From Bacteroidota bacterium (GTDB lineage Bacteria > Bacteroidota > Bacteroidia > Chitinophagales > Saprospiraceae): a stretch of 55,909 nt of DNA. The notes under the pieces were generated by a model. The model did no database searches. It saw only the letters and a list, made by a program, of their open reading frames with translations, and was not told the origin of the DNA. The position numbers were made by a program, and so were the translations under genes. This document shows positions 1 to 55,909 of the stretch, piece by piece. The stretch's first letter is position 1. Every line of letters starts with the position of its first letter. The stretch covers positions 1-55,909 of the forward strand of contig JAKOXM010000545.1 in assembly GCA_029781095.1 (NCBI GenBank), read 5' to 3'.

Positions 1-1098
1 CAGAAATTCCCAGAAATAATGGTCGGTATGGTATTGTTCGAGCGAATACATACCCTGGGCTGCGGCTACAAGGGGTACATTATCAACGATAGCCGACAGG
101 AATCCGATGAGGATGCAGATAACAGTGATGTTTCCTACCGTTCGTTCGAGCCAGGCAGCCATCCCGCTGAGCAGGCCGGTGCTTTGCAGGGCCGCCACCG
201 CGACCAGAATACCGAGAAAAAACAGGACGCTCGGCGAGTCGACTTTTCGCAGTGCATGCACCACCGACCTGGTGCCTTTCTCCACTTCATCTTTCCCGCT
301 GTGCATCAGTTCGGTTACGATCCACATGATACCCAGGCCGAACAACATACCCATAAAAGGCGGCAGGTGCGTCAGGGTTTTGAATACGGGCACAAATATC
401 AGGATGCCGAAGCCGAGGACAAGCACGGTACGGCGCTCGCCTGGCGTGGTATCAGTGTTATCTGCCGCGAGGCGGGCGGGCGGATCTATTTTGCCTTTCA
501 TTTTCGGCGACAGGATCAGGAGGGGCACGAGAAGGCAAACCAGACTCGGCAAAAACAGCATTTTTATGATGTTCAACACCGTTATTTGCCCGCCGATCCA
601 CAACATGGTTGTCGTAACGTCGCCCATCGGCGACCAGGCGCCGCCCGCGTTGGCAGCCAAAACGGTCATTCCGGCGAACAGGAGCCGGTCTTCCCGGCGT
701 CCTGCCAGCTTGCGCAGGAGGCTGACGATAACGATGGTTGTAGTCAGATTGTCAAGTATAGCCGACATAAAAAAAGCGATGCCGCTGATCATCCACAACA
801 AGCGTTTTTTGTCCTGGGTGCGCACGTATTCGGTCACGATCTCGAACCCGTCGTGCGCGTCGATCAGTTCAACGATTACCATGGCGCCGAGCAGGAAAAA
901 CAGGATTTCCGATATCTCGCCCATGTGTTCGGTGAGGCGATGCGACACGGAAGTCGGGTCATCCTGGGCAAGGGCATATACCGTCCAGCAGACCACGCCC
1001 GTCACCAGTGCAATGGCTGCCTTGTCTATTTTCAGCGGATGTTCGAGTGTGATGGCGATATACCCCAGAATGAATGCTATGACTATTAATATTTCCAT
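1..1098 (-). CDS. nhaD: NhaD-type Na+/H+ antiporter (3' end truncated by window edge)
   Basis: Reverse-strand translation from ATG at 1098 is open to the window edge: MEILIVIAFILGYIAITLEHPLKIDKAAIALVTGVVCW...AILDNLTTTIVIV...GGAWSPMGDVTTTMLW...LSAIVDNVPLVAAAQGMYSLEQ. Absent from the ORF track because it runs off the edge; the listed + ORFs 19..1089 and 107..1111 are its shadows. Confidence 0.85.
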   Translation of the reverse strand, partial: MEILIVIAFILGYIAITLEHPLKIDKAAIALVTGVVCWTVYALAQDDPTSVSHRLTEHMGEISEILFFLLGAMVIVELIDAHDGFEIVTEYVRTQDKKRLLWMISGIAFFMSAILDNLTTTIVIVSLLRKLAGRREDRLLFAGMTVLAANAGGAWSPMGDVTTTMLWIGGQITVLNIIKMLFLPSLVCLLVPLLILSPKMKGKIDPPARLAADNTDTTPGERRTVLVLGFGILIFVPVFKTLTHLPPFMGMLFGLGIMWIVTELMHSGKDEVEKGTRSVVHALRKVDSPSVLFFLGILVAVAALQSTGLLSGMAAWLERTVGNITVICILIGFLSAIVDNVPLVAAAQGMYSLEQYHTDHYFWEFL

Positions 1099-1176
1099 AA
1101 TGCAACAGTAAGCCCGCATGATGCACAGGTGCGGGATGAAGTAGGTTAAAACAATTTTTAGACTTGTAAAACGCGG

Positions 1177-2397
1177 CTATTCGCTGCTTTTTTCCACTAT
1201 TTTGTCAATTTCGACCGGCTTGTCGTGGAAGAACAATGCGCCGAACATCATGATGATTCCGGTGGCCAGGATCACAAAAAACAAGACACCCTCATCGAAG
1301 GTTTCGATCCGCACCCATTGCGGTATTTTGTAGAACAGGAGAACGGTGATCAGGCCCCTGGGAATGTAGAAGAGTTCGGGTAAAAGAGTGTATTTGTGCA
1401 AAATGCGAAGATAAATATAACGCAGCACTATCAGGGCCACCACGATAGCGGAGCCCAGTTTCAGTACTTCCAGGTCAAATAATGCTTCGATTTTGATAGA
1501 ATAACCGAAAATAATAAAAAAGAAGGTCCGTATAAGGAACGACGATTCGGCGGTGATCGATTTCAAAAAAGCCGCTACGTCGTTGACGTTTTCGTCGGAA
1601 AAGTAGTTTTTCAGCGGTTTCCAGCGGATCAATTCCCAGTTGTTCACCACCAGACCGAACATGAGAATGGTGATGAGAGATGGCAGGTTCATCATTTTTC
1701 CACCCACGTAGATGACGATCAGAACGGCAAAAACGAGGAAAAACTTGACGTTGACCCTGTTCTTGATCAGCAACATCATCAAAGCGAAACTGACGACAAC
1801 AGACAACACGATGGCTACCGGAATGCTGCCGAGAAACAATGAAACAGAGCGTCCGGTGATGATCTCCCCTGTCGTCAGAAAATTAAATGCCATGATGCCC
1901 AGCACGTCCGAAAATGAGGCTTCGTAGATCAGAAATTCCCGTTTTTCGTCGCTCAGGTGATTTACACTGGGCAAAACGATCGCGCTGCTGACGATACTCA
2001 GCACGATTGCATACACCACGTCATTCGCAAACGATGAATCGGGTATCCACCATTTCAAAATGCCCGCCACGCTGAAGGTTGACAATACGAGTATGATGAA
2101 AGCCGAGGCAAACGAATTCCGGATCAGCGGCAGTTTCTTTCGCGTTACATCCAGATCGAGGCCAGCCTCCAGCACGATCATGATCAGACCGATGGTGCCA
2201 AGTATCTCCACGAACGCCGGCGGTATCTGAAATGAAGGCAGCGTCAGACCTGCCACGTAACGCAGCAGCATGCCCGTGCCCAGCAACAACAACACCGAAG
2301 GGATACGTGTCACGCGGTTGATTACCGAAAACAGGTATGAGAGAATGACCAGCCCGCAAAAAAAGAACAGGACCGTGTAAGAGGAGAGGTTTTCCAT
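1177..2397 (-). CDS. Cation:proton antiporter (CPA family)
   Basis: 406 aa, multi-TM, GTIGLIMIVLEAGLDLD and SDVLGIMAFNFL motifs typical of Na+/H+ exchangers. Confidence 0.85.
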   Translation of the reverse strand: MENLSSYTVLFFFCGLVILSYLFSVINRVTRIPSVLLLLGTGMLLRYVAGLTLPSFQIPPAFVEILGTIGLIMIVLEAGLDLDVTRKKLPLIRNSFASAFIILVLSTFSVAGILKWWIPDSSFANDVVYAIVLSIVSSAIVLPSVNHLSDEKREFLIYEASFSDVLGIMAFNFLTTGEIITGRSVSLFLGSIPVAIVLSVVVSFALMMLLIKNRVNVKFFLVFAVLIVIYVGGKMMNLPSLITILMFGLVVNNWELIRWKPLKNYFSDENVNDVAAFLKSITAESSFLIRTFFFIIFGYSIKIEALFDLEVLKLGSAIVVALIVLRYIYLRILHKYTLLPELFYIPRGLITVLLFYKIPQWVRIETFDEGVLFFVILATGIIMMFGALFFHDKPVEIDKIVEKSSE

Positions 2398-2422
2398 GTG
2401 GGCGAAGATAGGGATAGGGCAA

Positions 2423-4558
2423 TTATTTATTTCTTCTTTGATCTGCTATTGCAAAGCGGATCTTGTCATAATTGAACCGTTCGTTGAAATGCTCGTAAAT
2501 GGCTTTCATCACGTACGGTTCTTCGAAAAGCGGCAACGCGCCCTGTATAATGTCGCATTCTTCGGGCGATACCCACCTGCCGATGTCAAGCGTTTCGCCT
2601 CGTTCGTACATGGTCGCGAGGTGACTCAACACGCTGAGCGTGCTCATCCCGCGCATGTCGGCGATCTCTTCAATTAAATGACCCTTTTTGTACAGGTCCC
2701 AGGTGACAAGCTGGGTGCTGCCGGTCACACGGGCGCCTTCGCCTGTTTTTTCACGAACGAAATTCCGGATCTCTTCGATAAACGCGTCACCGTAAAGTTG
2801 CAGTTTGCGTTCGCCGACGCCGCTCACCGCCATCATATCGGCGTCGGTCAATGGGCGCTTGTCGGCCATATCCACGAGTGTGGCGTCGCTGAAAATCAGG
2901 TAGGGTGGTACGCCCTGCTGCTGTGCGACGCTGCGGCGCAGCACGGTTAGGCGCTGGAACAGTTCCTCTTTGAGCACCTGTGTTTTTGATTTTTCCTGTA
3001 CGCGCGGATGACGCTCCTCGGGTTTGGCTTTGGGTTTCGGCAGCGCAAGTTTTATTTTTTTGCCTTCGTACAGCACCTCGCGTCCCTGTTCGGTCACTTT
3101 AAGGTGGCTGTGGTCGTCATAAGCGATCTCCACGAGGCCGGTATGTAGCATCTGGGAGATCAGAAAAAGCCAGTCTTCGTAGGTGTACTCCTTGCCCGCG
3201 CCGTAGGTTTTGATCTCGTTCCATTTGTTTTCAAACACCTCCCGCCGCTGGCTGCCGCGCAGAATGTCGACCAGAAGGCTCATGCCTACTTTCTCCTGCG
3301 TGCGCGTGATGGCAGAAAGGGCCTTTTGCGCCGCTACCGTGCCGTCGAACTGCTGCGGTGGATTCTGACACACGTCGCAGTTGCCACAGTTGCGGTCATA
3401 GGTTTCGCCGAAATAGTATAGCACCGTTTTCCGGCGGCACACCGGCGCTTCGGCAAACTGGTACATACGGTTCAGTTTGGCGATTTTGAGTTCCTTTTGT
3501 TCGTCGCTGGCCTCGCCTTGCTCGATCATGTCCCGGTACGACGTCACGTCGGCATAACTGAAAAACAGCAATGCCTCTGCGGGCAGTCCGTCGCGGCCGC
3601 TGCGGCCGATTTCCTGGTAGTAGCCTTCCACGTTGCGCGGAAGGTTATAGTGGATCACAAAGCGCACATTGCTTTTATCAATGCCCATACCGAAGGCAAT
3701 GGTAGCACAAACGATGGGCGTGCGGTCATTGATAAAATCCTCCTGCACCTTGCTGCGCTGGGCCGACGACAACTCCGCGTGGTAAAATGACGCCTTGAAC
3801 CCTTTTGTATTGAGTTTGTCGGCCAGGCCTTCGCAGCCTTTACGCGACAGGCAATAGATGATGCCCGACTGGTTGGGGTGCTTTTTCAGGAATTCCACGA
3901 TCTGTTCGAATCGTTTCTGACCCGGGCGTACCTGGAGACTGATGTTGGGCCGGTCGAACGAAGCGATAAACGTGGCGGGGTCACTGAGTTGCAGTTGCTC
4001 GACGATGTCTTTTCGCGTCAGTTTGTCGGCAGTGGCGGTGAGCGCGATGAGCGGCACCTCGGGATATTGCTCTTTCAGAAAGCGCAACTGTGTGTATTCG
4101 GGCCGGAAATCGTGACCCCACGACGAAATACAATGCGCTTCGTCTATTGCAAATAGATTGATTTTCAATCGTTTAAGCAAAGGCTGAAAACCCTGCGACA
4201 CCAGTTTTTCCGGGCTTACGTAAAGCAGTTTTATATATCCCGCGAGGAGCGCAGTTTCCACGTTTCGGATCTGGTCGTTGCTGATCGAACTGTTGATAAA
4301 AGCCGCGGGGATGCCGTTGGCGCTCAGGCCTTCCACCTGGTCTTTCATAAGCGCGATGAGCGGGCTGACCACCACGGCCACGCCGTCCATCGTGATCGCC
4401 GGTATCTGGAAACAGACGCTTTTGCCGCCGCCGGTCGGCATCAGCACCAGCGCGTCGCGTTTGTCGAAAACGGCCTGAATGATTTCGGCCTGCAAGGGGC
4501 GAAAGGCTTCGTAACCGAAATATTTTTTCAGGGCAGCCTGTGCAAGGGAAAGGTTCAT
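2423..4558 (-). CDS. recQ: ATP-dependent DNA helicase RecQ
   Basis: Starts MNLSLAQAALKKYFGYEAFRPLQAEII; MPTGGGKSVCFQIP, DEAHCISSWGHDFRPEY, IGRSGRDGLP, zinc Cys cluster CGNCDVC, HRDC region. ATG at 4558 preferred over upstream 4618. Confidence 0.95.
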   Translation of the reverse strand: MNLSLAQAALKKYFGYEAFRPLQAEIIQAVFDKRDALVLMPTGGGKSVCFQIPAITMDGVAVVVSPLIALMKDQVEGLSANGIPAAFINSSISNDQIRNVETALLAGYIKLLYVSPEKLVSQGFQPLLKRLKINLFAIDEAHCISSWGHDFRPEYTQLRFLKEQYPEVPLIALTATADKLTRKDIVEQLQLSDPATFIASFDRPNISLQVRPGQKRFEQIVEFLKKHPNQSGIIYCLSRKGCEGLADKLNTKGFKASFYHAELSSAQRSKVQEDFINDRTPIVCATIAFGMGIDKSNVRFVIHYNLPRNVEGYYQEIGRSGRDGLPAEALLFFSYADVTSYRDMIEQGEASDEQKELKIAKLNRMYQFAEAPVCRRKTVLYYFGETYDRNCGNCDVCQNPPQQFDGTVAAQKALSAITRTQEKVGMSLLVDILRGSQRREVFENKWNEIKTYGAGKEYTYEDWLFLISQMLHTGLVEIAYDDHSHLKVTEQGREVLYEGKKIKLALPKPKAKPEERHPRVQEKSKTQVLKEELFQRLTVLRRSVAQQQGVPPYLIFSDATLVDMADKRPLTDADMMAVSGVGERKLQLYGDAFIEEIRNFVREKTGEGARVTGSTQLVTWDLYKKGHLIEEIADMRGMSTLSVLSHLATMYERGETLDIGRWVSPEECDIIQGALPLFEEPYVMKAIYEHFNERFNYDKIRFAIADQRRNK

Positions 4559-4683
4559 ATCAGCAGGTTGTAGGTTATAAATCCCGGCAAACTTAAAACA
4601 ATTTGATTTTATATTCAAACCTGCTTTGATAATCAGGCGCCTGTACGCTTCAGATTGTTTTTTTAAAATAATCTTTAAATAAT

Positions 4684-4718
4684 TTGTTTTACAATTAAAA
4701 CAAAACGTTTTATATTTG
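4684..4718 (+). promoter_or_regulatory. Putative Bacteroidota promoter (TTTG ... TATATTTG)
   Basis: TAnnTTTG at 4711-4718 with an upstream TTTG; precedes CDS at 4800. Confidence 0.35.
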
Positions 4719-4799
4719 CTCCGCAGGAAAAATCAAACTGGTTACAAACATCTCTTTTTCAAACACTTTAGTGGAAAACGTTGAAAAAACGCTTCAGCT

Positions 4800-5462
4800 A
4801 TGAAATGGAAATTTATTAAAACAAATTGGTTTTCAATCGCACTCGTGCTGCTGGTACTGGGCGCCATCGTCCGGAAAAACCTGCCTTTTAACACTGCCGG
4901 CCCGGCGTCGCCCAACCGGAAGGACCCAAAGGAAGCCAGCCCGGAAAAGTATACCGCTGCCGGGGGAAAATCCGCAATGGATCTGGTACCGCAAATGTCC
5001 GGCTTGTCGTCGGACCGGCCTGCAGTGGACAAGACGGTTGCCATCGCTTTTGTGCGGCGCTTCGAAAAAGTGGCTATCAGCGAGCGCAAGAAATTCGGGA
5101 TACCCTCGTCAGTATTACTGGCCTGCGCTTACGTGAACAGCTCGGCCGGCCAGCGCAGTTTTGTGGAGCCGAGCAATAATTATTTCGCCCTGCCCTGCAC
5201 ATCCGACTGGGAAGGCGAAACGACCACGGCAGACGGCCGATGCCTGCGCAAATACGAGTCAGCCTGGGCGAGTTTCCGCGACTTCAGCATTTACCTGACG
5301 AGTCAGGAGTGGTTTGGCAGCGTCAAAAAAAGCGCCGGCAAAGACTGGCAGGCCTGGGTAACAGAAATCGCAAAACAGGATATCTCCGATGCGCCGAATT
5401 TTAAAAACGAAATGGAAAAGGCCATAGAGACATTCCGTTTGTACGACCTCGACGAGTTATAA
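4800..5462 (+). CDS. Glucosaminidase-domain protein (FlgJ/LytG-like peptidoglycan hydrolase), N-terminal membrane anchor
   Basis: N-terminal TM; AISERKKFGIPSSVLLACAYVNSSAGQRSFVEPSNNYFALPC...KYESAWASFRDFSIYLTS. Confidence 0.75.
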   Translation: MKWKFIKTNWFSIALVLLVLGAIVRKNLPFNTAGPASPNRKDPKEASPEKYTAAGGKSAMDLVPQMSGLSSDRPAVDKTVAIAFVRRFEKVAISERKKFGIPSSVLLACAYVNSSAGQRSFVEPSNNYFALPCTSDWEGETTTADGRCLRKYESAWASFRDFSIYLTSQEWFGSVKKSAGKDWQAWVTEIAKQDISDAPNFKNEMEKAIETFRLYDLDEL

Positions 5463-5481
5463 GATTGTGGGACCGAAGGTT

Positions 5482-5521
5482 GCGGCCCGGCGGGTATATG
5501 CTCGTCCGGGCCGCTTTTATT
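5482..5521 (+). terminator. Intrinsic terminator after glucosaminidase gene
   Basis: gcggcccgg / ccgggccgc perfect 9-bp stem followed by ttttatttt. Confidence 0.7.
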
Positions 5522-5652
5522 TTGAAGAATGACGATATTTTACATTCATTCCTGTCTCGTGAATTCAACTTTTGGCGTTGGTTATTGTCAAAGCATTCCG
5601 ACAATGAATTTGTCGACCAACAACTGATTTCACCAGCATCTTTATTCCAACT

Positions 5653-6528
5653 ATGAAAATCCGCCTTGTTTACACGTTGTTCTTCGCCAGCTTGTGCGCC
5701 ATAGCCCTCCTTGGCAACAAAAACGGTCGTGCTTCCGACGCCAAAGCCGGCAACACCGGCGCGCCCGGCGACGAAGCCCTGCCCAACGGTACGCCCATTA
5801 CCTGCAGCGGCTGCCATATCGCCAGCCCCATTACCGCTACCATGTCCGTCAGCGTAATTGACAGCTCGGGCAATGCCGTTACGCAATACGTGCCGGGAGA
5901 AAAATATACCGCGCGGGTGGTCATCACACCCACAGCCGGCGTCCCGAAAGGGTATGGATTCCAGATGATCGCGCTCAAAGACGACGGCAATACCGACCTC
6001 GACGGGTTCTCCGACCCCGGCAACCAAATGGTGAATAATTACAAAATCGCCACCATACCCAACGGCCGCACCTACGCCGAGCACGACAATATATCGACAC
6101 CCAACACCTTCAATGTAGTGTGGACGGCGCCTGCAGCCGGTACCGGCAATATTACTTTTTACGCTGCCGGCAATGCAGTCAACAAAAACGGATTGAACAG
6201 CGGCGACGGCGCTGCCGTCACAACCTTGAAATTGACGGAATCGCTCAATGCCGCAACCCAAAACCCGTATGCCGGGAAAATCGGATTACAATTGTGGCCC
6301 AACCCCGCTTCATCGGTTTTACACGCGACATTCAGGTTGCCCGGATCAGGCAACTACCACCTGGCTGCGCGTGACTTGTCCGGCAGAACCATTTGGGAAA
6401 CGGTTCAGCAATTGCCGGCCGGTGAGCAACAAATAGAAATCCCGGTGTCTGCCTGGACGCCCGGGATCTATTTTGTATCGGTTTCAGGAAATGAAGTTTC
6501 GGCGAACGTCAAGGTGGTAAAACACTGA
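5653..6528 (+). CDS. Secreted protein with choice-of-anchor V/Reeler-like domain and T9SS type A sorting domain
   Basis: Signal peptide; GAPGDEALPNGTPITCSGCH; C-terminal LQLWPNPASSVLHATF...GIYFVSVSGNEVSANVKVVKH. Confidence 0.8.
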   Translation: MKIRLVYTLFFASLCAIALLGNKNGRASDAKAGNTGAPGDEALPNGTPITCSGCHIASPITATMSVSVIDSSGNAVTQYVPGEKYTARVVITPTAGVPKGYGFQMIALKDDGNTDLDGFSDPGNQMVNNYKIATIPNGRTYAEHDNISTPNTFNVVWTAPAAGTGNITFYAAGNAVNKNGLNSGDGAAVTTLKLTESLNAATQNPYAGKIGLQLWPNPASSVLHATFRLPGSGNYHLAARDLSGRTIWETVQQLPAGEQQIEIPVSAWTPGIYFVSVSGNEVSANVKVVKH

Positions 6529-6550
6529 CCTTTTTAATTGCCTGAGTATT

Positions 6551-6605
6551 TAGCGCCTGTTCGAAGACCCGGCCGGCACAAAGCCTGGTTTTCGAACAGG
6601 CGCTA
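6551..6605. terminator. Bidirectional terminator between convergent genes
   Basis: Perfect 15-bp inverted repeat tagcgcctgttcgaa (6551-6565) / ttcgaacaggcgcta (6591-6605). Confidence 0.65.
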
Positions 6606-6622
6606 TGAAGCGTGTTTTGTGA

Positions 6623-9049
6623 TCAAAAATCTTCTCCTTCGCCCTGCTTTTTGTCCGATTTTCTCTTTTGCTGATGCAGGCGGTAACTGAACGTCAGGTT
6701 GATCTGGCGTGCCCGCCATTGAAAATCGTTTTCCGTATAAAAGTTATCGCCTTTCGATACAGACTGGTAACGCCGGGTATTGAAAACGTCGGAAACGTTC
6801 AACGTGATGGTACCGTTGTTCTGCAAAATATCCTTGCTGATGGCCAGGTCGAGGAACCAGCGTGGTTTTCGGTAGCCCTGGGTGGTTTGCGCTTTTGCAT
6901 CGTAGTTGCCTCTCAGTTGCAGATCGGTGTTTTTCCAGAAAGTAATGCGCGAAGTCAGGCGGGCAAACCAGCTGTAGGTGTCGCTCTTAAAGGATTCGCC
7001 GAGATTGCCGCCATCGGTGATCGCCCGGAAAAAATTGACATTGCCATCGACTTTCCACCATTTGTAAGGGCTGTAAGCACCTGTAAATTCCGCGCCGAAA
7101 GCGTTTTCCGTTGACAGGTTTTTGGGCAATGTGACAGAATTGCCCTGGTCATCTACCTCCCGGATCCGCTCGATTTTACCCGTGGTATGCCTGTAATATA
7201 GCGTCGAACTCATGGAGGCGTTGTCCATGTATTTGATGTGTCCGAGTTCGTATGAATCCGTGAACTCCGGCTCAAGATCGGGGTTGCCGCTGAAAAAATT
7301 CCGGTTGTCGGTGTATGTAAAGAAGGGGCTCAGGTCTCTGTACTGAGGGCGCCGGACCCGGCGGCTATAACTGGCCTGAACGGCATTTTGCCCCGGCAAA
7401 TCGTACGTAAAATGGGTACTGGGGAAAAGGTTGACGTAATTGCGGGGGTTTACTTCATTGGTTTGCTTCAGGGTAGTGGTCACATCCGTCCATTCGCCCC
7501 GCAGGCCCAACTGGTATGAAAACCGGTTTATTTTATTGCCGAGGATGCCGTAAGCCGCGTGAATATTTTCATTGTAAACGAAATTGTTGTTCAGTCCGGT
7601 GAGGGGTTGCCAGGCATCGTCGGCAAACTGCTCCACGAGGTAGTCATTCGTCATGTCGCGGAAATTGCTGCGCAATCCCGTCTCGAATTTTCCTTCCTTT
7701 CCGAAAGGCTTCACATAATCCAGTTGAAACAATAGTTGTTTTTCCGTCTCAAAGTTGTAGGAGTGTTGAAGCTGATCGGGCTGTCCCGAAGGCGTGTGGT
7801 CGGGCAAAAAAGTGCTTTCGGTAAAATATTGATCGGAATCCTCCCAATTGTCGAGGTACCGGACTTCCGCCACCAGTTCGTGCCCTTCGCGTCCAAACAT
7901 TTTTTTATAGTTCAGCGAATATTCGGAATTGGGCTCAATTTCTTTCTCGTCCTGTGAGCGGGTGCTGATGCCCGTCGGGTTGTCCGTCGAAAAGAGGTAA
8001 TCATAGTAAGCGAGTTCGGAAAGCCGCTTGCTGTTGCTGTGACGCCAGGTGTATGAAGCGGTCAGTATGTTTTTGTCGTTGAAAAAATAATCCAGTCCGC
8101 CCCGGATGTTATTATTATACTGAGGGTTTTTTCGTTCGTTGGTCTGCCGGTAAATAAAGGTGGTATCGGCCGTATACACTTCCTGGTAAACGGAGCCGTC
8201 GCCGCGACTGTCGCGGTAGTTGAGGCCGTAGTTCAGGAAAAAATTCAAATGGTTTTTGCGATAATTGACATTGGCAGACCCGCCGAAATTGGCCGGATTG
8301 CCTGTGATCAGGTCAAAAGAGCCGTTCAGTCCCTGGGTACGTTCCTTTTTCAGAATGATATTGATGATCCCGCCATTACCCTCGGCCTCATAGCGCGCCG
8401 AAGCGTTGGTAATCACTTCCACCCGGTCGATGAGATTGCCCGGTAACTGTCGCAGCCCGTCGGCGCCTTTAAAACTCACCAGTCCCGACGGCTTGCCGTC
8501 GATCAGTATTTTCACATTATTGGTGCCCCGCAAACTGACTGCGCCATCCACATCCACTGATACGGAAGGGATATTGCCGAGTATATCCGCTGCATTGCCA
8601 CCGGCATTTGCGAGGTCCTTGCCAACGTTGAAAATTTTCTTGTCGAGCGCCAGTTGCATGGTACTTTTATCCGCCCTTACCTCCACTTCATCCAGCAATG
8701 CGCTGCCCGGTTGCAGGCCGATATCGCCCAGCGTCACCGGCGTGCCGGAACCTTCCGGCACTTTAATATCAGATAAATAAAACGGGTTGTATGCCAGGAA
8801 TTCAATTTTGGCGAAATAGAGGCCCGGCTTTGCCGAAAGGCTGAAAGCCCCGTCGTCGCCGGCAATAGCCCCGTCGGCAAAGGCACTGTCCGGTTTTGAA
8901 TAAAGGGCAACGGTCGCATAGCCGAGGGGCAGGCCGGTCTGGGCATCGGTCGTTTTACCGGTAATCCTGCTTTTTCCGTCCTGCTGCGCTACGGCGGAAA
9001 AAGTGAAACATAAAAATGAAAAGAAGAGAACGATATGTCGATATGTCAT
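6623..9049 (-). CDS. Outer membrane beta-barrel / TonB-dependent receptor family protein with carboxypeptidase-regulatory-like N-terminus
   Basis: Signal peptide ...SAVAQQ; SRITGKTTDAQTGLPLGYATVALYS; plug-like LRGTNNVKILIDGKPSGL; barrel C-terminus. Confidence 0.85.
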   Translation of the reverse strand: MTYRHIVLFFSFLCFTFSAVAQQDGKSRITGKTTDAQTGLPLGYATVALYSKPDSAFADGAIAGDDGAFSLSAKPGLYFAKIEFLAYNPFYLSDIKVPEGSGTPVTLGDIGLQPGSALLDEVEVRADKSTMQLALDKKIFNVGKDLANAGGNAADILGNIPSVSVDVDGAVSLRGTNNVKILIDGKPSGLVSFKGADGLRQLPGNLIDRVEVITNASARYEAEGNGGIINIILKKERTQGLNGSFDLITGNPANFGGSANVNYRKNHLNFFLNYGLNYRDSRGDGSVYQEVYTADTTFIYRQTNERKNPQYNNNIRGGLDYFFNDKNILTASYTWRHSNSKRLSELAYYDYLFSTDNPTGISTRSQDEKEIEPNSEYSLNYKKMFGREGHELVAEVRYLDNWEDSDQYFTESTFLPDHTPSGQPDQLQHSYNFETEKQLLFQLDYVKPFGKEGKFETGLRSNFRDMTNDYLVEQFADDAWQPLTGLNNNFVYNENIHAAYGILGNKINRFSYQLGLRGEWTDVTTTLKQTNEVNPRNYVNLFPSTHFTYDLPGQNAVQASYSRRVRRPQYRDLSPFFTYTDNRNFFSGNPDLEPEFTDSYELGHIKYMDNASMSSTLYYRHTTGKIERIREVDDQGNSVTLPKNLSTENAFGAEFTGAYSPYKWWKVDGNVNFFRAITDGGNLGESFKSDTYSWFARLTSRITFWKNTDLQLRGNYDAKAQTTQGYRKPRWFLDLAISKDILQNNGTITLNVSDVFNTRRYQSVSKGDNFYTENDFQWRARQINLTFSYRLHQQKRKSDKKQGEGEDF

Positions 9050-9218
9050 GATGAGAAGGCGAGATGGGGGTCTAATTAATTGAAGATTAATGATTTAAAA
9101 TTCCAAGTCTTGAACTCCGGAGGTAGTGCAAACCGGAATTTGCCACAAAGGTAGAGGCCAACTTTGGCGGAACTTTGTAGGCATTTTGAAGGAAATCTGA
9201 AGTGCGTGTTAATAAACG

Positions 9219-10475
9219 TTAAAACTGCACCGACACTTCGTGAACACCCTCTTCATAGGTGTAATGCACGTTCCATCCGTTTACGTCGCATATCTTTTTT
9301 ACGATGGCAAGTCCAAGGCCCAGAGACTTGTCCGTTTGGCTGCTTTTCTGAAAGCGCCCGAAAAGTCGTTCCGTCGGCACGGCAGGTGGGGGACCGGTGT
9401 TGCTGACCACAAACCGGGTCGGGTCGAGTCGTACGTTTATCCAGCCGTCGGGTACATTATGCCTGACAGCGTTTTTCAGCAGATTTCCGATCAGGATATG
9501 AGCCAGCGGGGAGTCGATGCGCAACGGGATATCCGGCGTAATTTCAGTGCTGAAACGCAAACCTTTCATGTCGGCCAACTCTCCGAATATTTGCAGGTCG
9601 GCACTCAGGATCGCTGAAAAATCGACGGGTGTCTGAGGTATGAACTCCTGATTTTCAATCTTGGTTAAAAGCAGCAGGGCTTCTCCCAATTTCGAAAGGC
9701 GCAAAAGCGATTCCTGCGATTCCTGTACAAGTTGTACCTGCGCGTCGTCGAGCCCCGGCGATTCCATGAGCAATTCCAGTTTCCCGCTGGCGACGGCCAG
9801 CGGGGTTTGTATTTCGTGCGAGGCGTTTTCAGAAAACTCTTTCAGGGCGTGGTAATCATTTTTGATTTGAAGCATCATTTCGGCGAGAAAGACATTGAGT
9901 TGCCGGAACTCGGTGGTGGTAGTCGCGGGAAATGCAGGCAGTTCGCTGGCATGCAGGCTGAAATCCTTTATCCTTTCCAGTGTTTTTTCGAAGGGATCGA
10001 GAAGCCATCTTGAAAATAAAAAATTGAATATCAACAAGATACCTCCTAAAACAACAAACAAATCCTGCACTACATTTTTACTGATCCGGCTGATATCGCT
10101 TTGTTCGATGACGACATTCATCAGGATGAATTTGTAAAAATGCCCTCCGATATTTCTGGTAACGCTGAGTTTGCGAAATACTTCGGGGTGTTTCAGTACC
10201 GGGTGGATGGCAATGGTATCTGAAAAAGTGTTTCGCAAATCCGCCGGGATGGCCGAATCCGTCGGAACAACAGACATCATTCTGCTTTGCAGATCGGTTG
10301 CCGGCACGCCGGAGCGAATAATCTGCTCCACCTCGTCGAGGCTTTCTTTCAGGGAAAAATCCGTTTCCCGCTGTACCTCGTACCTGAATTTATGGTATAC
10401 CCGAATGCCGCCGATGCCGAAAGCCACCAGGGCCAGCAACAGATTCAGGATTGTAATTTTGGCAAGCAGTTTCAT
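9219..10475 (-). CDS. Sensor histidine kinase
   Basis: MKLLAKITILNLLLALVAFG; FSENASHEIQTPLAVASGKLELL; N-box ILIGNLLKNAVRHN; SLGLGLAIVKKIC. Confidence 0.9.
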   Translation of the reverse strand: MKLLAKITILNLLLALVAFGIGGIRVYHKFRYEVQRETDFSLKESLDEVEQIIRSGVPATDLQSRMMSVVPTDSAIPADLRNTFSDTIAIHPVLKHPEVFRKLSVTRNIGGHFYKFILMNVVIEQSDISRISKNVVQDLFVVLGGILLIFNFLFSRWLLDPFEKTLERIKDFSLHASELPAFPATTTTEFRQLNVFLAEMMLQIKNDYHALKEFSENASHEIQTPLAVASGKLELLMESPGLDDAQVQLVQESQESLLRLSKLGEALLLLTKIENQEFIPQTPVDFSAILSADLQIFGELADMKGLRFSTEITPDIPLRIDSPLAHILIGNLLKNAVRHNVPDGWINVRLDPTRFVVSNTGPPPAVPTERLFGRFQKSSQTDKSLGLGLAIVKKICDVNGWNVHYTYEEGVHEVSVQF

Positions 10476-10485
10476 ATTTTTGACT

Positions 10486-11160
10486 TTATCCGCTCCATTT
10501 GTAACCCAATCCGTATATCGTCTTGATATAGTCTTCCCCGCCTGCGGCCGTGATTTTTTTTCGCAGATTCTTGATGTGCTGATAGACAAAATCAAACGAA
10601 TCCTGCAGATCGATGTGATCGCCCCATAGATGCTCCGCGATGGACTGCCTGGTGAGTGCCCTGTTTTTATTGGCTATGAAAAAAACGAGCAGTTCGTATT
10701 CTTTCAACGTAAGAATCAGTGGCGTGTCATGCACCGTCGCATCGCGGGTATCCGTGTTGATAATAATCTCGTTATACTGCACCTCCTTGTGGCCCTGGAA
10801 TTTCCGGCGGCGAAAAATTGCTTTCAGGCGCGCATTCAGTTCGGGAAGATGGAAGGGTTTGGTGAGGTAGTCATCGGCGCCGAGTTCCAGCCCCGCCACA
10901 CGGTCATCGAGCGCATTTTTTGCGGAAATGATGAGTACACCGGCTTCCGGCTGACAATCTTTCATCAAACGGAGCAGGTTCAGCCCGTTTCCGTCGGGAA
11001 GCATGATATCCAGTACAACGATGTCGTAGGAAAAAGAAACCAGTTTGTCCTGGGCTTCCTGAAAGGTAGCCGCATGCTCGCAAACCAGGTCGCCCCGCGA
11101 GAGATAGGATAACATATTGTCCAGCAATGCTTGTTCGTCTTCGACGATCAGAAGTTTCAT
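10486..11160 (-). CDS. OmpR/PhoB-family response regulator
   Basis: MKLLIVEDEQALLDNMLSYL...VVLDIMLPDGNGL...GADDYLTKPF; winged-helix C-terminus NLRKKI...IKTIYGLGYKW. Confidence 0.93.
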   Translation of the reverse strand: MKLLIVEDEQALLDNMLSYLSRGDLVCEHAATFQEAQDKLVSFSYDIVVLDIMLPDGNGLNLLRLMKDCQPEAGVLIISAKNALDDRVAGLELGADDYLTKPFHLPELNARLKAIFRRRKFQGHKEVQYNEIIINTDTRDATVHDTPLILTLKEYELLVFFIANKNRALTRQSIAEHLWGDHIDLQDSFDFVYQHIKNLRKKITAAGGEDYIKTIYGLGYKWSG

Positions 11161-11214
11161 AACAGGCACAAAGGTAGTCGGGGATTTTGAGGGAAATTTG
11201 AAGACCTGTTCGAG

Positions 11215-11246
11215 CTTGAACATTGCAGTTCAATAGCTTAAGTTTG
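11215..11246 (+). promoter_or_regulatory. Putative promoter TTG-N21-TAAGTTTG
   Basis: Matches Bacteroidota -33/-7 consensus (TTTG ~19-23 bp before TAnnTTTG), 31 bp upstream of ATG 11277. Confidence 0.4.
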
Positions 11247-11276
11247 CAGCCGTCAAAATCCGGCAATCGAAATAAA

Positions 11277-11858
11277 ATGAATAAAAACCGACTCGAAGCC
11301 TTCAGCGACGGCGTGTTGGCCATCATCATCACCATTATGGTACTGGAAATCAAGGTGCCGCACAGCGCCGACTGGGCCGATCTGCATGGGCTGTTACCGG
11401 TATTTTTGAGTTATGTACTGAGTTTCCTGTTTCTGGGTATCTACTGGGGCAACCACCACCACCTGCTGCACACTGTCAAGCACGTGTCGTCGGGAATCAT
11501 CTGGTCGAACCTCAACCTGCTTTTCTGGTTGTCGCTGGTACCCTTCGCTACCGGCTGGATGGGTGAAAATCATTTTGCACAAAACACCGTCATTGCCTAT
11601 TCTGTCCTGCTCATGCTGTGTGGCATGGCATATTCGTTACTGCAACGCGCCATCGAATCCTGCCATAAAATCGACCCTTTAATGGCAAAGGTATATCAGG
11701 GGCAGGCACGAAAGGGGTACATGTCGCTTTTCATTTACATGATAGCCATCATCGCGGCCTTTTTCGATACCCGCATCTCCGGCGTGCTTTTTTTCGTAGT
11801 GTCGGTCATGTGGATCATTCCGGACAAGAATATCGAGCGTGTACTGGCAGGCGAGTAG
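11277..11858 (+). CDS. TMEM175-family (DUF1211) putative cation channel
   Basis: MNKNRLEAFSDGVLAIIITIMVLEIKVP is the TMEM175 FSDG signature. Confidence 0.88.
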   Translation: MNKNRLEAFSDGVLAIIITIMVLEIKVPHSADWADLHGLLPVFLSYVLSFLFLGIYWGNHHHLLHTVKHVSSGIIWSNLNLLFWLSLVPFATGWMGENHFAQNTVIAYSVLLMLCGMAYSLLQRAIESCHKIDPLMAKVYQGQARKGYMSLFIYMIAIIAAFFDTRISGVLFFVVSVMWIIPDKNIERVLAGE

Positions 11859-12085
11859 TAAGCCGAACCGGGAAAAACCCGCCATATTTTTGCTATTAAG
11901 TCCCGATTTGTTAAAGTTTGGGTTTATTCTCCGACTTTAACGCATCAGACAGGCGCTGCCTCCTTAAAATGAGTTTAACTTTGACTTAACACTAAAAGGA
12001 ACCTTTTGGCAGTTACTATTGAAAAGAACAGCGTTTAAATTTCAAAACATTGTTCCGTGAACAATCAAATCCAAAACTGTAAGTG

Positions 12086-12475
12086 ATGAAGAACCTGTTT
12101 TTTCTGCTCATTTTCGCTCCAATGATCTCATTTGCCAGCCAGGGCAATCCGACGCTGGAAGCCATAACAAGCGCCCTGAACAGCGGTGACGCCGACGCGC
12201 TTTCCAAGTATTTTGCCGACAATGTGGAAATTTCCATCCAGGATAAAGAGCAAGTCTACGCAAAAGCCAAAGCACTCGACGTACTCCGCGGTTTCTTCAA
12301 TTCGAGCAAACCCAAATCGTTCAGCCAGGTGCACAAAGGCACAAGCCGCGAAAACAGCGATCAGTATTGTATCGGTAACCTGACTGCCACCAGCGGCAAC
12401 TACCGGGTGTATCTGTACCTGAAAGTCAACGGCGACAACCTTTCCATCCAGGAAATGCGTTTTGACAAGGAATAA
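12086..12475 (+). CDS. DUF4783-like secreted protein
   Basis: MKNLFFLLIFAPMISFASQ signal peptide; TLEAITSALNSGDADALSKYFADNVEISI. ATG 12086 preferred over GTG 12083. Confidence 0.7.
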   Translation: MKNLFFLLIFAPMISFASQGNPTLEAITSALNSGDADALSKYFADNVEISIQDKEQVYAKAKALDVLRGFFNSSKPKSFSQVHKGTSRENSDQYCIGNLTATSGNYRVYLYLKVNGDNLSIQEMRFDKE

Positions 12476-12509
12476 ACGCGAAAATTTCGCTTCAAAAACT
12501 ATCTCCAGC

Positions 12510-12540
12510 GACTCCGGTATCCACCGGGGTCGTTTTTATT
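12510..12540 (+). terminator. Intrinsic terminator
   Basis: gactccgg tatcca ccggggtc followed by gtttttatt. Confidence 0.65.
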
Positions 12541-12576
12541 TGACACCAACATCTTCTACTACCCGCAAAATGTCTG

Positions 12577-12584
12577 TAGATTTG
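12577..12584 (+). promoter_or_regulatory. Putative -7 element TAGATTTG upstream of THX gene
   Basis: TAnnTTTG 50 bp before ATG 12634. Confidence 0.3.
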
Positions 12585-12633
12585 CGGCGTTTTTATTCAA
12601 ATTTGTATTCATCAACTAAAATACCTGCTATTC

Positions 12634-12750
12634 ATGGGCAAAGGTGATCCGAGGAGCAAGCGCGGCAAGATTCGCCGCGGTTCGCATGGCAACAGCCGTC
12701 CGAAACTCCTGAAACTGAAAACGGTACTGAAAAAACTGGCCGGCAAGTAA
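12634..12750 (+). CDS. 30S ribosomal protein THX (bTHX)
   Basis: 38-aa ORF below the track cutoff: MGKGDPRSKRGKIRRGSHGNSRPKLLKLKTVLKKLAGK; basic, starts MGKGD as in Bacteroidota THX. Confidence 0.8.
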   Translation: MGKGDPRSKRGKIRRGSHGNSRPKLLKLKTVLKKLAGK

Positions 12751-12774
12751 CGCAGGTCGTTCGCCGGAACATAG

Positions 12775-12813
12775 AGCCTTGTTGAATGTGCATCATTCGG
12801 CAAGGCTTTTTTC
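12775..12813 (+). terminator. Intrinsic terminator after THX gene
   Basis: agccttg ttgaatg...cattcgg caaggct followed by tttttt. Confidence 0.75.
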
Positions 12814-12883
12814 ATCATTTACTACATGTTTTCACCAGAAACCACGCTTTTCTGCAGAAAGCATTTTAAAATAAACAACCACC

Positions 12884-13303
12884 ATGTATAAACTCATCTG
12901 CACCCTTGCCGCCTGTTTATTGTTTGCTGCGGCTCAATCCCAAACCGTTTTCGGCACCTGGAAAACAAAAGATGACGAGACCGGAGAAGCCAAAAGTCAT
13001 ATAGAGATCTATGAGGCCGGCGGCAAGCTCTATGGCAAAGTCGTCAAACTGCTGCGTGAACGCCCCGACCGGCTGTGTGAAAAATGTCCGGGCGAGCGCA
13101 AAAACCAGCCCGTTCTCAATATGATCCTCCTCGTAAATATGGTTCAAAAGGACGGGATGTGGCAATCGGGCGATATACTCGATCCTGAAAAAGGGAAGTG
13201 GTACCGCTGTAAAATATGGCTTAAAGAAGGCGATCCCAATACGCTCGTGGTACGCGGCTATCTCGGGCCGTTCTACCGCACACAATATTGGAGCAGGGTA
13301 TAG
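12884..13303 (+). CDS. DUF2147-family secreted protein
   Basis: Signal peptide; TVFGTWKTKDDETGEAKSHIEIYEAGGKLYGKVVKLL...GDILDPEKGKWYRCKIWL. Confidence 0.85.
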   Translation: MYKLICTLAACLLFAAAQSQTVFGTWKTKDDETGEAKSHIEIYEAGGKLYGKVVKLLRERPDRLCEKCPGERKNQPVLNMILLVNMVQKDGMWQSGDILDPEKGKWYRCKIWLKEGDPNTLVVRGYLGPFYRTQYWSRV

Positions 13304-13403
13304 AAATGGACTGAGAAACCGGAAGCCGGTAGCACTAAAACTGCTGCTTCAATCGCCCCCGCTTTCCCTGCCTTGCTTAAACTCAAAAAAAAATCCCCCC
13401 TAC

Positions 13404-13434
13404 TTGCGCAGAATTCGCAGGCGGTGTACCTTTG
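13404..13434 (+). promoter_or_regulatory. Putative tRNA promoter TTG-N20-TACCTTTG
   Basis: TACCTTTG at 13427-13434 with TTG at 13404-13406, about 20 bp upstream of the tRNA. Confidence 0.55.
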
Positions 13435-13455
13435 CCCCGCTTTTGAAAAAAGCAC

Positions 13456-13526
13456 TGGGCCATGGTGTAATGGTAACACAGCAGATTTTGGTTCTGTTAT
13501 TCAGGGTTCGAGTCCTTGTGGCCCAA
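13456..13526 (+). tRNA. tRNA-Gln (anticodon TTG)
   Basis: TGGGCCA...TGGCCCA 7-bp acceptor stem, anticodon loop TTTTGGT (TTG), T loop GGTTCGAGTCC; 71 nt, CCA not encoded. Confidence 0.93.
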
Positions 13527-13568
13527 CAAAAAAAGCCTTTCCGATTCGGGAGGGCTTTTTTGTTTTTC
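13527..13568 (+). terminator. Intrinsic terminator after tRNA-Gln
   Basis: aaaaaaagcctttcc...gggagggcttttttgttttt. Confidence 0.75.
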
Positions 13569-13703
13569 GCTTCCTGCCGGCAAATACCCCTTTACGCTTT
13601 TGCATCCTTTTGATTTCTCTCCCCTATTTTTGAGGAATAATTTTTGCCCGCCCCTTCCAGCGTTTTTATTCCAACCACACCGATCCCGAAAAAACCGGTT
13701 GAC

Positions 13704-16700
13704 ATGCGACAATTTCCGTTCTTTTTTATCCTGCTGATACCTGCTATGCTCTCGTCCCAAACAGAGACGGGCTCTTCAGATATCCGTTGCCAGTACCATC
13801 CCAGCCGTGAATTCCTGCTGTCGCGCAATGACAGTTGTTATCAGATTACCAGCAAGGAAGCCGACCGGGCGTTCGCCCTGCGATGCTGGGACGAGGCCAT
13901 GGCGCTCTACCGGGCGGCAAAGAGTTGCGCCGACGCCAACCAGACCGCGCGCTCGCAGATGAACCGGCGCATACAGGCCTGCAGAGATTCGTCGGAGCAG
14001 GAGCTGCGCAGGAGTGAGCAACAGGCGCGGCGCCAGTTTCTGCACGCCACCGCCGCCAACCTCGCCGACGACGCGGAAGAACGCCTGAAACAATATGACC
14101 GCTCGTTCGCCTACCGTCTTGCCGATTTTGCCGGACAGTACATCGCCCCGGGCCCCAATGCGGATTGTATCAATACCATGCTCGAAGCCTGGTACTACGT
14201 ACCGCCCGTGCAGCCCGGTACGGTCGGATACAAGGATTTGCAGGTACCTTTTTGTTACCAGCTGGATTATGATTTGGGCGGCAACGTACAGGCGCGTTTC
14301 GGCGGGAAGGGTAAATACCGGCGATTGTACGTGTATGCGCCGGCCAGCCGCCAGTTACTTTCCTGGGATGCCGAAATGATGAAACCCGGCAAAGGCATGG
14401 TGGTGGAAGAAGGGCTTCCCTATTTCGATATTTCGCCCGATGGATGGACGCTCATGTTTTTTTCGGAAAAAAACATCCTGTTCTGGCGAAGCTCCTCGGA
14501 AACGTCAAGGGTTACTGCCTCGAAAATCAGCCGGTATTGCTTCAGCCCTTCCGGCGACGAGTTTTTGTATTACGACGAAAAGGAATCGAAAATATACATC
14601 CTTCATATGAGGGATGTTTATGCACAGCGAAAGGGCGGACAACGACCGGGTGCACAAGCCCTGATTCAAAACGTGCCTTACGAGGTGCTGGGTATGGCCT
14701 ATTACAACGGACGTATATGGCTGGGAGGCCGCGACAGCCTGACCGTGTTGCAAAAGGGCGAAAGCGAAACGCAATGGAATCCGGTGGCATCCATCCCGTG
14801 GAATCTGAACCAAATATCCGAAACCGCCGACCTTAAAATATGGCCCGATCGGGGGACGGCTTTTTTTATACAACATGATAATGCCGCCGGAATCGCCCGC
14901 CGGCCCGACAGCCTCAACAATATTATTCGCGTGCCGCTGAATCTGAAAGACGGGCTTCCGGTATCAGCCGGCGCCGGTCTTCCGCTTCGGGGAACCCCGC
15001 TGGCCATCAGGCAGGATGCTTCCCTCGTTGCACTATCCGATTCGGACAGGGATCTGATGTATTTGCTGACCACAGATGACGGCGCCATGCGACACGGGAT
15101 GTTTTTGCAGCCGGAAGACAGGTTTAACCCCATGAGCGGATCCATTTCACCCGACGGCCGCTGGATGGCGGCTGCAACGGACACCGGCACCCTGAAGCTC
15201 TGGGCCTTGACCGAACTGCGCAACGATTCGATTACTTCCCTGCCGGGGGAGATACACCCCGTCTTCAGCCAGAATGAAGACTATTTCTCCCGCTACAGCG
15301 ACAAATCCCTGCAAATATGCGCACCCGAGCAGCCGGGCACACCCATTTTCTCCGTCCCCGATATTTCTGAAAATACCCTTGTTGTTGCCACCGGTAAAAA
15401 CAGGGTCGCCTATTACACAGGCGGAAACAGTCTGACCGTAAAAAGCGGCACGCCATCCCAAACCCGGGAATTCCCGGTCGATGACGGCACCGAACCCATG
15501 GCGGCGTTTGATGAAAACGAAAACCTGATCGCGTACACGGTCCGTGCCGATTCGCTGGTGATCCGCTCGCTCGAAACGGGCGAGGTTGTCGCCGGGCGTT
15601 CCATAAACGGTTCGGTCAGTATACTGAAATTTATACCGCGGCAGGAGGCGGTTTTGCTCATTCAGAATGATCCGAGCCAGAGCTATCTTGAAAACCAGAT
15701 CATAGCCAAAGTATGGAGTTTCAATTCGGCCGCCGGCGAGCGCTCACAGTCTATTCGATTGCACGGATATAGTATCTATCTTGCGGCAGTGTCTTCCAGC
15801 GGCGACCAGGTCGCTTTTACCGACGGCAAGGACATTCGCGTATTTCACCTCGACAACCTGCTCGATGAAAGCGCGCGTATCCGGCCGAATGAGCGGCAAT
15901 TCGTCACGGCGCTGGCCTTCCATCCCGACGGTACGGCGCTGGTAGCCAGCTACAACGACGGCATGATTATCGTCTGGGATCTAAAAACCGGGGAATCGCG
16001 GTTTCGCCTGCAAACACAGGACGACTGGATCGAAAACCTGAGTTTTTCGCAGGACGGCGGACGCCTGCGCATCAAAACCACCGAAGGATCTTTGTTTTTT
16101 CGCACCATCGACCCTGCCGTCATACGTGCGACGGCGCAAACCGAATACCTTCGATTGCTGGCATTTACCCCCGAACAAATACAAAGCAAAGGCCTGGAAA
16201 AAGCCCTTGATTACTCCGGCAACTTTCAACGCCTTGCAGAATCGCGCGATCTGCCGCTGATCCGTTCCTTTTTTGAATATTACCGCCAGCAGGCGCTGGC
16301 CAGCAACAACATCGGCCAGGTGAGGAGCTATTTTTCCAGCGCTTCGCGACTCTATTCCAAACTCGACGACCCCGTTACACAACGCGTGTTAAGGTCGACC
16401 ATGTACGAGATTTATGAGGACTACATCTGGAAATTGCTGTTGCGGGAAAAGAATGATGAAGCGACGCGCGTCGTAAATGAATTCTACCGGGTCTTTGACA
16501 AACCCTTACCTGCTTTCGAATCGGGAGCATACGCATCGCTATTGCGCAACGACTTCAGCGCCGCAGCGAAACAATACGCGGAATGGACGATCCGCATGTA
16601 TGAAAATCCCGCCGTTCAGCCCTATTTCTGGTCCGTGCTGGACAGTGTCCAACAGAAATTCCGGCAATTGAGCGAATACAACCTGCTTAGTCAGCCGCAA

Positions 16701-18146
16701 AAGGAATGCATTTGCAATATTTACTCCAAAATACTGGATATCAGATATTTATGTGGAAAAAACAGTGATATCGCCTCAGTTCCGTTCGATGCCGAAACGC
16801 GGCTGCGGTGGAATATTTTCCAGAATACATACATCTCTTCGGGTACCTACAACCATTTGGAAAAAGTGCGCCTGCTCGAAGCGGCCTTCGCCGATGCAAA
16901 AACCCTGTATCGCCGGAATGCCGCTACCTGGCGCAATCAACTGGAAAGAAGTACCCTCGAACTTGCCCGCGCCTATACAGAACAAGGTGTGTTCGAACAG
17001 GGAAATGTATTGTCCGCAGCGCGATATCAGCAGGCGCTCCGGTTGCTCGATACCTTCGGACGTTTTAAGAGCGACGAACCGGCACGGCTTAAAGCGTTGA
17101 TTAAGAACGATTTAAATCTGGGAGACTACTTCTTGTCGACCAACCGGTTTGCCGAAGCAGCCAGGCAGTTTGAATCGGGCCTTCATGTGGCCAAAGAAAT
17201 GCTGGAATCAGCGCCGGCCGACTCCCTGCCGGAATACCGCAACGACCACCTTGCGCCATTATGGACGGAAATGGGAATGGCGCAATTGCTGCAGGGCAAA
17301 ACACACGAAGCCGATTCCTCCTTCCATCAAGCTTTTGATGCCTATACTTACGGTCTGTACACCTACTTTTTCGGCCATATTGCACTGATGGAGAACAATG
17401 AACCCGAAGCCCTCAACCGGTACCGGGAAATTTATTCTGCACAACAGTTGGGCAGCGTATTGTTTGTTATTGACCGCCTGGCCGGCCTTTTCCCACAGAA
17501 AAAGGCCCGACTTGATGCGTTTGCCTCCACTATGAGAAAGACCGTGCTCGATGCGCATCCCGAAATTTCGTCCGACGAGACGGACTACGCATTTTCTGTT
17601 GACAAAGGCGTTTATGCAAGCGCCAACGGACTTTGGGCGGAGGCTCTTGCCTGGAATGAAAAAGGCCTGGTTGCCGCCAAACGGCTCGCCGGCCAGCCGG
17701 AGTCATCGGAAGAAGCGAAAAGTCATCTGCTCGACGCCATGCTGTCCAAGTCGTTTTACCTGCTTTATACAGGGCAGGCCGACCCGGGCGCCTATGACAA
17801 GGTCATCGCTACCGTAGACACAGCCGAAGCGTACCTGAAAACAAATAATTTTTATTACCAGTACCACGACTGGCTGCTGACCAACCTTGCGCATGCTTAC
17901 CTGCTGCGCAACAAACCCGGCGACCGGGAGGAGGCAATCAAGCATTACACCACTTTTGTAGGCATGATCGGCTACGGCCAGGATCACTGGGAATTGCTGC
18001 AAAAAGACTTTCGCGACCTCCATCGCGCCGGGATCAGGTGGCCAAATCTGAAAGAAGTAATCATGGCGATCAAACCCGACAATATTGAGCTGACCGGCAA
18101 AGACTGGGAAGATATGGGTGTGGAAATGACTGCAACAGGGGGGTAG
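13704..18146 (+). CDS. Large exported WD40-like beta-propeller + TPR-like protein (~1480 aa)
   Basis: Signal peptide MRQFPFFFILLIPAMLSSQ; WD-like LAFHPDGTALVASYNDGMIIVWDLKTGESRFRLQ and SGSISPDGRWMAAATDTGTLKLWAL; helical TPR-like C-terminal half. Confidence 0.75.
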   Translation: MRQFPFFFILLIPAMLSSQTETGSSDIRCQYHPSREFLLSRNDSCYQITSKEADRAFALRCWDEAMALYRAAKSCADANQTARSQMNRRIQACRDSSEQELRRSEQQARRQFLHATAANLADDAEERLKQYDRSFAYRLADFAGQYIAPGPNADCINTMLEAWYYVPPVQPGTVGYKDLQVPFCYQLDYDLGGNVQARFGGKGKYRRLYVYAPASRQLLSWDAEMMKPGKGMVVEEGLPYFDISPDGWTLMFFSEKNILFWRSSSETSRVTASKISRYCFSPSGDEFLYYDEKESKIYILHMRDVYAQRKGGQRPGAQALIQNVPYEVLGMAYYNGRIWLGGRDSLTVLQKGESETQWNPVASIPWNLNQISETADLKIWPDRGTAFFIQHDNAAGIARRPDSLNNIIRVPLNLKDGLPVSAGAGLPLRGTPLAIRQDASLVALSDSDRDLMYLLTTDDGAMRHGMFLQPEDRFNPMSGSISPDGRWMAAATDTGTLKLWALTELRNDSITSLPGEIHPVFSQNEDYFSRYSDKSLQICAPEQPGTPIFSVPDISENTLVVATGKNRVAYYTGGNSLTVKSGTPSQTREFPVDDGTEPMAAFDENENLIAYTVRADSLVIRSLETGEVVAGRSINGSVSILKFIPRQEAVLLIQNDPSQSYLENQIIAKVWSFNSAAGERSQSIRLHGYSIYLAAVSSSGDQVAFTDGKDIRVFHLDNLLDESARIRPNERQFVTALAFHPDGTALVASYNDGMIIVWDLKTGESRFRLQTQDDWIENLSFSQDGGRLRIKTTEGSLFFRTIDPAVIRATAQTEYLRLLAFTPEQIQSKGLEKALDYSGNFQRLAESRDLPLIRSFFEYYRQQALASNNIGQVRSYFSSASRLYSKLDDPVTQRVLRSTMYEIYEDYIWKLLLREKNDEATRVVNEFYRVFDKPLPAFESGAYASLLRNDFSAAAKQYAEWTIRMYENPAVQPYFWSVLDSVQQKFRQLSEYNLLSQPQKECICNIYSKILDIRYLCGKNSDIASVPFDAETRLRWNIFQNTYISSGTYNHLEKVRLLEAAFADAKTLYRRNAATWRNQLERSTLELARAYTEQGVFEQGNVLSAARYQQALRLLDTFGRFKSDEPARLKALIKNDLNLGDYFLSTNRFAEAARQFESGLHVAKEMLESAPADSLPEYRNDHLAPLWTEMGMAQLLQGKTHEADSSFHQAFDAYTYGLYTYFFGHIALMENNEPEALNRYREIYSAQQLGSVLFVIDRLAGLFPQKKARLDAFASTMRKTVLDAHPEISSDETDYAFSVDKGVYASANGLWAEALAWNEKGLVAAKRLAGQPESSEEAKSHLLDAMLSKSFYLLYTGQADPGAYDKVIATVDTAEAYLKTNNFYYQYHDWLLTNLAHAYLLRNKPGDREEAIKHYTTFVGMIGYGQDHWELLQKDFRDLHRAGIRWPNLKEVIMAIKPDNIELTGKDWEDMGVEMTATGG

Positions 18147-18260
18147 TAAAAAGCGTTACCGACGCCCGCAAACTCTTTTGTTCCGTGTCCGTACCGGAAT
18201 ACTGTTGCAATATCCTCTAATTTTACCTCTGAACGCCACAACTTACCGTTTTGCGTTAAT

Positions 18261-18268
18261 TACCTTTG
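18261..18268 (+). promoter_or_regulatory. Putative -7 element TACCTTTG upstream of HD-PycTM gene
   Basis: TAnnTTTG 20 bp before ATG 18289. Confidence 0.35.
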
Positions 18269-18288
18269 CCGGCCAACAACTTAAAAAC

Positions 18289-19530
18289 ATGACTTCAAGC
18301 GAGCAAATTCTGAGAGAAACAGAAGAACACATCAAGGGATATTTTTCCAGTTATATTTCGCCTGATTACGTATTTCACGATCTGGAGCATACGGCACAAA
18401 CGGTAGCGGCTGCCCGCACGATTGCCGAAGGGTTTCAGTTGACGGAACGCGACATGCTCATGTTGCTGATAGCAACGTGGTTTCATGACACGGGATATTC
18501 CGAGGGACCGAACGACCACGAAGAACGCAGTTGCAACAACGCAGACCGTTTTTTGCGGGGCAGAATTACCGACGAGGAACTGGAAAAGGTAATTGCCTGT
18601 ATCCGCGCGACCAAAGTGCCCCAGCACCCGCAGACTTTGCTCGAACAGATTATTTGCGACGCCGATCTCAGCCATCTCGGCATGGAAAGCTACTGGGACC
18701 GCACCGGCAAGTATCGCCAGGAACTTACCCTCACCAAGAAGATCGTCATGGGTGAGCAGGAATGGGTGGATTTCGAGATCAATTTCATGCTCAAACACAA
18801 TTACCACACCGCTGTCGCCAACCAGCTGTTCAACAAGCGCAAGGCCAAGCATATCCAGCAGCTGCTTAAACTGAAGCATCGCCTCAATCCCGAGCAGGCG
18901 CCTACCGTGGAAGAACTGGCAATCCTCGATGACAAAAACAAAAAAGGTGATATCTCCAAAATCCTGAAGGAAAGCGAAAAAGAACTCAAGCAGGCTCGAA
19001 TGGGACGCGGTGTGGAGACGATGTACCGCACCACCTATCGCACCCATACGAACCTGAGTTCTATGGCCGACAGCAAGGCAAACCTGATGGTTTCGGTGAA
19101 CGGCGTGGTGATCGGTATCATTGTGAGTAACGTCATACCCAAGCTGCTTGAAAAATTTGACCCCAGACTCGCCATCCCGACGGGTATTCTTACCCTCGTA
19201 TGCCTTGCGTCCATGATTTTTGCGACGCTTGCCACCCGGCCCAAAGTGACCGAAGGAAAAGTCACCCGCGAATCCATCAAACAGCGGAAAGCAAACCTGC
19301 TTTTCTTCGGCAATTTCTACAACATGCCCCTCGAGGATTTCCAGTGGGGTGTGCACGAAATGCTGGTGGATCCGGAATTTTTGTACAGTACAATGAGCCG
19401 CGACCTGTATTTCCTGGGCATCGTTTTGGCGCAGAAATATCGTTACCTGAGTATTTGTTACAATATTTTCATGTACGGTCTGATCATATCTGTGGCAGCA
19501 TTTTCAATCGCATTCGTTATACCTTACTGA
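18289..19530 (+). CDS. HD-domain phosphohydrolase fused to C-terminal Pycsar-effector-like (DUF5706/PycTM) transmembrane domain
   Basis: HD motifs FHDLEHT, TWFHDTGY, ICDADLSHLG; C-terminal MADSKANLMVSVNGVVIGIIVSNVIPKLL and further hydrophobic helices. Confidence 0.8.
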   Translation: MTSSEQILRETEEHIKGYFSSYISPDYVFHDLEHTAQTVAAARTIAEGFQLTERDMLMLLIATWFHDTGYSEGPNDHEERSCNNADRFLRGRITDEELEKVIACIRATKVPQHPQTLLEQIICDADLSHLGMESYWDRTGKYRQELTLTKKIVMGEQEWVDFEINFMLKHNYHTAVANQLFNKRKAKHIQQLLKLKHRLNPEQAPTVEELAILDDKNKKGDISKILKESEKELKQARMGRGVETMYRTTYRTHTNLSSMADSKANLMVSVNGVVIGIIVSNVIPKLLEKFDPRLAIPTGILTLVCLASMIFATLATRPKVTEGKVTRESIKQRKANLLFFGNFYNMPLEDFQWGVHEMLVDPEFLYSTMSRDLYFLGIVLAQKYRYLSICYNIFMYGLIISVAAFSIAFVIPY

Positions 19531-19549
19531 ACATGGGAACCCCGATACC

Positions 19550-20302
19550 TTGAAACAGAAACCCAGCATGTCCGCACTCGTCATCATACCCACATACAAC
19601 GAACGCGAAAACGCAGAAGCTATCATCAGGGCGGTATTTGCCCTGCCGGAACCCTTCCACATTTTGATCGTGGACGACGGCTCACCCGATGGCACCGCCC
19701 GGATTGTGCGGGATTTGCAAGCCGATGCATTCAATGGGTGTCTGCATTTGCTCGAACGCAGCGGGAAACTGGGACTTGGCACTGCTTATATTGCCGGTTT
19801 TCGTTGGGGGCTGGAACGCGGTTATGAGCATTTTTTCGAAATGGATGCGGACTTTTCGCACAATCCTGAAGACCTGATGCGTCTGATTGCCAAATGCCGT
19901 GATGAAGGCGCGGATGTAGCCGTTGGCTCGCGCTATTGTCGCGAAGGCCGTGTGGCCAACTGGCCCCTCGACCGCATCATCCTTTCCTACGGCGCTTCGC
20001 TCTACACCCGTTTTATATTGTGGATGCCGGTAGCCGATCCCACGGCGGGGTTCATCTGCTACCGTCGTAAAGTGCTGGAAACCATAGACCTGGGCAATAT
20101 TCGTTTCATCGGGTACGCGTTCCAGATCGAGATGAAATTTGCAGCGTACAGCCTTGGGTTTAAAGTCAAGGAAGTGCCCATTACCTTCAAGGACCGTGAA
20201 AAAGGGCAGTCGAAAATGTCGCTGCACATTATCCGGGAAGCGATGCTGGGGGTCATCCAGATCCGGTGGAGAGGCCTGGTCGGAGGGTATGGAAAAGGGT
20301 AG
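19550..20302 (+). CDS. GT2-family polyprenol monophosphomannose synthase-like glycosyltransferase
   Basis: SALVIIPTYNERENAEAIIRAVF...ILIVDDGSPDGTA...EMDADFSHNPEDL; TTG 19550 or ATG 19568 start. Confidence 0.9.
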   Translation: MKQKPSMSALVIIPTYNERENAEAIIRAVFALPEPFHILIVDDGSPDGTARIVRDLQADAFNGCLHLLERSGKLGLGTAYIAGFRWGLERGYEHFFEMDADFSHNPEDLMRLIAKCRDEGADVAVGSRYCREGRVANWPLDRIILSYGASLYTRFILWMPVADPTAGFICYRRKVLETIDLGNIRFIGYAFQIEMKFAAYSLGFKVKEVPITFKDREKGQSKMSLHIIREAMLGVIQIRWRGLVGGYGKG

Positions 20303-20332
20303 CGTGCCCCGGCGGTTTTACCGATCCTTCCG

Positions 20333-20899
20333 CTATAATCCGGTATTGTTGTTTGATGAGAGAGCCTGGTATATTTTCCGCATTTTCCACCCGAGACTAA
20401 GCAACAGGAACCCGAAAAACAGCGCATAAACGCCGATCCAGATCATCACGGATACTGCTCCGAAATTAGGATTCCGGATCATCAGCCCGCCAAGCAGGAT
20501 AGAAACCAGGCCCGCTGTACCCAGCAGCCATTCATTATCGATCACCTTGCGCAGTTTGACCGCCGCCCCGATCTCGAAAACGCCCGTTACCAGCAGCCAT
20601 ACGGCGAGTATCAGAACCAGCCCTGCGGCTGTCAGTGCCGGGTTGACGAGTGCCACAAGCCCGAGTCCGACTCCGAGTGCGCCTTCCAGCAGCGTCATCC
20701 ACCAATCGTCGTCGTGGCCACGCATACGCGCTCCGAGAAATACTGCCGTGGCGCCGTCAGCCAGCAGAAAAACGCCGAGTATGAAAATCAGCGCCTCGAA
20801 CGCAATTTTCGGATTGAAAAATGCAAACGCGGCAAAAATAATGGACACAAAGCCCCGCAGGACAAGTACCCACCAGAATTGAGTCATTCGGCTTAGCAT
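20333..20899 (-). CDS. HdeD-family (DUF308) membrane protein
   Basis: Six-TM; WWVLVLRGFVSIIFAAFAFFNP...LLADGATAVFLG. Confidence 0.82.
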   Translation of the reverse strand: MLSRMTQFWWVLVLRGFVSIIFAAFAFFNPKIAFEALIFILGVFLLADGATAVFLGARMRGHDDDWWMTLLEGALGVGLGLVALVNPALTAAGLVLILAVWLLVTGVFEIGAAVKLRKVIDNEWLLGTAGLVSILLGGLMIRNPNFGAVSVMIWIGVYALFFGFLLLSLGWKMRKIYQALSSNNNTGL

Positions 20900-20958
20900 G
20901 GTTCGTTCGTTTTGGTGATACGATAAGCACGGGAAAGATATGAACTATGGCTGAAAAT

Positions 20959-22071
20959 TTACTTCTTTAAAATCTCCACATCGAATCCCAGCGCCCTGAG
21001 TTTTTCCTCACTCAGTTCTTCCAGATTTTTGATCTCCAGCACTTTACCATCCTTGTTTTTAAAGGTAAGGATCACATCTTCACGGTTTTCCGCGTTTTGA
21101 CGGGCCTGTTCGGCCTGTGCAGCAAGGTCGTTGGCCTGCCGGATAGCCTTGTTGAGTTGCTCAAGAGCGGCCTGCTCTTTTTCCTGTGCGTCCTGCAGCT
21201 GTCGCTGCATCTCGCCGGTGCGCACGATATTATCGTTGAGTGTTTTTTTCAGCCCTTCCACCTGGGCTTTGGCGTCTGCCAGTTCCTGTTCGCGCGCTTT
21301 TTTTTCTTCTTCCGCCTTTTGTGCATCCATTCGGGCTTTTTCAGCCTTTTCGCGTCGTGCTATCTCTTCGTTATTGATCATGTCGTTGCAATTCTGGAGC
21401 GAAAGCAGTTTTTCCAGACTTACCAGGTCTACCGAAACGACGTAATCCAGTTTGAACTGGTCGCTTGAACTATATACCTCGCCGCCCACGCTGAACACCA
21501 CACCGCTCACCTCCGAATTGCCGTTCACTTTCTGGTACGCGCGCGTGTAAACGGTCGTCAGTTTTACCGAACGGATGTAATAGGTTTTTTTGCGCGTCTC
21601 GGGCGCCACATTGGTAGCAGCGCGGCATATTTCGAGGTATGGAATATAGTCTTCCGGCAGAAAGGCGTACCCGACATCGGTGAGTATGATCTCATAAATA
21701 TTGTCCTTTTCCACTTTTGTGGACGCAATGCTGTAAGCGCCGTTGAGTTTGAACCGGGAATCGATTTTTGCACTGTATATCACGTCGGAGGTGGAGGTTG
21801 TCACAACGGGGGGCTTGTCCTGCCGAACGAAGCGCGTGAGTACAGTGGTCTTGCTGCCGTCTACCAATACCATGGTGCCGGCGAGCTGATCGATTTTGTG
21901 CACAAAACCCGCCAGGCCTTTAATAAAAGTGCGTTGCTTGTACGTGTCAGGCAGGTCGAAGCCGAGACTGACGGGAGTCAGTTTGATCTTGCGGGAGGTT
22001 TGGGCCGGCAGAGAGACGGTATTCAGTAAAATAAGAGCCGGAATACAGAGGCGGAATAGCAATTTCATCAT
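20959..22071 (-). CDS. Exported protein with coiled-coil C-terminal half, function unknown
   Basis: Signal peptide MMKLLFRLCIPALILLNTVSLPAQ; Glu/Ala/Gln-rich coiled-coil region. Confidence 0.75.
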   Translation of the reverse strand: MMKLLFRLCIPALILLNTVSLPAQTSRKIKLTPVSLGFDLPDTYKQRTFIKGLAGFVHKIDQLAGTMVLVDGSKTTVLTRFVRQDKPPVVTTSTSDVIYSAKIDSRFKLNGAYSIASTKVEKDNIYEIILTDVGYAFLPEDYIPYLEICRAATNVAPETRKKTYYIRSVKLTTVYTRAYQKVNGNSEVSGVVFSVGGEVYSSSDQFKLDYVVSVDLVSLEKLLSLQNCNDMINNEEIARREKAEKARMDAQKAEEEKKAREQELADAKAQVEGLKKTLNDNIVRTGEMQRQLQDAQEKEQAALEQLNKAIRQANDLAAQAEQARQNAENREDVILTFKNKDGKVLEIKNLEELSEEKLRALGFDVEILKK

Positions 22072-22188
22072 TTCACAGATTTTTAAAGTGCCGTAAACGC
22101 AAAAAAACTGCGTCCATTTTGCAGCAAACATCACTTTTGTTACACCTTACCCGCAAATTGTCAGCCACACAACGAATTTCACAGGAAT

Positions 22189-22563
22189 ATGGATCAAAAT
22201 AACATGATGATATTGGTAGCAGGGCCTTTCCGCTCTGGTACCAACGACGACCCCGTACTCATACACCGGAACACGGAGTTCATGAATGAAGTCGCATTGC
22301 GCGTGTACGAGGCCGGGCATCTGCCGGTGCTGGGCGAGTGGTTCGCGTTGCCGCTCATTCAGACTGCCGGTTCCAGGGCGTTGGGCGACGAAATATTTAC
22401 GGCTTTGTTTCACCCGGTGGCGATGCGATTGCTGGGACATTGCGATGGCGTGTTGCGCGTGGGAGGGCCTTCGCAAGGCTGCGACGAAATGTTGCGCCTG
22501 GCCGGCGAACAGGGCAAGCCTGTATTTTTCAGCGTGGAAGATTTGCCCGCTCTTGCAGAATGA
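22189..22563 (+). CDS. Small Rossmann-like protein, DUF4406 / nucleoside 2-deoxyribosyltransferase-like
   Basis: ILVAGPFRSGTNDDPVLIHRN...GHLPVLGEW...CDGVLRVGGPSQGCDEML. Confidence 0.6.
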   Translation: MDQNNMMILVAGPFRSGTNDDPVLIHRNTEFMNEVALRVYEAGHLPVLGEWFALPLIQTAGSRALGDEIFTALFHPVAMRLLGHCDGVLRVGGPSQGCDEMLRLAGEQGKPVFFSVEDLPALAE

Positions 22564-22625
22564 TACCGGCAATTTCGCCGATCGCCTTTTCTTTGCCGGG
22601 GATTTCACCAATACGAAACGAATAG

Positions 22626-23684
22626 ATGTTTATTTCCGGAATACAACAGGTCGGCATCGGCGTCGCCAATGTACACGAAGCGTTCAAATGGTACAGGCAG
22701 CACTTTGGTATGGATGTGCCCATGTTTGAAGAAGCGGCAGAAGCGGCGCTGATGCTGCCATATACCGGCGGACAGCCGCAGTCGCGGCACGCCATCCTCG
22801 CCCTGAACATGCAGGGCGGCGGCGGCATGGAGATATGGCAATACACGGGCCGTACCCCTGTTCCCGCTGCGTTTCAGCCCCAACTCGGCGACCTCGGTAT
22901 TTTTATTGCCAAAATAAAGTGCAAAAACGTGTGGGATTGCTTCCATGACCTGCGGAAGCGCGGCGTCAATATGCAAACCAATCCCGCCCCGCGCCCCGAC
23001 GGCGAAGAGCATTTTTTTGTCAAAGACCCCTGGGGAAATACATTTGAAGTCGTGGGCGCCAAAGACTGGTTCTCCACAGGTCGCCCCGACCTGACGGGCG
23101 GCATGTACGGCGCCGTCATCGGTGTCAGCGATATGGATCGGTCCGTAGCGTTTTATGCCGAAATGCTGGGCTACGACACGATCGTTTATGATAAAACCGA
23201 CGATTTTGCCGACTGGCATGGTGTGGACGGCGGGTTCGGACGGTGCCGCCGGGTGCTGCTGCGCCATGCGGAAAAGCGAAAAGGTCCGTTCAGCCGCCTG
23301 CTGGGCGATACCGAAATCGAACTCGTGCAATCGCTCGAACGCAAGCCACGCAAAATTTTTGAAAACCGCTTTTGGGGCGACCTCGGCTATATCCACCTCT
23401 GTTTCGACATCACCGGCATGGCCGAAATGAAGGCTTTTTGCGCTGAAAAAGGCTATCCTTTCACCGTGGACTCGAGCGGCTCTTTTGACATGGGCGAAGC
23501 GGCGGGGTATTTTTCCTATATCGAAGACCCCGACGGAACGCTCATCGAATTTGTCGAAACGCACAAAATCCCTATTCTGAAAAAAATAGGCTGGTACCTC
23601 GACCTTCGCAAGCGCAGCCGACCGGAAAAACCGTTGCCTGCGCTGATGCTGAAAGCGCTGGGGCTTGGAAGGGTGAAGGAGTAA
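22626..23684 (+). CDS. VOC-family (glyoxalase/dioxygenase-like) protein with two VOC modules
   Basis: GIQQVGIGVANVHEAFKWYRQHFG...FFVKDPWGNTFEVV and GVSDMDRSVAFYAEMLGYD...YIEDPDGTLIEFVETH. Confidence 0.85.
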   Translation: MFISGIQQVGIGVANVHEAFKWYRQHFGMDVPMFEEAAEAALMLPYTGGQPQSRHAILALNMQGGGGMEIWQYTGRTPVPAAFQPQLGDLGIFIAKIKCKNVWDCFHDLRKRGVNMQTNPAPRPDGEEHFFVKDPWGNTFEVVGAKDWFSTGRPDLTGGMYGAVIGVSDMDRSVAFYAEMLGYDTIVYDKTDDFADWHGVDGGFGRCRRVLLRHAEKRKGPFSRLLGDTEIELVQSLERKPRKIFENRFWGDLGYIHLCFDITGMAEMKAFCAEKGYPFTVDSSGSFDMGEAAGYFSYIEDPDGTLIEFVETHKIPILKKIGWYLDLRKRSRPEKPLPALMLKALGLGRVKE

Positions 23685-23692
23685 AGACAGTG

Positions 23693-23720
23693 GCGGTTGG
23701 CACTGACTACTGCCAACCGC
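23693..23720. terminator. Hairpin between convergent genes
   Basis: Perfect 10-bp IR gcggttggca / tgccaaccgc. Confidence 0.5.
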
Positions 23721-23727
23721 AATTTAT

Positions 23728-24651
23728 TTACGATTTTCTTTTATCCGAAAAATCCGTGCTGTTTAGCGCCATCAGTTCCTTAAGCGTTTTTTGCATGCCG
23801 TCTACCGAGCCATCGAGGAAAATGATGTTGCCTTTGCCATGTTCGGTGAAGTTTTTGATAGCCTCCGTCCACATAGAGAACAGGATGACCGAAGTGTCGA
23901 GATTGGCTGTCTGCATCTCTTTGGCAGCCTGGCTCATACCCTTCGCTACTTCTTCGCGGAACAGCGCAACGGCCTGACCGCGCATCCGGGCAGCTTCACG
24001 CTCGGCTTCGGCGGCGATTTTGATGGCATTACCTTCTGCTTCGGCGGCTTTGGTTTTCGTGATCAGCAGCGCCTGGCCTTCATTTTCCGCGGCAGCTTTG
24101 AGGTTGTTGGCCGCTACGATCTTCGACATGGAGCGCATCACTTCTTCGTCGAATGTGATATCGTTGATCTGCAGATCGATGAGGTGAAAACCCCAGTCTT
24201 CGAGCATGTGGTCCACGTTGGTTTTCACGGCTTCCGTGATCTCCCGGCGCAGACTGAGTATTTCCTGTTGTTTTTTTGTGGCGACGTAGGAGCGGATGCT
24301 GCCTTCCACGGTGCGTGTCAGAGTTGCCATAAAATCGCGGTCGCTTACAAATCGAAACGCTACTTTTTTTACCGTTTCCTCTGCGTTGTCCATAACGGAA
24401 AACAGCAGCAGGGAGGTAAAATGTACGTTCGCCTGATCGATGGTGACGGCCTGGAAAGTAAGTTCCACGGCCCGGTTTTGCACCGTGATGCGTTTAAAAA
24501 CCTGTTCGATGAACGGAATCCGGAAGTTCAGTCCCGGATAAAGGGTGCGATTGTATTTGCCGAAAATCGTGGTGATGGCTACGGTAGCCTGCTGTACGGT
24601 TACGAGACTGAGCAGTACCAGCAAGACCAGGACTGGAATGAGGATCAACAT
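23728..24651 (-). CDS. SPFH/band 7 (stomatin-like) membrane protein
   Basis: N-terminal TM; TTIFGKYNRTLYPGLNFRIPFIEQVFKRITVQNRAVEL; AEAEGNAIKIAAEAEREAARMRGQA. Confidence 0.9.
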   Translation of the reverse strand: MLILIPVLVLLVLLSLVTVQQATVAITTIFGKYNRTLYPGLNFRIPFIEQVFKRITVQNRAVELTFQAVTIDQANVHFTSLLLFSVMDNAEETVKKVAFRFVSDRDFMATLTRTVEGSIRSYVATKKQQEILSLRREITEAVKTNVDHMLEDWGFHLIDLQINDITFDEEVMRSMSKIVAANNLKAAAENEGQALLITKTKAAEAEGNAIKIAAEAEREAARMRGQAVALFREEVAKGMSQAAKEMQTANLDTSVILFSMWTEAIKNFTEHGKGNIIFLDGSVDGMQKTLKELMALNSTDFSDKRKS

Positions 24652-24684
24652 AGTTGTCGAGAAGTTTGATGTTTGATTTTATGG

Positions 24685-25578
24685 TCAAAGATTCAGGCCG
24701 AGGGGGCAGGAAAACAAGACCGGCTTGCAATTTGACGACCAAACGTAATAATTTCGGCACAAACGCGGGGAAAATTTCGGCACGTATTGATTCGCTGATA
24801 TCACACTACTGGACATTTTTATTTCACGCAAAGACGCAAAGTTTTCGCAAAGAAGCAAAGTGTTGAAGATTAAAATTTTGCGTCTTTGCGTTTTTGGTTT
24901 TTGCGCCTTTGCGTGGAAAATGTCCAGTAGTGTGGTCAGGAGGGTGAATAAAATCTCAGACCAGCTGGATTCGTCATCGTAATAAACAGCCAGTTTTTCT
25001 TCGCTCGGGAAACCCAGTTTTCTGTATAAGTCTATGAATTTCAGGGCGTTTGCATTATTTGCACTGTCCCGGCATTCTTTGTCCGAATAAATGTTTTCAT
25101 AAGCGAGAATCTGCTGGTCAGCGGCAAAGAGTTTTCTTATTTCCGTTTCCAGCACATTCGGTTTTTTCTTATTAGAAGCCTTTGCCTGCTGTAGTGCGCG
25201 TATGAATTCAAGATTGTTGCTGTCAAACACCCTCGGCGGCAGATCCGCCAGCAAGCGGTCGGCGTCGATTTGTTTGTCGTTGATCAGAATTCGCAGGAGC
25301 GGTTCATTCTTGGAGTAAAGGCCGCATTTTCCATTTACGAGTATCGCGTTTTTTAGATCGACGAAAAAAGGATTGGATTTGCGTTTGAAAGCTTCTTCGT
25401 AATATGAAGCGGCTGCAACAAAATCATTTCTATAAATGGCTCTCGCCGCGAGGTTGACATACCGGAAGTATCCGGCCAGGTTTGAATCCAGGCTGATGTT
25501 ATAGTCTCTTTGGAATGCGCTCGCAGTCGCGGAAAAGAGAAGGATTCCTGACAAAAGAAGCAGTGTCCGGTGAAGCAT
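24685..25578 (-). CDS. Exported hypothetical protein whose C-terminus reads through a palindromic repeat (likely truncated/altered 3' end)
   Basis: MLHRTLLLLSGILLFSATASAFQRDYNIS signal peptide; TPR-like middle; reading frame enters the repeat at ...LLDIFHAKAQKPKTQRRK. ATG 25578 preferred over 25704. Confidence 0.6.
   Translation of the reverse strand: MLHRTLLLLSGILLFSATASAFQRDYNISLDSNLAGYFRYVNLAARAIYRNDFVAAASYYEEAFKRKSNPFFVDLKNAILVNGKCGLYSKNEPLLRILINDKQIDADRLLADLPPRVFDSNNLEFIRALQQAKASNKKKPNVLETEIRKLFAADQQILAYENIYSDKECRDSANNANALKFIDLYRKLGFPSEEKLAVYYDDESSWSEILFTLLTTLLDIFHAKAQKPKTQRRKILIFNTLLLCENFASLREIKMSSSVISANQYVPKFSPRLCRNYYVWSSNCKPVLFSCPLGLNL
24802..24934. repeat. MITE-like palindromic element with CGCAAAG sub-repeats
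   Basis: Outer arms cacactactggacatttt / aaaatgtccagtagtgtg perfect over 18 bp, then cacgcaaagacgc / gcgcctttgcgtg; multiple CGCAAAG/CTTTGCG copies inside. Confidence 0.8.
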
Positions 25579-25658
25579 ACGTGCAATAACGCGGGATAAA
25601 TATTGTTCGTCTTGCCTGAAGCGGGCGATCGGTAAAAAGGTTGTGCAAATCGTACAAA

Positions 25659-26906
25659 TCAACATGCGGGGCTCTCGTTCATCGCACCCATCAGTTTTGC
25701 CCATGCATTTTTTGTGGCGTCAAAATCGTTGAAATGCTTCACGGTATTTTTTCGGAAATGAGTGAATTCATGCAGGATTTTTTCAAAATCCCGGGTGTTG
25801 AAATAAGCGCATAATTTGGGAATCGTGACTTTCAATTTCTCTTCCATTTCGCGCATCGTGTTTTCATAGCCCTCGCGGTTGGTTATGTATACCAGCAACG
25901 GCTTGTAGCGTATCCAGCCGATCGTTGCGTTGATAAAACGCTTGAGAATAACGGGCGAAACGCTGTCGATCGACTCCAGGCTTACCGGCAGCACGCCGTT
26001 CAAAAGGTTCTTATACACCCGAAATCCGTCGTGAAAGGTATAGCAGGGCACTTTCACGACTTTAAGTTTTGACAGCGCAGTACTCATAAAAGTGTCTTCC
26101 CCACGTGCGCCGGGCGGATTGTAAAAAGGAGGCAGGTGCGTGGTGTTTTTTAAATTGAAACAAAGGTTGGCGCCGGAGATAAATTTCATCCCGCTTTCTT
26201 CTTCTACTTCCGATAGCAGCGAGTGGTTTATAATGTCGGGGTCAGCGTAGGTGACGCCCTTGTTTTGAACGATCAGGTCCCGTATTTTTTCCCAGGTAAC
26301 AATCTCGTTGCTGATGGCCTCGATAAATTGTTTGAAATCGTTTTCCTGCAACACCTCGTTAAACCGGATGAAGGGGATCGGTGAAATATAACCGCAATGG
26401 TGGCCGTGGGTAATATCAGCGTCTGCGATATATTTTAAATGTGTGCCGACAACGCTTTGCCCCATCCAGATCAGGTGGCCGTGCTCGTTTTTCATTGTAG
26501 CGATCGGGTATTCGTCGTCGTCAATAAAAATAAGCCGGTCCATTTTGTTCTTAATGGCAAAGTAGGTAACCACGTTTCGCTTTTTCGCATAGCCTTCTCC
26601 AAAAAGCAATTTTGCTTCCTGATCGTTTATCATACCCGCTTTTTTCAGCGATTCCGTCTCGTTTTCTATTTTTTCAGCGCCATAGAAATGAATCGACTCG
26701 ACCATTTTTGCTATTTCCGGGGGTATGTTTTTATAGTCGCTGATTTGCGTTCCGTGGTATTTTAAATCATAGGCTACAAAAAGGTGAAGCCGTATTTTTT
26801 CGTCGTGAATAAGCCCGTGTTCGAGCCAGTTATTAATATACGAGCGCAGCACATGCTGAAAATGCTTCCTGCCGGTTACGAATCCAATTCCTATATTTAA
26901 ACTCAT
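25659..26906 (-). CDS. GT-A-like glycosyltransferase/hypothetical with DDD motif
   Basis: MSLNIGIGFVTGRKHFQHVLRSYINNWLEHGL...NKMDRLIFIDDDEYPIA...NPPGARGEDTFMS. Confidence 0.55.
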   Translation of the reverse strand: MSLNIGIGFVTGRKHFQHVLRSYINNWLEHGLIHDEKIRLHLFVAYDLKYHGTQISDYKNIPPEIAKMVESIHFYGAEKIENETESLKKAGMINDQEAKLLFGEGYAKKRNVVTYFAIKNKMDRLIFIDDDEYPIATMKNEHGHLIWMGQSVVGTHLKYIADADITHGHHCGYISPIPFIRFNEVLQENDFKQFIEAISNEIVTWEKIRDLIVQNKGVTYADPDIINHSLLSEVEEESGMKFISGANLCFNLKNTTHLPPFYNPPGARGEDTFMSTALSKLKVVKVPCYTFHDGFRVYKNLLNGVLPVSLESIDSVSPVILKRFINATIGWIRYKPLLVYITNREGYENTMREMEEKLKVTIPKLCAYFNTRDFEKILHEFTHFRKNTVKHFNDFDATKNAWAKLMGAMNESPAC

Positions 26907-26949
26907 AAGCTATGTATTAAGGGGCGCAATCAAAATTGGCGGTTATTTA

Positions 26950-27011
26950 TTGTACGGCGAAACACCAGTTTCGCTTGAATATTGTAGCGAAACTGGTGTT
27001 TCGCCGTACAA
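26950..27011. repeat. Perfect 26-bp inverted repeat (REPIN-like pair of hairpins)
   Basis: ttgtacggcgaaacaccagtttcgct (26950-26975), 10-nt spacer, agcgaaactggtgtttcgccgtacaa (26986-27011); each arm itself folds (GCGAAAC-ACCA-GTTTCGC). Confidence 0.85.
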
Positions 27012-27156
27012 TTTTGCGACAATTAGAAATGCGCCCTGAATTAAAAGATATTCGAGGCAGGGCTTGCGTCAAAAGAAATGACACAACCCTGTGATCAAGA
27101 TTTTGGCTAAAATAAGGAATTTTGCCGTGCTGCGATCGAAAAAACCGGCATTCCTC

Positions 27157-27822
27157 TTACTCTCGCACGGTCCCGGAAAACACACTCACCTTGCTATTGA
27201 ACGGATTGCCCGACGAGCGGCGGAAGGAAACGACCTGGCCTGTGTGCCAGAGGGCATCGGCGATCGGGCCGTTCAGCATATTCCAGAAAGGAAATTCGGT
27301 GGATTTGTCCCCGTTTGTAAAAATGATCGGATATTCTTCCAGGGCAACCTTGTCGCCTTTCAGGATGTCGCTGGCGGTCTTCAGATTTTCCAGAACCTGC
27401 CTCCTTTTTACGGCAAAACCGAGCGGCGAGGTTTCCTCTCCGCTTCGCACGTTGGCCTGTTTGTTTACCGCATTAAAAATGACGTTCGACAGGCCGAGGA
27501 TGTGGTCGATGGTTTCTTCACTTGTCCGGGCTTCCGCGTTGGGCCGGAAGGCCAGGTCTTCGGGCCGGAGCCCTTCGGTAGCCCAGTAAAACCGGAAACC
27601 GAGGCCGTCGATCATCCTGGCGACCACCGTTTCCGCCGTAAAGGAATCGGGGTAGGCAGGTATCTCGCGATAAGGCAATGTGTCTTTTACTTCCAAATTA
27701 TCATCGCTTTTTTGTGCCGTGCATAATGGTTGGAGGGCCAATAATATGACAAGACCGAAAAGGAAGCGCATCATCAGCATTTTTTGAGGCCGGCCGGGGA
27801 GGAAAGAGTGTTTCAGATTCAT
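27157..27822 (-). CDS. DinB-family protein with signal peptide
   Basis: TVVARMIDGLGFRFYWATEGLRPEDLAFRPNAEARTSEETIDHILGLSNVI; start could be the internal Met at 27780. Confidence 0.7.
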   Translation of the reverse strand: MNLKHSFLPGRPQKMLMMRFLFGLVILLALQPLCTAQKSDDNLEVKDTLPYREIPAYPDSFTAETVVARMIDGLGFRFYWATEGLRPEDLAFRPNAEARTSEETIDHILGLSNVIFNAVNKQANVRSGEETSPLGFAVKRRQVLENLKTASDILKGDKVALEEYPIIFTNGDKSTEFPFWNMLNGPIADALWHTGQVVSFRRSSGNPFNSKVSVFSGTVRE

Positions 27823-28000
27823 AACAGCTTGTTTTTAGTTGACGGTAATGCGAGCGGTGAAACAGGGCCGGAGAATGAGGTTTGCCTTTAAAGGGGGACG
27901 GGGTTTTTATTTGAAATAATAGTTGCTTATTTTAAATTTATATTTATCTGGTTTACATAAATATATGACATAAAAAAGGAATGTCGGAACCAAAAAAACA

Positions 28001-28089
28001 ATTGCGTAAAACCGCCGGATCCGGCAGGTTTTACGCAATCAGGTACGTGGATTCCGTTTTGGAAACTACGTGGTCATGTAAACGGAATC
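28001..28089. repeat. Two consecutive hairpins in intergenic region
   Basis: attgcgtaaaaccgccgga|tccggcaggttttacgcaat (28001-28039, one bulged base) and gattccgttt (28050-28059) / aaacggaatc (28080-28089). Confidence 0.7.
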
Positions 28090-28161
28090 TGGTTCGGGGC
28101 TCTGCCCAAAGATTGCCACAGCTTCGTATTTCCAAATCAGCGGCGACATTCTACTCCCCAC

Positions 28162-28551
28162 TCACGCAATCTCTCCCAGCAATTTTTCGATCTCCCCGAA
28201 CGACTGGTTGTCCTTGATGACGTAATAAAGCGCGCCTTTGGCAATCGTTTGCAGCGCTACGCCGTAGTGCTCCTGGGAAGACAGCATTACTACTTTTTGG
28301 TCGGGGTCGGCGGATTTGATGCGTTTGAGAATTTCCATACCGTTGAGGGAGCCGGGTACTGCGGAATCGAGGTAATAATCGAGTACGATCACCTCGGGGC
28401 GTTCGCCGAGTTTGTCGAGGCAGGCTTCGCCGGTGCCGAAGGCGGAAATATCATAAAGATCCAGCGCTTCGAGGTGATCGGACAGCATGGTGAGAAACAT
28501 ATTGTCGTCGTCTACCAGAAACAGCTTCTTTTTAGCGGTGGTCATTGTCAT
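28162..28551 (-). CDS. Single-domain response regulator (REC)
   Basis: KKLFLVDDDNMFLTMLSDHLEAL...VIVLDYYLDS...VVMLSSQE...YYVIKD. Confidence 0.9.
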   Translation of the reverse strand: MTMTTAKKKLFLVDDDNMFLTMLSDHLEALDLYDISAFGTGEACLDKLGERPEVIVLDYYLDSAVPGSLNGMEILKRIKSADPDQKVVMLSSQEHYGVALQTIAKGALYYVIKDNQSFGEIEKLLGEIA

Positions 28552-28593
28552 TTCGTTTTGCGGGCAAGGTAAGGAATATTGCAATCTGAAGAA

Positions 28594-30696
28594 TTACATG
28601 TTTTGCAAATAGGCCTCGAAAGCGACAACGGATTGGCTGCATTCTTCGAGGAGTCCGCCAACGGATTCTGCCAGGTTTTCCGGCACCTGTCCGTCGCCCA
28701 GACTCAGCTCGATTCGAGCCGCCAGTTCACCCGTATGCGGCAGGCCTACCATGCGGAACTGGGGCTTGATGGTATGCACGAGCCGTCGAAGGCGTTCGTA
28801 ATCACCGCCTGCCAGATTCGCTTCGATCTGGGGCAGAATGGTTCGGGCGGATTCGAGGTACAATTCGATGTATTTGCGAATGCGGGCCCGGTTTCCGCCG
28901 GTCAGTTCTTCCAGAAACCGGAGATTGATCATCCCGGCCGAAGGAGCCATGGTTTCGGTCGCTTCTTCCTCCGGAAGCTCGAGAAGCACTTCTTTGTTGC
29001 CGTGCAACGCGTTGTATATTTTGCCGAAAAATTCGCTGTCGCGGAAAGGCTTGGGTATCCAGCCCGTCATGCCGCAATCCAGGCAACTTTGCACTTCTGA
29101 TTTGATCACCGAGGCGGTCAGGGCCAGGATGGGGATATTTTTATTCGTTTCCCGTATCCGGCGGGTGGCTTCGAGGCCATCCATCACGGGCATGTGCACA
29201 TCCATCAGGATAAGGTCGAACTGCTCCGTGTTGCATTTCTCAAGGGCTTCCAGGCCGTTCAGGGCCGCGGTTACCCGCACTTCCGGAATTTTTAATTCGA
29301 GTGTTTCAGTGGCTACGATGAGGTTGTACTGGTTGTCTTCCGCAACAAGCACCCGGATACCCTTCATCGCATCGAGCATGTCGGGCGAGAGGGTTTCCTG
29401 TCCGGCCACTGCGGTATTTGTGCTGATACCGAGTTCGATTTCAAAGTGGAACACGGAGCCCTTACCCGGTTCGCTCTCCACGGAAATGTCGCCGCCGAAC
29501 AGGGTGACGAGGTGTTTCGAGATGCTCAGGCCCAGCCCGGTGCCGCCGTATTTCCGGGTCGTATCGCTCGACGCCTGCCGGAAGCTCTCGAACACGACGG
29601 CCGTTTGTTCAGGCGTCATGCCGATGCCCGTATCGCGCACCGAGAACAGAAGCCGGCACAATGAATCTTTTCGATTGCGCAATTGGACTCTCAGGACAAC
29701 TTCGCCTTTTTCCGTGAATTTGATGGCGTTGCCCGTCAGATTGAGCAATATTTGTTGCAAACGAACCGGGTCGCCCACCAGTACGGGCGGGATACCGGGA
29801 TCGCAGTCGGTGATGAGCGCTATGCCTTTTTCCTCGGCGCGGTATCCGAGCGTGGCCACCACCTGTTCGAGCACGTTTTCGAGGCTGAGGTCGGTGTGCT
29901 CCAGTTCCATTTTGCCGGCTTCGATCTTCGAAATATCGAGTATCTCGTTGAGAATAACGAGCAGGTTTTTGGAAGAACGCATCACGCTGTTGAGGTATTT
30001 CAGCTGGTCTTCGCGCGGTTGTTTCAGCAGCAAAATGTGCGTCATACCCATCACGGCGTTCATGGGCGTACGCAATTCGTGGCTCATGTTGGCCAGAAAC
30101 TGCTGCTTGAACCGTTCGCTTTGCTCGGCTCGCTGCCGCTGAAACTGGGCCTCTTTTTTTTCGGTTTCCGCTTGCGCGCGCTGCCGTTCGGCTTCTTCTT
30201 TTTGTTGCATCACTTCCGCCGTACGCGCTTCCACGAGCCTCGTGAGTTCTTCCTCGCGCCGACGCAGCTGGTCTACCAGTTTGTCGGTTTGCAAGCGCAG
30301 ACGGCGTGTCAGCAGACCGACCACAGTCTGCATCGCGGCGGGGTAGTCCTTCAACACCGTGTAAAACTCGGCCCTGCCGATCACTGCCAGCAGGGTATCC
30401 ATAGTGGCGCTGATGGACATGGACCTCGGGCCTTCGTCGAGCAAGGCCAGTTCGCCGAAGAAACTTCCGGCCGTCTGTTTCGCTACCACAAAGTCGGCGT
30501 CATGCACTTTCACTTCCCCTTCCAGGATAACGAACAAGGCATTACCGGTGTCATTTTTGTGAAAAACCGCCTCGCCTGCGCGCACTTTTTGAATCTTGCT
30601 GTGCGCTGCAAGCCGGGCCAGAACGGCGAGCGGAATGGACCCGAACAGGTCCATTTGCTGAAACAGCTCGGCGAGAGTATCGGGTGATATTTTCAT
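28594..30696 (-). CDS. Hybrid histidine kinase: cyclic-nucleotide-binding domain + HisKA + HATPase + REC + Hpt
   Basis: cNMP-like FGSIPLAVLARLAAHSKIQKVRAGEAVFHKNDTGNALFVILEGEVKV...SFFGELALLDEGPRSMSI; FLANMSHELRTPMNAVMG; GTGLGLSISKHL; LILMDVHMPVMDGLEATR; Hpt-like LRRLVHTIKPQFRMVG. Confidence 0.92.
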   Translation of the reverse strand: MKISPDTLAELFQQMDLFGSIPLAVLARLAAHSKIQKVRAGEAVFHKNDTGNALFVILEGEVKVHDADFVVAKQTAGSFFGELALLDEGPRSMSISATMDTLLAVIGRAEFYTVLKDYPAAMQTVVGLLTRRLRLQTDKLVDQLRRREEELTRLVEARTAEVMQQKEEAERQRAQAETEKKEAQFQRQRAEQSERFKQQFLANMSHELRTPMNAVMGMTHILLLKQPREDQLKYLNSVMRSSKNLLVILNEILDISKIEAGKMELEHTDLSLENVLEQVVATLGYRAEEKGIALITDCDPGIPPVLVGDPVRLQQILLNLTGNAIKFTEKGEVVLRVQLRNRKDSLCRLLFSVRDTGIGMTPEQTAVVFESFRQASSDTTRKYGGTGLGLSISKHLVTLFGGDISVESEPGKGSVFHFEIELGISTNTAVAGQETLSPDMLDAMKGIRVLVAEDNQYNLIVATETLELKIPEVRVTAALNGLEALEKCNTEQFDLILMDVHMPVMDGLEATRRIRETNKNIPILALTASVIKSEVQSCLDCGMTGWIPKPFRDSEFFGKIYNALHGNKEVLLELPEEEATETMAPSAGMINLRFLEELTGGNRARIRKYIELYLESARTILPQIEANLAGGDYERLRRLVHTIKPQFRMVGLPHTGELAARIELSLGDGQVPENLAESVGGLLEECSQSVVAFEAYLQNM

Positions 30697-30926
30697 TGGT
30701 TTGCTCGATCCTTTACGATACAGCAGGGTAAAGGTGCAAAGATTTTTTGCAAAAATTGTACAGCAAAGGTACTGGCCCCGCGTTGCGGAACCCGCGTTGC
30801 GGATATTTGCATCCGGCCCCGCAAGGCATTATCTTGCGCAAACGCGTTTTAATATTTCTCTAAGCATTTTTTAAGGATTACAGGGATACTGTCGCCGTAT
30901 TTTCACCCTTTGGTCCAAATCTGAAT

Positions 30927-30950
30927 AAAAAATGCCGACCGGCATTTTTT
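30927..30950. terminator. Terminator-like hairpin in divergent intergenic region
   Basis: aaaaaatgcc gacc ggcatttttt, perfect 10-bp IR with A/T tracts on both sides. Confidence 0.5.
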
Positions 30951-31023
30951 AACTAATTGATTTTCAAATCTGTAGCGTATTTACGCATTTGTAAGTCTGC
31001 ACGCTATTTTCAAACAAAAGAAC

Positions 31024-34000
31024 ATGTATAGAAAATTACTGCCATGCCTGATCGGGGGCATTTTGTGCTTTTTCGCTTTTTCGCCGCTATCAGCGCAGCA
31101 ATCCGTTGCCCGTCAATGGAACGAGGCGCTGTTGCAGGCTATTCGTGAAGATTTTGCCCGCCCGCCCGTACATGCCCGCAATCTTTTTCAGGTATCCATG
31201 GCTATGTACGATGCCTGGGCCGCGTATGATACCGTGGCCCAGACGTACCTGCTCGGCAAAACAGTAGGCAATTATACCTGCCCGTTTACCGGTATACCGG
31301 CCCCGCCTCCCGGCAGCCTGAAGGCAGCCCGCGAGGCGGCCATAAGTTATGCCGCCTATCGGGTGTTGTATCCGCGATTTGCCAATTCGCCCAATGCCTT
31401 TGTTACGCTGACTCGGTTCAACAACCTCATGGCGTCGCTGGGCTACGACATTAATTATACCTCCACCAATTATATATCGGGCGCGCCTGCGGCTCTGGGC
31501 AATTACATCGGTCAATGTGTTTTACAAATGGGCTCACTGGATGGCTCCAACCAGCAATTCAACTACGCTTCGATGTATTACGAACCGGTGAACCCGCCCC
31601 TTGTGATAGCCAATCCGGGCGATCCAACGATCCTCGACCCCAACCGCTGGCAACCGCTTACGCTGACGCTGGCGATCGACCAAAATGGCAACCCCATCCC
31701 ATCGACGCAAGTGTTCCAAAGTCCCGAATGGGGCAACGTGCTGCCCTTCGCCCTGAAGCCGGAGGACATGACAACCTTTGAGCGCGATGGCAATCAGTAT
31801 AAAGTGTACCACGACCCGGGGCCGCTTCCTTTTCTGGATACGATTGCCGGCGGCGGCTCGTCGGAAGAATACAAGTGGAATTTTGAACTCGTGTCCGCCT
31901 GGGGTTCGCACAACGACCCGAATGACGGTGTAATGTGGGATATTTCACCCAAGTCTATCGGCAACATCCAGTCATACCCGCAGAACTGGGCCGAATACCA
32001 TGATTTTTACGATTTCGCCAACGGAGGTGACCCGAGTATTGGCCGGGACACCAATCCGCGCACCGGCCAGCCCTACCAGCCGCAGATCGTGCCGCGCGGC
32101 GATTATACCCGCGTGCTGGCGCAATTTTGGGCCGATGGGCCCAATTCCGAGACTCCGCCGGGGCACTGGTTTACCTTTCTGAACTACGTGAGCGACCATC
32201 CGCTCTTTGTCAAAAAGTTCAACGGGAAAGGCCCTGTACTCGACAACCTGGAATGGGACGTGAAGGCTTATCTGACACTTGGCGGGGCGGTGCATGACGC
32301 TGCCATCGCAGCCTGGGGAATCAAAGGCTGGTACGATGGCGTACGCCCCGTTTCCGCGCTTCGCTATATGGCCGGTCGCGGGCAAAGCACCGATCCCGGG
32401 CTGCCTTCCTACGACCCTGCAGGCATCGATCTGATCCCGGGCCTGTTCGAGTTGGTGCAAGCCGGAGATCCGCTCGCCGGCGCCAACAATGAAAACGTTG
32501 GAAAAATCAAGGTTTACAGCTGGAGAGGCCCGGATTATGTGACCAATCCGGCTACCCAAATCGCCGGCGTCGGCTGGATTTTAGCCGAAAACTGGTGGCC
32601 ATATCAACGGAAAACCTTTGTAACACCGCCTTTTGCCGGCTATATTTCGGGCCACTCTACATTTTCAAGGTCTGCAGCGGAAGTACTGACCTTACTTACG
32701 GGCGACGAATATTTCCCCGGCGGTATAGGTGAATTCCATATCGGCGCCAACAGCGGTTTTCTGGGGCTGGAGAAAGGCCCGAGTGTGGATGTGACCCTGC
32801 AATGGGCTACATACCGCGACGCCTCCGACCAGACCAGTCTCTCGCGCATCTGGGGCGGTATCCACCCGCCCTTCGATGATATGCCGGGCCGTTTGATCGG
32901 CATACAGGTCGGTCATCAGGCATTCGAGCGGGCGCGCACCTATTTCTATAAAGACGACGACAACGACGGACACTACAGCTATGAAGATTGCGACGACCAC
33001 AATGCCGACGTATACCCCGGCGCGCCGGAACTGTGCGACAACCTCGACAACGATTGCAACGGCCTCATCGACGATATCCCGGTATATACCTACTATGCCG
33101 ACGGCGACGGCGACGGTTACGGCGACGGAGCCATCCACCTCGACACCTGCCTCGCAAGCGCTCCGGCCGGCTATGTGGATAATAATCTGGACTGCGACGA
33201 TACCAACATGAATTTTAACCCGGGTGTTGCCGAAGTATGCGACGGCCTCGACAACGATTGCAACGGCCTTGTTGATGATATTCAAATCTATACCTACTAC
33301 GCCGATGCCGACGGCGACGGTTACGGCGATGCGGCCATTCAACTGGACACATGCCTTACCGAAGCCCCGACCGGCTATGTGACCAATAACCAGGACTGCA
33401 ACGACGGAAATATGAGTTTCAACCCCGATGCCGTCGAATTATGCGACGGCCTGGACAATAACTGCAACGGCCTCATCGACGACAGCATTACCGTATATTC
33501 TTATTACGCCGACAGCGATGGCGATGGTTATGGCGACAGCGCTATTCAACTGGATACCTGCGTTGCCGATGCTCCTGCCGGCTATGTGACCAACAAACTC
33601 GATTGCGACGACGCAAACTTCAATCTCAACCCCGACGCTGTGGAAATCTGCGACGGCATCGACAACAACTGCAACGGGATGGCGGACGAAGGGCTCACCG
33701 TCTTTACCTATTTCGCAGATGCCGATGGCGACGGTTTCGGAGATGCCCTTGCCAAACTGGATACCTGCGTGGATCAGGTAATCGCAGGATATGCGACCAA
33801 TAGTCTCGACTGTGATGACACCAACGAGTTTGTGAACCCCGACGCACAGGAAGTGCTCGACGGCATCGACAACGATTGCAACGGGATGGTGGACGATATC
33901 AGCAGCACGCAGGGTCTTTCCTTGCAAACCCGCGTTTATCCGAATCCGGTATCCGGTATCCTGACGATCTATCAGGACGCGAAAGAAGTATTGCTGGCAC

Positions 34001-34170
34001 AGGTGATGGATATTTCAGGGCAAGTTATCTCCACAGAGACGATACTGTTTGCAAACCATACGGCGCAAATGGATTTTTCAGGCTATGCACCCGGGCTGTA
34101 CATCCTCAAACTGCGCGAGCGGAATACGGGTAAAGAAGCATCGATCAAAGTTGTAAAGATCGGTTGGTAA
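31024..34170 (+). CDS. Secreted vanadium haloperoxidase/PAP2-like phosphatase with MopE-type repeats and T9SS sorting domain
   Basis: PAP2/haloperoxidase-like ...VRPVSALRYMAG...FAGYISGHSTFSRSAAEVL...ARIWGGIHPPFDD-type region; five DN(D/N)CNG motifs; C-terminal RVYPNPVSGILTIYQDAKE...GLYILKLRERNTGKEASIKVVKIGW. Confidence 0.85.
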   Translation: MYRKLLPCLIGGILCFFAFSPLSAQQSVARQWNEALLQAIREDFARPPVHARNLFQVSMAMYDAWAAYDTVAQTYLLGKTVGNYTCPFTGIPAPPPGSLKAAREAAISYAAYRVLYPRFANSPNAFVTLTRFNNLMASLGYDINYTSTNYISGAPAALGNYIGQCVLQMGSLDGSNQQFNYASMYYEPVNPPLVIANPGDPTILDPNRWQPLTLTLAIDQNGNPIPSTQVFQSPEWGNVLPFALKPEDMTTFERDGNQYKVYHDPGPLPFLDTIAGGGSSEEYKWNFELVSAWGSHNDPNDGVMWDISPKSIGNIQSYPQNWAEYHDFYDFANGGDPSIGRDTNPRTGQPYQPQIVPRGDYTRVLAQFWADGPNSETPPGHWFTFLNYVSDHPLFVKKFNGKGPVLDNLEWDVKAYLTLGGAVHDAAIAAWGIKGWYDGVRPVSALRYMAGRGQSTDPGLPSYDPAGIDLIPGLFELVQAGDPLAGANNENVGKIKVYSWRGPDYVTNPATQIAGVGWILAENWWPYQRKTFVTPPFAGYISGHSTFSRSAAEVLTLLTGDEYFPGGIGEFHIGANSGFLGLEKGPSVDVTLQWATYRDASDQTSLSRIWGGIHPPFDDMPGRLIGIQVGHQAFERARTYFYKDDDNDGHYSYEDCDDHNADVYPGAPELCDNLDNDCNGLIDDIPVYTYYADGDGDGYGDGAIHLDTCLASAPAGYVDNNLDCDDTNMNFNPGVAEVCDGLDNDCNGLVDDIQIYTYYADADGDGYGDAAIQLDTCLTEAPTGYVTNNQDCNDGNMSFNPDAVELCDGLDNNCNGLIDDSITVYSYYADSDGDGYGDSAIQLDTCVADAPAGYVTNKLDCDDANFNLNPDAVEICDGIDNNCNGMADEGLTVFTYFADADGDGFGDALAKLDTCVDQVIAGYATNSLDCDDTNEFVNPDAQEVLDGIDNDCNGMVDDISSTQGLSLQTRVYPNPVSGILTIYQDAKEVLLAQVMDISGQVISTETILFANHTAQMDFSGYAPGLYILKLRERNTGKEASIKVVKIGW
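32981..33900 (+). repeat. Intragenic tandem repeats (~200 bp) encoding MopE-type CDGLDNDCNGLVDD modules
   Basis: CDNLDNDCNGLIDD, CDGLDNDCNGLVDD, CDGLDNNCNGLIDD, CDGIDNNCNGMADE, LDGIDNDCNGMVDD alternating with YYADGDGDGYGD-like motifs. Confidence 0.85.
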
Positions 34171-34236
34171 TAAGGAACAATGCTTTAAATCGCAGGCCAA
34201 TTAATTGTTTTTCAATATTTTACAATAAATATTGAA

Positions 34237-34280
34237 GCCAGGGTCTGATCCCGGATCATTCCGGTTTATCAGACCCTGGC
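34237..34280 (+). terminator. Hairpin downstream of haloperoxidase gene
   Basis: Perfect 13-bp IR gccagggtctgat / atcagaccctggc. Confidence 0.5.
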
Positions 34281-34412
34281 CGGCTGCGATTAAATTGCAA
34301 TTAAATCCGGATTAATAAGCGATCGTGGTCTTGAATGCCGTTGCAACTGCGTATAAATTTGTGGCAGAGTATATCTCAGGTAAATGATTTTTCACCCAAA
34401 ATCCACAACGCC

Positions 34413-34718
34413 ATGGCTTCTGTAACAAAATACCACGTGCTTTTTTACGGTACTCCCGACGGTTATCAGGACAATCGCGCCCAAATTGCCCTTTACGACG
34501 GTGCAACCGTGCTGGGATATGTTCGTTTTCACGATGCGGGAATGCCGTTCCCCAATGACAGTCAATCCGGAGGACGCATAACCATGCATCTGCCGTCAGA
34601 CATGTTTCAGAATGTGATTGATGTGTTGAGAAACGAGTCTCCGATCCAGTATTATTTCAGCGCCGGTCACGCCTTTTTAGGGTTTGCAGGAACTGAACCG
34701 GTAGGAGAAGGGGAATAA
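34413..34718 (+). CDS. Hypothetical protein (101 aa)
   Basis: MASVTKYHVLFYGTPDGYQDNRAQIALYDGATVLGYVRFHDAGMPFPND; ATG 34413. Confidence 0.6.
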   Translation: MASVTKYHVLFYGTPDGYQDNRAQIALYDGATVLGYVRFHDAGMPFPNDSQSGGRITMHLPSDMFQNVIDVLRNESPIQYYFSAGHAFLGFAGTEPVGEGE

Positions 34719-34750
34719 CAGATCGGCAGCAGCATGAATTATCCCGAATT

Positions 34751-34906
34751 TTTAACCCGCGATTTCATCCGTGGGAACACGATGATAAAACACTGATTAT
34801 CAAATCGTTTCAACGGTTTAGGCAAAGTTAATACGCACAAAAAACGGTTAAAACCGTTACCTGATGGCCTGTTTGTGCATTTCCACGATTGAAATCGTGG
34901 GTTAAA
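34751..34906. repeat. REPIN/MITE-like element with inverted REP-like ends
   Basis: Left tttaacccgcgatttcatccgtgg versus reverse complement of right tttaacccacgatttcaatcgtgg (about 21/24); nested inner IRs aacggttt/aaaccgtt and gcacaaa/tttgtgc. Confidence 0.7.
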
Positions 34907-34948
34907 AAGGGTTCTCTTTTCTTTGATTTATAAAATCAGAGGTAACTC

Positions 34949-37228
34949 TTATTGTTCGGGATTTTCTTCTACAAAGTACATATCCACGAGGCCCTTGTTG
35001 TACACCTCTTTTTTGCCGCGGTAGGTAACTTTGTAAAGATGCTTTACAGCTTCGGCCGTGGACCCCGATACGTTGACGCGACCACACTCGCCGAGTTCTT
35101 CAAGGCGTGCCGCGAGGTTGACGGCATCTCCCCAAATATCATATGCAAATTTGTTTTTTCCGATCACACCCGCTACGACGGGGCCTGTGTGGATGCCGAG
35201 CCGCATCTCGCGAAAAATGGCTTTAGGATTTGTTTTGTTGCGCTGCAGGAGCCAGGCTTCCATTTCAAGCGCGGCGCGTACGGCATCCACGGGGTGGGTT
35301 TCATTCGGAATAGGCAGCCCGCCGGCGCACATAAATGCATCACCGATGGTTTTAATCTTTTCAAGGCCGTTTTTATCGCATATTTCGTCGAAGGCAAGGA
35401 AGCACTCGTTCAATTCATCGATCAGTTCGTTCGGCGCCAGATGTTCGGACAAACGGGTAAAATTGATGAAGTCGGTGAAAAGGACGGTGGCCGATTCGTA
35501 ATGGCGCGGGGTGGCGTAGCCGTGTGCTTTTAACTCCTGGGCAATTTCTTCCGGCAAAATATTCAGCAGCAACTGATCGCTTTTACTTCGTTCTGCGGCG
35601 ATTTCTTCGTTTTGCTGCTGGATTTGCCGGTTTTTCAGATTCAGCCGGCTATTGGCCCGCCGGGTGTAGAGCCAGCCGGCCCCGAGCAGGGCCAAAATGA
35701 TAAAAAGCATGGAGCCGATGCCATACGCGAATTTCCGGAAGTTGGTTTCTTTTTCCGTTCGGTATTGCTGCTCGCGCTGTATTCGATCGAGTTCCTGGGC
35801 TCGGCTGGTACTGTCGGCCCGGCGCTGCGTTCGATCCAGTTCTTCCTGTCGTCGCAGATCGGCTATCACGTTGTTTTGTTTTTCCGCATTGTAGCGCTGG
35901 GCAGTCAGACGGAGTTCCTGCTCCGCCTGCAGGGCCTGCAGGGTCTTTTCCCGGAGTTGGGCCTGGTCTACCTCGTTTTTGGTCTGGAGCAGCAATACTT
36001 CGTCTTTTTTACGCTGCGTTTCGAGTGCGAGGTTTTTATTTGCCAGTTCGAGGCGCTCGCGTTCGAGGCGTATCTGATCGAAAGCGAGGTCGCGCACACT
36101 TTGCTGTGCGTACAGGTATTTGATTTGTCCTTCGGCCGCTGCGAGCAAGGTGCGTTGCTGATCGATTTGCTGCTGTCGCACCTGTTCCTGCAGGCGGATG
36201 GTGTCCAGTTCGGTCAGAAAATTGCGATAGGAATCGAAGGCTTTTTCAAAATCATACAACTCGTTGTACACCTTCGCTGCTGTTTCATAGGCGTCGGCAA
36301 GTACCTGCCGCTGTTTGGTCTGGCGGGCATATTTGATAGCCGAATCATTGTGGTTCAGCGCATTGTAATAGTCGTTGTTGCTATAATAAACGCCTGCGAT
36401 CAGGTGCTCAAGGCTGGCGAGCGCCGTCCAGTCGTGCCGGCCCAGCAGAATATCGCGCGACCGGAGCAGGTATTCGATACCGCGGCGCGAATCGCCGGTA
36501 TTGTGCAGGGCCACTCCGAGATTGGCGTACATCACTTCGGGGTAATCGCAGGGAATATAAACGCACTGGAGCTCGGCTTTGCGAAAATACTCCAGGGCTT
36601 TGGTGTAATCGCGATCGCGCACGTACTGGCGTCCGAGGTTATTGTATAGCAGCGATTTTTCCTGCGCCGTTCCGTAAGTCTCGATAATCCGTTCGATGGC
36701 CGTGTAATAGTAGATACTTTTACCCGTGTCGTTGCGCTGGTCGAAAGCATTGGCGAGTTTTTGATAAATCTGGACCAGCCGCGAGTTATTTCCTTCGTTT
36801 TTATATTTGATTATCAGGTTTTTATAATAAAACTCTGCACTGTCAAATCTCAGGTCATTGAGATAGGCGTCCGCAATTTTTTCCATGGCACCGAAATCCT
36901 CGGGATTCATCCCCAGCACCTCTCCATAGTAGCGGTATGCGTACGAATAAAGTTTTTCGTGGAGAAAAATGTCGCCCAAAGCGCGGTAAACGGTGAGCAA
37001 CTGATCCGTGCGGCCTCTGTTTTCAAGTTTGGCTTCCGCCAGCAGGTAATGCTGCAAAGCCTCTTCCGTTCTGTTTGCGCGCGCGCAGACATCGCCCAGT
37101 TGCATCGCTGCACGAATTATGCCTTCGTTGTACGATAGCGTCCGGGCCAGATTCAGGCCTTCTTTGGCCAGTTTTTCCCGCTCGGCATCCGTGCCTGCCT
37201 TCCCTGCCCGGTCCAACAAATCATCCAC
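34949..37228 (-). CDS. Class III adenylate/guanylate cyclase with N-terminal TPRs and TM; annotated start GTG, true start probably upstream
   Basis: TVLFTDFINFTRLSEHLAPNELIDELNECF...EKIKTIGDAFMCAGGLP...GIHTGPVVAGVIGKNKFAYDIWGDAVNLAARLEELGE; TPR-like N-terminus. In-frame codons upstream of 37228 encode a signal peptide. Confidence 0.92.
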   Translation of the reverse strand: MDDLLDRAGKAGTDAEREKLAKEGLNLARTLSYNEGIIRAAMQLGDVCARANRTEEALQHYLLAEAKLENRGRTDQLLTVYRALGDIFLHEKLYSYAYRYYGEVLGMNPEDFGAMEKIADAYLNDLRFDSAEFYYKNLIIKYKNEGNNSRLVQIYQKLANAFDQRNDTGKSIYYYTAIERIIETYGTAQEKSLLYNNLGRQYVRDRDYTKALEYFRKAELQCVYIPCDYPEVMYANLGVALHNTGDSRRGIEYLLRSRDILLGRHDWTALASLEHLIAGVYYSNNDYYNALNHNDSAIKYARQTKQRQVLADAYETAAKVYNELYDFEKAFDSYRNFLTELDTIRLQEQVRQQQIDQQRTLLAAAEGQIKYLYAQQSVRDLAFDQIRLERERLELANKNLALETQRKKDEVLLLQTKNEVDQAQLREKTLQALQAEQELRLTAQRYNAEKQNNVIADLRRQEELDRTQRRADSTSRAQELDRIQREQQYRTEKETNFRKFAYGIGSMLFIILALLGAGWLYTRRANSRLNLKNRQIQQQNEEIAAERSKSDQLLLNILPEEIAQELKAHGYATPRHYESATVLFTDFINFTRLSEHLAPNELIDELNECFLAFDEICDKNGLEKIKTIGDAFMCAGGLPIPNETHPVDAVRAALEMEAWLLQRNKTNPKAIFREMRLGIHTGPVVAGVIGKNKFAYDIWGDAVNLAARLEELGECGRVNVSGSTAEAVKHLYKVTYRGKKEVYNKGLVDMYFVEENPEQ

Positions 37229-37381
37229 CTCGACCGTATGCTGTTCGGGGGTATCTGCACGCTGGGCGTTGACCTGACTGAAAGCCAGTAGCAGGAGGGG
37301 TAATATGAAGGCGAGGCTTTTTATGTCGAATGATTTTTCACAAAAATAGATGTTTTTGTGAAACCGGGTACACGAGACAAT

Positions 37382-40312
37382 TTACTCGGTCCAAATCTCG
37401 TCGGCAAATATCCAGCAGGGGTTTCCGGCGCCTTTGTGCCATGAAGGGCACTTGCCCGGCGACACGCCGATAACGCGTACGTAACGCGCTTTTTGACCCT
37501 TCAGATCTATGACAAAATCTTTTTGCAATACGCCTTTCTCCGTTTGGGGAATGTCATTGAGCGATTCTCCCGCAAGCGTAAAATGTTGGCCATCATCCGA
37601 AATTTCCACCTGCAATTTGACCGGGAAAAATATCCACGAGTTTTCATCCTGCAAAAAACCCGCGCCCAACTTATTGATTTTCTGACTTTTGCCAAGGTCC
37701 AGCACCACGTCGAGGTTCACGCCTTCAAAGCCCTGCCAGTTGCCCGTTCGGAAATCGGCCCCGCCGCGCAGGCCGTCGATAAGGCCGTTGTCGCCATGGG
37801 CCGTGTATTGGGCGTTGTAGCGGGTGTTGTAATGGTCGACAGAGAGCGTAGACGTGTTTCGGGTAAAAACAAAAGTGTCCAACTTGCTGTGTTTGCCATA
37901 ACGTTCTGCAAAAAATGCGATTTTGCCGGAGCCGGTCACCGTGACCGGATGACTGTAGGTTACAGACTGTCCGGATTTGGCTTTTTCATCATTCAGGGTG
38001 TAATAAATCGTGGCATCTTTATCAGCACAACCCAGGGCAATGGTCTGTGATTCTTTGAAAACGCGGGCGCCCTGTGTTATAAAGGGTACGGGCGGCATGG
38101 GAAGTTTTTTTCCGCGATAGCAGAGTTGTAATTTTCCCCACCGGGCAGGCGAATCGGTCATATCGAAGTCGACTTCCCCGCCGCCGGTAATTTCTTCATG
38201 GCCGATCCAGCCTTCGTCGCGTATGCGGCCATTTACTTTCATGCTTTTTATATAAAAATTGCGGGCAGAGACGTCGGCGGCGCGTATGACGAATTTTTTC
38301 CCGGAATCGAGGTTCAAAGTGATTTTTTCAAAAAGCGGAGTGCCCACCGCATAATCCGGGCAGCCGGGCGTAACCGGATATATCCCCATGGCAGACATGA
38401 CAAACCACGCTGACATTTGCCCGCAATCCTCGTTGCCGGAAAGCCCGTCAGGCCGGTCGTGGTACATTTCGTCCATGATCTGCCTGACGCGTTGCTGCGT
38501 TTTCCACGCCTGGCCTGCGTAGTCGTAGAGGTAGGCGATGTGGTGGCTCGGTTCGTTGCCGTGCACATACTGCCCGATCAGCCCGGTGATATCGGCCTGG
38601 TTGCGGCCCGTCGTTCGGGAGGTGGCGCTGAAAAGGCTGTCCAGCTGGGCCGCAAACGCCTCGTCGCCGCCCATCAGATCGATGAGTCCCGGAATATTGT
38701 GCTGCACGGCGAAGCGATATTGCCAGGCGTTTGCCTCCGTGTAATTAAAATTCACCTCGTAGGGATCGAAGGGTTTGTTCCAGGTGGCGTTGCTTTTTGA
38801 GCGAAAAAAGCGGGTTTCGGGATCGAAAAGATTCAAATATGACCAGGATTTTGTCAAATACGGATCATCGACCGAATCCACCCCCACTGCGTCTTCCATT
38901 TGGGCGATGCACCAGTTGTCGAAGGCGTACTCCAGTGTTTTGGATACCGATTCCGACTCCTTGTCGGATGGAATGTAGCCGAGTTGCCTGTACCATTTGA
39001 GGCCGTAGCGGTCGCTGCCGGCGCTTTTATACATGGCTTCGAGCGCTTCTTTCGCATCATAATCGCGGATTCCCTTTACATAGGCGTCGGCAATAACGGG
39101 AATGGCGTGATTGCCGATCATGCAATCCGTCTCGTTGGCCGAGAGCTCCCACACAGGCAGCAGACCGCCCTGTTCGTACTGCCGTAGAAAGGTCTGGATA
39201 AAATCGTTCATGCGTTTCGGTTCCAGGATGGTGTAGAGCGGATCGCAGGCACGGTAGGTATCCCACAACGAAAAAACGGTGTACACGTCGTGGCCTTTGG
39301 CCTGGTGGATGTTGTTGTCGCGCCCCCGGTATTGTCCGTCCACGTCGTTCCAGATGTTCGGTACGATCATGGTGTGGTACAAGGCCGTATAAAAAATGGT
39401 TTTTTGCGCCCCGGTGCCGCCTTCCACTTCAATTTTGGAAAGTTCATGCTCCCATTTTGCCTGCGTTTCGGCCTTTATTTTATCAAAATCGAAGTGATTG
39501 CATTCCGCCTCCAGATTCTTGCGCGCACCTTCGATACTGACGCCGGAGATACCGACCGTGACTACCAGCGGCTCCCCGTCTTCATTAAAGTCGAGCAGCC
39601 CGACAATTGATTTGCCCGTCACAGAAGGGTTGGTTTCGCGGGGGTTAGCGGACATATCGAGTATTTTGGCGTTAAAAAACGGTTTTGAAAACCGCGCTAC
39701 GAAGTAGACGTGTTGCTCCTTTGCCCATGCTTTCGATATGCGATAACCTTCTATTTCGCGGTCGCTGACCCTTTTCATGTGCGAATCGAGCACTTGGTCG
39801 CGGTGGCGCAGGTCAACGAGCAGGTGCCCGCGAACGCGATTTTGTGGAAATGTATAGCGATGCACACCGACGCGCTCCGTTGCGGTCATTTCCGCCTTGA
39901 TGCGGTCTTTTTCGAGAAAAACGGAATAGTAGCCTGCCTGGGCTTTTTCTTTCGATTTTTTAAACGGGGAGGCGTATTTCTCCGGCTCCAGCTCCGCCCG
40001 CCCGGTGTAGGGCATGAACAAAATGTCGCAATAATCGGCTACGCCGGTACCGCTCAGGTGGGTGTGCGAAAAGCCGTACACCAGCGAATCGGAGTAGTGA
40101 TAACCCGAGCACCCGTCCCAGTCCATCATGTCGATGCGGGTATCGGGACTGAGCTGCACGAGCCCGAAAGGCGCCGTTGCGCCGGGGTAAGTATGGCCGT
40201 GGCCGCCCGTGCCGATGAACGGATCGACGAAAGGCAGGAGAGATTCCGGATTTTGGGCGAATGACTGATGCACAGAGACCAGGAGGGACAGGCAAAGCAG
40301 TAGACGGAGCAT
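37382..40312 (-). CDS. GH92-family alpha-mannosidase-like glycoside hydrolase
   Basis: MLRLLLCLSLLVSVHQSFAQ; VDPFIGTGGHGHTYPGATAPFGLVQLSPDTR; VYTVFSLWDTYRACDPLYTI; GNEDCGQMSAWFVMSAMGIYPVTPG. Track start at 40552 reads through repeats and is rejected. Confidence 0.93.
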   Translation of the reverse strand: MLRLLLCLSLLVSVHQSFAQNPESLLPFVDPFIGTGGHGHTYPGATAPFGLVQLSPDTRIDMMDWDGCSGYHYSDSLVYGFSHTHLSGTGVADYCDILFMPYTGRAELEPEKYASPFKKSKEKAQAGYYSVFLEKDRIKAEMTATERVGVHRYTFPQNRVRGHLLVDLRHRDQVLDSHMKRVSDREIEGYRISKAWAKEQHVYFVARFSKPFFNAKILDMSANPRETNPSVTGKSIVGLLDFNEDGEPLVVTVGISGVSIEGARKNLEAECNHFDFDKIKAETQAKWEHELSKIEVEGGTGAQKTIFYTALYHTMIVPNIWNDVDGQYRGRDNNIHQAKGHDVYTVFSLWDTYRACDPLYTILEPKRMNDFIQTFLRQYEQGGLLPVWELSANETDCMIGNHAIPVIADAYVKGIRDYDAKEALEAMYKSAGSDRYGLKWYRQLGYIPSDKESESVSKTLEYAFDNWCIAQMEDAVGVDSVDDPYLTKSWSYLNLFDPETRFFRSKSNATWNKPFDPYEVNFNYTEANAWQYRFAVQHNIPGLIDLMGGDEAFAAQLDSLFSATSRTTGRNQADITGLIGQYVHGNEPSHHIAYLYDYAGQAWKTQQRVRQIMDEMYHDRPDGLSGNEDCGQMSAWFVMSAMGIYPVTPGCPDYAVGTPLFEKITLNLDSGKKFVIRAADVSARNFYIKSMKVNGRIRDEGWIGHEEITGGGEVDFDMTDSPARWGKLQLCYRGKKLPMPPVPFITQGARVFKESQTIALGCADKDATIYYTLNDEKAKSGQSVTYSHPVTVTGSGKIAFFAERYGKHSKLDTFVFTRNTSTLSVDHYNTRYNAQYTAHGDNGLIDGLRGGADFRTGNWQGFEGVNLDVVLDLGKSQKINKLGAGFLQDENSWIFFPVKLQVEISDDGQHFTLAGESLNDIPQTEKGVLQKDFVIDLKGQKARYVRVIGVSPGKCPSWHKGAGNPCWIFADEIWTE

Positions 40313-40417
40313 TTTTATACCTTTTATGTTTTGGAAATCGCCCAAAAGTAACCCGCTTGTTGCAAACGAATCGCTAACGGCTCTCCGGAAAGCGCGCATG
40401 GTTCTATTTTTGCCCAC

Positions 40418-40520
40418 GTAACGCCAACCTCCGGTTGGCAACAAGTAACACCAACCCCGGTTGGCAACACGTAACACCAACCCCCGGTTGGCAACAAGTA
40501 ACACCAGCCTCCGGTTGCCA
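40418..40520. repeat. Four tandem ~27-bp palindromic units
   Basis: gtaacRccaacc(n)ccggttggcaaca[a/c] repeated at 40418, 40445, 40471 and degenerate at 40498; each unit contains ccaacc/ggttgg. Confidence 0.9.
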
Positions 40521-40566
40521 CGATAACCGTCAGCAGCCGCCAGGCAGACCAAAACAGTTCTAAACG

Positions 40567-41976
40567 ATGAAGTATTTTAAATTTGTCCTCTTCGCTGCAC
40601 TCTTGTTGAACGTCGCCGTAGCGCAGGCACAGGCAACCGACAGCACGCTGATCGACGTTCAGATTGAAGGAATTCCCGCCGGAAAAACACGCCTGGTCGG
40701 TGTGTTCGGCGATCGCAACTATCTCGCTGATTCCGCGGTCGTGGATGCAACCGGACATTTTACCTTGAGTCGCAAAAGTCCGCTTCCGGCTGGATTTTAC
40801 ACTTTTCTCCTTCCGGGGGGCAACAAGAACTTTTCCATTCTCATCGACAACGATCAGAAATTCTCGCTGAAAGGCAAAGCCAGCGACATCGGCGGCACCA
40901 TGGAGGTGAACGGTTCGCTCAATACCGAGTTGTTTTATAAAAATTACCGTTTTCAGGCGGCACAGGACCCGGAATTGCAAAAACTGGGTGAAATCCTGCG
41001 CGCCAACCCGGAATCATCGCCGGAATTCAAAAAAGCCAAAGAACGGCAGGACCAGATACTGGCCGACCGCAAGGCGCACCTCGATGAAATATACACCAGA
41101 TACCCGGATGCGTTTTTCACTAAATTCAAGATTGCCGGGCAAAACCCCGACCTGACCTACCCGCGCAAGCCCAACGGCGACATCGACACCCTCGCGCAGG
41201 TGATGTACTACCGCGGTCATTTCTGGGACGGCGTCGATTTTAAGGACAAACGGCTGCTGTACACGCCCGTGATCGGCAACAAACTCCGCCGGTACATCAA
41301 GGATCTGACGCCGCAAAACCGCGATTCCATTATTCCGGTGGCCGACGAGATCATTCGCCGGGTAATTCCTTACAAGGACTATTTCCAGTTTTTTGCCAAC
41401 TGGGTTGCGCTGCAATACGAGAATACCAAAACGACCGTGATGGATGGCGAGGGCGTATACGTACACGTCATCAAAAATTTCTTCACGCCCGAACTCGCCT
41501 ACTGGGATACGCCCGAAGACCTCGCAAAACTGCAAAAACACGCCTGGGAAATGGAAGCCAGCCTGATGGGCAAAAAGGGCCCCGACGTGCGTGCGCTCGA
41601 CGTGAACGGCGAATACAAAAGCATTTACGAGATGACGGCCCCCATCATCGTGGTGTTTATGTACAGCCCCGATTGCGAGCATTGCCAGAAGGATTCACCC
41701 AAAATAGCTGAAATAGCGCGTAACTGGAAAAGCCGCGGCGTCGAATTTTTCGGTATCGGCGTCAACACAAACGAGGCCGACTGGAAAGCCTTTGTGAAGA
41801 AAAACAACTTTCCTTTCACCAATGTGTATGATCCGACCAACCGGGCCATCTACGCCAAATATTTCGTTGACATCACACCGGAATTGTATGTGCTCGATAA
41901 AGATCGCATCATCGTGGCCAAAAACCTGCACGCCGATCAGTTGGAAGATGTGTTTCAGCGCGAGTTGAGACACTAA
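40567..41976 (+). CDS. Thioredoxin/redoxin-family exported protein (DUF4369/DUF5106-like plus TlpA-like domain)
   Basis: Signal peptide; IVVFMYSPDCEHCQKDSPKIAEIARNWKSRGVEFFGIGVNTNEADW; DITPELYVLDKDRIIVAKNL. Confidence 0.88.
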   Translation: MKYFKFVLFAALLLNVAVAQAQATDSTLIDVQIEGIPAGKTRLVGVFGDRNYLADSAVVDATGHFTLSRKSPLPAGFYTFLLPGGNKNFSILIDNDQKFSLKGKASDIGGTMEVNGSLNTELFYKNYRFQAAQDPELQKLGEILRANPESSPEFKKAKERQDQILADRKAHLDEIYTRYPDAFFTKFKIAGQNPDLTYPRKPNGDIDTLAQVMYYRGHFWDGVDFKDKRLLYTPVIGNKLRRYIKDLTPQNRDSIIPVADEIIRRVIPYKDYFQFFANWVALQYENTKTTVMDGEGVYVHVIKNFFTPELAYWDTPEDLAKLQKHAWEMEASLMGKKGPDVRALDVNGEYKSIYEMTAPIIVVFMYSPDCEHCQKDSPKIAEIARNWKSRGVEFFGIGVNTNEADWKAFVKKNNFPFTNVYDPTNRAIYAKYFVDITPELYVLDKDRIIVAKNLHADQLEDVFQRELRH

Positions 41977-42025
41977 TTCTTAATTACAGGTTGTTCTCCC
42001 CTTGATTTACAGATACGCAAAAAAA

Positions 42026-42062
42026 GAGGCGTTCTTACAAATCGCATTGTAAAAACGCCTCA
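42026..42062. terminator. Terminator hairpin between convergent genes
   Basis: gaggcgttcttacaa / ttgtaaaaacgcctc (14/15) flanked by an A7 tract. Confidence 0.65.
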
Positions 42063-42092
42063 ATCCGAATTTCATTTATTGTATTCGTGAGA

Positions 42093-42650
42093 TCAAATTG
42101 AATACAATTTTTTTAGTTTCTCCCAGTTTTCACCATGTGCGGAGAAATATTGTTCTGGTTTGGGCAATTTCGTTTTCGCATACTCCACATTACGGTTGTA
42201 TTCGCTTGTTACTAATTCCCGAATCTGTTGGTCTGTCCAAACCCCTTTCAGCCTTCCAGCTAATTTTCCTAATACGACCGGATCGATCAATTTCAATCCT
42301 GACAGTTCTTTTGTATAGAAGATAATCGTTTGATCGTCTGCATTTTTATCTATCTGGAAATCTTTTACGAGGTGGTAAATCGCAATTTTTCTCAAGTTTT
42401 CATAAGAAGGTTCATTCCTGTAATTGGGAAGTTCTTCCCGGTACATTTTATCCAAATCCTGCCATGTATGTTGGTCCATTTGGAGCATCAGGCTCGTGAC
42501 GGGGTTGTCTGACGACAGTACGCTGGGTGGTGTTTTACTTTCTGCAAGTGGATAATTTTTAGGGGTTTCCTCTGAAGCTTTATTTTGACAAGCGGATAAT
42601 ACGCTCAAAAAGGTTGCTATTGAAAAAACAACCACTGAGAAGTTTTTCAT
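42093..42650 (-). CDS. Putative lipoprotein, unknown function
   Basis: MKNFSVVVFSIATFLSVLSACQNK with lipobox LSAC; ATG at 42650. Confidence 0.7.
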   Translation of the reverse strand: MKNFSVVVFSIATFLSVLSACQNKASEETPKNYPLAESKTPPSVLSSDNPVTSLMLQMDQHTWQDLDKMYREELPNYRNEPSYENLRKIAIYHLVKDFQIDKNADDQTIIFYTKELSGLKLIDPVVLGKLAGRLKGVWTDQQIRELVTSEYNRNVEYAKTKLPKPEQYFSAHGENWEKLKKLYSI

Positions 42651-42673
42651 AACAAATAGTTTTAGAAGATAAA

Positions 42674-42952
42674 TTAAGTATTTTGACGGCAACAAGTAGA
42701 TTGGGCAGCAGTTCCGGTAATCGTGGTGGTAGTATTAACAGACCAAACGTCGCCACCTTCATTCGTATAAGTGTAATAAAACCCGACTGATAAAGGTGCA
42801 TCATGACAACAGTCTGTTCCATCAACGCTGTAAGTTGTTATTCCAGTTGCATGTTCTCCACATTCACAATGTTTTGGATCTGCACCCAAAGCCTGATATA
42901 GGGGCATTAAACAAAAAGGGATGATCAGTAAGGGGAAAAAAATCTTTTTCAT
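42674..42952 (-). CDS. Small Cys-rich exported protein (92 aa)
   Basis: MKKIFFPLLIIPFCLMPLYQALGADPKHCECGEHATGITTYSVDGTDCCHDAPLSVGFYYTYTNEGGDVWSVNTTTTITGTAAQSTCCRQNT. Confidence 0.65.
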   Translation of the reverse strand: MKKIFFPLLIIPFCLMPLYQALGADPKHCECGEHATGITTYSVDGTDCCHDAPLSVGFYYTYTNEGGDVWSVNTTTTITGTAAQSTCCRQNT

Positions 42953-43009
42953 AATCGATGAGCAATTTTGATGGTTGAAAAAATGAAATTCCTAATTCAA
43001 AAATAATGT

Positions 43010-43056
43010 GATTTTTTTGTAAAAGATTTTTTTTGTAAAAGAATTTTTTTGTAAAA
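43010..43056. repeat. Tandem poly-T-containing repeats (ga)TTTTTTT(T)GTAAAA x3
   Basis: gatttttttgtaaaa / gattttttttgtaaaa / gaatttttttgtaaaa. Confidence 0.85.
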
Positions 43057-43111
43057 ATCAAATTTTTTAAATAACAATTTGATTTTAAATGAATTATGCG
43101 GCCTAAATTAC

Positions 43112-43903
43112 TCATTCATTGATGTCCCACTGGTATTCTATAAATGTTATTTTTAATTGCTCTTTGATATATACGTAGGTGTATTTATTCAGAAATTTTT
43201 TCAGGTCGCCGAAATCAGCGGCATACCATTCGAATATTTTGCTCACCCGGGCTTTGGAGGCGGTAATGGTATTGAACGAGGCGTTATTGATAAATGCTTT
43301 TGTGCGGGCATCGAGGGTGGTTTCGAGATTTTCGGCGGTGTACGCGTGGTTCCACAGCGGCGGGCACGACCGCGCGGCGCAATTGATGACAAAATGGATG
43401 CGCGGGTCTTTGAACTGCGGGCGCAGGATGTCGTTCTCGATGTTGTTCAGGCTGTATTTTTTATCTCCGATCCTGATGCGTTTTACGTCCCAGGTTTTGC
43501 CGCCGTCGAAGTTCAGGATGCTCCTGGCCGGGTAGTTATCGACGATCAGTTTGAGTGTAAAAGCGTTGTAGGTGTTGATCCAGAAGGCCATTTTTTCTTC
43601 GCGGGTCCAGTCTTCCTGCACCGGGTTGTCGCTCAGCATGCGGCAGTAGGCATTCAAGGCGTCTTTATCCGTTTTCAGACCTTTGTAATTAACCTTGCCG
43701 GCATCGCTGACGTATTTTTGAAGCAGCGAATCCAGCCCAAGGTGATCGATTGCCGGATGCTGTTGTCCGGAGTCGGGCCCGGCAATGCCAAATTCCAGTC
43801 TGAAACCTGGTGTTGCGGAAGCAACGGTGTCCGTCTTCTGTGCGAATCCGTTGAGGGACAAGGCGCTTGAAAAGAAAGCGGCGAGAAAGGCTTTTTTATA
43901 CAT
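43112..43903 (-). CDS. DUF547-domain secreted protein
   Basis: EKMAFWINTYNAFTLKLIVDNYPARSIL...DPRIHFVINCAARSCPPL. Confidence 0.9.
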   Translation of the reverse strand: MYKKAFLAAFFSSALSLNGFAQKTDTVASATPGFRLEFGIAGPDSGQQHPAIDHLGLDSLLQKYVSDAGKVNYKGLKTDKDALNAYCRMLSDNPVQEDWTREEKMAFWINTYNAFTLKLIVDNYPARSILNFDGGKTWDVKRIRIGDKKYSLNNIENDILRPQFKDPRIHFVINCAARSCPPLWNHAYTAENLETTLDARTKAFINNASFNTITASKARVSKIFEWYAADFGDLKKFLNKYTYVYIKEQLKITFIEYQWDINE

Positions 43904-43943
43904 GGTTTCTGATTTGCAGTGTTTTGATGTTTAAGATTTTTTT

Positions 43944-44279
43944 CCCGCAGATTTGCGCAGAAAAAACACGCAGATTAACGCTGATTTTTTATTTGATCTG
44001 CGCGCATCTGCGGCCTTTTCTGCGTAAATCTGCGGGAAACCCCTTGCGCGATTAAGAGTTTTTCTCCCGCAGATTTGCGCAGAAAAAACACGCAGATTAA
44101 CGCTGATTTTAATTTGTTCTGCGCGCACCTGCGGCCTTTTCTGCACATATCTGCGGGAAACCCCTTGCGCGATTTAAGAGTTTTTTCCCGCAGATTTGCG
44201 CAGAAAAAACACGCAGATTAACGCTGATTTTTTATTTGTTCTGCGCGCATCTGCGGCCTTTTCTGCGCATATCTGCGGG
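43944..44279. repeat. Array of three tandem palindromic units (~93 bp, period ~121 bp)
   Basis: Units 43944-44036, 44066-44157, 44187-44279; ends cccgcagatttgcgcagaaaa / ttttctgcgcatatctgcggg; near-identical spacers aaaccccttgcgcgatttaagagttttt. Confidence 0.9.
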
Positions 44280-44437
44280 AAAACCGACTCAACATATTCT
44301 GAGAAAACGGTCAGGCCGGGTTTTTCGTTTATACCAGACACCGGAAGACCCGAAAGTGTTTTCATGCCGACAATCCTCCACACCTTTTTCTACTTTTGCG
44401 CGTTCTTCCAACCCGAAAACCATTCAACCCAGGTACG

Positions 44438-45343
44438 ATGTCAGTAAAAGTCACCAACCTCGTCAAAATATTTGAAACCCAGCGCGCGGTGGATGATGTG
44501 TCGTTCGAGGCGCATCGGGGAGAAGTGCTCGGATTTCTCGGCCCCAACGGCGCCGGCAAAACGACCACGATGAAAATCATCACCGGCTACCTGCCTCAAA
44601 GCGGCGGCACAGCCGAGGTCTGTGGCTTCGACGTGAACGACAAGCCGATGGAAGCGCGCGCCCGGGTGGGTTACCTGCCCGAGCACAATCCGCTCTACCG
44701 CGATATGTACGTACGCGAATACCTGAATTTTACAGCCGGGGTGCACCGTGTGCCGAATGCCCGGCGCCGTGTGGAGGAAATGGTAGAGCGCACCGGCCTG
44801 AGCAGTCATCGCCACAAACAGATTGGCGAGCTTTCAAAGGGCTACCGGCAGCGCGTAGGTCTGGCGCAGGCGATGCTTCACGACCCGGAAGTACTTATCC
44901 TCGACGAGCCAACTTCCGGCCTCGACCCCAACCAGATCGTGGAGATACGCCAGCTGATAAAAGACCTCGGGAAAGAAAAAACGGTCATCCTCAGCACGCA
45001 CATCCTGGGCGAAGTAGAGGCTGTGTGCGACCGCGCCATCATCATCAACAAAGGCAAACTGGTGGCCAACGCGCCGATCACGGAATTGAAACAACAGTTT
45101 TCGGGTCAGAGCATCGTGACGGTGGAGTTTGCCGAAAGCATTGATAAAAGCCTGCTAACCAGGATTAAAAACGTACAGGTGGTTAAAAGCCTCGGCAAAA
45201 ACCGCTGGGAACTGCGCGCCGCGGCAGAACACGATATTCGCGCCGATATATTTGCCTTCGCCGTATCGAACAAGGCAACCCTGCTGGAATTGAGAAAAGA
45301 AGCCTTCAGCGTGGAAGAAGTTTTCCAGCAATTGACGAAGTGA
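44438..45343 (+). CDS. gldA: Gliding-motility-associated ABC transporter ATP-binding subunit GldA
   Basis: MSVKVTNLVKIFETQRAVDDVSFEAHRGEVLGFLGPNGAGKTTTMKIITGYL...LSKGYRQRVGLAQAMLHDPEVLILDEPTSGLDP. Confidence 0.88.
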   Translation: MSVKVTNLVKIFETQRAVDDVSFEAHRGEVLGFLGPNGAGKTTTMKIITGYLPQSGGTAEVCGFDVNDKPMEARARVGYLPEHNPLYRDMYVREYLNFTAGVHRVPNARRRVEEMVERTGLSSHRHKQIGELSKGYRQRVGLAQAMLHDPEVLILDEPTSGLDPNQIVEIRQLIKDLGKEKTVILSTHILGEVEAVCDRAIIINKGKLVANAPITELKQQFSGQSIVTVEFAESIDKSLLTRIKNVQVVKSLGKNRWELRAAAEHDIRADIFAFAVSNKATLLELRKEAFSVEEVFQQLTK

Positions 45344-45371
45344 TTTTCTTCAATAGCAAAATCGAACGGAC

Positions 45372-45734
45372 ATGCCTGAAAAAGTAAACATCGGGGAAAA
45401 ACTTTCCCTTTTTTCAAAATACTGGAGCCCGAAAATCGCAGGCGAACTGAACGGACAGCAGGTAAAACTGGTGAAATTTAAAGGCGAATTCGTGTGGCAC
45501 AAACATGACCATGAGGACGAAATGTTTTTTGTCTTGAAGGGTCGTTTCAAAATGGAATTCAGAGACAAAACCGTTGAGTTGCAGGAGAATGAATTTTTAA
45601 TCGTGCCGCGCGGCGTAGAGCACCGGCCTGTTGCGGAAGAAGAAGTCGCCGTTATGCTTTTCGAACCCGCAGGCACCCTGAATACCGGCGATGTGCGACA
45701 CGAACTGACCCAAGAAGTGCTTCAGAAAATTTAG
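45372..45734 (+). CDS. Cupin-domain protein
   Basis: FKGEFVWHKHDHEDEMFFVLKGRFKMEFRDKTVELQENEFLIVPRGVEHRPVA. Confidence 0.9.
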   Translation: MPEKVNIGEKLSLFSKYWSPKIAGELNGQQVKLVKFKGEFVWHKHDHEDEMFFVLKGRFKMEFRDKTVELQENEFLIVPRGVEHRPVAEEEVAVMLFEPAGTLNTGDVRHELTQEVLQKI

Positions 45735-45759
45735 AAGTCATTCCCTTTACGAACAGACC

Positions 45760-46491
45760 ATGTTTTCAATATTTAAAAAAGAAATCAACGCGTTTTTTTC
45801 CTCGCTGATCGGTTACATCGTAATCGGAGTGTTTCTGGTGCTCATGGGCCTGGTAATGTGGGTTTTTCCCGACTATAGCGTTCTGGACGGCAATTACGCC
45901 AACCTCGATACCTTGTTCGCCATCGCTCCGATGATCTTCATGTTCCTGATCCCTGCGGTTACGATGCGCACTTTTGCGGAAGAAAAACAAAGCGGCACCA
46001 TCGAGTTGCTGGTTACGCGCCCTATTTCCGACTGGCAGATCGTGGGCGGAAAATTTCTGGCCAGTTTTGCATTGGTCGTTTTTGCCCTGATACCCACGGT
46101 TTTGTATTACATCACCATTTACAAGTTGGGAGCGCCTCCCGGCAACCTGGACTCGGGCGGTATTCTCGGTTCCTATATCGGTTTGTTATTCCTTGCCGGC
46201 GCTTTTGTCGCGATCGGTGTTTTCGCCAGCTCGCTGACCAACAACCAGATCATTGCCTTCGTGCTGGCTACGTTCCTTTGCTTTTTCGTTTACCTCGCGT
46301 TCGGTTTTCTCAGCAGGTTGCCGATCTTTTTCGGTAAAACCGACGACATCGTGCAATCCATCGGCATCGAATACCACTACAACTCCGTCAGTCGCGGCGT
46401 ACTCGACTCGCGGGATGTGGTTTATTTCGTTTCCGTCATTGCGCTGTTTCTCGCGGCCACGGTGTTGTCGCTGGGCCGCAGGAGGTGGTAG
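45760..46491 (+). CDS. gldF: Gliding-motility-associated ABC transporter permease GldF
   Basis: MFSIFKKEINAFFSSLIGYIVIGVFLVLMGLVMWVFPDYSVLD...RTFAEEKQSGTIELLVTRPISDWQIVGGKFLA. Confidence 0.88.
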   Translation: MFSIFKKEINAFFSSLIGYIVIGVFLVLMGLVMWVFPDYSVLDGNYANLDTLFAIAPMIFMFLIPAVTMRTFAEEKQSGTIELLVTRPISDWQIVGGKFLASFALVVFALIPTVLYYITIYKLGAPPGNLDSGGILGSYIGLLFLAGAFVAIGVFASSLTNNQIIAFVLATFLCFFVYLAFGFLSRLPIFFGKTDDIVQSIGIEYHYNSVSRGVLDSRDVVYFVSVIALFLAATVLSLGRRRW

Positions 46492-46500
46492 TCGGGCGGT

Positions 46501-48165
46501 TTATTTTTTCTCGTCGCGGAGGGCCCTTCGAAGTATTTTGCCAACGTTCGTTTTGGGTAATTCGTCGCGGAATTCCACCTTTTTAGGCACCTTGTAGCCG
46601 GTGAGGTTTTCGCGGCAAAATTCGATGATCTCCTGTTCCGTGAGCGAGGGGTCTTTTTTTACGATATACACCTTTACGACCTCGCCCGATTTCTCGTCCG
46701 GGATGCCAAGTGCGCAGGATTCGCGTACTTTCGGGTGCATGGCGAGCACATCCTCGATCTCGTTCGGGTACACATTGAAACCCGATACCAGGATCATGTC
46801 CTTTTTGCGGTCCACAATCTGGAAAAAACCGTCCGGGTGCATAAAGCCCATATCGCCCGTAGAAAGCCATCCGTCTTTAACGGTTTCTGCGGTGGCATCG
46901 GGACGCTGCCAGTAGCCTTTCATGACCTGCGGGCCGCGGGCCTGTATTTCACCCACGTGTTCGGGGCCGGGCGGCAACGAATTGCCCTCGTCGTCGACGA
47001 TGCGAATGTCGGTGGAAGGCACCGGCATACCGATTGTGCCAAGCCGCATATTTTTATCGACGGGGTTGACGGTCAGCACGGGGCTGCTTTCGGTCATGCC
47101 GTAGCCTTCGGTGAGCTGGCAACCCGTGACTTGTTGCCAGCGTTCGGCTACGGCGCGCTGCACGGCCATGCCGCCGCCTACCACGGCTTTCAGGGTGGAA
47201 AAGTCAAGTTTTGTAAAATCGGGGTGGTGCAGCAGGCCGTTGAAGAGCGTGTTAACTCCGGTCACGACGTTGGGCTGGTGCTTACGCCAGTCTTTTATAA
47301 GGGCTTTTAAATCGCGTGCATTGACAATCAGTATGTTGCGTGCTCCGCAATTCATAAATGCGAGGCAGTTGACGGTAAAGGCGAAGATGTGGTACAAAGG
47401 CAGCGGGCACAGCGCCACCACTTTCCCTTCCGGTAATATCGGCGAAAGCCAGGCTCTGATCTGGAGCATATTGGCCACCAGGTTGCGATTGGTGAGCATG
47501 GCTCCTTTCGACACGCCTGTGGTGCCTCCCGTATACTGGAGCGCCACCGTATCGTCAGGACTTGTCTGGAATGGTTTGATGCTGAATTTCCGGCCTTGCT
47601 TTAGTCCTTCGCCGAACCAGACAGCATTCGTAATACTGTACTTCGGCACCATGCGCTTGATGTTGCGCACCACGAAATTGACAATGGCTCCTTTTAGTCC
47701 CAGCATTTCGCCTACGCTGGTGAGTATTACCGTTTTGATCTGGGTCTCGCCCATAATTTGCTGCAGGTTTGCGGCAAAATTCTCTGCTATGATCACCGCT
47801 TTGGCGCCAGAATCGGCAAATTGGTGGCGCATTTCGCGAGGGGTGTACAGCGGGTTGGTATTCACGAGGATCAAACCTGCACGGAGGGCTCCGAAAAGGG
47901 CGATCGGGTATTGCAACAGGTTTGGCATCATCAGGGCAATACGGTCGCCGGGCTCCAGTCCCCGGGAATGCAGATAAGCTCCGAAATTCCGGCTCATCAC
48001 ATCCAGCTCGCCAAAAGTGAGCGTTTTCCCCATGGAAATAAAGGCCGGTAGATCGCGGTACTTCTGAAAACATTCTTCCACCATCGCTACCACGCTGGTG
48101 TACTTGTCGGTATCGATATTGGCAGGCACGTCGTTGGGATAATGCTGCAACCAGGGTTTTTCCAT
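46501..48165 (-). CDS. fadD: Long-chain fatty acid-CoA ligase
   Basis: LQYTGGTTGVSKGAMLTNRNLVANM; GWLSTGDMGFMHPDGFFQIVDRKKDMILVSGFNVYPNEIE. Confidence 0.9.
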   Translation of the reverse strand: MEKPWLQHYPNDVPANIDTDKYTSVVAMVEECFQKYRDLPAFISMGKTLTFGELDVMSRNFGAYLHSRGLEPGDRIALMMPNLLQYPIALFGALRAGLILVNTNPLYTPREMRHQFADSGAKAVIIAENFAANLQQIMGETQIKTVILTSVGEMLGLKGAIVNFVVRNIKRMVPKYSITNAVWFGEGLKQGRKFSIKPFQTSPDDTVALQYTGGTTGVSKGAMLTNRNLVANMLQIRAWLSPILPEGKVVALCPLPLYHIFAFTVNCLAFMNCGARNILIVNARDLKALIKDWRKHQPNVVTGVNTLFNGLLHHPDFTKLDFSTLKAVVGGGMAVQRAVAERWQQVTGCQLTEGYGMTESSPVLTVNPVDKNMRLGTIGMPVPSTDIRIVDDEGNSLPPGPEHVGEIQARGPQVMKGYWQRPDATAETVKDGWLSTGDMGFMHPDGFFQIVDRKKDMILVSGFNVYPNEIEDVLAMHPKVRESCALGIPDEKSGEVVKVYIVKKDPSLTEQEIIEFCRENLTGYKVPKKVEFRDELPKTNVGKILRRALRDEKK

Positions 48166-48394
48166 TCCTCGAAATGATTGAAGTAGCAGTGTAGCCGGCT
48201 GACCGGCAGGATTTAGAAGTTGTAAAGGGCCAAATTACCGGTTCGGCCCGTTTGATGCGCATTCAGGTGCCAATATTTTGGAAAAAAATAGAATTTCTGC
48301 TGTATTTTCGTTCCCGGTAATCCATCACGCACCTTCATTTTCCGGATACGGGGTATCCGGGGTATGACAACAAATAACCAATCCGGATATAACC

Positions 48395-49090
48395 ATGCCC
48401 GACGATACCTATCGCGCTATCACGGCCTGGGCTGAAGAAGACCGTCCCCGCGAAAAAATGCTGCTGAAAGGCAGACAGGCCCTGAGCGATGCCGAATTAC
48501 TGGCCATACTGATCGGTTCCGGCAGCAAAGGTGAAAGCGCCGTGACGCTTGCACAGCGCATCCTGGCATCTGTGGAAAACAACCTGCACGAACTTGGCAA
48601 GCGTTCGGTCAAAGACCTGCAGCGTTTCAAAGGGATCGGGGAAGCGAAGGCCATCAGTATCGCCGCCGCACTCGAACTGGGCCGGCGGCGCCAGTTGTCG
48701 GACCTCCGCGAGCGACCGCGCATCAGTGGCAGCCGCGATGCATTTCAGGTTATTGCTCCTTTACTCACCGATCTCCATCATGAAGAATTCTGGCTGTTGC
48801 TGCTCAATAAAGCCAATGAAGTTTTTGCCCGCGAGCGCCTCAGTACGGGAGGCATGAGCGGCACCGTAGTGGATGTGAAACTTGCTTACAAAACGGCACT
48901 CGATGCCCGTGCAGCCGCCCTTATCGCCATCCATAATCATCCTTCGGGCAGTTTGCAGCCAAGTCAGGCAGACGTCGAGCTGACCAGAAAGCTGCGGCAG
49001 GCGGGAACGGTGCTGGATATGCCCCTGCTCGACCACCTGATCGTGTCCGAGCGCGGTTATTACAGTTTCGCTGACGAGGGAACCTTGTAA
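48395..49090 (+). CDS. radC: RadC-family JAB-domain protein
   Basis: RPREKMLLKGRQALSDAELLAILIGSG; HNHPSGSLQPSQADVELTRKL; LDHLIVSERGYYSFADEG. Confidence 0.95.
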   Translation: MPDDTYRAITAWAEEDRPREKMLLKGRQALSDAELLAILIGSGSKGESAVTLAQRILASVENNLHELGKRSVKDLQRFKGIGEAKAISIAAALELGRRRQLSDLRERPRISGSRDAFQVIAPLLTDLHHEEFWLLLLNKANEVFARERLSTGGMSGTVVDVKLAYKTALDARAAALIAIHNHPSGSLQPSQADVELTRKLRQAGTVLDMPLLDHLIVSERGYYSFADEGTL

Positions 49091-49185
49091 AAATGGACAA
49101 TTTTTGCAACCTTGGGCCTTCCGTTGGATAAAGCACTTGTCTTTACCGGCAACCCCATCGAGCAACAGATTGAAACCAGCAGGAT

Positions 49186-49605
49186 ATGATTCAATATTTT
49201 ACCCGACTTCTTTGGTGGAGCGCGATTGCCGCCGTGTTCCTGTTTTCCACTGCGTGCCGGCCCGGAACCAGCTGCCCCGATCTGACCGGGCAATGGGCGA
49301 ACCACGAGGGGCAGTTTTTTCATTTCGAGCCCGGCGGCAAGGCATTATGGCTCATCAAATTCGGCAGCCAGTTCGACACTTTCCCCATCCGGTATTACTA
49401 CGATTGCAAACAAAAACCCGCCATTCTGGATCTAAGCGGGTTCAAGTCGGGGCCACTTACAGGCAAAACACTGTACGGCATACTGGAATGGACGAGCGAC
49501 TCATCTTTTCGTTTCAACAGTGAATCCGGCAGTTCGCCTGACGTTCGCCCGCAGGTATTCAACGTGGAGCAGACACAACGGTATTTCCGGCAGAATCCGA
49601 AGTAG
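49186..49605 (+). CDS. Putative small lipoprotein, unknown function
   Basis: Hydrophobic N-terminus ending STACRP (lipobox-like); 139 aa. Confidence 0.6.
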   Translation: MIQYFTRLLWWSAIAAVFLFSTACRPGTSCPDLTGQWANHEGQFFHFEPGGKALWLIKFGSQFDTFPIRYYYDCKQKPAILDLSGFKSGPLTGKTLYGILEWTSDSSFRFNSESGSSPDVRPQVFNVEQTQRYFRQNPK

Positions 49606-49634
49606 AGAAAGAGCCGAAGTCGCCGTATGCTGAA

Positions 49635-49952
49635 TTATGCCTGAGCCGTGGGTGTACCGAAATTCATGGGCGGTACGGGCTGGTCGGATTCCTCGATTTT
49701 GCCAAACTGCATTTCGTATTTCTGCACGTTGTCCTTGAGTGCATAAAGCAAACGCTTTGCGTGTTGCGGCGTCAGGATAATTCGCGATTTGACTTTTGCT
49801 TTCGGTACGTTCGGCATCATTCGGATGAAATCCACAACGAATTCGGCGTTGGAATGCGAAATGATTGCCAGGTTGGAATAAACGCCTTCGGCAACTTCTT
49901 CGGATATTTCGATATTGATGGCGGGTTGCTGCGGATTGGTATTTTCTGCCAT
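49635..49952 (-). CDS. DUF3467-domain protein
   Basis: INIEISEEVAEGVYSNLAIISHSNAEFVVDFIRMMPNVPKAKVKSRIILTPQHAKRLLYAL; ATG at 49952. Confidence 0.88.
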   Translation of the reverse strand: MAENTNPQQPAINIEISEEVAEGVYSNLAIISHSNAEFVVDFIRMMPNVPKAKVKSRIILTPQHAKRLLYALKDNVQKYEMQFGKIEESDQPVPPMNFGTPTAQA

Positions 49953-50135
49953 AGCTCTGTGTTTTATGCGTGATGATTGTTTTAAAAGGGCAACAAAGGT
50001 ATCGCAAAGAATCCAAAATACGGCGCGCACCAATCAAACGCAGCGGTTTAATGGCCTCATTCGTTCCGGTAGTTCCCGGAACGGCAGGCTGCGCAGGTCT
50101 TTGCCCTGCAAGCTTATTTCCGGGTTTTATAATCC

Positions 50136-50170
50136 TTTGCATTCGCCGGCGGTCATTTTTCATACTTTTG
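50136..50170 (+). promoter_or_regulatory. Putative promoter TTTG-N23-TACTTTTG
   Basis: Matches Bacteroidota consensus upstream of CDS 50256. Confidence 0.4.
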
Positions 50171-50255
50171 CGGCGCTTTTTCACAAAGCTGTACCTCCAG
50201 GACCCGTCTGCACCTGATTTTTGCCGGTTTCGACCGGTCAACATAACCAAACAAT

Positions 50256-51389
50256 ATGGCTAACCGCGACAGTCTCATCGGCGTATTCCGAATTATTTAC
50301 CGGTGGAGAAAAACAATTCGGAATATCTGTATCATAACCCTGGTGGGCAGCATCGGCCTTTCGCTGCTGCTCGACAATTATTTCAAGGCAACCACTGTTT
50401 TTTACCCGGCCAGCCCGGAACTCGCAAACCCCGAACTGATTTTCGGCTACACGAGCCAGGTCACCCAGTACTTCGGCTCCGACCGCGACCTTGACCGCCT
50501 CGATGAACTTGCCAACGGCAATGAAGTGGTGGATTACATGGTAAAAAAGTTTCATTTATACGAGCACTATAAAATTGATTCTACCACGCTGAAAGGGCAA
50601 TCGAAGGTTCGGGAGCGTTTTCTTAATCTGTACTCCGCACAAAAAAACAAGAACGACGCCATCGAACTCAGCATAGAGGATACCGATCCTCAATTGGCGG
50701 CTACCATGGCAAATGCGGCCCGCGACAGGATCAACGAGATCGGGCAGCGCTTGATCAAAAACAGCCAGGAAAGATTGCTGGCCACTTTTGAAGATAATAT
50801 CAAGCGCAAAACGGCAGACCTCGAACTGCTTGGCGACAGCCTGCGCATCCTTCAGTCGCGGTACAATATTTACAGCGTGACGGAACAGGGAGAGCAGCTG
50901 TCCACACAGTTGTCGAGGGCCGAATCGGAAATCGTGCGGGGCAAGGCGCGCCTCGAGGTTCTGGAAAACAATCCGCTCATTCCAAAGGATACCATCGAAT
51001 ATATCAAGGCAAATCTGCGCGCCTATCAGCGCGAGCGCGAAAACCTGATGACACCCGACCCGAAAGGCGGCAACCTGTCTATCAAGAGTTTCAACGAAGG
51101 TCTTCCCAAAGTATCGGTGTTGTCGGACCTCCACTTTCAGGCGCGCAAGCAGCTGAGTTACGACAAGGAGCGATACAACCAGATCAAGGCGGCCTATAAC
51201 ACCGATATTCCGGCCCTGCAGGTGGTGGAAGCTGCCGAGGTTCCCTTGTTGAAAAGCCGCCCCAAGCGAAGCATCATTGTTATAGCATGCGTCCTGGCGG
51301 CCTTCCTTTTTTCCATCCTCGGCATTCTGATCGCCGAAGCATACCGCGATTTCAACTGGAAAGAAATCACGGGTGACAGGGAAGGATAA
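50256..51389 (+). CDS. Wzz/chain-length determinant-like polysaccharide biosynthesis protein
   Basis: Two TM helices flanking a coiled-coil periplasmic region; EAAEVPLLKSRPKRSIIVIACVLAAFLFSILGILIAEAYR. Confidence 0.85.
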   Translation: MANRDSLIGVFRIIYRWRKTIRNICIITLVGSIGLSLLLDNYFKATTVFYPASPELANPELIFGYTSQVTQYFGSDRDLDRLDELANGNEVVDYMVKKFHLYEHYKIDSTTLKGQSKVRERFLNLYSAQKNKNDAIELSIEDTDPQLAATMANAARDRINEIGQRLIKNSQERLLATFEDNIKRKTADLELLGDSLRILQSRYNIYSVTEQGEQLSTQLSRAESEIVRGKARLEVLENNPLIPKDTIEYIKANLRAYQRERENLMTPDPKGGNLSIKSFNEGLPKVSVLSDLHFQARKQLSYDKERYNQIKAAYNTDIPALQVVEAAEVPLLKSRPKRSIIVIACVLAAFLFSILGILIAEAYRDFNWKEITGDREG

Positions 51390-51404
51390 GCGCCATCGTC
51401 TATC

Positions 51405-52874
51405 ATGTTTCGCAGACTTTCATCCATATTGGCAATGCCGGAGAGCCACCCCCAGCGGTGGCCTTTGACGGTGTTTGCGTTGACCTGCATTGTCGCTATT
51501 CTGGCTGCGGTCGGCTTGGATATGTGGTGGCTGGCAGGCCTGCCTGCGATTGTGGCTGTATTGTGGGTGGTTTCCATGGATATTCACAAAGTGTTTTTAC
51601 TGCTGTTGGCGAGTATACCACTTTCCATGGAAGAGTCTTTGCCCGGCGGTTTTGCGACTGATTTCGCTTCCGAACAGCTGATGTGGCTTCTGATGCTTGC
51701 GAGTGGCGTGTGGTTTGTTCAGCACTGGAAAAAAACGGATGCGCGCTTCCTGCGGCATCCAATCACGATCGCCCTTTTGGCGCACCTGGCCTGGACGACG
51801 ATATGCCTTTCCCTGTCGCAGGATTTGTACGTATCTTTTAAATTCTGGCTTGCAAAAGGATGGTATGTCATTGTATTTTTCTTTCTCGCCGGACGATATC
51901 TGAATGAAGAACGCGATTTTAAAAATCTTTTGTGGTGGTTCTTCATACCGCTGGCATTTGCCGTTTCGATCGTCATTACCCGCCACGCAGCGATTGGTTT
52001 TTCGTTTGAGGACGTGGGGTTCGTGATGGGACCGTTTTTTCGCAACCACGTGACCTATGCCAGCCTTCTGGCCATTTTTTTGCCATTCGTGTGGTTTGGC
52101 ACCTACTGGTACCGGCGCTACAGCGGGCCCTGGTGGCTGCTGACTTTGGGTGTCGTTATGTTTATTGTGGGCATCAATTTCTCGTATACCCGGGCGGCCT
52201 ATGTGGCTTTGCTCGCTGCCGTGGGAATATCATGGGCAGTGCGCCGCCGGTTGCTGAAATTCTCCTTGCTCGCAGCCGCGGTCGTTTTCGCGGTGTTCAT
52301 CGGATTTGTAGGAAATAAAGACAATTGGCTCCGGTTCGCCCCGGAATACGAAAAGACCGTGTCGCACGCCCGTTTCGACCGTTTGCTCGACGCCACGACC
52401 AAACTCGAGGACATATCGACTATGGAACGTGTATACCGTTGGGTAGCAGCGTCTTATATGATAAAAGACCGGCCTCTGACCGGCTTTGGACCCGGCACGT
52501 TTTACTTTTTTTACAAAAAATATACTGTTACCAGTTTCAAAACATACGTCAGCGATAACCCCGAACATTCGGGGATACACAATTACTTCCTGATGATCAC
52601 GGTAGAACAGGGCTTGCCGGGTTTGTTGTTCTTCCTGATTTTCGTCGCAATAGTGATCCTGAAAGGCGAGCAAATTTACCACCGGACCCGGGATGCCGGA
52701 CGGAGAAGGGTCCTGATGGCCGCTTTGCTGTGCTTTGTTCTCATCAACCTGCTGATGCTGATGAACGACATGGTGGAAACGGACAAAATCGGGTCTTTCT
52801 TTTTTATGTCTGCGGCGATACTCGTCAACATCGATCTTAAAAACAGGGATCTCGATGCCGGCGAAGCCGGATAA
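51405..52874 (+). CDS. O-antigen ligase/polymerase-family protein
   Basis: Multi-TM; SYTRAAYVALLAAVGISW...RPLTGFGPGTFYFFYKKY...HSGIHNYFLMITVEQGLPGLLFFLIF. Confidence 0.85.
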   Translation: MFRRLSSILAMPESHPQRWPLTVFALTCIVAILAAVGLDMWWLAGLPAIVAVLWVVSMDIHKVFLLLLASIPLSMEESLPGGFATDFASEQLMWLLMLASGVWFVQHWKKTDARFLRHPITIALLAHLAWTTICLSLSQDLYVSFKFWLAKGWYVIVFFFLAGRYLNEERDFKNLLWWFFIPLAFAVSIVITRHAAIGFSFEDVGFVMGPFFRNHVTYASLLAIFLPFVWFGTYWYRRYSGPWWLLTLGVVMFIVGINFSYTRAAYVALLAAVGISWAVRRRLLKFSLLAAAVVFAVFIGFVGNKDNWLRFAPEYEKTVSHARFDRLLDATTKLEDISTMERVYRWVAASYMIKDRPLTGFGPGTFYFFYKKYTVTSFKTYVSDNPEHSGIHNYFLMITVEQGLPGLLFFLIFVAIVILKGEQIYHRTRDAGRRRVLMAALLCFVLINLLMLMNDMVETDKIGSFFFMSAAILVNIDLKNRDLDAGEAG

Positions 52875-52877
52875 GCG

Positions 52878-53465
52878 TTACGCCCGGTCGCACTTCTCGA
52901 TGGAAGAGCAGTTGTCCAGGATGATATTTCCCTTATATTTGAACATCGTACCGGGACCATACCAGGCCTCCAGCGTGATATAACGCATATCGTGTTCGGG
53001 TATAAACTGGAACTTGTACATCTTCCATTCCGTGTGATCGATGAGCGGTGAACTCGCCAGAAGCATTTCTTTTCCCCCCCGTTTGCTGCCGCCGAAGATG
53101 CGGAGCCGTACCGGCTGGTTGTAGCCGACATATTTGCCGGTATGGGCCAGGTAGATGGAAAAAGTGTAGCAGGTGCCAGCGTTCAGCGATTCGGGAAGGC
53201 CCTGCGCCACGTCTTCGGTCGTGCCGTCTTCGCGGGTTATCAGTCCCAGGCAGGTTTTCCCGTCCTCTGCGGCAAACTTTACGCCCCATGCCCCCGGCAG
53301 TACGTCCGGCGTGCTGCCGGGAGTGAACGATTGCCAGCCTCTGGGCGACTTCGACGGACCGGGCTCATCCTCGAAAGACGGGTTTCGGATGGGTATCGTA
53401 TCGCCGGATATTTGCGGTTTGGCCAGTAAAAAGAGTATAAAAGTCAGAAAACCAATGCTTTTCAT
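52878..53465 (-). CDS. Exported carbohydrate-binding-like (jelly-roll) protein, unknown function
   Basis: IPIRNPSFEDEPGPSKSPRGWQSF...CYTFSIYLAHTGKYVGYNQPVRLRIFGG...WKMYKFQFIPEHDMRYITLEAWYGPGT. Confidence 0.6.
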   Translation of the reverse strand: MKSIGFLTFILFLLAKPQISGDTIPIRNPSFEDEPGPSKSPRGWQSFTPGSTPDVLPGAWGVKFAAEDGKTCLGLITREDGTTEDVAQGLPESLNAGTCYTFSIYLAHTGKYVGYNQPVRLRIFGGSKRGGKEMLLASSPLIDHTEWKMYKFQFIPEHDMRYITLEAWYGPGTMFKYKGNIILDNCSSIEKCDRA

Positions 53466-53601
53466 GTGTTTTAGTTAAAAACCGAAGCGTATTAAAGTAT
53501 TTTTGCCTGTTGCTTGTTCTCCGGCAATAGATTTCGGGTAATGAGGCCCGCTTCTTCTATTTTTGCCGCGATTTTTACACGCCAAATATACTACACCGAC
53601 G

Positions 53602-54456
53602 ATGTCGCGCACAAAACCCACCTACTTATATGCCATCATCAGCGTTTCGCTGGTGCTTTTTATTGTCGGCTTTTTCGCCCTTACGGCGTTGCACGGGCGA
53701 AAGTTAGTGACCTTGTTCAAAGAAAAAGTGGATATCTGGCTGGAATTGAAACCCGGCACACCCGATGAGGAAGTACCCCGCATCATCTCCGATATCCGCC
53801 GTCAGCCATTCGTAAAAACGGAAACGGTCACCTTTATCACACGCGAACAGGCTGCGGCTGCCATGAAGGAAGACCTCGGCGATAAAAGCCTGCTGGAAGA
53901 CAATCCCGATCTGTTGCGCGACGTAATACGCTTCAATGTAAAGGCTGAGTACATGAATAAAGACAGCCTTTCCAGGTGGCGCGAAGAACTCCGGCAGGAC
54001 ACCGTTATTGCCGACCTGTATTTTGAGGCGGCCAATACGGCCAACGTAGGCGACAATATCCAAAACCTCGGGATTATTGCACTGGTGCTCGGGCTTTTGC
54101 TCGTTTTTGCCGCTGTCACGCTTATTCACAATACAATTCGGCTGGCGCTCTATTCCAATCGGTTTCTGATCAAAAATCAGGAACTGGTGGGGGCATCCTG
54201 GGCATTTATCAGCCGCCCCTACATTCGCCGGGGCGTCATCAACGGGCTGATCAGCGCGGTGCTGGCCATCGCGGCGCTGATTATTGCGCTCAACTGGATT
54301 TACAGGTTGATACCCGACATGAAAAGTCTTCAGGACCTGAACGGCATACTCGCCATTTTTACGGTTTTAGCGGTACTTGGCGTCCTCATCTCCGGTCTAA
54401 GCACGTATTTTGTGGTCAACCGGTTTCTCCGGATGCGGGTTGACGATTTGTATTAA
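53602..54456 (+). CDS. ftsX: FtsX-family permease
   Basis: ISVSLVLFIVGFFALTALHGRKLVTLFKEKVDIWLELK...FRQ-type ECD; LIHNTIRLALYSNRFLIKNQELVGASWAFISRPYIRRGVINGLISA. Confidence 0.9.
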   Translation: MSRTKPTYLYAIISVSLVLFIVGFFALTALHGRKLVTLFKEKVDIWLELKPGTPDEEVPRIISDIRRQPFVKTETVTFITREQAAAAMKEDLGDKSLLEDNPDLLRDVIRFNVKAEYMNKDSLSRWREELRQDTVIADLYFEAANTANVGDNIQNLGIIALVLGLLLVFAAVTLIHNTIRLALYSNRFLIKNQELVGASWAFISRPYIRRGVINGLISAVLAIAALIIALNWIYRLIPDMKSLQDLNGILAIFTVLAVLGVLISGLSTYFVVNRFLRMRVDDLY

Positions 54457-54768
54457 AACGGAAAACGACCCGCAAAACCAGCCGGCGGTCACAAATTGGC
54501 AGTAGAATTGCTATGTTGGTATGTGTTGCCAATCGCACATCAGCGCTTTTTGCGGTGATCTGATGCGGCGCAGACGATAGTTGCCTGTTTGTCCCGAGGG
54601 GGATTTGAACCGGAAAATGTTTTTGTGAAGATGAATGAGCGGGTATTGCGCATACAAATCTGCGCTTCTACAGATACCGTTTTCAACTCTTTCACATTAT
54701 GCCGTTTTTATCACCCGACTTACTAACTTTGCGCCTCATTCAAGAAATACCTGCTTCACATTCGTCAT

Positions 54769-55164
54769 ATGGCAAAGCAACCACAACGCCGCCCCAACCC
54801 GCCCGCCCAGCGTTCGCAAACGGCCTCCTCGCAGAAAAGAACAGCGCCTCCCCCGGTGCGCCGCACGGAAAAGCGGGAAAGCATTTTTTCTTCCGGCAGC
54901 CATGATTTTATTTTCGGCCGGCAGAATTTTATCTATATGGGTATCGGCCTTGGGCTGATATTGTTGGGTTTGGCACTCATGGCAGGTGGCGCGATGCCCG
55001 ATCCGGCCAAATGGGAGCCGGAGCGAATCTATAGTTTCAGACGCATTACACTGGCGCCCATGATGATGGTAGCCGGCTTTATAGCAATCATTTTTGGCAT
55101 TTTTAAAAAAACAGATACCACGGCAGCTCCCTCCATGCCGGACGAATCTTCGCCTGAGGCATGA
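54769..55164 (+). CDS. DUF3098-domain membrane protein
   Basis: [69 protein letters not shown]. Confidence 0.9.
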
Positions 55165-55909
55165 ATCTTTTCCACGCTATTATTCTCGCCGTCATTGAAG
55201 GATTGACGGAATTTTTGCCCGTATCATCCACCGGGCACATGATTATCGGTTCGACGGCGATGGGCATCGCGAGCCATCCCTTCGTGAAAGTTTTTACGGT
55301 TGCCATTCAATTCGGCGCCATCCTGTCCGTCGTGGTCCTCTACTGGCGGCGCTTTTTTCAGAATTTTAATTTCTATGTGCGCCTGTTCGTGGCATTTCTT
55401 CCGGCAGCCGTATTCGGTTTGCTGCTGAAAAAATACATCGATGCCCTGCTCGAAAACATCGTCGTGGTTGCCCTGGCCCTGATTGCAGGCGGCGTGGTTT
55501 TTTTATTCCTCGACGGATATTTTGAAAAACAGAGTAAACGAAACACCTCTGTCGATGATATCACGCTCCCGAAAGCCCTCAAAATCGGCTTTTTCCAGGT
55601 GATCTCGATGGTGCCGGGCGTCAGTCGCTCTGCCGCGACGATCATAGGTGGCCTTACGCAGGGACTTTCACCGGCTACTGCGGCAGAATTTTCCTTTTTT
55701 CTGGCAGTGCCCACCATGTTTGCAGCCACCTGCAAGTCGCTGTGGGATTACGTAAAAGACGATGGCGGCGTATTTACGCAGCACGACATATGGATGCTTG
55801 TCGTCGGCAATGTTGTCGGCTTTATCGTTGCAATGATCGCGATCAAGGCGTTCATTCGTTTCCTGACCAAACACGGATTCAAGGTGTTCGGCTATTACCG
55901 GATTGCCGT
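55161..55909 (+). CDS. uppP: Undecaprenyl-diphosphatase UppP (3' end truncated by window edge)
   Basis: [30 protein letters not shown]...[18 protein letters not shown]-type motifs; ATGA overlap with preceding gene; not in ORF track. Confidence 0.93.

Follow-up and report, generated by a model that had tools for sequence, protein, structure and literature searches.

A class III adenylate cyclase gene of one Saprospiraceae genus carries ATA, ATC or ATT (AUH) at the position where its orthologues carry ATG, GTG or TTG (NTG), and this aligned AUH recurs in 9/39 orthologues and three clades, more than expected by chance. One of the nine lies in the 55,909-nt stretch of Bacteroidota DNA analysed here (the window). 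From sequence comparison, we consider it probable that the AUH codon is the actual start of the cyclase, and we hold with the same confidence that the best explanation is AUH initiation without a Shine-Dalgarno sequence, acting as a conserved throttle on cAMP production. A sequence-only reading of the window had raised a rare non-canonical start at the ATA as one of several options; the comparison supports that option and widens it, as ATA, ATC and ATT align across all nine species with the signal peptide kept.

Reading frame and gene layout in the window

The cyclase gene occupies 34949..37324 of the minus strand (791 codons plus stop) and follows a GH92 glycosidase gene (PF07971, E=5.9e-181), whose TAA stop at 37384-37382 (minus strand) precedes the cyclase frame. 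After this stop the frame reads ATT GTC TCG TGT ACC CGG TTT CAC AAA AAC ATC TAT TTT TGT GAA AAA TCA TTC GAC, and from 37324 it continues ATA AAA AGC CTC GCC ... AAC GCC CAG. On direct reading, there is no ATG, GTG or TTG in the cyclase frame from the GH92 stop (37382-37384) to a GTG at 37228-37226, and the coordinates and codons given by the sequence-only reading for this interval are right. The proposed start codon, ATA at 37322..37324 (minus strand), where an initiator Met is presumed, opens the signal peptide IKSLAFILPLLLLAFSQVNA, which is followed by Q (37265..37324, minus strand). By eye and by hydropathy, IKSLAFILPLLLLAFSQVNAQ resembles a typical Bacteroidota signal peptide, and the claim that it is intact from the ATA onwards is borne out, with the frame reading through. 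The GTG picked by ORF callers (37226..37228, minus strand) would give a protein from which the signal peptide has been removed.

Upstream of the ATA by 16 nt lies TATTTTTG (37341..37348, minus strand), also present in the sister species G032; at every position it fits the Bacteroidota -7 promoter element TANNTTTG, whose consensus we took from PMC6847099. The last base of this promoter-like box is overlapped by an out-of-frame GTG (37339..37341, minus strand) that the sequence-only reading did not mention; it stands 17 nt upstream of the ATA, and its own ORF ends at TAA 37323-37321. This short ORF reads GTG AAA AAT CAT TCG ACA TAA, and its stop overlaps the ATA (ATAA). The stop of a TTG ORF likewise overlaps the start codon in the related species G022 (ATTAA), and the other AUH species are without such an overlap. 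No convincing tandem duplication or frameshift signals were found in the window leader. We also observed that Ile codon 7 of the cyclase (37304-37306 in the window) is ATA in nine species of the genus, although in the mature cyclase gene ATA makes up ∼13% of the codons for Ile.

The encoded protein matches Guanylate_cyc (PF00211, E=1.8e-47) and TPR, and its PDB matches are adenylate/guanylate cyclases. The features of class III adenylate cyclases are present, namely two metal-binding Asp, the adenine-specifying Lys/Asp and the transition-state Asn and Arg; across the aligned rows the catalytic D, D, D, N and R are retained in 39-40/40 and the K in 38/40. The catalytic domain, which carries the Lys/Asp substrate residues of adenylate cyclases and the metal-binding Asp, spans residues 607-786 (34967..35506, minus strand), and a predicted transmembrane segment FAYGIGSMLFIILALLGAGWLY lies at 35666..35731 (minus strand). 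From this order of parts, the protein would consist of a signal peptide, a TPR region predicted to lie outside the inner membrane, a single membrane helix and a cytoplasmic class III catalytic domain, and we read the gene product as an exported-sensor adenylate cyclase with predicted cAMP synthesis. The gene is under purifying selection, with dN/dS of about 0.02-0.08: for the mature part, the values are ∼0.07 for G009/G007, 0.015 for G025/G033, 0.06 for G006/G031 and 0.07 for the window species G000 with G032, where the estimate is saturated. The AUH cyclases are therefore working genes.

Start codons across the genus

The cyclase search took in 42 genomes of the genus, 40 of which gave a strong match and 39 a readable 5′ end. 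All 39 orthologues have a signal peptide, of conserved type and position. By our assignment, the start codons of these 39 are ATG in 7, GTG in 12, TTG in 9, GTG or ATG in 2 and ATA, ATC or ATT in 9, the last being ATA in the window, ATC in G032, G009, G007, G031, G025 and G033, and ATT in G022 and G006. The AUH codon sits 20 (or 19) residues before the cleavage-site Q, at the position of the ATG in G019, G002 and G036, of the GTG in G020 and G030, and of the TTG in G013, and the residue after it is mostly K, R or N.

In a maximum-likelihood tree of the mature protein only, which is unrooted, the AUH species form three groups: {G000, G032, G022, G009, G007} with support 100/100, {G006, G031} with support 100/97 inside a TTG group, and {G025, G033} with support 100/100. 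Since the neighbours of the AUH clades are NTG, three independent gains are the simplest reading, with the limit that an unrooted tree alone cannot separate gain from loss. All five species of the first clade have AUH, with A, C, T, C and C as the third base and never G.

This distribution bears on whether the ATA of the window is real. It could be a miscalled or recently mutated ATG, or the tract GTGAAAAATC could be short of one A, in which case the GTG at 37341-37339, now one base out of frame, would be joined to the cyclase frame and become the start, giving MKKSFDIKSLAF.... The window comes from a MAG broken into 830 contigs (completeness 95.3%, contamination 6.6%), which would suit an error of either kind, and because one extra A in the A5 tract would restore the GTG start, the window taken alone is less certain than its relatives. 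We nevertheless judge these two versions, taken jointly, to be unlikely: the sister and cousin species have ATC or ATT at the aligned place, which a single G-to-A change cannot explain, and the GTG overlaps the end of TATTTTTG and thus lies upstream of the expected transcript start. As a general explanation assembly error is rejected, since A, C and T are all found as third base among MAGs that are independent of one another; the suspicion of such an error in the sequence-only reading accordingly fails for the set of species and survives, as an improbable option, for the base in the window MAG.

That reading had also raised the option that the start was mutated with loss of export, and had set against the signal peptide an orthologue family starting uniformly at the GTG 37228 without one. 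Loss of export is not supported, and the orthologues do not follow that pattern: the signal peptide is intact across the five-species clade, the 39 aligned N-termini all have it, and the four nearest relatives read GCN where the fallback GTG stands in the window. A start at this GTG or at another internal codon, yielding a protein without a signal peptide, is the choice of a standard ORF caller, and a GTG at EVD does occur in the window and in many other orthologues. Given the GCN codons of the nearest relatives, and a signal-peptide type and frame that are conserved genus-wide, also where the start is ATG, we regard this as very improbable.

A further objection to the AUH start is that M, V, L and I could vary as a hydrophobic residue within a longer N-terminus. 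Against this, an upstream start is absent in five to seven species. Specifically, 7/9 AUH orthologues, spread over three clades, have no in-frame ATG, GTG or TTG 15-45 codons before the cleavage-site Q, while the other two have in-frame alternatives of their own that count against the AUH start there: G032 has a TTG 8 codons upstream, and G009 offers both ATG and TTG. In G007, a close relative of G009, a one-base indel located 18-20 nt ahead of the ATC breaks the frame of the single upstream ATG that G009 has in frame. This argument carries less weight than it seems to, since each of the two genomes was assembled into few contigs, perhaps from long reads, which could have left indel errors. 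For G006, the 75 nt preceding the ATT contain no NTG in any of the frames. G031 has two ATGs as its sole upstream NTGs, and both ORFs terminate >50 nt short of the start. G025 and G033 each have a stop in frame, five codons ahead of their ATC. In these four species, a small indel near the start therefore cannot rescue a standard start.

The same upstream sequences speak to a distant start reached by ribosomal frameshifting, transcriptional slippage or stop readthrough. The out-of-frame GTG and the A5 tract upstream in the window would fit such an event, as would the overlap of a TAA with the start codon in the window and in G022. The AUH species, however, have no upstream start, slippery site or peptide in common, and G006 lacks any NTG from which a frameshifted product could begin within 75 nt; we give this explanation almost no credence and retain initiation at AUH.

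Control surveys

A control survey of 400 kb from G009 and 400 kb from G022 yielded 59 and 64 signal-peptide-like ORFs, chosen by ORF length and hydropathy, as a codon-bias gene finder was too insensitive. After inspection, none of the 123 ORFs in these 800 kb was without a usable NTG, and ATG was the start in 48/59 and 54/64, respectively. Each apparent NTG-less hit was read, and proved to have a usable start or to be an internal hydrophobic segment. The comparison of 7/39 with 0/123 gives P=3e-5 if species are treated as independent, which they are not; counted fairly, the recurrence amounts to three clades.

The closest paralogue, at 30 loci in the same genus, likewise gave no clear NTG-less case. 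Its starts are mostly ATG and otherwise GTG or TTG, apart from one locus truncated at the 5′ end and another that was ambiguous, and in the window genome three signal-peptide-bearing paralogues start with ATG. The gene for IF3, infC, was considered as a second AUH gene of the genus and rejected, having a TTG start; in nearly all genus loci read it begins with TTG (MAFKP...), and not with AUU or ATG.

Leader structure, predicted promoter and repeats

None of the nine AUH species has an AGGAG-like Shine-Dalgarno motif in the 30 nt before the AUH codon. This is as expected, since the host phylum is Bacteroidota, which do not use Shine-Dalgarno sequences (PMC6847099). The leaders of the first two AUH clades are almost unstructured, with folding of the -20..+30 region at 0 to -1.5 kcal/mol versus a mean of -5.8 for NTG orthologues, and across all species AUH and NTG differ with a Mann-Whitney P=4e-4, without correction for relatedness. 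The exception is the pair G025/G033, at about -4.5 kcal/mol, where the structured leader is a point against the AUH start. In Flavobacterium johnsoniae, transcripts begin 4-5 nt past the -7 element (PMC6847099), and with this spacing the position of TATTTTTG places the predicted transcript start of the window gene downstream of the GTG at 37341. On this prediction, roughly a dozen bases of leader would precede the ATA in the transcript.

In G022, G006 and G031, 7-bp tandem repeats make up the leader and extend as far as the start codon. Intergenic 7-bp arrays (e.g. ATCATTC, CAATCCC and GATTGCG) number 25 in 400 kb of G022; none was found in the window, nor, N runs apart, in 400 kb of G009. A possible route to AUH is thus that repeat turnover erased an NTG and left ATC or ATT in an unstructured leader. 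Taken further, AUH would be used but would have arisen by drift, the repeats having overwritten the old start and AUH being good enough in such a leader. The heptads that run up to the start codon in three species and the abundance of arrays in G022 agree with this. It leaves aside the window, G032, G025 and G033, which have no clear heptads, and it does not sit well with the persistence of AUH over long branches while one mutation away from AUG, or with the strong over-representation of GTG and TTG in the same cyclase family. We therefore see drift as a possible but rather doubtful account, and continue with a selected throttle.

Discussion

Under the proposed mechanism, translation would begin at the AUA at 37322-37324, with the initiator tRNA reading it as methionine. 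The cyclase family would have been selected for weak starts, GUG and UUG being common, AUG a minority and AUH present in three lineages, and the effect would be low, possibly IF3-tunable, synthesis of the enzyme that produces cAMP. Whether lower expression is the selected effect of AUH seems to us evenly balanced. The fullest version of the proposal is that AUA, AUC and AUU evolved repeatedly in a Shine-Dalgarno-independent phylum, that the cyclase is made at a very low level, possibly under IF3 control, and that an unstructured leader compensates in two of the three lineages; we advance it tentatively, and as a whole rate it slightly below an even chance. Control of the cyclase start by IF3 is suggested by precedent, as a possibility.

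AUH starts are already known; repeated AUH gain on an adenylate cyclase is apparently new, as the literature searched describes no AUH start that evolved repeatedly, whether on such a gene or in Bacteroidota. Non-standard starts of this kind are invisible to gene callers, and an annotation that omits the signal peptide consequently mislocalises the cyclase. Within a single genus of a phylum that makes no use of Shine-Dalgarno sequences, AUH seems to have arisen three or more times in this one gene family. The natural series of ATG, GTG, TTG, ATC, ATT and ATA in a single gene lets one ask how Bacteroidota ribosomes choose their starts, and bears on whether initiation acts as a throttle on cAMP synthesis here as it does in E. 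coli.

We read the AUH codon as a real start and a throttle because the cyclase family favours weak starts throughout, the weakest being those of the three AUH lineages, and because of precedents, namely the UUG of E. coli cya, the AUU and AUA starts of Staphylococcus aureus and the GTC of sigR. According to Reddy et al. 1985, as cited in PMC5622118, E. coli cya starts with UUG, and changing it to GUG or AUG raises expression. In both cases a weak start would restrain an adenylate cyclase; the E. coli enzyme, however, is class I with UUG, whereas the enzyme here is class III with AUH and its throttle is proposed from comparison. For infC, the start is AUU in E. coli, ATC in Streptomyces and AUA in S. 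aureus, and E. coli pcnB starts with AUU (PMC5472188, PMC13009471). These genes share a conserved AUH start with the cyclase, but their function is another, and the non-canonical starts of S. aureus are tied to an extended Shine-Dalgarno sequence that is absent in the Saprospiraceae cyclase. The GTC start of Streptomyces sigR, repressed by IF3 (PMC5472188), is likewise a non-canonical start conserved across a genus on a regulatory gene, though it combines GTC with a strong RBS, in contrast to the AUH of the cyclase with no Shine-Dalgarno sequence and several independent origins. Finally, ccpN (AUA) and cvfC1 (AUU) of S. aureus, with about 10% of AUG activity (PMC13009471), resemble the cyclase in having AUA and AUU starts conserved within a genus; they differ in belonging to Firmicutes, in carrying an extended Shine-Dalgarno sequence and in having been measured by Ribo-seq, while the cyclase start is proposed from sequence comparison.
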